DNA from: an uncultured Ignavibacteriales bacterium
GTDB lineage: Bacteria; Bacteroidota; Ignavibacteria; Ignavibacteriales; Ignavibacteriaceae
Reading direction: 5' to 3'
NCBI GenBank assembly: GCA_903929035.1
Contig: CAIYTF010000018.1
Coordinates: forward strand, 1-42,606
Length of the DNA stretch: 42,606 bases
Shown here: piece by piece, positions 1-42,606 of the stretch
Layout: each line of letters opens with the position of its first letter
How positions within the stretch are numbered: the first letter of the stretch is position 1
Program-made: the position numbers and the translations under genes
Notes under the pieces: model-generated
What the model was told of the DNA's origin: nothing
Databases searched by the model: none
Seen by the model: the letters and a program-made list of their open reading frames with translations, nothing else

Positions 1-79
1 CCTTCGGGGACATAGATGCTTTTTATCATTCTCCCGTGAGTTGTCACTCACGGTTATTCAAATTTAGTCCCTTTGGGAC
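1..79. repeat. Palindromic intergenic repeat, partial copies
   Basis: This stretch lies 3' of the DUF1460 gene and holds two hairpins. CCGTGAGT and ACTCACGG (34-53) form a perfect 8-bp stem with loop TGTC. GTCCC and GGGAC (67-79) form a 5-bp stem with loop TTT. The first 14 bases resemble bases 70-83 (CCTTYGGGACATA-like), so one repeat unit of about 69 bp plus a truncated second copy seems to run off the window edge. A related piece occurs at 8914-8933, with 17 of 20 bases matching 46-65. The hairpins may also terminate transcription of the minus-strand operon, but there is no clear T-run. Confidence 0.5.
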
Positions 80-134
80 ATAATATCCGTACCATATATT
101 TTCTTGATTTCAGGAGACTGAGTAGTTACATAAT

Positions 135-980
135 TTAATTCAATAGAGGATGCGCTACTATTATACCTGTATGTTTCTTGATGTTGATAATATAATCCGA
201 AAGCGGTTTATTAGTGATTTGAACCAATTTCCCTGCACTTGGCGCGTGAATGAGATTCAATTTACCCTGACTATCTCTAACTGCAATTCCTATATGCCCC
301 ACATCCAATCCTGAAAATGATGTTGTAAAAGCAATAATATCGCCTTCATTGATTTTGGCTTCTATTATTTTAATTTTGTGCTTGGGAATAACATAAAATT
401 CCAGCTCAGAAATACGTTTTTCAATATTTCTTATGGTATCAATTCTTTCAGGCGATGAAATTAACGCACTGTAGAATTTCGGATTTGATGACATATATGA
501 AACATCGAAAGTCTTTTTTTCGCCTTCCAATTCACGTGTAATGTCTTTTACTATTTTCTTCTTCACGTTATCTGAAATCCATTCACTAAAATAATGGAGC
601 CTTGAACAATACCCATTCATAATTCCGTTTCGATAGCGGATACCACTCAATTCCTTTTTAAAATAATTGTAGTCTTCGTTCACGATAAAAGTTCTGCTTA
701 GAGCCAGCACAGTCTCCACAAATGTGGTACAATCAAATCCTTTTAAATTTACAACCAAATCTTCGTTTTCGGATACTTCCAAACTATGTTCAATATACGG
801 ATACCCTATAAATGATTGAGCTGTTTTTTTAATGACTGATGCGAGCGTTTCATCCGGATTTTTATTTTGCAGGAAAACATTCTTTTGTTCGTAAAACAGT
901 TTTTCTTGTCCGTTTTGCATATTTTGTCCAAAAATAAAATTGGATAAAACAATAAATAACAAGCTGAATAGCTTTATCAA
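135..980 (-). CDS. DUF1460 family NlpC/P60-like cysteine hydrolase, secreted
   Basis: This 281-residue protein has a signal peptide (about residues 1-19, ending in FGQ). It carries the hallmarks of the DUF1460 family, which belongs to the papain-like NlpC/P60 amidase superfamily: GFDCTTFVE with the candidate nucleophile Cys84, CSRLHYFSEW at 125-134, and DVGHIGIAV with the candidate catalytic His229. Family members are thought to act on peptidoglycan or small amide substrates in the periplasm; the substrate here is unknown. The start codon is TTG, overlapping the dnaB stop codon as TTGA, with AGAGG about 10 nt upstream. It is therefore probably translationally coupled to dnaB, as the last gene of a UDG-dnaB-DUF1460 operon. 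The family call is confident; the role is not. Confidence 0.85.
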   Translation of the reverse strand: MIKLFSLLFIVLSNFIFGQNMQNGQEKLFYEQKNVFLQNKNPDETLASVIKKTAQSFIGYPYIEHSLEVSENEDLVVNLKGFDCTTFVETVLALSRTFIVNEDYNYFKKELSGIRYRNGIMNGYCSRLHYFSEWISDNVKKKIVKDITRELEGEKKTFDVSYMSSNPKFYSALISSPERIDTIRNIEKRISELEFYVIPKHKIKIIEAKINEGDIIAFTTSFSGLDVGHIGIAVRDSQGKLNLIHAPSAGKLVQITNKPLSDYIINIKKHTGIIVAHPLLN

Positions 981-2404
981 AACGGTGCATCCTCTATCAT
1001 TGATGGAGGATAATCTGCAACAGGCGTTTGCGAACCATAAAAATCGCGCCCGACTTTATCTTTGCTGACAAATTTTGCGAACTGTTCAACAAACAACAGC
1101 TCCACTGTTCCCGTAGGACCGTTCCTGTGTTTTGCAATAATTATTTCGGCAGCACCAGAATTTTCACTCTTCTGGTCATTTTCTCTGTCCGGTTTCCTAT
1201 CGTAATATTCCGGACGATGAATAAACATTACCACGTCCGCATCCTGCTCAATCGAACCGGATTCGCGCAAATCCGATAGCTGCGGGCGTTTATCAACGCG
1301 TTTCTCGACTTCGCGATTTAGCTGTGCTAACGCGATTATCGGAATTTCAAGTTCCTTGGCTAATGCTTTTAGTGAACGCGATATATGCGATATTTCTCTT
1401 TCTCTGTTGTCGGACTTATCCGAACCGTGCATTAACTGAAGGTAATCAATAATTACAAGCCCGACTCCTCTTTCTTTTACCATTCTTCTTGTTTTTGCAC
1501 GAATTTCAAGTACTGTCTGCGCGGGTGAATCATCGATATAAATTGGGAGTTTCACGAGCTGCGCGGCACCTTTAGATAATTTGTATGATTGATTCAACGG
1601 CAGCTTTCCGGTTCGCACGGCAAAAGCATCTAATTCAGCTTCAGCACACAAAATTCTCATAACAAGCTGGTCTTGGGACATTTCAAGACTAAACACACCC
1701 ACCGGTATATGCTGTGCTGCCTGTGTAGCTATATTTAACGCGAATGCTGTCTTTCCCATTGAAGGTCTCGCGGCTAAAATTACCAAATCTGATTTCTGAA
1801 AACCACCCAATTTATCATCAAGGTCCATATATCCTGTCGGAACTGCCAGCTTTTTAGAACTATCCGAGTGGATAGAATCAATATACTCCATTACTTTGGT
1901 TACAGCATCCTTTATGGGTATATATGTCTTCTTAATGTGTTTCTCGGTGATTTGAAAAATCTTTTTTTCCGCGATTTCTAGAATTGATAGTGCATCATCC
2001 TGAGCGTCATAAGCACTTGCTGCTATTTCGTGGCTTATGCCTATTAACTCCCGCAGAATTGATCGTTCAATTATTATTCTGCTGTGAAAATCATAATTAC
2101 CCGCGGTGGAAATTTCCTGAGTAATTTCAGCTAAATATAACGCTCCGCCAGCTTCTTCCAACTGCCCTAATTTTTCCAATTCGGAAAGAACCGTCACATT
2201 GTCAACGGGTTCACTCGCTTTAAAAAGGTTTACAACAGCCCTGAAAATCAGCCTGTGCCGTTTAACATAAAACACTTCTTCGTTAAGCGAATACACGCCT
2301 TTCATAACTGCCTGCTGATCTATAAGCAGCGCGCCAAGAACCATTTTTTCTATATCGGGAGCTGAAGGGACCCTGAACCCTTCTCCATTTTTTTCTATAC
2401 TCAT
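977..2404 (-). CDS. dnaB: Replicative DNA helicase DnaB
   Basis: This 475-residue protein has the normal DnaB length and the two-domain layout. The N-terminal helical domain (about 15-120) binds primase and supports the hexamer. The RecA-like domain (about 170-450) carries Walker A ARPSMGKT at 212-219, SLEMS at 239-243, Walker B VIIDYLQL at 317-324 and the arginine-finger region KHRNGPTG at 425-432. It unwinds DNA at the replication fork using ATP or GTP. I see no intein. It starts with ATG, 18 bp after the uracil-DNA glycosylase stop codon, and its stop codon overlaps the start of the DUF1460 gene, so the three genes look like one operon. Confidence 0.97.
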   Translation of the reverse strand: MSIEKNGEGFRVPSAPDIEKMVLGALLIDQQAVMKGVYSLNEEVFYVKRHRLIFRAVVNLFKASEPVDNVTVLSELEKLGQLEEAGGALYLAEITQEISTAGNYDFHSRIIIERSILRELIGISHEIAASAYDAQDDALSILEIAEKKIFQITEKHIKKTYIPIKDAVTKVMEYIDSIHSDSSKKLAVPTGYMDLDDKLGGFQKSDLVILAARPSMGKTAFALNIATQAAQHIPVGVFSLEMSQDQLVMRILCAEAELDAFAVRTGKLPLNQSYKLSKGAAQLVKLPIYIDDSPAQTVLEIRAKTRRMVKERGVGLVIIDYLQLMHGSDKSDNREREISHISRSLKALAKELEIPIIALAQLNREVEKRVDKRPQLSDLRESGSIEQDADVVMFIHRPEYYDRKPDRENDQKSENSGAAEIIIAKHRNGPTGTVELLFVEQFAKFVSKDKVGRDFYGSQTPVADYPPSMIEDAPF

Positions 2405-2422
2405 TTAGCGAACTAAGACTTT

Positions 2423-3178
2423 CTATTTATTAAGGTTATCATATTTATTCCTAAAAATTTGAACATCCTCCCAGCAATCCTTTTTAAAAGCCGGATTTCG
2501 CAGCAATGCTGCCGGATGATAGGTAACCATTGCAATTGCATTCCCGACTTTATATTCTTTTAACCGCATACTTTTCAACGTGCCCTGCAAGTTCAATAAT
2601 GCTTCCGAAGCCGTTGCCCCAAGGCACAAAATTAATTGGGGATTTATAAGTTCAATTTGTTTATAAAGATATGGAATACATTTTTCAATCTCAGTCGGCA
2701 GCGGCTTCCGGTTTTCGGGAGGACGGCATTTAACTATATTGGCAATATAAATATCCTCTCGTGTAAACTTAATGGCAGCAAGAATATCGTTCAAAAGCTT
2801 TCCGGCTCGCCCGACAAATGGTTCGCCTTGTTCATCTTCATCTGCTCCGGGTCCTTCACCAATCAGCATAACTTTTGATAGAGGATTTCCGACACCAAAA
2901 ACAAACTTATTTCTGGTCGCGCCAAGAGGACAAAGTTGACAATTGCATATTAGCGAGTTAAATTCAGCTAAAGTGCCAGCTTCAGGAAAATCAGTGGTAA
3001 TGTTAATAGATTCACTATTGTATTTTTCAGTACTTTTTTCATTTCTCATTGGTTCAATTTCAATAGGGCTTGCAATTTTATATTCTGTTTCAGGTAATTT
3101 TGGCAGAAATAATTCATCTCCGAATATGTTTCGCTGTAGAGATAATCTTTCAATTATTTCACTATTTTGTTTAGGCAT
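2423..3178 (-). CDS. udg: Family-4 uracil-DNA glycosylase (Fe-S type)
   Basis: This 251-residue enzyme removes uracil from DNA to start base-excision repair. Four cysteines placed as in the 4Fe-4S cluster of family-4 UDGs are visible: Cys80 and Cys83 (CxxC), Cys151 and Cys167. The active-site motif [20 protein letters not shown] spans 107-126, and the leucine-loop motif HPAALLRNP spans 221-229. Residues 1-70 are a poorly conserved charged extension in front of the catalytic core; similar extensions occur in phage-SPO1-polymerase-like UDGs, from memory. The start is ATG. The gene lies 18 bp upstream of dnaB, which suits a replication and repair operon. Upstream are AT-rich repeats and a MITE-like element rather than another gene. 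Confidence 0.93.
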
Positions 3179-3185
3179 TTCTTAA

Positions 3186-3270
3186 TTGTTAGTTGTTAAT
3201 GGTAAATTGTAAATTATAAATTATTAATGGTAAATTGTTAGCTGTTAATGGTCGGTTTTTTAATTAACCA
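3186..3270. repeat. AT-rich TTAATGGT/TAAATTGT repeat cluster
   Basis: Several imperfect copies of a unit like TTGTTAGTTGTTAATGGTAA sit between the UDG start and the MITE-like element. The same family appears at 3380-3399, 4985-5019 and 30516-30548, each time at or next to the 3' end of a gene. It looks like a dispersed low-complexity repeat; no function is evident. Confidence 0.5.
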
Positions 3271-3379
3271 TTAATGAGTCCACTCTAAAAAGCCCAAAAA
3301 TAGCTTTTTCGAATTCGATTTTGGCTCAAAAACAAAACATTTTTTCGTAAAATATACCTTTTTAGACCGGACTCATTAA
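3271..3379. mobile_element. MITE-like element, 109 bp with 22-bp terminal inverted repeats
   Basis: The left end (3271-3292, TTAATGAGTCC then ACTCTAAAAAG) and the right end (3358-3379) are inverted copies that match at 20 of 22 positions; the only differences are the AC/GG pair at positions 12-13. The 65-bp interior has no coding capacity and includes the palindrome TCGAATTCGA. Terminal repeats without a transposase are what a miniature inverted-repeat transposable element looks like. A clean target-site duplication cannot be read because the flanks are themselves AT-rich repeats. It sits between coaBC and the UDG gene, so it may have separated a former operon. Confidence 0.6.
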
Positions 3380-3396
3380 TAATTTACAATTAACCA

Positions 3397-4608
3397 TTAA
3401 AGTATTTCATCTAAAATATAATGAGCAACTTGAAATTTCGATTTTGTTGTTATTGTCACAGGTTCCTTATCGGGGAATAATATAGTTACGTTATTCGTAT
3501 CAACTTCAAAACCGCCATCTCTGTCCGATGCCGAATTTAGAACTATCATATCAATGTTTTTTTCTGATAATTTATTTTTAGCATTTTCAATTTCATTCTC
3601 GCTCTCAAGCGCGAAACCGACTATGAATTTCCCCGATTTATCTATGTTTTTTAAGACATCCTTTGTCCGCTTTAATTCAAGAGTGATAGTTTCGCTTCCT
3701 TTTTTAATTTTTTGCTTTGAGTATTCGACAGGGGTATAATCTGCAACAGCTGCTGCCATAATTAAAATATCGTATTTAGGCAGGTGAGAGACCACTTCCT
3801 TCAGCATTTCATCGGCTGAACGAATTTCCTTCTTTTCAATATCATTATAGATTGATACCGTACTATGACCTGAAATAACAGTCACCATCGCGCCTCGTAA
3901 ATAAGCGGCTTTCGCGATTGCATATCCCATTTTACCGCTCGAACGATTACCGAGAAAACGGACAGGGTCAATATCTTCAAATGTTGGTCCGGCGGATACA
4001 AGAATTTTCTTTCCCGCTAAATCTTTTTCATAGCCCATTAGAACTGTTTCACAGCAATCGATAATTTTTGCCGTCTCAGGAAGCCGCCCAACACCTACAA
4101 GACCGCTTGCTAACTCACCGGATTCAGCTTGAAGTATATGGATACCGTGTTTCTCCAATTTTTTAATATTTTTTTCTGAAACGGTATTCAAGTACATATC
4201 TTCATCAGCGGCGGGACAAACAATAAGCGGACAACGCCTTGAAAGGGCAAGTATCGTGACTGGATTATCACACAATCCGTGAGCAATCTTTGCAATTGTA
4301 TTCATCGTGGCGGGAGCGATAACATATAAGTCCGCCCATAGGGACAGATCAATATGCCAAGTGCCTTGTCCATTTCTGCCCAAAACATCCGTGATTACGG
4401 AGTTTTTTGAAAGTGTTGATAATGTAAGTTCATTAACAAACGCGAGTGCAGAGGGAGTGGTTACTACTCTAACTTCCGCTCCTCGCCGGATTAATTCGCG
4501 AATCAAGAAATAATTCTTATAAGCCGCGATTCCGCCGGTTATTCCCAATAAAATCTTCTTTCCGTTCAACCCGTTTAAGGGATCAATATCGCTAATTTTT
4601 ATGCTCAA
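3397..4608 (-). CDS. coaBC: Bifunctional phosphopantothenoylcysteine decarboxylase / phosphopantothenate-cysteine ligase
   Basis: This 403-residue protein joins two steps of coenzyme A synthesis. CoaC, the flavin-dependent decarboxylase (about 15-185), shows GITGGIAAYK at 22-31, His85 in the WHIDLS motif, and APATMNTIAK. CoaB, the ligase (about 195-403), shows AGPTFEDIDPVRFLGNRSSG at 206-225, AAAVADY at 285-291, KIKK at 300-303 and FALE at 332-335. Two canonical decarboxylase motifs differ. The PAMNxxM region reads PAADEDMY (132-139), and the cysteine of the LACG...GRM substrate flap is Ser168 (LASGLVGVGRL). Related phyla share at least part of this pattern as I recall, so activity is not excluded. 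The start is TTG, with GGAG about 10 nt upstream; no nearer ATG exists. The stop codon lies inside an AT-rich repeat. Confidence 0.93.
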   Translation of the reverse strand: MSIKISDIDPLNGLNGKKILLGITGGIAAYKNYFLIRELIRRGAEVRVVTTPSALAFVNELTLSTLSKNSVITDVLGRNGQGTWHIDLSLWADLYVIAPATMNTIAKIAHGLCDNPVTILALSRRCPLIVCPAADEDMYLNTVSEKNIKKLEKHGIHILQAESGELASGLVGVGRLPETAKIIDCCETVLMGYEKDLAGKKILVSAGPTFEDIDPVRFLGNRSSGKMGYAIAKAAYLRGAMVTVISGHSTVSIYNDIEKKEIRSADEMLKEVVSHLPKYDILIMAAAVADYTPVEYSKQKIKKGSETITLELKRTKDVLKNIDKSGKFIVGFALESENEIENAKNKLSEKNIDMIVLNSASDRDGGFEVDTNNVTILFPDKEPVTITTKSKFQVAHYILDEIL

Positions 4609-5009
4609 ATTAAAAATTCTCCGTTTAAATATCTTGGATAATTACCACTTGAAATTAGCTAAAATATCAATGCTTATAAAGGAATTTTTTTTTGAAGACT
4701 ATACTATGCGGATTTGAAGTTATCGGGAAAAATCATTAACTCTTTCGTAATTGTTTAGGTCTCTAACAATTCTCCGTTAGGAAATCTATGTTGTATCTTG
4801 TGTCAATATCGAAACGTATATTCCAATACGGGAAATCGCGGTCTTGGTTTTTGGCGGTTTCTACAATCATAAATTCTCCCGCGAAACGGTACAGGCTCTA
4901 TCGGTAAATAAAAATATTTACCGCGTATTGATTTTTGCTTTGAATGACAGTATCTAACTTGTTGTCGGTTTGGTCTGAATCTCCTCAATTAACAATTTAC
5001 AACTAACCA
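4609..5009. other. Non-coding gap between coaBC and the PAS kinase
   Basis: This 401-bp stretch contains no convincing gene; a 61-codon open frame at 4803-4988 is arginine-rich and matches nothing I know. It holds a small hairpin (CTAAC...GTTAG near 4765-4785). It also holds the downstream copy of a direct repeat (4951-4980) whose partner lies beyond the other end of the kinase at 8971-9000, and the start of an AT-rich repeat at 4985. The coaBC promoter should lie in the lower half, but I found no match to the -33/-7 pattern. Confidence 0.5.
4951..4980 (+). repeat. Direct repeat flanking the PAS kinase, copy 1
   Basis: The core at 4952-4978 (ATCTAACTTGTT, then TCGG, then TTGGT and TGA) matches 8972-8998 in the same orientation at 24 of 27 positions. 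The two copies bracket the multi-PAS kinase. They may be debris of an older repeat or element. Confidence 0.45.
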
Positions 5010-5019
5010 TTAACAATTA
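4985..5019. repeat. AT-rich repeat at the kinase 3' end
   Basis: Sequence of the type CAATTAACAATTTACAACTA followed by ACCATTAACAATT. It includes the TAA stop codon of the kinase, so the last residues (NNC) are read from the repeat. It is the same family as 3186-3270. Confidence 0.45.
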
Positions 5020-8000
5020 TTTTTTTGTATCGTAAAATAAAACGTACTCCCGACACCCTCTTTGCTTTCTACCCAAATTTTGCCGCCGTGCTTTTCGATA
5101 AATTCTTTGCATAGAATTAATCCCAAACCGGTGCTTGGTTCGTTTTCTGTTCCGGTTGTGCCTACTTTTTCGCCGACTATAAAAAGCTTATCAATCACAT
5201 CTTTGCGAATGCCGACACCGGTATCTGTTACCGATATTTCAATCATTCCGTCCTGTGTTTCATTTGCTCTGACTGTAACTTTGCCTCCTCTTTCCGTGAA
5301 TTTCACGGCATTTGTTAAAAGATTTCTAATAACGGTACTTATCATTTTCTCATCGGCAAATATTTTTTCAACTTCCGTGCTTTCCCCGATAGAATCGGGA
5401 CAAGCGCGGAAGATGGTAATTTCTTTTTGCCTCGCTCTTTCTTCTATTGATTTTATGCTCTGCAAAAAAACATCAGATAACCTTAGTTCTTTAGGAGTAA
5501 AATCGACCATATCTTTTTGAACTATAGCCCATTCCAATAGATTTTCCAACAACTGATAAACATTTACCACCGATTTACGCAATAATTTACTCATTTGAAC
5601 GAATTCCTCTATTGACAACATTTTGTCTTTAGCTGTCATCAGTTCGGTCAATCCCAATAATCCGGTGAAAGGACTTCTCAAGTCGTGAGCAATAATTGAA
5701 AAAAACTTGTCTTTCTCGGAATTTGCCTTTTCCAGCTTGATGTTCGATTCAATGATTTCCTCTTCCGCCAATTTCAAAAGTGTGACGTTTTCGTGGGATA
5801 CAACAAGCGAAATATTCCCATCACTTACAAAGCGGGTGATTCTTCCAATGAACCACCTTTTTTCATTTGGAGAATGACACGGGTATTCGAGTTCAAAAAT
5901 ATCCCGTTCTCCCTTGAGCATAGAACGAATACCTGCCGCGAATGCACCCGATTCTATTGAATCAGAAAAGTAAAAAGATCCAGCATCGCACACTGCAAGA
6001 TAATTAGCCCCTTCACAAAGGTTATATGTACCATCCGAATTGGCACCGGCAAAATTACGCCACGCTCGATTTACCCCTATGATAATGCAGTTTTCATCAA
6101 GAATTGCTATATGTGCCGATAAGGCACCCAATACCGCGTTGATGAATCGTTCCGATCTTTGGAGAGCTTCTTCGGCCTGTTTACGTTCTGTGATGTCGCG
6201 GTAATTCATTATCACGCCGCCAATAACGGGATCATTCGCGAGATTTTTGGCTGAGAGTTCTACCGGCTTATAACTCCCGTCTTTACATTTATATCTGAAA
6301 ACCACTGTTGTTTCCGCATTGTCTTTTTCTATAATAGATGAGAATTCTATTTGCAAACGCTCAAGGTCATCCGGATGAATCGTGTCCCATCCGTTAAGGC
6401 CAACAATGTCCTGCTGGGGCCATCCGAACCATTTCTCGATATTTGGACTTCTATATTTCATAACCCCGTCAATGCCCATTATGACAATTACGTCCGAAAT
6501 ATTAGCTATCATCGAACTGTGTTTTGCTTCACTCTCTCGGATAGCGTCTTCCATTCGCTTGCGTTCGGTAATGTCGCGGTAATTCATTATCACGCCGCCA
6601 ATAAGAGGATCATTCACCAGATTCTTGGCTGTGAGTTCTATCGGCTTATAACTCCCGTCTTTACATTTATATTTGTAAACCACTGTTGTTGTCGCGTTAT
6701 CTTTTTCCAAGAGAGAATAGAATTCCTTTTGAATACGGTCAAGGTCATCCGGATGAACCGTTTCCCAGCCATTTGTTCCTACAAGGTCTCGCGGCTGCCA
6801 TCCAAACCATTTCTCGATATTCGGACTTTTATATTTCATAATGCCGTCAATGCCCATTATGGCAATTACATCCGAAATATTTGCTATCATTGAACTATGT
6901 TTTGCTTCACTCTCCCGGATAGCGTCTTCCATCAGCCTGTGCTCGGTAACATCGCGTTGGACAAATAATATACTTTCGCTGTTGCCGAAAGAATCATACA
7001 AAACACAGGAATTTGTTTCAATAAAGAACCTGCTGCCGTCTTTTTTGATCGCGAGATATTGCTCAAGTTCATTTCCGCGCTTACCGGCAATCAGTTTACG
7101 AATACTATCAGTAAACTTTTCGTGATAGGGGGGATCAATAAATTCTAATGCATTTTTACCAAACATTTCATCTTTCTGCTTGATTGAATACCCGTACATT
7201 TCTATTAATTTATCTGACATAAGCTGGAGCTTCCCTTCAAATGAAATTATTCCTACTCCGTCAGGCGATGCGGATATAATGGCTTGAAGTCTTTGGTTAC
7301 TCTGTCGTAATTCTTCTTCTTTCTGTTTGCGTTCTGTAATATCTTCTTTAACAGCTACAAAATGAGTGATATTTCTTTCTGAATCGAGTATCGTAGAGAT
7401 GTTAGCCGATTCCCAATATAAGTCGCCGTTTTTCTTTTTGTTTTGAAATTCTCCTACCCATTCTTTGCCGGACAAAAGGCGGGACCAAAGTTCTTGATAA
7501 ATTTCAGGTGTGGTATTTCCGGATTTTAATATTCTCGGATTATTGCCAAAAGCTTCTTCCCTTGTATAGCCGGTAAGGGAGCAAAATCTTGGATTTACAT
7601 ATTCGATATTTCCATAGTGGTTTGTTATTACAATAGAAACGGGAGCTTGTTCAACCGCCTTGTGAAGTTTGCTGATTTCTTCCTGTGCTTTTATGCGCTC
7701 GGTTATGTCTCGTGCCGAAGCATAAAGATACTTCCTGTTTTCAATAGTAACACCTGTCGCGTTAATCTCGACATATCTGTAGCCCTCTCCTCTATCCGTT
7801 CTTAATTTCGTCTCAAACACCCCGCTGTGATTGATTAATTCGTTTATCTTAACCAACAAATCTTCGTTAGACCATTCAGCATACAATTCCGCGGCATTCA
7901 TTCGCAGTAGCTCTTCGCGGGTATATCCCGATAGTCTGCAAAATGAATCATTTGCTTCTACGACATTCCCGTTCTCGTCAAGGATGTGAATGCCGTCACT

Positions 8001-8603
8001 TGCCATTTGGAGTATTGTTTTGTCGCGTAAGGCTAACGCGTCAAGAGCATCTTGTGTTTTCTTTCGTTCGGTGATATCAATCGCGTTTACGTGGCATTGC
8101 TCCATATTTTCGTCACGTATGCCCGTAAGCTGCACATACTTCGGAATGTCTTCATTCGCCGATAGGCAGACTTCGCGGACTTCATTGGCTTTGCCGGAAA
8201 AAACTTCCTTGAGAAAAGAATTGAAAACCTGTCTCGTCTGCACAGTTACAAAAAAGCCAAACCAGCTGTTTATTATAAGCAAGCGTTCTTTGCCAAGCAT
8301 CTGAGCCCCGCGGTGGTTTAACCCGAGTATATTGCCTTCTTTGGAAAGAGTGAAATAACCGGATGGGGCAAAATCGTATAGATCGGTATATTTTTGTGTG
8401 GCAGCCTCGGCTTTTTCGGCGGCGATTTCTGCTCTCTCTTTTGCCAGCAGCAACTCTTCATTCTGCAGTTCCAACTCGATCTGGTGTACTTCCAGTTCGT
8501 GAATAAGTTTCAGCTTGTCAATCTCGGAAAGGTCAAATCTTGATTTTTTATTTTTCAGCGATTCTTCTGCTTTTTGTCGAATCGATAAGTTGTCTTGTTC
8601 CAT
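5010..8603 (-). CDS. Soluble multi-PAS sensor histidine kinase (seven PAS domains)
   Basis: The 1197-residue protein from this start has a helical N-terminus with the usual HELEVHQIELELQNEEL segment, then seven PAS/PAC units (about 71-180, 186-307, 309-426, 434-555, 564-681, 690-807 and 814-940), most closing with a D-I-T-E-R linker. A HisKA domain follows with phospho-acceptor His973 (IIAHDLRSPF), then a HATPase domain with N-box NLLTNAVKFT (1094-1103), G1 DTGVGI (1127-1132) and G2 STGLGL. There is no membrane segment and no receiver, so it is probably a cytoplasmic orphan sensor; no response regulator is adjacent. PAS5 and PAS6 are a tandem duplication with a 126-residue period. The frame stays open to an ATG at 8831 (1273 aa). 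I prefer the ATG at 8603 because the preceding 76 residues are unlike the family and the predicted transcription start is near 8832. Confidence 0.9.
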   Translation of the reverse strand: MEQDNLSIRQKAEESLKNKKSRFDLSEIDKLKLIHELEVHQIELELQNEELLLAKERAEIAAEKAEAATQKYTDLYDFAPSGYFTLSKEGNILGLNHRGAQMLGKERLLIINSWFGFFVTVQTRQVFNSFLKEVFSGKANEVREVCLSANEDIPKYVQLTGIRDENMEQCHVNAIDITERKKTQDALDALALRDKTILQMASDGIHILDENGNVVEANDSFCRLSGYTREELLRMNAAELYAEWSNEDLLVKINELINHSGVFETKLRTDRGEGYRYVEINATGVTIENRKYLYASARDITERIKAQEEISKLHKAVEQAPVSIVITNHYGNIEYVNPRFCSLTGYTREEAFGNNPRILKSGNTTPEIYQELWSRLLSGKEWVGEFQNKKKNGDLYWESANISTILDSERNITHFVAVKEDITERKQKEEELRQSNQRLQAIISASPDGVGIISFEGKLQLMSDKLIEMYGYSIKQKDEMFGKNALEFIDPPYHEKFTDSIRKLIAGKRGNELEQYLAIKKDGSRFFIETNSCVLYDSFGNSESILFVQRDVTEHRLMEDAIRESEAKHSSMIANISDVIAIMGIDGIMKYKSPNIEKWFGWQPRDLVGTNGWETVHPDDLDRIQKEFYSLLEKDNATTTVVYKYKCKDGSYKPIELTAKNLVNDPLIGGVIMNYRDITERKRMEDAIRESEAKHSSMIANISDVIVIMGIDGVMKYRSPNIEKWFGWPQQDIVGLNGWDTIHPDDLERLQIEFSSIIEKDNAETTVVFRYKCKDGSYKPVELSAKNLANDPVIGGVIMNYRDITERKQAEEALQRSERFINAVLGALSAHIAILDENCIIIGVNRAWRNFAGANSDGTYNLCEGANYLAVCDAGSFYFSDSIESGAFAAGIRSMLKGERDIFELEYPCHSPNEKRWFIGRITRFVSDGNISLVVSHENVTLLKLAEEEIIESNIKLEKANSEKDKFFSIIAHDLRSPFTGLLGLTELMTAKDKMLSIEEFVQMSKLLRKSVVNVYQLLENLLEWAIVQKDMVDFTPKELRLSDVFLQSIKSIEERARQKEITIFRACPDSIGESTEVEKIFADEKMISTVIRNLLTNAVKFTERGGKVTVRANETQDGMIEISVTDTGVGIRKDVIDKLFIVGEKVGTTGTENEPSTGLGLILCKEFIEKHGGKIWVESKEGVGSTFYFTIQKNNC
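6177..6932 (-). repeat. Tandem intragenic PAS duplication (2 x 378 bp)
   Basis: Two consecutive 378-bp units, 6555-6932 and 6177-6554, encode near-identical PAS domains; each protein unit begins (R)MEDAIRESEAKHSS or its end-equivalent and ends RDITERK. Nucleotide identity is high as well: for example GTCGCGGTAATTCATTATCA occurs in both at about 6195 and 6573. This indicates a recent unequal duplication or ongoing gene conversion. Confidence 0.8.
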
Positions 8604-8838
8604 AATAATTTGGTAGTCTCTAAATTGATGTTTATAACGAGCTAATAATAAAATATAAGCTATTTCTTTATCTTTACCAAGCACTATCGCGGTCTTCGCG
8701 TGAGAAAGATTCAGGTGCTGCTTTTTTTTGTAATTATACCTTTTTTTAGCTCTATTACGTTTTGAGTGGGTGATTATTCTTTCATAAAGAACCTTAATGT
8801 CAAATTTCACAGTGTACAAAATGTAATTCATCTCAATG
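8604..8838 (-). promoter_or_regulatory. Probable long 5' leader of the PAS kinase
   Basis: If transcription starts about 7 bp past the -7 box (near 8832) and translation at 8603, the leader is about 230 nt. I see no known riboswitch in it. The alternative is a nearly leaderless mRNA starting at the upstream ATG (8829-8831). Confidence 0.3.
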
Positions 8839-8869
8839 CAAATATAAACATCGAGTACCTAATGCCAAA
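8839..8869 (-). promoter_or_regulatory. Bacteroidota-type promoter for the PAS kinase
   Basis: Read on the minus strand, TTTG (8869-8866) is followed by exactly 19 bp and then TATATTTG (8846-8839). This matches the Bacteroidota -33 TTTG and -7 TAnnTTTG elements at the expected spacing. It points toward the kinase. Confidence 0.55.
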
Positions 8870-9093
8870 CCGAAAACAAGTTCAATAGTATGCCAATACA
8901 AAGTAAATGGAATGCTCACGGTTATTTAAATTGAAATCTTTCAGAGTTCTCGGAATAACACGGTTGATTAAATCTAACTTGTTATCGGGTTGGTATGATA
9001 AGGACTTTTTGTCGTACATCCCATTTTCACGAAAATTTATATTTAATAATTTGAAAAAAATAGGTTACATTTATTATTATACTTTAAGAGTTT
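8870..9093. other. Repeat-containing intergenic region upstream of pyrC
   Basis: This gap between the kinase promoter and pyrC holds a degenerate copy (8914-8933) of the repeat seen at 46-65, and copy 2 of the kinase-flanking direct repeat (8971-9000). An open frame from 8907 into pyrC has no recognisable product. No TAnnTTTG-type promoter for pyrC could be found here. Confidence 0.45.
8971..9000 (+). repeat. Direct repeat flanking the PAS kinase, copy 2
   Basis: Partner of 4951-4980, in the same orientation; 24 of 27 core bases match. It lies about 370 bp upstream of the preferred kinase start. Confidence 0.45.
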
Positions 9094-10389
9094 ATGAAAA
9101 AGTTATTAAAAAACTGCCTGTTAAATAATCAGCCCGCGAACATACTCATAAATGGCGAGTTTATAGAGAGTATTAATTCTACTGTAACTTCCGCGGACAG
9201 GGTAATGGATATGTCAGGTAAAATTGTAATTCCCGCGATGATTGACTTGCACGCCCATATTCGCGATATGGAACTCGCGTATAAGGAAGATTGGACGACA
9301 GCAGGCAAAGCAGCGTTCTCAGGCGGTGTCTCTACTGTTTTTGATATGCCGAATACGCTTCCGCCAACAACAACACTAAAACATCTTGCAAGAAAACGAG
9401 AAGCGGCTGCAGCATCTATTGTTAATTACGGAATATACGCGGGAGCAACCGAACACAATCTGAAAGACTTGAGAGAGATGCTGGAAACAGGCGGAATCGC
9501 GGGTATTAAAATTTTCCTCGCGGCATCAAGTTCTAATGAAGTGATCACGAATAAAGAACATTTATGGGCAGTGTTCGCGCTTGCCAAGGCTTATGATAAG
9601 CCTGTTTTATCTCATTGTGAATTGCATAATTGCATAATTACCCGTGAACGCCAATTTTCAGCAGAAGAGTATAATCACGCGCGATACCATTCCACTATTC
9701 GCGACAGGAAATGCGCTTATAACGCGCTTAAATTGGTGCTTGAATTAGCCTCGGAAGTCGGTAATTCATTAGTAGTCTTACATATTTCATCAAAAGAAGA
9801 AATGCGATTGGTTAAAGAGTATAAACAGTATGGAGATTTTCCGCTCTACTGTGAAGTTACCCCGCATCATTTATTCCTGACCGAGAACATTATTGAAAAA
9901 GCAGGAAACGCCGGCAAAGTAAATCCGCCGCTGCGGACACAGGAAGATTGTGATGCTTTAATGGAGGCAGTGCTGGAGGGCGGTGCTGATACAATTGGTT
10001 CGGACCACGCTCCGCATAGCAGAGAAGAAAAACTAAAGGAATATAAATCGGCTCCTTCAGGTTTCCCCGGGCTGGAGACTTCGCTTTCTTTGCTGATGAA
10101 TAATCATTTGCGCGGACACCAAATTCCATTGGAAACTATTGTCCGTATGACAAGCACTAATCCTGCTAAAATAATGAAAATAAAAAACCGCGGTGAAATA
10201 CGTGAAGGAAACTATGCCGACATTGCTGTAATTGACCCGAAAGAAGAGTGGACTGTAAATCCTGAGAACTTTAAGACAAAGGCAAAATACTCTCCATATT
10301 CGGGATTTTCTTTACGAGGGAAAGTTGTACAAACATTTATTAATGGGGAAGAATTTAATCCCAAAGGAAAGGAAGTTACTTATGGATAA
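9094..10389 (+). CDS. pyrC: Dihydroorotase
   Basis: This 431-residue enzyme catalyses reversible cyclisation of N-carbamoyl-aspartate to dihydroorotate in pyrimidine synthesis. It belongs to the long (class I, allantoinase-like) dihydroorotases of the amidohydrolase superfamily. Metal ligands are visible: His53 and His55 in DLHAHIRD, the candidate carboxylated Lys139 in IKIFLAAS, His174 in LSHCE, His230 in VLHISS, and Asp304 in GSDHAPH. The CEVTPHHL block spans 253-260. The last 8 bp overlap the start of the UMP synthase gene, so the two are surely co-transcribed and probably translationally coupled. The gene shows the strong CGCG preference of this genome (15 sites). Confidence 0.95.
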
Positions 10390-11761
10390 AACAGATTTTA
10401 TTTTAAGTTTATTTGAAGTTGGAGCGGTCAAATTTGGTGAGTTTACCTTAAAGAGCGGAATATCATCACCATTCTATATAAACCTGCGCCAGATTATCTC
10501 GCACCCCGATTTGCTTAACGGACTATCGAAATTACTTTCTACTTCTATTCCTGATATAGGTACTACATATTCACGGCTCGCGGGTGTCCCATATACGGGA
10601 ATTCCTATTGCTTCGGCACTTTCCATTAGAACGAAAATTCCGCTTATTATTCCCCGTAAAGAAGAAAAGAGTTACGGCTCGAAGGATTCCGTTATTGGCG
10701 AATACGCTGCAGGAGATAATGTTTTATTGGTGGAGGATATTATTACCTCCGGAGAGAGTATTTTGGAAACCCGCTCTGCTTTGGAAAAAGTTGGTTTAAA
10801 AGTCAGCGCGGCGGTTGTTGTTATTGACAGGCGCGCGGTCCGGAATGACTTCCCGAGCTTGCACGGATTACAATTGATTTCTCTTATAACCATTGATGAT
10901 GTGTTAAAAGTGCTTTTTGAAAAATCATTACTTACCCAAGAGCAGGTAATTACAGTCGAAAGATTTTTGCGTGATTCGCAAATACAAAAACCCAAAGATA
11001 CTCCAATTTCGTCCGGCAACTCTTTAACCGATCGTTTAATCGAAAATATCAAAGCAAAGAAATCAAATGTTGTGCTTTCATTAGATGTGACTAAAAGCGG
11101 CGAGTTTATGAAAATATTGGAATCGACCGCGGATCATATATGTATGCTGAAAACCCATATCGACATTCTTGAGGATTTCTCCCGTCAGTTTATCGATGAA
11201 TTGCAAATATTATGCAAAGAGAAGAAAGTTTTGCTGTTTGAAGACAGAAAATTTGCCGATATAGGAAACACTGTTAGGATGCAATACAGGAGCGGAATAT
11301 ATCGGATCGCGGATTGGGCTGATTTCGTGACAGTGCATTTGATAGCCGGCGAGGCGATATTGGACGGTTTATTCGAAGGATTGTCCCAAAGAAGTTCTTT
11401 CCTCCTTGCAAAAATGTCGGCAAAAGATAATTTAATTTCCGAGAATTATACGCGAAAAGTTATCGAGATAGGGAAGAGAAGGTCATCTGTGGTAAGCGGG
11501 TTTATCGGACACGGGCAAACTATCGATGAGATCGCATCTCTGAGAAGAAAATTTCCTGCCGATTTGTTATTATTAATGCCGGGTGTTCAGTTAGGTAATA
11601 AAGGAGATAATTTGGGACAATCATATATAACCCCTGAGATGGCAATTAGCGGCGGTGCTGACGCGATTATAGTTGGGAGAGGAATAACACATAGCCAAAA
11701 TCCCTCTGATGCGGTAAAGCGATATCAGGAAGCCGCCTGGTTAATTAAGAATTTAAGTTAA
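10382..11761 (+). CDS. pyrEF: Fused orotate phosphoribosyltransferase / OMP decarboxylase (UMP synthase)
   Basis: This 459-residue protein performs the last two steps to UMP. The N-terminal OPRTase (about 1-200) has the PRPP-binding motif [13 protein letters not shown] at 114-126. The C-terminal OMP decarboxylase (about 215-459) has Lys257 in MLKTHID, the catalytic [11 protein letters not shown] with Asp288, Lys290 and Asp293, [14 protein letters not shown] from 400, and VGRGIT at 431-436. The E-then-F order and these motifs resemble the eukaryotic UMP synthase more than typical single-domain bacterial PyrF. I chose the ATG at 10382: it follows AAAGGAAG at proper spacing and starts exactly at the OPRTase family N-terminus, whereas an open frame extends back to 10325 inside pyrC. 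Together with pyrC it makes three pathway activities from two genes. Confidence 0.95.
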
Positions 11762-11907
11762 CTGTTTAGCTTATCTAAGCTGCTTGTAAATTTAAATAGT
11801 TACAAATTCACTCTTAAATTATCCAATTTTTCAAAAAAAGAATAATTTTTTTTATTACCTTTCACTGTTGAGTATTTTTTTATTACATCGAACCTGTAAC
11901 AACCAAT

Positions 11908-12642
11908 ATGAAATTAAGTTACATTTATTCTTCCCGTGTAGGTCTGAAAAGATCTTCTAATGAAGACTACGTGGAAATTTTCGAGATCGGCGAAGGACTC
12001 CTTGGTGTTGTGTGTGATGGACTTGGAGGAAATAATGCCGGTGAGGAAGCATCTAAGATTGCTGTTAATATTATCTATACATATTTTCTTGATCATCAGG
12101 AGGAAGAGTATCAGGAAAGAATAAATAACGCTATTCTCGCGGCAAACCGAACAATAATAAACGTAGCCTCAAAGGAAATTGATAAACGCGGAATGGCAAC
12201 AACAGCCGAAGTTTTGTTTATTGATAAGAATAAGTCATACTGGGGTCACGTTGGTGATTCCAGAATATATTTTCTTGATGAAGACACTCTTATTCAAGTA
12301 ACCAAAGACCACTCGCTGGTACAGAAATTATTGGATGACGGACATATTACTCCTAAAGAGGCAATGAATCATCCGCAAAAAAATATTATTATGCGTGCGC
12401 TCGGTGACAAGGTTTCTGTTATTGTTGATACAGGTACTCTTGAATTTGATAAGCAAAGAAATTGGAAGTTTTTGATGTGCACGGACGGTGTCAGTAATAT
12501 GTTCCATAGCAGTGAAATAGAAACTCTATTGAAAGAGAATGATTTAGAGAAACTTTCGAAAATGCTCTCTTCAAAAATAGATGAACGCGGTGCGCCGGAT
12601 AACTATTCGTATATCATTATTAGTAATCAATTATCAAACTAA
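11908..12642 (+). CDS. PP2C-family serine/threonine phosphatase
   Basis: This 244-residue soluble protein has the bacterial Stp/PrpC length and all metal-binding motifs: NED with Asp20, CDGLGG with Asp37, GDSRIY with Asp117, TDGVS with Asp193, and GAPDNYSYI with Asp231. It removes phosphate from Ser/Thr residues in a Mn/Mg-dependent reaction. The gene is 20 bp upstream of a transmembrane Ser/Thr kinase; such pairs usually act as antagonists on shared substrates, often in cell-wall control. Upstream (11762-11907) there is a small palindrome (AGCTTA-TC-TAAGCT) near 11767 but no recognisable promoter or strong ribosome-binding site. Confidence 0.93.
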   Translation: MKLSYIYSSRVGLKRSSNEDYVEIFEIGEGLLGVVCDGLGGNNAGEEASKIAVNIIYTYFLDHQEEEYQERINNAILAANRTIINVASKEIDKRGMATTAEVLFIDKNKSYWGHVGDSRIYFLDEDTLIQVTKDHSLVQKLLDDGHITPKEAMNHPQKNIIMRALGDKVSVIVDTGTLEFDKQRNWKFLMCTDGVSNMFHSSEIETLLKENDLEKLSKMLSSKIDERGAPDNYSYIIISNQLSN

Positions 12643-12662
12643 GTACAGAAAAAGTAAAAGAT

Positions 12663-14573
12663 ATGGTTGGATCAGTAATTGAGAACTATAAAATAATATC
12701 TGTCCTTGGCGAGGGCGGAATGGGCGTTGTTTACAAAGCACTCGATATGAAATTAGAGCGATTTGTCGCCCTTAAAATATTGAGCGCGCAGTCCGCCGGT
12801 AATCCCCAATTTATTGAGCGATTCAAACGTGAAGCTCGCAATCAGGCAAAACTTACTCACCCGAATATTGTTCCGGTTTACGGGTTCACGGATGATAATG
12901 GTGTACTCGGAATTGTTATGGAGTTTGTTGAAGGCGAAACACTCGAGAAAATTATCTCCCGTAAAAAGCAAATGGATCCTAAAGAGGCACTGAATATCCT
13001 GAAACAAATTCTTCAGGGTGTAGGGTATGCTCATTCAAAAGGATTTATTCATCGCGATATTAAACCTTCAAATGTTATAATTAGTAAAGAAGGTGTTGTT
13101 AAAATAATGGACTTTGGCATTTCAAAGTCTATGTTTGATAAAGGCATTACAAAAACCGGTACAAAAATAGGGACAATTCTATATATGAGTCCCGAGCAAA
13201 TACGAGCTGATGAGCCGACCCGTCAAAGTGACATTTATTCTATCGGCGTTACTTTTTATGAAATGCTTATCGGTAAAACCCCGTTTGATTTCGGTACTGA
13301 ATATGAAATTATGGAAGCCCATTTAAAGAAAAATCCCGGACGAGTTTCAGGGAATCTTGATTCTATTCCGCCTGAGATTGATAAAATTGTTGCCAAGGCT
13401 TTAGAAAAATCTCCTGTAAAAAGGTATGCCACTTGCGAAGATTTTCTTGAAGATATTGACAATATAATTTCCAGAAAAGCAAAAAACTATGTTCCAAAGT
13501 TTGGCAAAAAGCATATAGATAAAGATATTGATAATGAACCGCGTTCGTTCAAAATTCGTGTTACTCTTTTGACTATATTCACGCTCTGCATTTTTTCTTT
13601 ATTAGCCTGGTACTTCTATACTAAAATAAGAGAGTTTCTGCCTGAACTTAAAAAGTCCGAGAAAGTTGCTGCTGATACAACAGGCGGATATCATTCAAAC
13701 CCGGATTATATGATTAACATAAATTGGACAAAACTTCCAACTAACACTATTCAAAATCTTAACTCGGTTTATTTTGTAGATAACACGAACGGTTTCGTTT
13801 GCGGAGATAGAGGCTCAATTCTCACTACATCCACCGCGGGTGATGAATGGCGGACAATTAATCCGCCTGACTCGATCACGCTGAAGGATATCTACTTTCA
13901 AAACACGCTCAATGGATTTGTAATTGGCGAACAAGGAAAAATTTATCGTACACGAGATGGCGGGAATACTTGGAAGCTTTTGCCATCCGGTGTTACAGAA
14001 TCATTATTTAGAATTACTTTATTATCGAATGGCACCGGATTTATTATTGGCTCGAAGGGTGTACTTTTGCGTTCAAATGATAACGGCAGCACGTGGGCAA
14101 AATCCCCGACAAATACTGACCGGTTATTGAATAGTATTTTCTTCTCGGATAACGAGAAAGGATATATAGTTGGTAAAGATGGTTTGCTATTAAAGAGTGA
14201 AGACGGAGGAACAAGCTGGACACAATCACAGCTCCCGACAGATAACTATTTAAAAGATATTTTCTTCCTGAACACTAAATTAGGTTTTCTATCTGCCGGC
14301 GGCGGTAAAATTTTAAAAACTATAAATGCCGGTGCTGAATGGCGAATTAAAGATACTCCAAGTTCCGGTGGTTTATTTTCGGTTCTTTTTCTTGATGAAA
14401 GCAACGGTTTCGCGATCAGCAATAAAGGCGAAATAATACAATCAACCGATGGCGGCGAAACTTGGGAAATGAAACAATCCAGTAATTCATATTCACTTGA
14501 ACGGCTTACAAAGACAAAAAATAATACAATTTTCGCGTGCGGATATAACGGAATAATCCTGCGCTCTAAATAA
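12663..14573 (+). CDS. Transmembrane Ser/Thr protein kinase with seven-bladed YCF48-type sensor domain
   Basis: This 636-residue protein has a cytoplasmic Hanks-type kinase domain (about 9-270): glycine loop LGEGGMGVVYK at 15-25, Lys38, HRDIKPSNV from 130, DFG at 150-152, and MSPEQ at 175-179. One membrane helix follows at about 299-319, then an outer domain of seven repeats. The repeats (GF-x2-G-x2-G-x-I-x-x-T/S followed by G-x-x-W in most) begin at residues 377, 418, 459, 500, 541, 582 and 623, an exact 41-residue period, matching YCF48/BNR beta-propeller blades. The sensor thus replaces the PASTA repeats of the Firmicutes and Actinobacteria enzymes. It sits between the PP2C phosphatase and murA (7 bp before murA), suggesting a wall-related regulon. 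The ligand is unknown. Confidence 0.93.
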   Translation: MVGSVIENYKIISVLGEGGMGVVYKALDMKLERFVALKILSAQSAGNPQFIERFKREARNQAKLTHPNIVPVYGFTDDNGVLGIVMEFVEGETLEKIISRKKQMDPKEALNILKQILQGVGYAHSKGFIHRDIKPSNVIISKEGVVKIMDFGISKSMFDKGITKTGTKIGTILYMSPEQIRADEPTRQSDIYSIGVTFYEMLIGKTPFDFGTEYEIMEAHLKKNPGRVSGNLDSIPPEIDKIVAKALEKSPVKRYATCEDFLEDIDNIISRKAKNYVPKFGKKHIDKDIDNEPRSFKIRVTLLTIFTLCIFSLLAWYFYTKIREFLPELKKSEKVAADTTGGYHSNPDYMININWTKLPTNTIQNLNSVYFVDNTNGFVCGDRGSILTTSTAGDEWRTINPPDSITLKDIYFQNTLNGFVIGEQGKIYRTRDGGNTWKLLPSGVTESLFRITLLSNGTGFIIGSKGVLLRSNDNGSTWAKSPTNTDRLLNSIFFSDNEKGYIVGKDGLLLKSEDGGTSWTQSQLPTDNYLKDIFFLNTKLGFLSAGGGKILKTINAGAEWRIKDTPSSGGLFSVLFLDESNGFAISNKGEIIQSTDGGETWEMKQSSNSYSLERLTKTKNNTIFACGYNGIILRSK

Positions 14574-14580
14574 TAAACTT

Positions 14581-15846
14581 ATGGATAAATTCGTAATTGA
14601 GGGGCGTGTTCCGCTATTCGGCACATCCCGCGTAAGCGGTGCAAAGAACGCGTCTCTCGCGCTTATTCCTGCCTCGCTTCTTACATCAGGGAAAACAATA
14701 CTTTCAAATACGCCTCGCTTGAACGATGTGTTCACTATGTCGAAACTTATTACCCGGCTTGGCGCAGTGTGCAATTTTGAAGGTCACGATCTTGAGATTG
14801 ATACATCAGGAGTAAATAATCAGGAAGCTCCTTATGAATTAGTAAAAAAAATGCGTGCCTCGATCTATGTGTTAGGTCCGCTGCTTGCAAGATACGGGTA
14901 TGCTAAAGTATCCTTACCCGGCGGCTGTGCCTGGGGACCGCGCCCTGTTGATTTACATATTCGGAGTATGATTAAACTTGGTGCATCTATTGAAATTGAA
15001 AACGGCTATATAATCGGCAGAGCGAAGAAACTCCAGGGAGCTACCATTAGTTTTGATCGGTCAACAGTTGGCGCGACAGGGAACCTGTTAATGGCAGCGG
15101 TGCTTGCCAAAGGTCATACGATAATAAATAACGCGTCAATGGAACCAGAGGTTACCAACCTGATTCAACTTCTTACTGCAATGGGTGCGAAAATATCGGG
15201 AATAGCTTCGCCAATACTTGAAATTGAAGGGGTGGACGAACTGCATCCTGCACGTGTTGAAACTATTCCGGACCGCGTTGAAGCCGCTACGCTTCTGACC
15301 GCGGCGGCAATAACGAATGGGAAAATTACCCTAAATCATTGCAGTCCGATTCACCTTCTTTCCCCTGTTGCAAAACTGCAGGAGGCCGGTGCTTTAGTCA
15401 GTTCCTACGGTTCAACGGTTTCTATAGATGCAGCTAACATTGAATTAAAAAGTGTTGATGTCGCGACTTCCCCATTCCCCGGATTCCCAACTGATATGCA
15501 GGCTCAATGGATAGCCTTGATGAGCATTGCTGCAGGGGTTTCAACTATTACCGATACTATCTATACCGATAGATTTTCACACGTGCCTGAATTAAACAGG
15601 CTTGGTTCATCTATATCCATAAAGGACAACAGCGCGATCGTGAGAGGAGTGCCGAAATTGACCGGTGCAAAAGTTATGTCAACCGACCTTCGCGCAAGTG
15701 CTTCTTTAGTTTTGGGCGGACTTGCTGCTTATGGAACTACAGAAGTTCTTCGTGTCTATCATCTTGACAGGGGCTATGAAAAGCTTGAAGAAAAACTATC
15801 TTTGCTTGGTGCGAATATAACAAGAGTTGCCGGAAGCGAGTATTGA
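14581..15846 (+). CDS. murA: UDP-N-acetylglucosamine 1-carboxyvinyltransferase
   Basis: This 421-residue enzyme adds enolpyruvate from PEP to UDP-GlcNAc, the first committed step of peptidoglycan synthesis in the cytoplasm. The length is normal. Key residues are visible: Lys22-Asn23 in VSGAKNASL, the catalytic and fosfomycin-binding Cys116 in LPGGCAWGPRPVDLH, and the GFPTDMQAQW segment. The retained Cys (not Asp) predicts fosfomycin binding, by family knowledge. It starts with ATG 7 bp after the Ser/Thr kinase and its stop overlaps the next gene's TTG start, so it is within a four-gene run with the phosphatase, the kinase and a membrane metalloprotease-like protein. Confidence 0.96.
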   Translation: MDKFVIEGRVPLFGTSRVSGAKNASLALIPASLLTSGKTILSNTPRLNDVFTMSKLITRLGAVCNFEGHDLEIDTSGVNNQEAPYELVKKMRASIYVLGPLLARYGYAKVSLPGGCAWGPRPVDLHIRSMIKLGASIEIENGYIIGRAKKLQGATISFDRSTVGATGNLLMAAVLAKGHTIINNASMEPEVTNLIQLLTAMGAKISGIASPILEIEGVDELHPARVETIPDRVEAATLLTAAAITNGKITLNHCSPIHLLSPVAKLQEAGALVSSYGSTVSIDAANIELKSVDVATSPFPGFPTDMQAQWIALMSIAAGVSTITDTIYTDRFSHVPELNRLGSSISIKDNSAIVRGVPKLTGAKVMSTDLRASASLVLGGLAAYGTTEVLRVYHLDRGYEKLEEKLSLLGANITRVAGSEY

Positions 15847-18035
15847 AACCATCCCAAATATTTTCAGATCGCGTAACTCTCGGCTTTGATTTGAAAAAAT
15901 TAATACTGCCATCCATTACTGCCGCTTTTTCATTCTTCTTACTTTCAGTGCCGGTTTTCCGTGATTTCAGCTACGAATCCGCGTTTCTTCATTCAATCTA
16001 TTTTTACATAATATCATCCGTTTTCGTGCTAAAGCACAAATCTCCGGTAAATAAATCTTTGTTTTTCAATCGGGATGTCTTTGTTCAGTTCGGTCTATTG
16101 ATTGCAATACCAATTATCGCGGGTTTATTTGCAACTCTGCCTGAAGGGGGATTATTATGTTTTCTTTCCGGTTTAAGATTTTACCTGTATGTTGCTGTGC
16201 CCGCGATCATAACAGGAATCGGCGTTACCTATTATTCAATTTCAGTTCTGCCGAATCATTCTTTTGCGGGTTGGATTAGTTTTACAGTAGTATTACTTTT
16301 TATGATTGCTGTTGAAATAATTACTTTTCCACAAGTCTATTCGATGAACCCCATCATCGGTTTATATCCGGGTGTTATTTATGATGAACTGATCCGGTTT
16401 GGCGCACGGGAATATATCTATCGGGTATTAGTGATTATATATTTCATACTTCCTATATTTTTTTTTAATCCAATGATAAAGAAATTTATAAGCACGCAAT
16501 ATTTACAAATACTCTTTGCTGTTATTGGTTTTACATTTTTCTTATCTGCACCTGTAATAGGGTTCTCTACTTCCGAAAAACAGTTAGAAAGAATACTCTC
16601 AAAACAAATTGTCACCGAACATTTTATCATTAATATTCCCGATGAACTATTTAATGATTCAGAAATTAATTACTTTCAAAAACTTCACGAGCTAAGCTAC
16701 AAGGAATGCAAAGATTTCTTTAAAACCGAACCGGATACAAAGATTCATTCTTTTATTTTTAAAAATGAGAGTCAAAAACAAAAGTTGACTGGAGCCGGTG
16801 CTGCCGATTTATCTAAGCCGTGGCTTGGTCAAATATATATTTCTGCTGATAATTATGAAGTTGCCTTGAAACACGAGATTGCACATATTTTTACTGCCGG
16901 CTTTGGAAGCACTTTGCTAAAATTACCGCGCGGCTTTAATACATCATTATTGGAAGGAGCTGCAACCGCGGCTGACGGCTTCATAGCCGGAAATGACATT
17001 GACTATTTTTCTTTTCTAATACTTGAAAAAGCAAATGCTGATTACATTGCACGCTTATTCGCCGGTTTTAACTTCTTTTCTGCCAATACCCAAAAAGCAT
17101 ACTCGCTAAGTGGTTCTTTCGTTAAATATATGATTAGCCGCTACGGAATTGAAAAATTCAAGACTTGGTATCAATACGGATATGAGGCTGCAGGCTATTC
17201 CAAATCATTGAATCAGAATTGCGAAGATTATATTTTAAAAATAAAGTCCGCCGGTTTTCAATCAGGCAAAGCGGTTTCGCGATATTATTTTGGAACAATG
17301 CCATTTATCTTTAAGAAATTTCCAAGATATATTGCAGAGCAAAAAGCAGTAATAGATGAATTGATTAATAAATCACAATTTTTAGATGCCGAACGCTCAC
17401 TTGCTAAAATCAAAAACATTTCAAATGAACCGGCACTTCTTTTTCGTGAATTTTATCTATTAGATACTCTCCAACGTTACGTAGAGTTAAAGGAAAAATT
17501 GCAAAGTTTTACTGCATTAAATCAAGATTCCCCTTATTTATTTTCCGGGATTCTCAAACTTGGGGATTATTATGCAGCACATAATCAAATTGACAGTGCT
17601 GTTTTTACATACCGAAAACTGATAGACTATTCGCCCAATTTCGAATATCAGAACAGTGCAAAACTTAGAATCGAAATGGCTGCCTGCAATGTCTTGAAGG
17701 ACTACCTCACCGGCGGAAAAGAAATTATGATAAAAATTTTGAAACAATTAGCTGTCGAAAAGCATAGTACTCCGGCATTGCACCAATTAGTAAATTTAGG
17801 CAGCAGGGGAAGTTTCCCGTATTCAAGTATAAAAGAATTGTTTATACAATTTTCGGATACTGCAGTGATTTCACCTGAAACCGTCATAAATTTTTGTTCA
17901 ATTGCACTCCGCGATGGGGATGCATATTTTGCAGAGAAAGTGATAAGCAATACCGGAATATTTTTCCCAATCGAGTTAAGGACAAAGAAAACTATGCTGA
18001 AGAATCAAATAAAATATTTTTTGGAGAGTGTTTGA
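15843..18035 (+). CDS. Polytopic membrane protein with HExxH peptidase-like domain and C-terminal repeat region
   Basis: I do not recognise this 730-residue protein as a named gene. Residues 1-240 hold about seven hydrophobic helices (near 17-39, 51-66, 80-98, 107-133, 143-163, 193-213 and 218-240). Residues 255-480 form a soluble domain with the zinc-binding motif HEIAH at 344-348 and a downstream glutamate (Glu371 in LLEGAATAADG), the spacing of gluzincin peptidases such as the MA-like families. Residues 500-730 are helical and TPR-like. The start is TTG overlapping the murA stop as TTGA, so it is translated with murA. A surface or periplasmic metalloprotease tied to the envelope is a reasonable inference; substrates are unknown. 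It converges on the Wzi-like gene, 54 bp away. Confidence 0.8.
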   Translation: MKPSQIFSDRVTLGFDLKKLILPSITAAFSFFLLSVPVFRDFSYESAFLHSIYFYIISSVFVLKHKSPVNKSLFFNRDVFVQFGLLIAIPIIAGLFATLPEGGLLCFLSGLRFYLYVAVPAIITGIGVTYYSISVLPNHSFAGWISFTVVLLFMIAVEIITFPQVYSMNPIIGLYPGVIYDELIRFGAREYIYRVLVIIYFILPIFFFNPMIKKFISTQYLQILFAVIGFTFFLSAPVIGFSTSEKQLERILSKQIVTEHFIINIPDELFNDSEINYFQKLHELSYKECKDFFKTEPDTKIHSFIFKNESQKQKLTGAGAADLSKPWLGQIYISADNYEVALKHEIAHIFTAGFGSTLLKLPRGFNTSLLEGAATAADGFIAGNDIDYFSFLILEKANADYIARLFAGFNFFSANTQKAYSLSGSFVKYMISRYGIEKFKTWYQYGYEAAGYSKSLNQNCEDYILKIKSAGFQSGKAVSRYYFGTMPFIFKKFPRYIAEQKAVIDELINKSQFLDAERSLAKIKNISNEPALLFREFYLLDTLQRYVELKEKLQSFTALNQDSPYLFSGILKLGDYYAAHNQIDSAVFTYRKLIDYSPNFEYQNSAKLRIEMAACNVLKDYLTGGKEIMIKILKQLAVEKHSTPALHQLVNLGSRGSFPYSSIKELFIQFSDTAVISPETVINFCSIALRDGDAYFAEKVISNTGIFFPIELRTKKTMLKNQIKYFLESV

Positions 18036-18089
18036 CCTGTGTCTCACTGAATAGCCGTATCCCGTTATTCAAATTCTCCTCGGTTCTAT

Positions 18090-19754
18090 TCATATTCGCA
18101 GGCTTATGTTCAAATTAAAGAACGTGGTTTTCTTTGTTACATTATTCCTTAGTGAATTTGTTTCTTTTTCGGCGATTAATGAAATAAAGTGCCCGAGAAA
18201 AGGTTCATATCTGACTGCAAACGCGAGCTTCCTGTAATATTCGATATCCCCCTCTAAAAACTTCAGGTACTCGGCGTCTTGTGTCCTATGACCGAGATTA
18301 AGATCTCCGCCGACATTGGTTATTTTACCTGTCACAGTATCAATAGGATTAGCACCGTGAACCTTGTAAGTATAGCTCACATCAACATCAATTCGATTTG
18401 TTATTCTATAGTTGATCTTTCCAAAGAATAGTTTACTGTTAGGGTCTGTATCTAAAGCTATGTTGTAACCATTGTGCGTGTAGTTGTTAGAATGAAATCT
18501 ATGCGTGAAAACATAAGGTTCGATTCGGAAATATTCTAAACTTACATCAGCCGGAATAAAAGGATATAAACAACTGCTTTCAATACCAATATTCCATACA
18601 GTTTGGTTTCCGTACCATCCTGTTCCCACCCTCCCGTAAGAAATATCATCAATAAGCAGTATGGAATACAGTTTCATTCCTTTTATAGCGTTACTGCTTA
18701 CATTAAAGAAGAGTAAAGAGTTATCCCTGTCCTGCCCTCCGTGTTCAACAGCTTTATAGAAAATGAAAGGATTCATATAGCTTAAATCCAAACCGCGGTT
18801 TGAATAAATAGTCATCTCGCCGGCACCGAATGAAAAATCTTTGGACAAGTTAAACCCTATTCGATGGTACGCTAAATATTTTTCTTCTACCGTGTTTAAT
18901 AGTCCTGTTATAGTATCACCGGTGGAACCTTTATCACCGAGAATTTTCCCGTGATAGAACGTGTACTCTAATATACCGAGTTTCAGTTTCATTGAAAGGA
19001 AATCTGTTTCCGGTGCATTATCACCAAGAATAAGTTTATTTTCACCAAATCCTATCAGCTGTCTATCCCGCCCGAATTTTAATTTTAATACATCAAAATC
19101 AACAGTTAAATATCCATTGGTTTCATCGAAAAAAGAACTCGGGGGGAAGTTATTTGATAGGTTCCAGTTATATGATAACCTGTGAATGTGGAGTGCCGCT
19201 GATTTATTTCCGAAAACATTACCGTTAGTAGCCCTCAGAAAGAATCCGAATTTATTCATCAATGTTCCGCGTACTTCACCGCCTACAAGACCAATTAGCG
19301 AATTATTATGATACTGATCTATGTTATAGTTTGCATTCCCCGCCTCAGCTATACAATTTATAAAGAAACTGCCGGATTCCGGTTCCGAGTAAAAATAGAT
19401 ATATTTAGGCTGCTGAGAGAGCGGGTCGTAACTGCCTGCACCCAAGATTGAGCGTGAAAAATTTAAATCAAGGTCTATGTCGAAACTAAATTCCCGTTTC
19501 AAGTCAGCGAGCGTTTGTATGTCTATTCCATCCAATCGGGAACTGTTTTTAGAAGCCTCGATAAGGAAAAGGGCAGCTTGCTTTCGTGAAATAGGGATTT
19601 CGAAAGAATTATATCCCGTGATTAACTCTAAAACACTAAGTCTTTCCAAGAAAGGATAGACTTTGTGTGTAACAGGAACATCCTCCATTTGCGCGAACCC
19701 AATAGAGGTTATTAAAAGAATCAAAGCCGCGAATTTTTTCAAGAATTTCTCCAT
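18090..19754 (-). CDS. Wzi-like outer-membrane beta-barrel (capsule assembly Wzi family)
   Basis: This 554-residue protein has a signal peptide (about 1-21, ending GFAQ). An N-terminal segment, VYPFLERLSVLELITGY (32-48) followed by ISRKQAALFL, is typical of the periplasmic helical part of Wzi-family proteins in Bacteroidota. The rest alternates short polar and aromatic strands, as in an outer-membrane barrel, including GRDRQLIGFGENKLILGD and the SYMNPFIFYKAVEH stretch, and it ends in ISLRI. In Enterobacteria Wzi anchors capsule at the surface; relatives in this phylum are often of unknown role. No capsule genes are adjacent. The family is fairly sure, the function is not. Confidence 0.75.
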   Translation of the reverse strand: MEKFLKKFAALILLITSIGFAQMEDVPVTHKVYPFLERLSVLELITGYNSFEIPISRKQAALFLIEASKNSSRLDGIDIQTLADLKREFSFDIDLDLNFSRSILGAGSYDPLSQQPKYIYFYSEPESGSFFINCIAEAGNANYNIDQYHNNSLIGLVGGEVRGTLMNKFGFFLRATNGNVFGNKSAALHIHRLSYNWNLSNNFPPSSFFDETNGYLTVDFDVLKLKFGRDRQLIGFGENKLILGDNAPETDFLSMKLKLGILEYTFYHGKILGDKGSTGDTITGLLNTVEEKYLAYHRIGFNLSKDFSFGAGEMTIYSNRGLDLSYMNPFIFYKAVEHGGQDRDNSLLFFNVSSNAIKGMKLYSILLIDDISYGRVGTGWYGNQTVWNIGIESSCLYPFIPADVSLEYFRIEPYVFTHRFHSNNYTHNGYNIALDTDPNSKLFFGKINYRITNRIDVDVSYTYKVHGANPIDTVTGKITNVGGDLNLGHRTQDAEYLKFLEGDIEYYRKLAFAVRYEPFLGHFISLIAEKETNSLRNNVTKKTTFFNLNISLRI

Positions 19755-19976
19755 ATCTATGCTTAATGGTGAAAAATAAAGAGTTCTCCATTTACAAAAA
19801 AAGATTTATTTTGTTTATGAAATGTAATTATTTTATTTCAAATAGTCGCGTGCTCAGTTTTACAATCTTTTATAATGTTACTCGATATTTGTATAAATTA
19901 AGATAAGAATATTTTTTACTTGCAAGGTTTTTTTACCATATTATAAATATTTACAAAATTAATTATTTGGAGTCTT

Positions 19977-20468
19977 ATGTCTGTTAAAATCGGAATTATT
20001 ATGGGTTCGCAATCTGACTGGGAAACTATGAAGTACGCGGCGGAGAAGTTAGTTGAGCTTTCAATACCGCACGAAGTGAAAATCGTGTCCGCGCATAGAA
20101 CGCCTGATTTTTTATTTGAATACGCCGTGACCGCGGAGGAAAGGGGAATAGAGGTGATTATAGCCGGTGCAGGCGGCGCGGCACATCTTCCAGGGATGAC
20201 AGCCGCGAAAACAAGTATCCCTGTGCTTGGTGTTCCCATTCAATCAAAGACAATGAATGGTATGGATTCACTGCTTTCAATCGTGCAGATGCCCGCGGGT
20301 ATTCCGGTAGGAACTTTGGCAATTGGAAAAGCCGGTGCCATAAATGCCGCGCTGCTGGCAGCCGCGATACTTGCTAACACGTACCCCGAAATAAAAATTT
20401 CTCTGAACAAATTCAGGGAAAAACAAACAAAATCGGTTTTGGATAATCAAAGCCCAATAGAAAATTGA
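19977..20468 (+). CDS. purE: N5-carboxyaminoimidazole ribonucleotide mutase (class I PurE)
   Basis: This 163-residue enzyme converts N5-CAIR to CAIR in purine synthesis. Class I features are present: [14 protein letters not shown] near the N-terminus (phosphate loop with Ser-Asp), the catalytic His in SAHRTP (His45), and [12 protein letters not shown]. It starts with ATG after a GGAG ribosome-binding site (TTGGAGTCTTATG). No purK is visible next to it, so the partner gene must lie elsewhere. The gene stands alone between the divergent Wzi-like gene and a palindromic repeat. Confidence 0.96.
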
Positions 20469-20802
20469 AAATTATTATTTCATAATTAATTTGCTGCTGT
20501 TTATACCAAAAGGAAACCCCTCACCCTGCCCTCTCCCGAAGGAGAGGGAATTGCAATCGATATCTTTTCCCCCTCTCCTTATAGGAGAGGGGATTAAGGG
20601 GTGAGGTTGTGTTTTGTCACGGTTCGAAACATAGCTTCTCTAATGGTAAACAAAACATACTCGTTTTTTCCTAAACAATTAGTGTTTTACATTATTATAT
20701 TTTATTCTGCTGAATTATTTGGGTAAATAAATATGTTTCTATTTGTATATTTGTTTTTGATACACGCAAATATTTTTTTCAAAAAGGTTATATAAATTTA
20801 TT
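20469..20802. other. Intergenic region with palindromic repeat
   Basis: This 334-bp stretch downstream of purE holds the large palindrome at 20515-20608. The remaining 190 bp are AT-rich and precede the cobalamin-binding protein. A TATATTTG box at 20746-20753 could be its -7 element, but the nearest TTTG is 24 bp upstream, outside the usual spacing. Confidence 0.5.
20515..20608. repeat. Nested palindromic dispersed repeat
   Basis: The outer arms AACCCCTCACC (20515-20525) and GGGGTGAGGTT (20598-20608) are exact inverted copies. Inside are two perfect hairpins: CCCTCTCC-CGAA-GGAGAGGG (20529-20548) and CCCCTCTCC-TTATA-GGAGAGGGG (20570-20592). The element can form a cruciform or a clover-like RNA. 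It is much more GC-rich than its surroundings and resembles the TCACCCTNNCCCTCTCC palindromes dispersed in many bacterial genomes. It may stop purE transcription, though no T-run follows. Confidence 0.8.
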
Positions 20803-21456
20803 ATGATTCGTGAAGTGGTTTACCTTGATTATTTAGATGCACTCCTGCAAGCGGACAAGTTTCGATGTGAGTCTATAATCGGGAAACTGCAAAGTCAAGG
20901 TGTGGACATAAGAGAAATATATATATTCATTTTTCAAAAAGCACTTTATAAAGTTGGAAAACTATGGGAAATACGGGAGATCTCTGTTGCCGAGGAGCAT
21001 ATAGCAACTCAAATTACGGATTACCTCGTCACAAAAGTGTTTGCAGCTCTGCAAAACAAGGATAAAACAAACAAAAAAGCAATTATCAGTTGTATGGAAA
21101 AAGAGTTTCATTATATTGGTGCTAAAATGGTTTCCAATATATTTGAACTAAACGGATGGGTATCATATTTTCTTGGCAGCAACACTCCGGCTAAAGACTT
21201 AATTAAGTTTATTGATGAAAAACAACCTGATGTAATCGCGATTTCATTCAGTATTTATATGAATTACTCCCGCTTTATTAAAGCCTTAAATAATATAATT
21301 AACCATTTTCCTGCTCAACAAATAATATTAGGCGGGCAAGGACTTACAGGACAACTTTTAGAGGAATTCAAGATGCAATATCCAAGTGTAAAATATTTTA
21401 ATTCAATAAATGATTTAGATTTTTATTTGCAGCAACCTGAAGTTATTAATAATTAA
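20803..21456 (+). CDS. Stand-alone cobalamin-binding sensor-like protein (CarH-type)
   Basis: This 217-residue protein has a helical B12-binding-2 cap (about 5-85) followed by a Rossmann-like B12-binding domain (about 90-210). The cap contains Trp55, nine residues, then Glu65-His66, the W-x9-EH signature of adenosylcobalamin photoreceptors of the CarH type. The second domain has EFHYIGAKMV with His103, in place of the lower cobalt ligand of the DxHxxG or ExHxxG motif, and GGQG at 177-180. No DNA-binding MerR domain or enzyme domain is attached. It could sense B12 or light and act through a partner, or be a corrinoid carrier. The MCE operon starts 237 bp downstream; a link is possible but unproven. 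Confidence 0.85.
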   Translation: MIREVVYLDYLDALLQADKFRCESIIGKLQSQGVDIREIYIFIFQKALYKVGKLWEIREISVAEEHIATQITDYLVTKVFAALQNKDKTNKKAIISCMEKEFHYIGAKMVSNIFELNGWVSYFLGSNTPAKDLIKFIDEKQPDVIAISFSIYMNYSRFIKALNNIINHFPAQQIILGGQGLTGQLLEEFKMQYPSVKYFNSINDLDFYLQQPEVINN

Positions 21457-21693
21457 TATATGGTTCGTTCAGAATAACATTAACACTTTCTCACCCGAAG
21501 AAGCTAAGATCGCGAAGGTTAGGTTTAGGAAATGCAAAGGTTATTCGCGGGCAAACACCTAATTAAAAAAATAGTAGATTTTATTGAAAAAAATTATGAT
21601 AACCGAGCTGTTTTTCCCGCGTAATTTTTTACATTTCCCACGTTGCAAGAAATCATTTTTAAAGATCAATATATAATATTTACTCATAAATAA

Positions 21694-22500
21694 ATGGATA
21701 AAAAAATTCAGCCCGTTATTTCAGCAATAGGTTTTTTGGGTTTTCTTCGTCAAAGATATGTAGCTGCTATATATTTTGTCAGTTTCCTTATGGAGGTCGT
21801 AACCCAAAGTATTTCTTTATATCGCAACAGTAAAATAAGTAAAATTGTGATCTTCAGACAAATACTCTATACAGGTTATGAAGCACTCAGTTTAATATCA
21901 TTGATAGCAATCGCGATTGGTGCAATTATTATTATCGAGGGAAATTCTGTTTTCGAGGGATTTACACGAAGTAAAATTTTTTACACGATTTTTGTTTCTA
22001 TAGTTACACGCGAATTAAGCTGTTTACTAACTGCAATAATAATAATAGCCCGCTCCGGCACGGCAATTTCGACTGAATTAGGAAATATGGTAGTGAATCA
22101 CGAGATAGATGCACTTCTTTCTTTTGGGGTTTCTCCAATAGCCTATTTGGTTGTCCCGCGCATTCTTGGAGTGTTAATTTCAATAGTAACATTAAGCATA
22201 TATTTTAACGCGCTATCGACACTCAGCGGATGGGCAATAACGAATTTATTTTCTCCGGTAGAGTTCAAAGATTACTTCTATGGAATCTTTTCTGAATTGA
22301 ATTTCATTGACATAATTGCAAGCTCGCTAAAATCAACAATTTTCGGATTCCTAATCGCTATTATTTCAAGTTATGAAGGACTAAAAGTTGTTCGGGCAAG
22401 CACCGAAGTCCCCCAAAGAACAATTAAGGCGGTAGTTCGTTCTCTGACAGTAATCATTATTGCTGATGCCATAATCACAGTACTTTTATATTTCTCATAA
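21694..22500 (+). CDS. mlaE: MlaE-family ABC transporter permease
   Basis: This 268-residue inner-membrane protein matches the MlaE permease family, with about five to six membrane helices. The conserved coupling region RELSCLLTAIIIIARSGTAI (106-125) continues through STELGNMVVNHEIDALLSFGVSP, which corresponds to the REL-x2-LTA...ELG-x2-x4-IDAL pattern of E. coli MlaE. It should form the membrane channel for phospholipid movement together with an MCE protein. It opens a tightly packed four-gene operon with spacings of 8 bp, an 11-bp overlap and 2 bp. Unlike the ATPase-like subunit that follows, its conserved regions look intact. Confidence 0.93.
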   Translation: MDKKIQPVISAIGFLGFLRQRYVAAIYFVSFLMEVVTQSISLYRNSKISKIVIFRQILYTGYEALSLISLIAIAIGAIIIIEGNSVFEGFTRSKIFYTIFVSIVTRELSCLLTAIIIIARSGTAISTELGNMVVNHEIDALLSFGVSPIAYLVVPRILGVLISIVTLSIYFNALSTLSGWAITNLFSPVEFKDYFYGIFSELNFIDIIASSLKSTIFGFLIAIISSYEGLKVVRASTEVPQRTIKAVVRSLTVIIIADAIITVLLYFS

Positions 22501-22508
22501 TACGCTAA

Positions 22509-23255
22509 ATGATACAGGTAAATAATCTGACTCATAAAGTTGATTCAGACTTGATATTGAATAATTTCAGTTATAAATTTAATAATGGACAATTGACGGG
22601 TATTCTTGCTCCGGTTGAAGAAAATATGCCGGAATTATTAAGGATGATGTGCGGAATTACCGAACCACAACAAGGCAATATATATATAGAAAAAATAGAT
22701 ATATTTAACGATAGCCCTGAACGTATAAAAAACATTCGTAAAAAAATTTCATTTGTGTTCAATCGCGGCGGATTAATATCGAATCTTTCTATACTTGAAA
22801 ATCTATTGCTGCCATTGGATTTCCATTTCCCAGATGAAGATCATACAATGAAACTCGATAAAATTAAAGCTATTTTCGAACACTTCGGGTTAAATATTAA
22901 TTTGCTTTCAGAGAGACCTGCTACACTGCATCCACAATTCAAAAAGTTAATGCTTATAATCAGGGCTTTTCTTCCAAACCCCGCGATCATTCTATACGAT
23001 AATCCATTGGTTGATTTGGAGCTTAGCTTTAAGAAAAAGATAATCGGGTATCTTTACAAATTGCAAAGTAATGGGGTCACGCAAATTTTTGTTTCAACAT
23101 CGGATGTTTTATTGGAACTATCCGATGTTAATTTAGTATTTAAATCCGGATGTTTAATTGAATCCGGCAAATGGGAAGACCTCATTATGAGCAATTCAAT
23201 TATAACAAAAAACATTATCAGAGAGTATTTGGAAGTCGGCATTAATGAAACTTAA
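22509..23255 (+). CDS. MlaF-like ABC protein with all ATPase motifs lost (pseudo-ATPase)
   Basis: This 248-residue protein aligns along its length with MlaF-type ATPases: the Walker A region, the GGLISNLSILENLLLPL segment after the Q-loop, and the surrounding fold are recognisable. Yet the catalytic motifs are gone. Walker A G-x4-GKT is replaced by APVEENMPE (34-42, Met40 at the lysine position), the Q-loop glutamine by Asn85, the LSGGM signature by LHPQF (140-144), the Walker B DE by Asp164-Asn165, and the switch histidine by Thr197. The frame is open, hydrophobic core positions are kept, and the gene overlaps the MCE gene by 11 bp, so it is a maintained protein and not a decaying gene. It may be structural, or may pair with another ATPase encoded elsewhere. 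Confidence 0.85.
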   Translation: MIQVNNLTHKVDSDLILNNFSYKFNNGQLTGILAPVEENMPELLRMMCGITEPQQGNIYIEKIDIFNDSPERIKNIRKKISFVFNRGGLISNLSILENLLLPLDFHFPDEDHTMKLDKIKAIFEHFGLNINLLSERPATLHPQFKKLMLIIRAFLPNPAIILYDNPLVDLELSFKKKIIGYLYKLQSNGVTQIFVSTSDVLLELSDVNLVFKSGCLIESGKWEDLIMSNSIITKNIIREYLEVGINET

Positions 23256-24300
23256 ATTTAAATACACTGAACAATTCGTCAGTGTTTTCCTGTTAATTTC
23301 GTTGTTCATCATTGTAACAACAATTGTAATGATATTTTTGAATAAACGCGTATTTGAGAAAAAAATAAAATTTACCGGCAGATTAGCTGATGCAACCGGT
23401 CTTTCCCTATCTACTCCAATTTATTTCAAAGGATTTAAAATCGGAACGGTGAAAGACTTTCACCTTACCCCTGATAATTACATTGAAGCAGACCTTGAGA
23501 TTTACAAAGAATATCGGGATCGCGTTGTAAATAACTCCGCGTTATGGAAAGGATTAAATCCGGTCACTAATACAAGTTCACTTGAACTGCTGCAAGGCAT
23601 TGGGTCAGTAGGTGTACTTTCCGAGGGTTCTCTTCTTCCTGCTATTGATGTGCCGGATGGACGGAGGCTTTTAATGGAAGGCAGGGTAAAACAATCAGGA
23701 GATCCGCTCAGCACGCTGCTTGCAAACTTGCAATCATTCACGGAAAATATTACATCCGATAGCGTGGAAAACAAAGGACCTATTTTCCGTGCTGTAAATA
23801 ATTTTGCCGCTGCATCCCAAGACTTAAAAGAAATTGCAGGCAAGCTAAACTATATAACCGATGCTCTGTTAGAAGACAACAACCCGAGCAAAGGAACTCT
23901 CTTCCGAATACTGAACAACATCGCGGAATTAACTGCAGACTTGAAAACAACCAATAATATGGTAAAGAACACCCTCCTGAACACAAATTCGTTGATTGCA
24001 GCATATAAAAGCCCTGATTCACTTGGAATACGAATGATTGACCCAACCGGCGAAAGGATTTTCAATCCTATGCGTGAATCTCTGCTTGGCTTTAACCGAT
24101 TGCTGCCGGAACTTGAAAAATTCACTTTGTATATGAATAATAAGACCTCCGATATTACGGTATTATTGGATGATGTAAGAGTCATTTTACAGGAAGCACA
24201 AATTACATTTGAATCATTGAATAAATTGCTTGGCAACGAAAATGTGGTTCAGAAAAGAGCAGTTGGAATATCTCCGCAGCGTCCCAAACCAAAGGAATAA
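23245..24300 (+). CDS. mlaD: MCE-domain lipid-binding protein (MlaD family)
   Basis: This 351-residue protein has one N-terminal membrane anchor (about 11-33) and an MCE domain (about 40-120): FTGRLADATGLSLSTPIYFK, then GFKIGTVKDFHL, with the closing SSLELLQG. The rest is a long helical tail (about 160-330), as in MCE proteins that form hexamers and periplasmic barrels. It would bind and conduct lipids between the inner membrane and the outer membrane. Its start lies inside the end of the ATPase-like gene (11-bp overlap). The last 20 residues are basic and proline-rich. Confidence 0.92.
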   Translation: MKLKFKYTEQFVSVFLLISLFIIVTTIVMIFLNKRVFEKKIKFTGRLADATGLSLSTPIYFKGFKIGTVKDFHLTPDNYIEADLEIYKEYRDRVVNNSALWKGLNPVTNTSSLELLQGIGSVGVLSEGSLLPAIDVPDGRRLLMEGRVKQSGDPLSTLLANLQSFTENITSDSVENKGPIFRAVNNFAAASQDLKEIAGKLNYITDALLEDNNPSKGTLFRILNNIAELTADLKTTNNMVKNTLLNTNSLIAAYKSPDSLGIRMIDPTGERIFNPMRESLLGFNRLLPELEKFTLYMNNKTSDITVLLDDVRVILQEAQITFESLNKLLGNENVVQKRAVGISPQRPKPKE

Positions 24301-24302
24301 CG

Positions 24303-25283
24303 ATGAAATTGCGATTTCTTCTGTTAGCAGGTTTATCTTTATATTTCTCAGCGTGTTTTATGCTGCCGAGAAAAGAACGAATTGTTTCTATGCAGGAAAA
24401 GGACGCGAACATTTTTTTGAGAAAAGCTATAGAACTTACTCGGAAAAAGAACTACAAAATGGCATATTCTCTATTTCAGGATGCACTAAACAGATATACC
24501 GAAATAGATGACGAAGACGGGAAAACACGAACACTTTCAGGTCTTGTAAAATTATTCGCGATTCAAGGCGATAAACATCAAGCTGATTCGATTTGTTCCA
24601 TTTTATCCGCGCAGCCAAACCTGAATAAGACTCACTCAATATTTTACACTGAAGCAATCGCGTTCAATTCATATCAGTCAAAAGAACTTGATAAATTATT
24701 AGCACTATTTAATCAAATTGATGAGAACCAAAATAATTTGGAGATAAAATCCATTGTTGCATCTTATGTTATTTTATGCTCGTTTGGTGAAAATAGCACC
24801 AGTACAGCCGCGATGGTGAATTTTCTTGAAACGCGGTATGATGGACTGCTTAATTTATCAAAGAGCCATCTTTTACAAAATATTGAAACAACCGCTTTAG
24901 CAGCCTATGCCCTTGCAATTAATTTATATTCAAAAAATGAATTTGAACGGTCAGCTAAGTATATCGCGACAGCTCTCGATTATGACATTCAAACAGAAAA
25001 TTCGAGAGGAATAGCCGATGATTATTATTTGAGCGGCAAAATATCGTTTCAGACTAAAAAGTTTAATCAAGCCATAGAAGATTTCCACAATGCGAATGAT
25101 ATTTACTCCGCGATAGGAGAAAGTCAAGGAGCCCGGACGAGTTCTGTATTTGCATTGATTTCTGAATATAAAGTATCCGGAAACCCGGTGCTGCTCAAAT
25201 CCTTAAAAGAAATTCAATCTGCTGTAGAATCTAAAGAACTGATCGAGTTAATTAAGAAATATATTTCTGAAGAAACACGATAG
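24303..25283 (+). CDS. TPR-containing lipoprotein of the MCE operon
   Basis: I do not know a named family for this 326-residue protein. It has a lipoprotein signal ending in YFSAC (Cys18), so it should be anchored in a membrane. Residues 35-310 are helical with TPR-like pairs, for example KKNYKMAYSLFQDALNRY and FERSAKYIATALDYD. Its start is 2 bp after the MCE stop codon, so it belongs to the lipid-transport operon. By position it could serve as the auxiliary lipoprotein that docks the MCE barrel at the outer membrane, a job for which other systems use unrelated lipoproteins. It is convergent with glnS, 17 bp away. Confidence 0.8.
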   Translation: MKLRFLLLAGLSLYFSACFMLPRKERIVSMQEKDANIFLRKAIELTRKKNYKMAYSLFQDALNRYTEIDDEDGKTRTLSGLVKLFAIQGDKHQADSICSILSAQPNLNKTHSIFYTEAIAFNSYQSKELDKLLALFNQIDENQNNLEIKSIVASYVILCSFGENSTSTAAMVNFLETRYDGLLNLSKSHLLQNIETTALAAYALAINLYSKNEFERSAKYIATALDYDIQTENSRGIADDYYLSGKISFQTKKFNQAIEDFHNANDIYSAIGESQGARTSSVFALISEYKVSGNPVLLKSLKEIQSAVESKELIELIKKYISEETR

Positions 25284-25300
25284 TCATTCTCTATGGAAAA

Positions 25301-27007
25301 CTACTTATTCTTTTTCTCGATCTTAGCCCAAGAGTCTCGAAGTGAAACAGCGCGGTTAAACACTATTTTGTCAGCTGTTGAATCTTTATCAACAGCAAAA
25401 TAGCCAAGACGCTCAAACTGGACTCTATCACCGACAACACATTCGCTTAAAGCAGGTTCAATTTTTGCATCAGAAACTACGACTAACGAATGAGGATTTA
25501 TTGCATCCCTCCAATTACCGTCTTTGATTCCTGCAGGGTCTTCAATTGTAAATAATCGGTCATAAAGTCTTACTTCAGAGGATTTTCCAAACTCCGCTGA
25601 TACCCAATGAATAGTGCCTTTCACTTTCTTTGGACTTGTACCGGTTCCGCTTTTGGTATCAATATCATAAGAACATCTCAGCTCTATAACTTCACCCTGT
25701 TCATTTTTTATAACCTTCTCGCATTTAATAATATATGCATACCGCAGCCGGACTTCTGTACCAGGGGCAAGGCGATGAAACTGCTTTGATGGATTTTCCA
25801 TAAAGTCATCCTGTTCAATATAAATTTCTTTTGAAAATTTAATTGTACGGCTTCCTTTTGCTGCATCTTCAGGATTATTTACTCCATTCAAATTTTCCGT
25901 AAAATTATCGGCATAATTTTCAATAACAACTTTAAGAGGGTTAAGAACGGCCATCATTCGGTTTGCAGACTTATTCAAGTCTTCTCTTACACAATTTTCA
26001 AGCTGAGCAACATCAATCATATTATCCCGCTTTGCCACACCAATTCTATCAGCAAACAATCTAATGGATTCAGGAGTATAGCCGCGTCTGCGATATCCGC
26101 AAATAGTGGGCATACGCGGATCATCCCATCCTGTGACATAATTCTCATTCACTAGTTCTAATAATTTCCGCTTGCTCATTAGCGTGTAAGTGATATTAAG
26201 TCGGGCAAATTCAATTTGGCGAGGGTGGAAGATTCCTAATTTTTCCAAAAACCAGTCATAGAGCGGGCGATGATTTTCAAATTCCAAAGTACATATTGAA
26301 TGGGTCACTTTTTCAATTGAATCACTCTCCCCGTGTGCCCAGTCATACATAGGATAAATACACCATTTATCACCGGTACGATGATGATTCGCCCTTAGAA
26401 TGCGGTACATAATCGGGTCGCGCATATTTATATTTGGTGAGTTCATATCTATTTTCGCGCGAAGCGTTTTAGAGCTATCTGGAAATGTGCCGGAGCGCAT
26501 TCCCCTGAATAATTCAAGATTCTCGTTTATAGTTCGGTTACGGTAAGGACTTTCTTTTCCCGGTTCTGTTAGTGTCCCGCGTGACAGCCTAATTTCTTCA
26601 CCTGTCGAATCATCTACAAACGCGTCACCCTGCAAAATCAGCTGCTCCGCCCAAATATACATTTGGTCAAAATAATCACTTGCATAATATACTGCATCCC
26701 AATTAAAACCTAACCACCGCACATCCTCCATTATTGAATCAACATATTCTGTTTCTTCTTTTGCAGGATTAGTATCATCAAAACGGAGATTGCATTTGCC
26801 GGAATATTTTTGGGCAATACCGAAATTAAGACAAATAGATTTAGCGTGCCCAATATGCAAGTATCCGTTTGGCTCCGGCGGGAAGCGTGTCTGCACAATA
26901 CCATTATGTTTGTTTGCTTTAATATCATCTTCAATAATTTCGTGTATGAAGTTTGATGCGCGTTCAACCTGCATTTTTTCTTCTCTGCCTAATTCACTGT
27001 TTGTCAT
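25301..27007 (-). CDS. glnS: Glutaminyl-tRNA synthetase
   Basis: This 568-residue class I synthetase charges tRNA-Gln with glutamine. The HIGH motif is at 51-54 within [15 protein letters not shown] and the KMSKS equivalent is MSKR at 277-280. The catalytic domain with the FDDTNP segment (76-81) is followed by the two anticodon-binding beta-barrels characteristic of GlnRS. Bacteria with GlnRS are a minority; in this part of the tree it is usual. The start is ATG with AAGG a few bases upstream. No adjacent gatCAB genes are visible. The gene stands alone, transcribed toward the MCE operon. Confidence 0.97.
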
Positions 27008-27369
27008 TATTTACCTTATTCAGGGAGGTGCCTGCCTGTTTTTTCCATTTATAATTATTTTTCAAAATTTCATAACTAATCAACTTGAAAAGTATTCAAT
27101 TATTGTTTCATAATCAACGAAAAATTTGCAGATGTGAACAAGCTCAAGAAAAAAAGCCGGCAAATCGTTGGTCTATGATGGGAGCCGAAGCCATAATTGC
27201 TTCGCGCATCTGCATTTTCAGCAATCAATGGGATGATTTTTTGGGAAAACTCGTTCACTTAATGATTTTATAACAAAAAACTTTTTTGCAGCACGCCGTG
27301 TATCTATCTGTTTTATTGGAAAATCCGTATCTTTAGGTAAATTTATTATTATTTTATTAAGGTAACGGT
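27008..27369. other. Divergent promoter region between glnS and sucD
   Basis: This 362-bp gap must drive both flanking genes. An imperfect inverted pair, AAATTTGCAGATG near 27123 and CATCTGCATTTTC near 27208, spans about 100 bp, with GCCGGC and GGGAGCCG stretches between. TATCTTTA at 27328-27335 is close to a -7 box for sucD but has no TTTG at the right distance. Open frames here (for example 27085-27273) have no recognisable product. Confidence 0.4.
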
Positions 27370-28425
27370 ATGAGTATTCTCATTGATAAAAAAACACGTT
27401 TAGTTGTTCAGGGTATTACCGGCGGTGAAGGTTCTTTTCACACCAAACAAATGATAGAATATGGTACGAACGTTGTTGCCGGTGTTACTCCGGGTAAAGG
27501 CGGTACACATCACGAAAAAGTTCCTGTTTTTAACACGGTAGGGGACGCTGTTCTTAAAACAAAAGCAAATACTTCTGTAATTTTTGTTCCGCCTCCTTTC
27601 GCGGCGGATGCGATTTTAGAGGCTGCAAACGCGGGTATTAAGACAGTGATCTGCATAACTGAAGGTATTCCCGTGAATGATATGATTAAAGTCTATCATT
27701 CCATTAAGCCTTTGGGAACAACTCTCATTGGGCCAAACTGTCCCGGTGTTATCTCTCCCGGATTAGGAAAAGTTGGCATTATGCCCGGATTTATTCACAA
27801 AAAAGGAAAAGTCGGCGTGGTTTCACGCAGCGGAACTTTAACTTACGAAGCAGTGAAGCAATTATCCGATTTGAAGATTGGCCAGTCAACCTGCGTTGGT
27901 ATTGGCGGCGACCCGATTATCGGCTCACGGTTTATTGATATTATTAAATTATTCAATGAAGACCCGGGTACTGAGGGTATTGTTATGATTGGCGAGATTG
28001 GCGGTACTGCTGAAGAAGATGCGGCAGAATATATCAAAAAGAATGTCCGAAAACCAATTGTTGGATTCATCGCGGGACGTACTGCACCTGCAGGACGCAG
28101 AATGGGTCACGCCGGTGCAATCATCAGCGGCGGCAAAGGAACTGCAGATGAAAAAATGGCTGTAATGAAAAAAGCAGGCATTCACGTTGTTCTATCTCCT
28201 GCCGATATTGGAATAACGATGCAGAAAGCTTTGTTAAAAGCCGCCGCGGTAAAACCTATCGTGAAAATAGTAACTGACAAAAAAGCAGCACCTAAGTTGG
28301 TGAAACCTGCCGCGAAAGCAAAAGTTGTTCCGAAAACCAAAACTAAAGTGAAGCCAAAAGCCAAACCGGCGGCAAAGAAAAGCCCCGTTAAAAAATCGAA
28401 AACAAATTCTAAAAGAATAAAATAA
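27370..28425 (+). CDS. sucD: Succinyl-CoA synthetase alpha subunit with lysine-rich C-terminal tail
   Basis: This 351-residue protein is the alpha subunit of the TCA-cycle enzyme that makes succinate and ATP or GTP from succinyl-CoA. The CoA-binding domain starts [12 protein letters not shown] (13-24); the phospho-histidine is His247 in [12 protein letters not shown]. The usual family length is about 290 residues and the fold ends near residue 295 here. The extra 55 residues are a repetitive Lys/Ala/Pro/Val tail ending SKTNSKRIK, like a histone H1 tail. It is in frame and upstream of the same operon's ndk, so it is not a frameshift. No sucC is adjacent. The start is ATG after AAGGTAACGGT. Confidence 0.95.
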
Positions 28426-28440
28426 TTTCACGGAGAAAAA

Positions 28441-28857
28441 GTGAGTAATAGAACACTGGCTATAATAAAGCCGGATGCAGTCAGGAAAAACGCGGTTGGA
28501 CAGATTATTGCAAAAATTACAGAGTCCGGATTCAAAATAATAGGATTGAAAATGGTTAGTCTTTCAAGAGCATCTGCAGAAGCATTTTATGAAGTTCATA
28601 AAGAACGGCCTTTCTACCCGAGTTTAGTAGATTTTATGACATCAGGTCCTGTGGTTCCTATTGTTTTGGAAAAAACAAATGCTGTTGCTGATTTTAGGAA
28701 ATTAATCGGCTCGACAGACCCTGCTGAAGCCGCCGAAGGGACGATTAGGAAAATGTTTGCCGCGAACAAAGCCGAAAATGCAATGCACGGTTCTGATTCT
28801 GATGAAAATGCAGCAATTGAAATTTGCCATTTCTTTTCCCGTTCCGAGCTGCTATAA
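28441..28857 (+). CDS. ndk: Nucleoside diphosphate kinase
   Basis: This 138-residue enzyme moves the gamma phosphate between nucleoside triphosphates and diphosphates. It has [11 protein letters not shown] near the N-terminus and the active-site phospho-histidine His116 in NAMHGSDS. The length is standard. The start is GTG with GGAG 5-6 nt upstream. It lies 15 bp after sucD and abuts the Nudix gene with no gap, so the three are likely one operon; succinyl-CoA synthetase and Ndk are known to be functionally related through GTP/ATP exchange. Confidence 0.97.
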
Positions 28858-29418
28858 TTGGAAAAAATTGAGTCGCTGACTCGCTGGAAGAAAATTTCTT
28901 CTGTTCTATTCGCGAAGAACAAATTTTGGTCGTATTTTATTGATGAATATACGATAGGAGAAACCTACAAAGGTGAATATCACTATGTGCATACTCCCGG
29001 TTCAACCTTAGTTATCCCTATCGGTAATGACGGGAAAATACTTCTCATTCGGCAATATCGTTATCTGAATGACTTATTCGGAATCGAGTTTCCGTGCGGG
29101 GGGATATACGCGGGGCTTGCACCTGCCGAAAACGCTTTGAAAGAACTGAGAGAAGAGACGGGATTTACTGCTGAAAAGCTGATTCCTGTCGGTAAATTTA
29201 CACCGTTTACGGGTGCATCCGATGAATTTTGCTCGGTGTTTATTGCAAAAAGATTGATTTTTTCGCCACTTAAGCCTGATGAAACAGAGCAGATTGAATT
29301 GTTGTGGTTTAGTTATGATGAAGTGGAGGAACTGATAGAAAAAAATGAAATCAATGATGGGCTTTCACTTGCCGCTTGGGCTTTGGCAAAAGTTGCTCTT
29401 CGATCGTTACACGAATAA
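28858..29418 (+). CDS. Nudix hydrolase, ADP-ribose pyrophosphatase-like
   Basis: This 186-residue protein has the layout of NudF-type ADP-sugar pyrophosphatases: an N-terminal strand domain, LVIPIGNDGKILLIRQYRY, then EFPCGGIYAGLAPAENALKE and LREETGF. The catalytic glutamates of the Nudix box (Glu96, Glu99, Glu100) are present, but the box deviates: the first Glu position is Leu87 and the REL arginine is Lys95. It would cleave a nucleoside diphosphate linked to another group; the substrate is uncertain. The start is TTG directly after the ndk stop codon, the only plausible start at this position. Translation coupled to ndk is likely. Confidence 0.85.
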   Translation: MEKIESLTRWKKISSVLFAKNKFWSYFIDEYTIGETYKGEYHYVHTPGSTLVIPIGNDGKILLIRQYRYLNDLFGIEFPCGGIYAGLAPAENALKELREETGFTAEKLIPVGKFTPFTGASDEFCSVFIAKRLIFSPLKPDETEQIELLWFSYDEVEELIEKNEINDGLSLAAWALAKVALRSLHE

Positions 29419-29456
29419 TCATTTTATATGTTTTATATTTATAGGAAAATTACTTA

Positions 29457-30515
29457 ATGAAATTTCTTTTTAGTTTATTAATTGTTTTAGCACTGTTCAG
29501 TGCCGGATGCCGGAAAAAAGTTGATAATCCATCAGGACAGCAGCCTCAAAATGTTGTTGCTCTTGATTCCGCCGATGTTAAAACCTCGCCTGTTTCAGGG
29601 CAGGCAAATGAAGCTAAGCTGATGTATGCTCCGCAAAAAGGCTCCGAATTTGTGTATGTTTTAACAGCAATGGGTAAAGATTATTCTACCCTCAAAGCGG
29701 ATACTGTAATGGAGAATAAAGTCGAATCGAAAATGACTTATAAATTTTCTGTTGCAGTAACTGATGTTGAAACGGATGGTGCACTTACTATGAATGTTAC
29801 TTTTTTAGCAGTAACTTTGGATGCCGGATCAACACAGGAAAAAGTACATTATCAAAGCAGCGAAAAGCACGATTCTGCAACAATCCAAAAGTTCTTTCAA
29901 TATGAAGCATTGGTCAACAACACTTTTGGTCTTCGCGTGAAAAACGATGGCGAAATTCTTGAAGTATTCAAGTCCGACAAAATTATTGACAAGATGGTTC
30001 AATTGAGCAAGATGCCAAAAGCACCAAGCCCGCAGGAAAAAGCGCAGATTAAATCTCAGGTTGAACAAAGCGTATTACTGCCTACAGTACAGCAGATATT
30101 CCGCAAACTTCCGGCTAACACTGTTGCTGTAAATCACACTTGGAATTTGAACTTTGATTTACCGATTAACCAGATTATTAGCTTTAATACAAATCAGATT
30201 TTCAAGTTTAAAGGTATTGAGATGCTGAATGACAATAAAGTAGCCCGTATCGATATTGGCGCGGAAGCCAAGCCGGAGGTTAATCCCAAAGCAAAAGAAC
30301 AAGGTATCGAAGTAGAAACTGCAACTATGAACGGGAAAGGCACCGCGTTCTTTGATTTAACAGCCAATATGATGAGTTACGGAAAGACAAAACTTTCAAT
30401 TCATTCTATAATAAAAGCAAAAAACAAAGGTCCTAAAGGAATTGTATCTATTTCACAGTCAACAGTTAGCGAAAAAGTAAATATTTTTCGGTTAGTTGAA
30501 GTGAAAAACAAGTAG
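29457..30515 (+). CDS. Lipoprotein of unknown function
   Basis: This 352-residue protein has a clear lipoprotein signal (FSAGC, Cys18) followed by a short polar linker and a soluble domain rich in beta strands, with segments such as MTYKFSVAVTDVETDGAL and LRVKNDGEILEVFKS. I half-recognise the style of DUF6263-type lipoproteins from Bacteroidota but cannot confirm it. It is 38 bp after the Nudix gene in the same direction. Directly after the stop codon lies an AT-rich repeat (30516-30548), as seen after coaBC and the PAS kinase. No functional clue comes from the neighbours. Confidence 0.8.
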   Translation: MKFLFSLLIVLALFSAGCRKKVDNPSGQQPQNVVALDSADVKTSPVSGQANEAKLMYAPQKGSEFVYVLTAMGKDYSTLKADTVMENKVESKMTYKFSVAVTDVETDGALTMNVTFLAVTLDAGSTQEKVHYQSSEKHDSATIQKFFQYEALVNNTFGLRVKNDGEILEVFKSDKIIDKMVQLSKMPKAPSPQEKAQIKSQVEQSVLLPTVQQIFRKLPANTVAVNHTWNLNFDLPINQIISFNTNQIFKFKGIEMLNDNKVARIDIGAEAKPEVNPKAKEQGIEVETATMNGKGTAFFDLTANMMSYGKTKLSIHSIIKAKNKGPKGIVSISQSTVSEKVNIFRLVEVKNK

Positions 30516-30548
30516 ATGGCAATGGTTAATTATCAATTGTTAATTATG
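30516..30548. repeat. AT-rich repeat after the lipoprotein gene
   Basis: Sequence of the type AATGGTTAATTATCAATTGT followed by TAATTATG, related to the AT-rich units at 3186-3270, 3380-3399 and 4985-5019. It begins right after a stop codon. Confidence 0.4.
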
Positions 30549-30697
30549 AAAACACAGGTAACTATTTATTTTCATAATCGGATGTAAGGTACATAATATT
30601 TTTTTGACGCGGGTTTGTTGATTAAAGGCTCGTTATAAAATAACCTTTACATCTTTCACTAATCATATAACCATCGCGTGTGAAAATGTTAAGGATA

Positions 30698-30730
30698 TTT
30701 GTGAATGCTCCATAAACAATTGTAAATTTG
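30698..30730 (+). promoter_or_regulatory. Bacteroidota-type promoter for the hybrid kinase
   Basis: TTTG at 30698-30701 is followed by 21 bp and TAAATTTG at 30723-30730, an exact match to the -7 consensus with near-normal spacing. The expected transcription start is near 30737, which leaves a leader of about 22 nt before the ATG at 30759. Confidence 0.5.
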
Positions 30731-30758
30731 AAAAACAAATAATTAATGAAATTAACAA

Positions 30759-33554
30759 ATGAGTAAAAATGCCACGAGTATAGAATATATTTACAACGCG
30801 GACAATGCTTTTAAAGCAAAGCGGATGATGAATTTCAATCGAGAATCTCAAGCGGGACTCATCCTCCCTCTTCGGGTTATCACGCTCTTGATAGCTGTTT
30901 CCGGTCTTTTCGCGATGATTTTTGAAGTTCGTTACTTTTCTCATTTTTCAATACAAGTATATTTAACGCGTCTTTCCGCCACTCTTATTTCATTTATTAT
31001 ACTTTGGCTGCTTTATTCCAAGCACGCTCTGAAATACCCTATTCTATTAGTGCATATCCTGTTGTTGACAATAATATGTTCCAGCGGGTATATGATATTG
31101 TTATTGCCATCCACTCTAATTGTCAATTCGCAGATAGTGGGATTGATGATTTTTACATCCGCGTTATTTCTTAGCTGGGAATTGAAACACCAAATTATTG
31201 TCGCGATATACTATAATTCGGTATTTGCCGCTGCTATTCTATTGAATGACAAAAAGATATACTTCCTGCCGAATATGTACGAATCAGTCTTGTTCGTCAT
31301 TTTCCTCAGTATTATTTCAGTTATCGGAAGTTCGGTTAATTTTAAATTACGTATTGAGCTGGCAGATAAATCATTTCGTATGATACTTTCAGAGAGAAAA
31401 TTCCGATCGATTTTTGAACATTCCGCTGAAGGAATCTTTCAATCAAGTCCTGAAGGCAGGTTCCTCACTGTTAACAGCGCATTTGTTGAAATGCTTGGCT
31501 ATAACAGCGAAGAAGATATAAAACGAGTGAATATTCCCGAGGACATTTATTTAAGACCATCGGATAGAGACAAATTATTGACAGTATTGCAGCATAAGGG
31601 TGAAGTCTCGGATTATCGATTGAGATTAAAGCGGAAGGATAATAAAGAAATTGTTGTACGCGTCAATGAACGGATTGTGAGGGAAGATCCGGAAGAAAAA
31701 ATATATTTCGAAGGCAGTATTGCAGATATTACCGATCAGGCAAGGCTTGAAGAAGATCAAGTTCGTATTCAGGCAGAGCTTAAACTTGAAAAAATGAAAT
31801 CCGATAAACTTGCCAAAGAAGCAGTCAAATCAAATGAAATAAAAAGTCAATTTTTGGCAAATATGAGCCACGAGATTCGTACACCGATTAACGGCATCCT
31901 GGGCTTCCTGACTTTTATTGAAAACGGACAGTATAAGAATGAAGAAGAATTTAAGGATTTTATTTCCACCGCGCGTTCTTCTGCTGAATCGTTGCTGGAC
32001 CTGGTTAATGATATACTAGATTTTTCAAAAATTGAAGCAGGCAAGATGGAGCTTGATGAAATCGGGTTCAATATTACTAAAGTTACTAATGATGCTTCCA
32101 GCGTGATTATTCCGCTTGTAACAGAAAAAGGGCTGAGGTTAAATGTCAATCTTGATAAACATATACCCGCGGTGCTTCTAGGTGATTCGATGCGTTTACG
32201 GCAAATATTGATAAACTTGCTTTCAAACGCGGTTAAGTTTACCGAAAAGGGAGAAATCTGGTTAACTGTTGTTTCAGAAAAAATTGCTATTGATAAGGTA
32301 AAATTGCAGCTCACAGTTAAAGATTCGGGAGTTGGGATACCTCCTGAGAAGGTTGCTCAGCTATTCAAACCATTTTCACAGGTGGATGGTTCTTATACCA
32401 GGAAATTTGGAGGAACAGGGCTTGGTCTTGTCATTTGCCGTGAATTGGTAGGTATGATGAACGGATCGATTTGGGTTGAAAGTGAACTTGGCAAAGGAAG
32501 TTCGTTTTCATTTACTTGTATTCTAAAATTTGAACGGCAATCAAGTTTCTTAGATAAATTGAAAACACGTGTAGCACCGGAACCCGTGCAAATTCCCGTG
32601 GTTAGTCCCATTGTTAGTCAACATAGCGATGTGAAATCAGCTCGTAATAAATTCAAGATTTTAGTTGCCGAGGATAATCCGGTGAATAAAAAAGTTGTTA
32701 TGAAAATTTTGGATGATGCCGGATTTGTTGCTGAAGCGGTTTCAAACGGCTTGGAAGCAGTACAAGCAATTTCAGCAAATCAGAATAAGTATAATTTAGT
32801 TCTTATGGATGTGCAAATGCCCGTGATGGATGGCTTCGAAGCAACACAGCAAATTAAAATAATGAGTCCTGTTACTGCAAAGCTTCCGATCATCGCGTTA
32901 ACAGCTCACGCCACATCAACGGACCGCGATAAATGTCTCGCGGCTGGTATGAATGATTACTTATCAAAGCCGATTAAAAATGCCGAACTGATATCAATGA
33001 TTGACAAATGGCTTGGAGTTGATTATTCGGTTGCAAATTCAGCCGGTGTACCTATTATTGAAAACAGAAAAATTCCTTTCATTCAGGCGAAACCAGTTAT
33101 TGACAAGATTCCGCCTCAAGTGAAAGCCGTGCCATTCGAGGTTGTTCCGCCTATACAAAAAGCCAAACCAACACCCGTTCAGGTTATACCGATGGCTATT
33201 GTAGAAGTTGATATTGAATCAATTTTTGACATTACACATTTCCGGAATGTCAGTTTAGACGATGTAGAGTTTAAGAAAGACTTACTAACTACTTATATAG
33301 AGGATACAAAAAAACGTATCGTGCAATTAGGAAGCCACATTGAGAATAACAATTTGTCGGCTATTGCTTCAGAAAGTCATACCATAAAAGGCGCGAGTTA
33401 TTCTGTTGGTGCTAAAGCAATGGGAGACAAAGCCAAAGAAATCGAATTCGCCGGCAAAGCCAATGATATGGTAACCGCTCGAACACTTTTCACGCAATTG
33501 CAACAATCTTATACAACGCTTGTTGGAGTGCAAGATAAACTGTTGCAAGCATAA
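30759..33554 (+). CDS. Membrane hybrid histidine kinase (PAS-HisKA-HATPase-receiver-HPt)
   Basis: This 931-residue protein has about six membrane helices in residues 34-195, then a PAS/PAC domain (205-330), a coiled coil, and HisKA with His371 in ANMSHEIRTPINGILGF. The HATPase has N490 in NLLSNAVKFT, DSGVGI at 522-527 and GGTGLGL from 551. A receiver domain (632-750) carries phospho-acceptor Asp684 in LMDVQMPVMDG and Lys737 in SKPIK. A proline-rich linker leads to a C-terminal HPt domain (about 835-925) with His874 in SHTIKGAS. The whole phosphorelay is thus in one chain, ready to pass phosphate to a response regulator encoded elsewhere. A promoter lies just upstream. The signal and target are unknown. 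Confidence 0.95.
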   Translation: MSKNATSIEYIYNADNAFKAKRMMNFNRESQAGLILPLRVITLLIAVSGLFAMIFEVRYFSHFSIQVYLTRLSATLISFIILWLLYSKHALKYPILLVHILLLTIICSSGYMILLLPSTLIVNSQIVGLMIFTSALFLSWELKHQIIVAIYYNSVFAAAILLNDKKIYFLPNMYESVLFVIFLSIISVIGSSVNFKLRIELADKSFRMILSERKFRSIFEHSAEGIFQSSPEGRFLTVNSAFVEMLGYNSEEDIKRVNIPEDIYLRPSDRDKLLTVLQHKGEVSDYRLRLKRKDNKEIVVRVNERIVREDPEEKIYFEGSIADITDQARLEEDQVRIQAELKLEKMKSDKLAKEAVKSNEIKSQFLANMSHEIRTPINGILGFLTFIENGQYKNEEEFKDFISTARSSAESLLDLVNDILDFSKIEAGKMELDEIGFNITKVTNDASSVIIPLVTEKGLRLNVNLDKHIPAVLLGDSMRLRQILINLLSNAVKFTEKGEIWLTVVSEKIAIDKVKLQLTVKDSGVGIPPEKVAQLFKPFSQVDGSYTRKFGGTGLGLVICRELVGMMNGSIWVESELGKGSSFSFTCILKFERQSSFLDKLKTRVAPEPVQIPVVSPIVSQHSDVKSARNKFKILVAEDNPVNKKVVMKILDDAGFVAEAVSNGLEAVQAISANQNKYNLVLMDVQMPVMDGFEATQQIKIMSPVTAKLPIIALTAHATSTDRDKCLAAGMNDYLSKPIKNAELISMIDKWLGVDYSVANSAGVPIIENRKIPFIQAKPVIDKIPPQVKAVPFEVVPPIQKAKPTPVQVIPMAIVEVDIESIFDITHFRNVSLDDVEFKKDLLTTYIEDTKKRIVQLGSHIENNNLSAIASESHTIKGASYSVGAKAMGDKAKEIEFAGKANDMVTARTLFTQLQQSYTTLVGVQDKLLQA

Positions 33555-33578
33555 TTCAAACAATTTATCAGCGTAAAA

Positions 33579-34691
33579 CTAAACTTTGCCATCTCCTAAA
33601 AGAATCTCCATTTCAGGTTGTAAAGCGGATTGAATGTTTTTTATGCTTACCTGCGCTGCTAAGTTTCTAACTATTGATAATAAACATTTCGCGTTTTCAG
33701 AATCCGGAATATCGAACGCGATCGGTTTTCCGGCATCGCCGCCCATACGTATGCGCGGGTCAATTGGCATTCCGCCAAGGAACTCGACATCATTATCACG
33801 GGCAAGAGTCTCTCCGCCTCCGAAACCAAATATATCATATTTTATCCCCGTGTCAGGGGCTATGAAATAGCTCATATTTTCTATAACACCAAGAACCGGA
33901 ACGTTCACGCGGTTAAACATTTTAAGAGCTTTCCGTGCATCCGCGATTGCCACTTCCTGCGGTGTAGTTACAATAACCGCACCTGTAAGAGGAATCGTCT
34001 GGCATAAAGTTAATTGTATATCGCCTGTGCCTGGCGGCATATCAAAAACAAGATAGTCTAATTCATCCCACTCGACATCCGACATAAACTGCTTCATCGC
34101 GCCGCTTGCCATTGGTCCGCGCCAAATTATGGGGGCATCCTCTTCAACCAAAAATCCAATCGACATTAATTTAACACCATATTTTTCGATAGGCATCATT
34201 TTGTGTCCTTGAGCAGTCTCTATCATTAATGGCCGTTCTTTAACACCCAACATCAGAGGGATACTTGGTCCATAAATATCTGCATCAATTAACCCAACTT
34301 TTGCACCTTCTTTCGCGAGAGTAACTGCCAAATTGACAGCAATAGTACTTTTCCCGACTCCGCCTTTTCCGCTCGCGACAGCTATGGTATTTTTCACGCC
34401 GCGCAAAATGGAGTTTTGCGCGTGTGGTTTCGCGCTAATAACTTTTGCAGTCATTTCGACTGTAATAGTTTTTGCCGAAGGGTGGTCTTCTTTAATTGCA
34501 TTGAAGCAATCAGATTTTATTTTATCTTTTAACGGGCAGGCAGGAGTAGTCAATTCAACGACCACGGTAATATTGCCGCCATCAACCAGTATATCTTTTA
34601 TCATTTTCAGGGTAACCAAATCGCGATGTAGATCAGGGTCGTTTACACGGCTCAGCGAGCGGGTAACACTTTCTTTAGTGATAGAACTCAT
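33579..34691 (-). CDS. mrp: Mrp/ApbC-family Fe-S cluster carrier ATPase
   Basis: This 370-residue protein has an N-terminal MIP18/DUF59 domain (about 5-85) and a ParA-like P-loop ATPase domain. The deviant Walker A is GKGGVGKS at 108-115. The MASGAMKQF segment and DMPPGTGDIQLTL are typical of the family. It is believed to deliver Fe-S clusters to target proteins. The CxxC pair that binds the bridging cluster in E. coli Mrp is absent: the ENMSYF block continues IAPDTG instead of a Cys pair; from memory, relatives in this phylum also lack it. The gene is transcribed toward the hybrid kinase and ends 24 bp from it. Confidence 0.93.
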   Translation of the reverse strand: MSSITKESVTRSLSRVNDPDLHRDLVTLKMIKDILVDGGNITVVVELTTPACPLKDKIKSDCFNAIKEDHPSAKTITVEMTAKVISAKPHAQNSILRGVKNTIAVASGKGGVGKSTIAVNLAVTLAKEGAKVGLIDADIYGPSIPLMLGVKERPLMIETAQGHKMMPIEKYGVKLMSIGFLVEEDAPIIWRGPMASGAMKQFMSDVEWDELDYLVFDMPPGTGDIQLTLCQTIPLTGAVIVTTPQEVAIADARKALKMFNRVNVPVLGVIENMSYFIAPDTGIKYDIFGFGGGETLARDNDVEFLGGMPIDPRIRMGGDAGKPIAFDIPDSENAKCLLSIVRNLAAQVSIKNIQSALQPEMEILLGDGKV

Positions 34692-35027
34692 TTATATTCC
34701 TTGTTTATAACACAAAAATCATTTTGAAAATTACTCTCTTATATCAGTATATTACAGTTATAAAAGAAAGTGAAGCATAAATTAAATTAGCTTGTAAAGT
34801 AATCATAAAGCAAGTTAGCTTTTTTTATATTTCATTTATTGCTAATTTACAATTTAAATATATCATAATATCTCAGGATATAAAAAATCAATGGATTGAC
34901 ACCAAAAGAGTTTCGAGTATTTTTGCCGCTGAGACTTTGTTATAATAGGCTCACGAAAAAAGATCGAAACCCTACGGCTGCAAAACGGATTGTTTTTTAC
35001 GAATTTTAAACTTTAAGAGAGAGTTGA
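34692..35027. other. Divergent intergenic region between mrp and the TPR gene
   Basis: This 336-bp gap is very AT-rich. It holds a good promoter for the plus-strand TPR gene (34895-34925). The pair GCTTG near 34790 and CAAGTTAGC near 34811 can form a weak hairpin around 34787-34819 (TTAGCTTG...CAAGTTAGC) followed by T-rich sequence. No mrp promoter matching the consensus was found. Confidence 0.45.
34895..34925 (+). promoter_or_regulatory. Bacteroidota-type promoter for the TPR gene
   Basis: ATTG at 34895-34898 (three of four bases of TTTG) is followed by exactly 19 bp and TATTTTTG at 34918-34925, a full match to TAnnTTTG. Transcription should start near 34932, giving a 5' leader of about 96 nt before the ATG at 35028. 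Confidence 0.5.
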
Positions 35028-36599
35028 ATGAACCTATTAAAAATTATCTTAGCTTCTATGCTCGTTTCGTTTTTCTGTTACGCGCAAACTGCTGAAACGA
35101 TAGAAAAACTTATCGCATTTGAAAACTTTAATGAAGCAAAAAATACTGCTATTAATTGGCTAAACAAAGAACCTAAAAATGCCGAAGCATATTTTTGGGC
35201 AGGAAAAGTTTTTCTTGCTGCCAAAAATGTTGATTCAGCGGCAATATTTTTCAACAAAGGATTCGAGGTTAATCCCAAATTCCCATACTCCCTCGCGGGG
35301 AAAGTAAGCGTTGCATTTTTGAAGAATGATGCAGGTGCAGTTCCGCAACTTGTTGCGGATGCAAGAGATATTGCCGGCAGAAAAGATTCCCGACTGTTTA
35401 TTGAATTGGCAGCTGCTTATTTAAATGCTCCTGATGCAGAAAGAGTTGTTAAAGTCGAAGAGTTAGCTGCTGAAGCTGTTAAATATGACAGAAAAAACTA
35501 TCGTATCTATATGGTGCTTGGTGATTTATATAATATCAACCCGCAGACAACTTCACAGGCAGTTGAAAACTATCAGAAAGCTATTGATTATGACAAAGGC
35601 GCGTTGCGTGCCTACATTCAGCGCGCGGCAGTCTATGAATACGTGGACAACCTTTCAGAAGCACTCACTCAATATGTAAGAGTAATGGCTATTGAACCAA
35701 CATACCCTGTAGTATATCAAAAAATGGCTGAAATGTTTTATAAAGCAAAAGATTGGATTCGAGCTGATACTACATACGCGTTATATATGAAATATACCGA
35801 ACCGGCTCTTGATAAAATGAAACGAGGGGTTATCATTTCTTACAGCGCGAAAAACTATAAAGGTTCAATCGAAAAGATTAAACAAGTGTTAGCTTTAGAC
35901 CCAAAAGATGCGCTCAATACGCGTTTACTTGCATATTCTTATTTCGAATTAAACGATTCTGTCGCGAGCAAGGAATCGTTTGAATCATATTTCCGGCAAA
36001 CAGAAAAAGAAAAAACTGTTGCCAAAGATTATGACAGATACGGGAAATTACTTTCAAGATTCGGCAAGGATTCTCTCGCGATAATATCATATAAAACCGC
36101 GTTTGGTATGGATAGTACCCGTACTGATTTAATTTCTGAATCCGGGAAAATTTTATTCATACAAAAAAAATGGAAAGAAGTTCAAGCCATCATAGAACCT
36201 CTAATAACAAAATATCCGGAATCAGCAGGCTTCTTTGATTTTCTATTTCTTGGACAATCATATTTCTTTGATACCGCGTACGTGTCCGCTAAATCGGCAT
36301 TTGAAAGAATGACAGTCAAATTCCCCACGAGCTATGTCGGATTTTTATGGTTAGCAAAAACATGCACGTTTGTTTCGCCCGATGTGAAAGAAGGAATTGC
36401 AAAACCGGCTTATGAAAAAGTAGTGGAACTGCTTACCGATAAAGTAAAAGGAAAAAAATTTCTTGTAGAAGCACATTCATATCTAGGATTTTATTACTTG
36501 AAGAATGGCGATAATGAAAAATCAAAACTCGAATGGCTTGCAATTATAGAGCTTGATCCTGAAAATCAGCAGGCTAAAGATAATTTAGCACGAATATAA
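35028..36599 (+). CDS. Secreted TPR-repeat protein
   Basis: This 523-residue protein has a signal peptide (about 1-20, ending CYAQ; the Cys is not in a lipobox because Phe precedes it) and an all-helical TPR solenoid. Units such as AEAYFWAGKVFLAAKNVDSA, followed by IFFNKGFEVNPKFPYS, recur about every 34-40 residues to the C-terminus, which ends with a full TPR (KLEWLAIIELDPENQQAKDN). It should act in the periplasm as a binding scaffold. It is a single-gene unit: its own promoter at 34895-34925 and a hairpin terminator at 36627-36672 bracket it. The partner is unknown. Confidence 0.88.
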   Translation: MNLLKIILASMLVSFFCYAQTAETIEKLIAFENFNEAKNTAINWLNKEPKNAEAYFWAGKVFLAAKNVDSAAIFFNKGFEVNPKFPYSLAGKVSVAFLKNDAGAVPQLVADARDIAGRKDSRLFIELAAAYLNAPDAERVVKVEELAAEAVKYDRKNYRIYMVLGDLYNINPQTTSQAVENYQKAIDYDKGALRAYIQRAAVYEYVDNLSEALTQYVRVMAIEPTYPVVYQKMAEMFYKAKDWIRADTTYALYMKYTEPALDKMKRGVIISYSAKNYKGSIEKIKQVLALDPKDALNTRLLAYSYFELNDSVASKESFESYFRQTEKEKTVAKDYDRYGKLLSRFGKDSLAIISYKTAFGMDSTRTDLISESGKILFIQKKWKEVQAIIEPLITKYPESAGFFDFLFLGQSYFFDTAYVSAKSAFERMTVKFPTSYVGFLWLAKTCTFVSPDVKEGIAKPAYEKVVELLTDKVKGKKFLVEAHSYLGFYYLKNGDNEKSKLEWLAIIELDPENQQAKDNLARI

Positions 36600-36626
36600 A
36601 AACAGTATAAAGAAATATTTTTTTTG

Positions 36627-36672
36627 AGCCTGAATAGAATTTGTCCTTAAAAAGACTTCTTTTCAGGCTTTT
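36627..36672 (+). terminator. Rho-independent terminator after the TPR gene
   Basis: AGCCTGAA (36627-36634) pairs perfectly with TTCAGGCT (36662-36669); an inner GTC...GAC pair can shorten the 27-nt loop. A T-run (TTTT, then ATATTT) follows. It lies 28 bp after the TPR stop codon. Confidence 0.6.
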
Positions 36673-36861
36673 ATATTTAACTGCAATTTATAAAAGTATG
36701 TTGTTTTAAGAGTAAATAAGGAACTAACATCCCTTTCCGTACGTCAAACCAAAGATTAAGCAATGTTTCAAAGAGGAAAATATTCATCGTGAGAATTGAA
36801 ATTACCCGTTAATCTTTTCAAAAGTTTGCTTAAATTGCTTAATTAATTTTATACAAAAATA

Positions 36862-37629
36862 GTGTCAAAGACTAAACTTTTAACTGATAAAGAAAAACAA
36901 GAACGATTACTCACTCAAGGCGAAATACCCCGCCATATAGCCATTATTATGGATGGCAATGGCAGGTGGGCAAAACAAAAAGGCTATCCGCGCATTGCCG
37001 GTCATAAGGCAGGCGTAGATTCAGTTAGTGAAATTGTTGAAGTTGCAGGGCAGCTTGGAGTTAAGTATCTCACTCTATATACTTTTTCAACAGAAAATTG
37101 GAAGCGTCCCAAAAATGAAGTCGCCACTTTGATGCGTTTGCTTGTTCACACTATCCGGCGCGAGATAGACCATCTTAACAAAGAGAATGTTCGTGTAAGA
37201 ACTATTGGCGATCTTTCAGCCTTGCCTGAAAGTGCTCAAAAAGAATTTTTAGACGCCATAATTCGCACTAAAGATAATGATAAAATTCAGCTTATTCTTG
37301 CTATCAGCTATGGAAGCCGATGGGAAATCATTGAAGCAATCAAAAAAGTTTATGCTGATGTTGAAAATAAAACAATTAATTTGGACGACCTGACACCTGC
37401 CACTTTCGGGTCCTATTTAAGCACCCGCGATATACCGGACCCCGATCTGGTTATTCGTACTAGTGGTGAATTTCGAGTTAGCAATTTTCTTCTTTGGCAA
37501 GTTGCCTATTCTGAATTTTATATATCTCCTGTTTTGTGGCCCGACTTTAGACGGAATCACCTTTACGATGCCATTCACAGTTATCAAACACGTGAAAGAA
37601 GATTTGGCAAGGTCAGTGAACAAATCTAA
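36862..37629 (+). CDS. uppS: Undecaprenyl diphosphate synthase (cis-prenyltransferase)
   Basis: This 255-residue enzyme condenses isopentenyl units onto farnesyl diphosphate in Z configuration, producing the C55 carrier lipid for peptidoglycan and polysaccharides. Family motifs are present: IIMDGNGRWAKQKG with the catalytic Asp31, His48 in AGHKAG, FSTENW at 75-80 and RTSGEFRVSNFLLWQVAYSE from 199. The start is GTG at 36862; the next in-frame ATG would cut into the conserved core. It is the first gene of a cell-envelope run, 53 bp before bamA. No cdsA is adjacent, unlike in many genomes. Confidence 0.96.
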   Translation: MSKTKLLTDKEKQERLLTQGEIPRHIAIIMDGNGRWAKQKGYPRIAGHKAGVDSVSEIVEVAGQLGVKYLTLYTFSTENWKRPKNEVATLMRLLVHTIRREIDHLNKENVRVRTIGDLSALPESAQKEFLDAIIRTKDNDKIQLILAISYGSRWEIIEAIKKVYADVENKTINLDDLTPATFGSYLSTRDIPDPDLVIRTSGEFRVSNFLLWQVAYSEFYISPVLWPDFRRNHLYDAIHSYQTRERRFGKVSEQI

Positions 37630-37682
37630 ATTGAAGTTATTTTATCGCCCTAATATTGAAGAATCATTTATATAAGAAATCT

Positions 37683-40163
37683 ATGTCCGTTTACAAAACT
37701 TTTTCCATTTTCTTGTGCTTATTTTCTATTGCCTTTATTAATGCTCAATCAGGAAAGACTAATTACAAGATTCTTGGTATCTCTGTCATTGGAAATAAAT
37801 CCGCAGAACCCAGAACAATTATAGCAAACACAGGTCTAAAAGTTGGGGATGAAATTCAGGTGCCGGGAGATCAAACCATCACCGCTATTAAACAACTTTG
37901 GTCACTCAATATTTTTTCAGATGTGCAGATTGAAATTGAGAAAAAGGTTGAGGATGGTGTGTTCCTCCTCATTAAAGTTGATGAATACCCGCGTCTTGAA
38001 AAAATAGTGTATTTCATAAATGGCAAAGAGGAAGATTCAGACCTTGAGAAAAAAGTCTCGCTCTCAAGAGGTCAGATACTAAAGCCCTCAGAGGTTAACC
38101 GATATAAAATTCTCTTCGCTAAAAAATATGAAGATGATGGTTATCTCAATGCTGAAGTATCCAATAAATCTTTTGAATATTTTACCGCGGATACTACTAA
38201 GGACGGAATCACCGTCATTTGGCGTAATCAAATTAATCTTGCCGAAGAATATAAAACTAAATATGACAAGACTGATGTTTTTTTTTCAAACTTGATTGAG
38301 AAAATTAAAAACCGTATCCTGCTGCAATTTATTATAAAAGAAAATGATAAAGTGACAGTTAGAAAAATTGACTTCATTGGCAATAAAAAATTTACTTCCG
38401 ATGAATTGCGCGGCGCATTTAAAGAAACTGAAGAAGCCCGCTGGTGGAAGTTTTGGTCAGGTGCAAAATTTGACCGTAAGAAATATGATGATGACAAAAA
38501 GCTTCTTGAAGGTTTTTTCAAGAAAAACGGGTATCGCGATGCTGAAATTGTTAATGATTCATTAGTATATAAAAACGAAAAAAAAGATTTAGAGATTTAT
38601 CTCACTGTCTTTGAAGGTCCGCAATATAAACTCCGAAACATTATCTGGGAAGGCAACAAGATTTATTCTGAATCTTTGCTGAATGACCGCCTTGGATTTG
38701 CTAAAGGTGATATTTTCAATCTTGAAAAGCTAAACCAAAATTTGCGTCAGAATGAAAAGCAAAACGATATTGCTTCCCTGTATTTGGATAATGGTTATCT
38801 GACTTTCAATCTCAAAACAGCGGAGACAAAAGTTGCTGAAGACTCTATCGATCTGACTATTTCCATAGTTGAACACAACCAATTTAAAATTGGTGCTGTT
38901 GACATTATTGGCAATGAAAAAACCAAAGATAAAGTAATTCGCCGCGAACTTTATTCCATACCGGGCGATTACTTTAACCGTGCTTTTATGCTTCGCAGTT
39001 TACAACAGCTTGCTAATTTGCAGTTCTTTAACGCGGAAAAACTATATCAAGAGGGTGTTGACTACCAGATTTCAAATGACAGTACTGTTAATGTTGTTTT
39101 CAAAGTTGAAGAAAAATCGAGTGACTATCTGAATGCTTCCGTTGGTTATAGCGGAACTTTCGGGTTCAGCGGTGCAGTTGGAGTTACATTGACAAACTTT
39201 TCTCTCGCGGATCCATTTTCGATGGGTGCCGGTCAAGTGTTGAGTTTCAATTGGCAATTCGGAGTTGGAAGTATGTACCAAACATTTTCACTAGGATTTA
39301 CTGAACCTTGGTTAATGGACTCGCCTACGATGGTCGGATTTGATCTATTCGATACCCGCCAACAATATATTTATGACTTGAGACAATCCGGTGTAACTGC
39401 CAAGGTTGGACGCAGGTTAAAGTGGCCTGATGACTATTTTTCAGTGCAGGGGTTTCTTCGCTATCAACATAACGATGTTTTGAATGGCGGTTCATTTTAT
39501 AAGGAAGGGAAAACAAACCAATTTACTCTTGGTGCAACAATCACCAGGAAAAATATTGATAACCCGATATTCCCTTCTACCGGTTCAACTATTACTCTGG
39601 ATGGAGAAATATCAGGCGGACCATTTCTGCCCGGTGATGTTGATTATTTCAAAGTGAATTTTAAGTCAGAGTGGTATAAACGCTTATTCAATAGTACCCG
39701 CTTAGCTTTTTACGCGATGAGTGATATAGGGTATCTGGGCGAGTTAAAGTCAAATACTCCCATCAATCCATTTGAGTATTATTTTATGGGAGGAAACGGC
39801 TTAGTTATTGCAACCGTTCCTCTCAGAGGCTATGATGACCGTTCAATAGGTCCCCAAACTCAAAACGGGGATGTTACCGGCGGTAAAGTTTCATTTCGAT
39901 ATACCACTGAATTGCGTTTTGCCGTTTCACTTGAACCAGTTCCGCTATATTTATTGGTATTTGCAGAGGCGGGTAACGTGTTCCGCGATTTCAAAACTAC
40001 GAATGCTTTTGACCTCCGCCGTTCAGCAGGGTTTGGCGCGCGAGTTATGATCAATCCAATCGGCTTAATCGGTTTCGATGTTGGCTATGGATTTGACAGG
40101 TATGCAGTGGACAAAAAAGATCCATCTTGGCTCTTCCACTTCCAATTTGGCAAAGGTTTTTAA
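37683..40163 (+). CDS. bamA: Outer membrane protein assembly factor BamA
   Basis: This 826-residue protein inserts beta-barrel proteins into the outer membrane. It has a signal peptide (MSVYKTFSIFLCLFSIAFIN, then AQ), five POTRA domains in about residues 25-425, and a C-terminal 16-strand barrel (about 440-826). The loop-6 hallmark appears as LRGY at 714-717 (usually VRGF), and the last residue is Phe, as expected. I chose the ATG at 37683 because it begins a clean signal peptide; the frame also opens at a TTG at 37656, which would add nine residues. It is followed by two skp/ompH genes and lpxD, the classical gene neighbourhood. Confidence 0.96.
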   Translation: MSVYKTFSIFLCLFSIAFINAQSGKTNYKILGISVIGNKSAEPRTIIANTGLKVGDEIQVPGDQTITAIKQLWSLNIFSDVQIEIEKKVEDGVFLLIKVDEYPRLEKIVYFINGKEEDSDLEKKVSLSRGQILKPSEVNRYKILFAKKYEDDGYLNAEVSNKSFEYFTADTTKDGITVIWRNQINLAEEYKTKYDKTDVFFSNLIEKIKNRILLQFIIKENDKVTVRKIDFIGNKKFTSDELRGAFKETEEARWWKFWSGAKFDRKKYDDDKKLLEGFFKKNGYRDAEIVNDSLVYKNEKKDLEIYLTVFEGPQYKLRNIIWEGNKIYSESLLNDRLGFAKGDIFNLEKLNQNLRQNEKQNDIASLYLDNGYLTFNLKTAETKVAEDSIDLTISIVEHNQFKIGAVDIIGNEKTKDKVIRRELYSIPGDYFNRAFMLRSLQQLANLQFFNAEKLYQEGVDYQISNDSTVNVVFKVEEKSSDYLNASVGYSGTFGFSGAVGVTLTNFSLADPFSMGAGQVLSFNWQFGVGSMYQTFSLGFTEPWLMDSPTMVGFDLFDTRQQYIYDLRQSGVTAKVGRRLKWPDDYFSVQGFLRYQHNDVLNGGSFYKEGKTNQFTLGATITRKNIDNPIFPSTGSTITLDGEISGGPFLPGDVDYFKVNFKSEWYKRLFNSTRLAFYAMSDIGYLGELKSNTPINPFEYYFMGGNGLVIATVPLRGYDDRSIGPQTQNGDVTGGKVSFRYTTELRFAVSLEPVPLYLLVFAEAGNVFRDFKTTNAFDLRRSAGFGARVMINPIGLIGFDVGYGFDRYAVDKKDPSWLFHFQFGKGF

Positions 40164-40192
40164 TTAATTATATCAAATCTAAAGGAAATAAC

Positions 40193-40711
40193 GTGAAAAA
40201 GTTCGTTCTATTATTGTTACTGTTGTCTATCGGTGTTTTTGCCCAAGGGTCACTCAAAATCGGTTATGTCGATTCTGAAGTCATTCTCAAACAATTGCCT
40301 GAATCTATTAAAGCTCAAGGTGAATTAGAATCTATAGTGAAAGGTTGGAACGCCCAGCTTGATTCTATGCAGCAATCATTGCAGGCTGATTATGAAGACT
40401 ATCAGAAAAAAGAAGCCACTATGAAAGAATCTTTGAAAAAAGAAGCCGTAACTAGATTGCAGCAAAAAGATATGGAATTAAAAGAATTCAACAAATCAAA
40501 GTTTGACCGTCAGTCAGGTGAATATGTTCGTCAACAAGAACAAATCTTGAAACCGGTTAAAGAAAAAATCTTCAAGGGCATCGATGCAGTTGCTAAGGAA
40601 GAAGGAATGTCTTTCGTGTTTGATAAAACCGGTGATATTCTTTTACTCTATGCCGATTCTGCTTTCGACATCACTTATAAAGTTCTTGATAAATTAAAAA
40701 GAGGTAAATAA
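40193..40711 (+). CDS. ompH: OmpH/Skp-family periplasmic chaperone, copy 1
   Basis: This 172-residue protein has a signal peptide (about 1-18, ending FAQ), the typical start [17 protein letters not shown], and a long charged coiled coil (about 35-125) that would form the tentacles of the Skp trimer. It keeps unfolded outer-membrane proteins soluble on the way to BamA. I chose the GTG at 40193 because a ribosome-binding site (AAAGGAAATAAC) precedes it and the signal peptide starts there; the frame extends back into bamA without meaning. The gene is 29 bp after bamA. Confidence 0.93.
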   Translation: MKKFVLLLLLLSIGVFAQGSLKIGYVDSEVILKQLPESIKAQGELESIVKGWNAQLDSMQQSLQADYEDYQKKEATMKESLKKEAVTRLQQKDMELKEFNKSKFDRQSGEYVRQQEQILKPVKEKIFKGIDAVAKEEGMSFVFDKTGDILLLYADSAFDITYKVLDKLKRGK

Positions 40712-40799
40712 TTCTCTGTTGATTTTGGATATTTTTTTCCGAATTTTCAACTTATGAAATTATTTTCAATGTATTCAGTAGTATGTAGAAGAGGATAAA

Positions 40800-41390
40800 A
40801 TGAGGAAAACACTATTAGTACTCCTCGTGATTTTTGGTGTACTCGTTCCGCGGGTACAGGCTCAATTTAAAATTGGTTATGTTGATTCAGAAACTGTTTT
40901 GGATCAACTGCAGGATGCACAGGATGCCCGCCAACAACTCGACCAGTTTATTCAGGAATGGCAGACTGAGCTGAACAGACAGGAAAAGGAATGGAAAACA
41001 AAGTATGACGATTATGATAAGCGTAAACTTATTATGAGCGAGCAATCTCGTGTTGAAATTGAGGCTGAATTAGTGAAAATTGAGCAAAAGATTTCCGAGT
41101 ACCGCGAAAAAAAATTCGGAACTAACGGCGAACTTTTCGTGAAACAAGAGGAAGTAATGAAACCTGTCCAAAACAAGGTTTTTACTATTATTAAAAAAGT
41201 GGCTCAAGATGAAGACTTTGATTTCGTGTTCGATCGGAGCGGCGGAACGTTAGTTCTTTTTGCTAAAGATAAATATGACATAACCAATCTTGTATTAAAG
41301 GCACTTAATATAACCGCGCCAATCGCAACTCCGGCTCCCGCGACACCGGTAATTCCAAATCAGCAGCCTCCATCGACTAAAGAAAAATGA
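40800..41390 (+). CDS. ompH: OmpH/Skp-family periplasmic chaperone, copy 2
   Basis: This 196-residue paralogue of the preceding gene has a signal peptide (about 1-21, ending VQAQ), [17 protein letters not shown] and a charged coiled coil. It also has a C-terminal Pro/Ala/Thr-rich tail (about 172-196, [12 protein letters not shown]) that copy 1 lacks. The two share the N-terminal GYVDSE block and the FVFD-x-(S/T)-G block near the end, but the coiled coils have diverged. The start is ATG after AGAGG, and the end overlaps lpxD by 4 bp (ATGA). Confidence 0.93.
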
Positions 41391-42433
41391 GAGTATCTAT
41401 TTCCCGAATAGCCGAGTTAACCTCGGCTATCATCACGGGTGACGCGAGTATTGAAATTTCTAATCTTGCAAAAATTGAAGATGCAGCATCAAGTGATTTG
41501 ACATTCCTGCACCAATCTTCATATCATAAGTATTTCCATAATACCAAAGCCGCTGCTATTTTTGTGAAAGAAGGCTTTGAAAAAAACCGGAATAATATTG
41601 TATATTTAGAAGTTAAAGACCCAAATCAAGCTTTCCAGACAATCCTTCTTAAATTCTTTTCGCCTTTTTTCCAGCTTGAAGGAATAGCTCAATCAGCGAG
41701 AATCGCGGTTGATGCAAGACTTGGCAGTAACATTTCAATAGGAGAAAATGTTGTAATCGAAGCAGGCTGCTACATTGGAGACAATACTAAAATTTTTCAC
41801 AACACAGTCATTCTTAGGGATTCTTCCGTAGGAAACAATTGCCTGATATTTCAGAATGTCAGCATTCGCGAGCAAACTATTATTGGCAATAATGTTATCC
41901 TTCACCCTGGAGTTGTGCTTGGTTCCGATGGGTTTGGCTATACGCTAAATGGAAAAGGAGAATATATAAAAATCCCCCAAATTGGGAATGTTATAATAGA
42001 AGATAATGTTGAAATTGGAGCAAACACTACTGTTGACCGTGCTGCACTTGGCTCAACAATAATAAAGCACGGTACTAAAATCGACAATCTCGTGCAAATT
42101 GCACATAATGTAAGTATTGGCTTCGATACTGTAATATCTGCTCAAAGCGGAATTGCCGGTAGTGCTAAACTTGGGAATAATATTATTATTGCAGGACAAG
42201 TCGGCATTACAGGGCATATTGAAATAGCTGACAAAACTATTTTAGCAGCACAATCAGGTATTTCTAAAAGCATCACGCGAAGCGGCATATATTTCGGTTC
42301 CCCTGCAAAGGAACATAGTAAAGCCTTACGGTTAGAAACACACTTTAGAAATTTACCTGAATATGCCGCGAGAATAAAAGCACTTGAAAAGAAAATTACA
42401 GAACTCGAAAAATTAAATCACTCCAAACAGTGA
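41387..42433 (+). CDS. lpxD: UDP-3-O-acylglucosamine N-acyltransferase
   Basis: This 348-residue enzyme adds the N-linked 3-hydroxyacyl chain in lipid A synthesis. It has the N-terminal uridine-binding domain (about 1-100) and then a left-handed beta helix of hexapeptide repeats (about 103-290), such as [20 protein letters not shown]. The catalytic His240 sits in [10 protein letters not shown], and GSDGFGY (179-185) is conserved. A short C-terminal helix closes the protein. It overlaps the second skp gene by 4 bp. The lpxC-fabZ and lpxA genes that often follow are not in the remaining 173 bp, so the operon may end here or continue outside. Confidence 0.97.
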
Positions 42434-42455
42434 TTAACCCAACTTGCAAGTTTCA

Positions 42456-42472
42456 AATCATAAGTTATGATT
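42456..42472. repeat. Perfect 17-bp palindrome after lpxD
   Basis: AATCATAA-G-TTATGATT is a perfect inverted repeat around a single G, 22 bp after the lpxD stop codon. There is no T-run, so it is not a clear terminator; it could be a protein-binding site. The rest of the window to 42606 has no recognisable gene. Confidence 0.4.
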
Positions 42473-42606
42473 AGATAAAGAGATAGGCTATGCGCTATGT
42501 AGTGCCTGCACGAAAAGTCGAGTTTAAAAAGTTCCATAATTTGAAGCTCCCCCCTTTTCCATAGAACAGCGGATATTTTTGTCAAAATACTGATTGATGA
42601 AGTTGA

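Follow-up and report, generated by a model that had tools for sequence, protein, structure and literature searches.

Can an ABC-type lipid transporter keep its nucleotide-binding subunit after that subunit has lost its ATPase motifs, and if so, what is the subunit kept for? The question is raised by an ORF at positions 22509-23255 (plus strand, 248 aa) of the window analyzed here, a stretch of 42,606 nucleotides from an uncultured Ignavibacteriales bacterium. The original prediction, made from this stretch alone, had described the ORF as a maintained MlaF homolog in which every ATPase motif is lost. The coordinates of the ORF were confirmed exactly, and the predicted fold of its product is closest to MlaF. 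We term this ABC NBD-fold protein without ATPase motifs pseudo-MlaF.

Organization of the operon

The genes surrounding pseudo-MlaF are all encoded on the plus strand. An MlaE-type permease of a distinct subfamily (21694-22500) ends 8 bp upstream; it matches the Pfam MlaE domain with 191.7 bits, against a cut-off of 22.5, and keeps the coupling-helix region, ARSGTAISTELGNM, which is strongly conserved. Downstream, pseudo-MlaF (end 23255) shares 11 bp with the reading frame of an MlaD-type MCE protein (start 23245; 23245-24300), an overlap that had already been read correctly, as had the open frame; the frames are intact in all orthologs. The MlaD-type protein matches the Pfam MlaD (MCE) domain with 35 bits (cut-off 25.1) and is predicted to consist of a TM helix at residues 8-33, a single beta MCE domain and a C-terminal helical part of about 175 residues, the last modeled with low pLDDT and in the monomer only. 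It is followed by a gene for a TPR lipoprotein (24303-25283), whose lipobox Cys18 is invariant in 16 orthologs. Directly upstream of MlaE is a gene for a B12-binding protein (20803-21456) with CarH-like C-terminal domains and no HTH match. A B12-binding gene lies beside the operon in several genera of family f1 (L070-L072 and L075-L080) and was not seen adjoining it in families other than f1.

MlaB and MlaC genes are absent from the operon, the flanking ORFs being those of the B12-binding protein and the TPR lipoprotein, and no second NBD gene with complementary intact motifs is present within it. The operon had been called an otherwise normal MCE operon. This description does not hold: the lack of MlaB and MlaC, the long helical MlaD and the TPR lipoprotein mark it as a distinct MCE subfamily composed of MlaE, pseudo-MlaF, long helical MlaD and TPR lipoprotein. 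Elsewhere in the window, the minus strand encodes a histidine kinase of 1273 aa (5010-8831) with several PAS domains, identified as five stretches by Pfam.

Loss of ATPase motifs in pseudo-MlaF

Pseudo-MlaF matches the Pfam ABC_tran family (1.6e-10) and the NCBIfam model for MlaF (6.8e-17; 61.6 bits, under the equivalog cut-off of 441), and its alignment with MlaF and other NBDs spans almost the full length. The former Walker A motif, APVEENMPE (residues 34-42; 22608-22634), aligns without gaps to GPSGTGKTT of A. baumannii MlaF, with Met40 at the position of the lysine, and does not match the pattern GxxGxGK[ST]. Asn85 (22761-22763) is found at the position of the Q-loop Gln, and LHPQF (residues 140-144; 22926-22940) replaces the canonical LSGGM, leaving no LSGGQ/M signature. 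Walker B Asp164 is followed by Asn165 in place of the catalytic Glu (22998-23003), and Thr197 (23097-23099) occupies the position of the switch His, with VSTSD corresponding to the canonical VTHD. The loss of the switch His rests on the HMMER alignment and on there being no His anywhere in the segment; the canonical rows of this column are one residue off in the MAFFT alignment. All of these substitutions agree with the original prediction. Its statement that every motif is lost is accurate for Walker A, the Q-loop Gln, the signature, the Glu and the His, but not for Walker B, of which the hydrophobic strand and Asp164 (IILYD) are still present.

Three other features of the protein, also on the plus strand, proved informative. 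An acidic pair, E37-E38 (22617-22622), is conserved within the former P-loop. Arg136 (22914-22916; sequence xRPA), located just ahead of the former signature, is shared by every subfamily member, whereas the canonical MlaF rows lack it. Residues 86-106, RGGLISNLSILENLLLPLDFH (22764-22826), which follow the Q-loop, form the best-conserved long stretch of pseudo-MlaF. From general knowledge of ABC proteins, we take this segment to be the cleft that receives the coupling helix of MlaE.

Orthologs and distribution of the subfamily

We searched 59 related genomes with the protein as query, and a profile search covered 80 genomes of the family. Pseudo-MlaF orthologs were identified at 16 loci in 15 of the 80 genomes, representing 8 genera, and are separated from canonical MlaF by a score gap (orthologs at or above about 202 bits, canonical MlaF at or below 138 bits). 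Walker A and the signature are missing at all 16 loci. The remaining motif residues show few exceptions: L075 retains the catalytic Glu and a His, and L073 and L074 retain the Gln. Since the same losses recur in 16 loci of 15 genomes set apart by this gap, chance is excluded, and a loss private to the genome of the window is ruled out. No close relative carries an intact ortholog, the motifs being lost throughout the supported clade. One locus, L069 (5863-6615; G095:C450), is a second pseudo-MlaF copy that follows a response-regulator/adenylate-cyclase-like gene and has no adjoining MlaE or MlaD; it might reflect a stray duplication or an error of binning.

When 395 genomes sampled from the whole phylum were searched with a profile built from the MlaE proteins of pseudo-MlaF loci, 14 were found to carry the subfamily, with four other families represented among them; a separate scan showed that a Spirochaetales MAG also carries a subfamily locus. 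The gene order is MlaE, F and long MlaD, followed by the lipoprotein at nearly all loci whose contigs extend far enough; at L072, L073 and L074 of family f1 no lipoprotein gene directly follows MlaD. The subfamily forms a single group (100/100) in an MlaE tree with canonical outgroups, whose long branches leave its inner order unsure. The MlaF-like frame of the Spirochaetales MAG (L038, 6751-7491) has no ATG, GTG or TTG ahead of Walker A, and its start is likely a CTG that follows a good Shine-Dalgarno-like sequence.

Selection on pseudo-MlaF

Synonymous sites are saturated between the window and its genus-mate G001, and dN/dS was taken from closer pairs in other genera. For the closest pair lacking Walker A, G010 and G035, dN/dS of pseudo-MlaF is 0.047 (NG86) or 0.065 (YN00), with values of 0.004 for MlaE and 0.02 for MlaD. 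Canonical MlaF gives 0.023-0.024 between the same two genomes, and in a subfamily pair whose Walker A is intact, F has a value of 0.03-0.04. Purifying selection on F is strong, yet weaker than on E and D. These values, together with the losses shared by the orthologs, uphold the earlier view that the protein is maintained and not decaying.

The constraint is unevenly distributed along the protein. Mean pairwise identity within the pseudo-MlaF clade is 0.34 over the whole protein and 0.25 over the set of former ATP-site residues, a set for which canonical MlaF shows 0.84. Residues 86-106 reach 0.63 in the clade, compared to 0.58 in canonical MlaF. The low conservation of the ATP-site set is borderline in a permutation test (P 0.055), an outcome to which the conserved acid at position 38 contributes. 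The region of MlaE that matches the coupling cleft is nearly invariant, and the cleft and coupling-helix sequences of the subfamily are unlike those of canonical pairs from the same genomes.

Stepwise and repeated loss of the P-loop

The LSGG signature and the switch His are altered across the whole subfamily, the His of L075 excepted, while the P-loop is found in several states. Family f21 and the Spirochaetales MAG have intact Walker A and Walker B Asp-Glu (Asp-Asp in L105); f24 and f2 have partly eroded P-loops (GPAGSGKG, GRPGSGKI, GGNGSGKF); and in f39 and the clade of the window the P-loop is gone. Since the signature and His have changed even where distant members still have Walker A and B in full, ATPase function was abandoned in steps without loss of the protein. 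A tree of MlaE and MlaD, in which F was not used, supports the clade of the window (97/98) with one Walker A loss at its base, and places the f39 loss elsewhere. Nearly all Walker A losses group together in a tree of F alone; a single loss for the subfamily, with all losses forced into one clade, was rejected by an AU test on the MlaE and MlaD tree (p 0.009). This rejection and the separate position of f39 show that Walker A was lost at least twice.

What replaced the P-loop is acidic. An acidic residue is present at position 38 in 14 of 15 clade sequences, at position 37 in 12 of 15, and at one or both in all 15, compared to an average acidic content of 14%; the rest of the former P-loop varies. 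The former P-loop of f39, an independent loss, is likewise acidic (DADGDSETE). At the Walker B Asp position, every sequence of the clade has Asp or Glu. Such an acidic loop should repel ATP phosphates, and may replace bound phosphates; a contact between the acidic pair and Arg136 across an NBD dimer is our guess.

Predicted structure and relation to known systems

An AF2 model of pseudo-MlaF, built with 23 sequences, shows an ABC NBD fold with helical subdomain (pLDDT 94.1, pTM 0.90). Foldseek places MlaF of E. coli and A. baumannii at the top of its matches (TM 0.86-0.87); the best PDB matches are 6xgz, 6z5u and 6xgy, with 6xbd also scoring high. The operon shares with the MlaFEDB systems of E. 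coli, A. baumannii and P. aeruginosa an MlaE and a single-MCE MlaD as well as the MlaF fold. It differs from them by the absence of MlaB and MlaC, the long MlaD, the TPR lipoprotein and an F that lacks Walker A, the signature, the catalytic Glu and the switch His. E. coli MlaF carrying K47A in Walker A or E170Q in Walker B does not complement (PMC7367683), so the losses in pseudo-MlaF should abolish canonical function.

Other MCE systems resemble the operon in different respects. The minimal MlaEFD of Veillonella parvula has the same three-gene core, with an elongated MlaD expected to span the periplasm (PMC10665443). The operon differs in its pseudo-ATPase F and in having, in place of an MlaD beta-barrel, a TPR lipoprotein gene after MlaD; MlaD of the FCB group is reported to have no barrel (PMC10665443). 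The long helical MlaD, as modeled, would fit the Veillonella-type envelope bridges. PqiABC and LetAB combine an inner-membrane protein, a spanning MCE protein and, in Pqi, an outer-membrane lipoprotein, with no ATPase encoded (PMC10897342); passive transport, PMF or an unidentified ATPase has been proposed to power PqiABC (PMC10897342). The present operon uses MlaE in place of PqiA and retains a relic of the NBD. Mycobacterial Mce systems likewise place an MCE needle on YrbE (MlaE) permeases, and their ATPase, MceG, is encoded elsewhere and shared by several Mce systems (PMC9882608). Those clusters have no local NBD, whereas a dead NBD is encoded and conserved here. Loss of catalytic motifs in a retained NBD is also known from TAP, CFTR and BmrCD (one degenerate site), but these are heterodimers or full transporters with one working site and, usually, ATP binding at the other (PMC7756269); a pseudo-MlaF homodimer would lack both a working site and a P-loop. 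We found no ATPase-dead or degenerate MlaF described in the open-access literature, to which the search was confined.

Possible role of pseudo-MlaF

We somewhat favor the view that pseudo-MlaF is a pseudo-ATPase bracing MlaE within an envelope-spanning lipid conduit for which its own ATP hydrolysis is not the power. Pseudo-MlaF would fold as an MlaF-like NBD and sit as a homodimer on the coupling helices of its dedicated MlaE, and would neither bind nor hydrolyze ATP as conventional NBDs do. The conduit across the envelope would be built from MlaE, the long MlaD as a hexamer and, in a putative position, the TPR lipoprotein. The pseudo-NBD would seal and brace MlaE on the cytoplasmic side, perhaps fixing the permease in one conformation or gating it, and the two acidic residues of the dead P-loop may substitute for, or repel, nucleotide phosphates. 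Lipid would run down its gradient, or be driven by something besides ATP hydrolysis in the complex, as has been proposed for PqiABC (PMC10897342). The transporter thus probably works without an ATP motor of its own. Against this explanation stand the faster evolution of F than of E and D, as would be expected of a less constrained part, the further MlaE and intact MlaF genes of carrier genomes described below, and the low confidence of the modeled C-terminal region of MlaD. A more specific version is a tentative one, namely that the subfamily converted an ATPase into a conserved non-nucleotide module, whose acidic loop mimics or replaces phosphate and fixes or gates the NBD dimer, resulting in a conduit or channel that still carries its NBDs but is independent of ATP. 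The original prediction had offered passive transport, an ATPase in trans and power of a new kind; passive transport with the NBD as scaffold is the best supported of the three.

Other MlaE and MlaF genes in carrier genomes

The genome of the window (G000) does contain intact MlaF genes, as a search for a second MlaF revealed. One lies beside MlaE on C50; the other (L110, C38:48566-49288) has no MlaE match nearby and has orthologs in G008, G010 and G027. The same genome carries an MlaE without a neighboring MlaF on C111 (L083, 6954-7724) and, on C170, an MCE protein gene without MlaE or MlaF neighbors (L084, 7464-8375). At least 2 further MlaE permeases are present in all 17 carrier genomes checked (2-3 in the 16 carriers besides G000), and intact MlaF genes were found in carriers where they were looked for. 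The unlinked MlaF of C38 and the lone MlaE of C111 suggest that MlaF is able to act in trans in the family.

The main rival explanation, which we judge rather improbable, is that an intact MlaF encoded elsewhere powers the MlaE of the operon part-time, with pseudo-MlaF as a competing regulatory or assembly placeholder. The intact genes on C50 and C38, the lone MlaE on C111, the unlinked MlaF similar to that of C38 in three other genomes, the additional permeases of the other carriers and the precedent of MceG (PMC9882608) are all consistent with such an arrangement. However, pseudo-MlaF adjoins MlaE in almost all carriers and keeps its MlaE-facing cleft, and the distinctive cleft and coupling-helix sequences noted above set it apart from the canonical pairs of the same genomes. 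G017, moreover, has pseudo-MlaF, and no ortholog of the unlinked C38 MlaF was found in it. In an ABC dimer, one partner contributes its Walker A to a composite ATP site and the other partner its signature. Because each site draws on both partners, a heterodimer of pseudo-MlaF and intact MlaF would leave both sites broken, and a canonical ATPase of this composition is ruled out.

Alternatives that give pseudo-MlaF an activity of its own

The dead subunit might instead be a sensor or ligand-binding gate that conveys a cytoplasmic signal to MlaE, a role for which the newly conserved acidic pair at 37/38, the invariant Arg136 and the B12-binding gene upstream in part of family f1 could be cited. 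We consider this unlikely: there is no known ligand, extra domain or STAS (MlaB) partner in the operon, and the B12 gene is confined to the f1 loci among those seen. Less credible still is the binding of ATP without canonical motifs, driving or gating transport in a new way. The acid retained throughout the clade at the Walker B Asp position would be compatible with it; an acidic P-loop without Lys, the missing signature and the wide drift of the ATP site point the other way. A decaying gene or an assembly error has hardly any standing, for although F evolves fastest of the three transporter subunits, the same state recurs in many independent assemblies, including the single-contig genome G008, which excludes assembly error, and dN/dS of about 0.05, the conserved cleft and intact frames throughout rule out a pseudogene.

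Implications for MCE transport

Neither the direction of MCE lipid transport nor its source of energy is settled. The graded dismantling of F across relatives of this subfamily separates the structural role of the NBD from the role of ATP, and the system makes it possible to ask directly if lipid can be moved by an MCE permease when no ATP is hydrolyzed. It would also be an uncommon case of an ABC transporter whose own NBD gene encodes no functional ATP site and yet is kept under selection.
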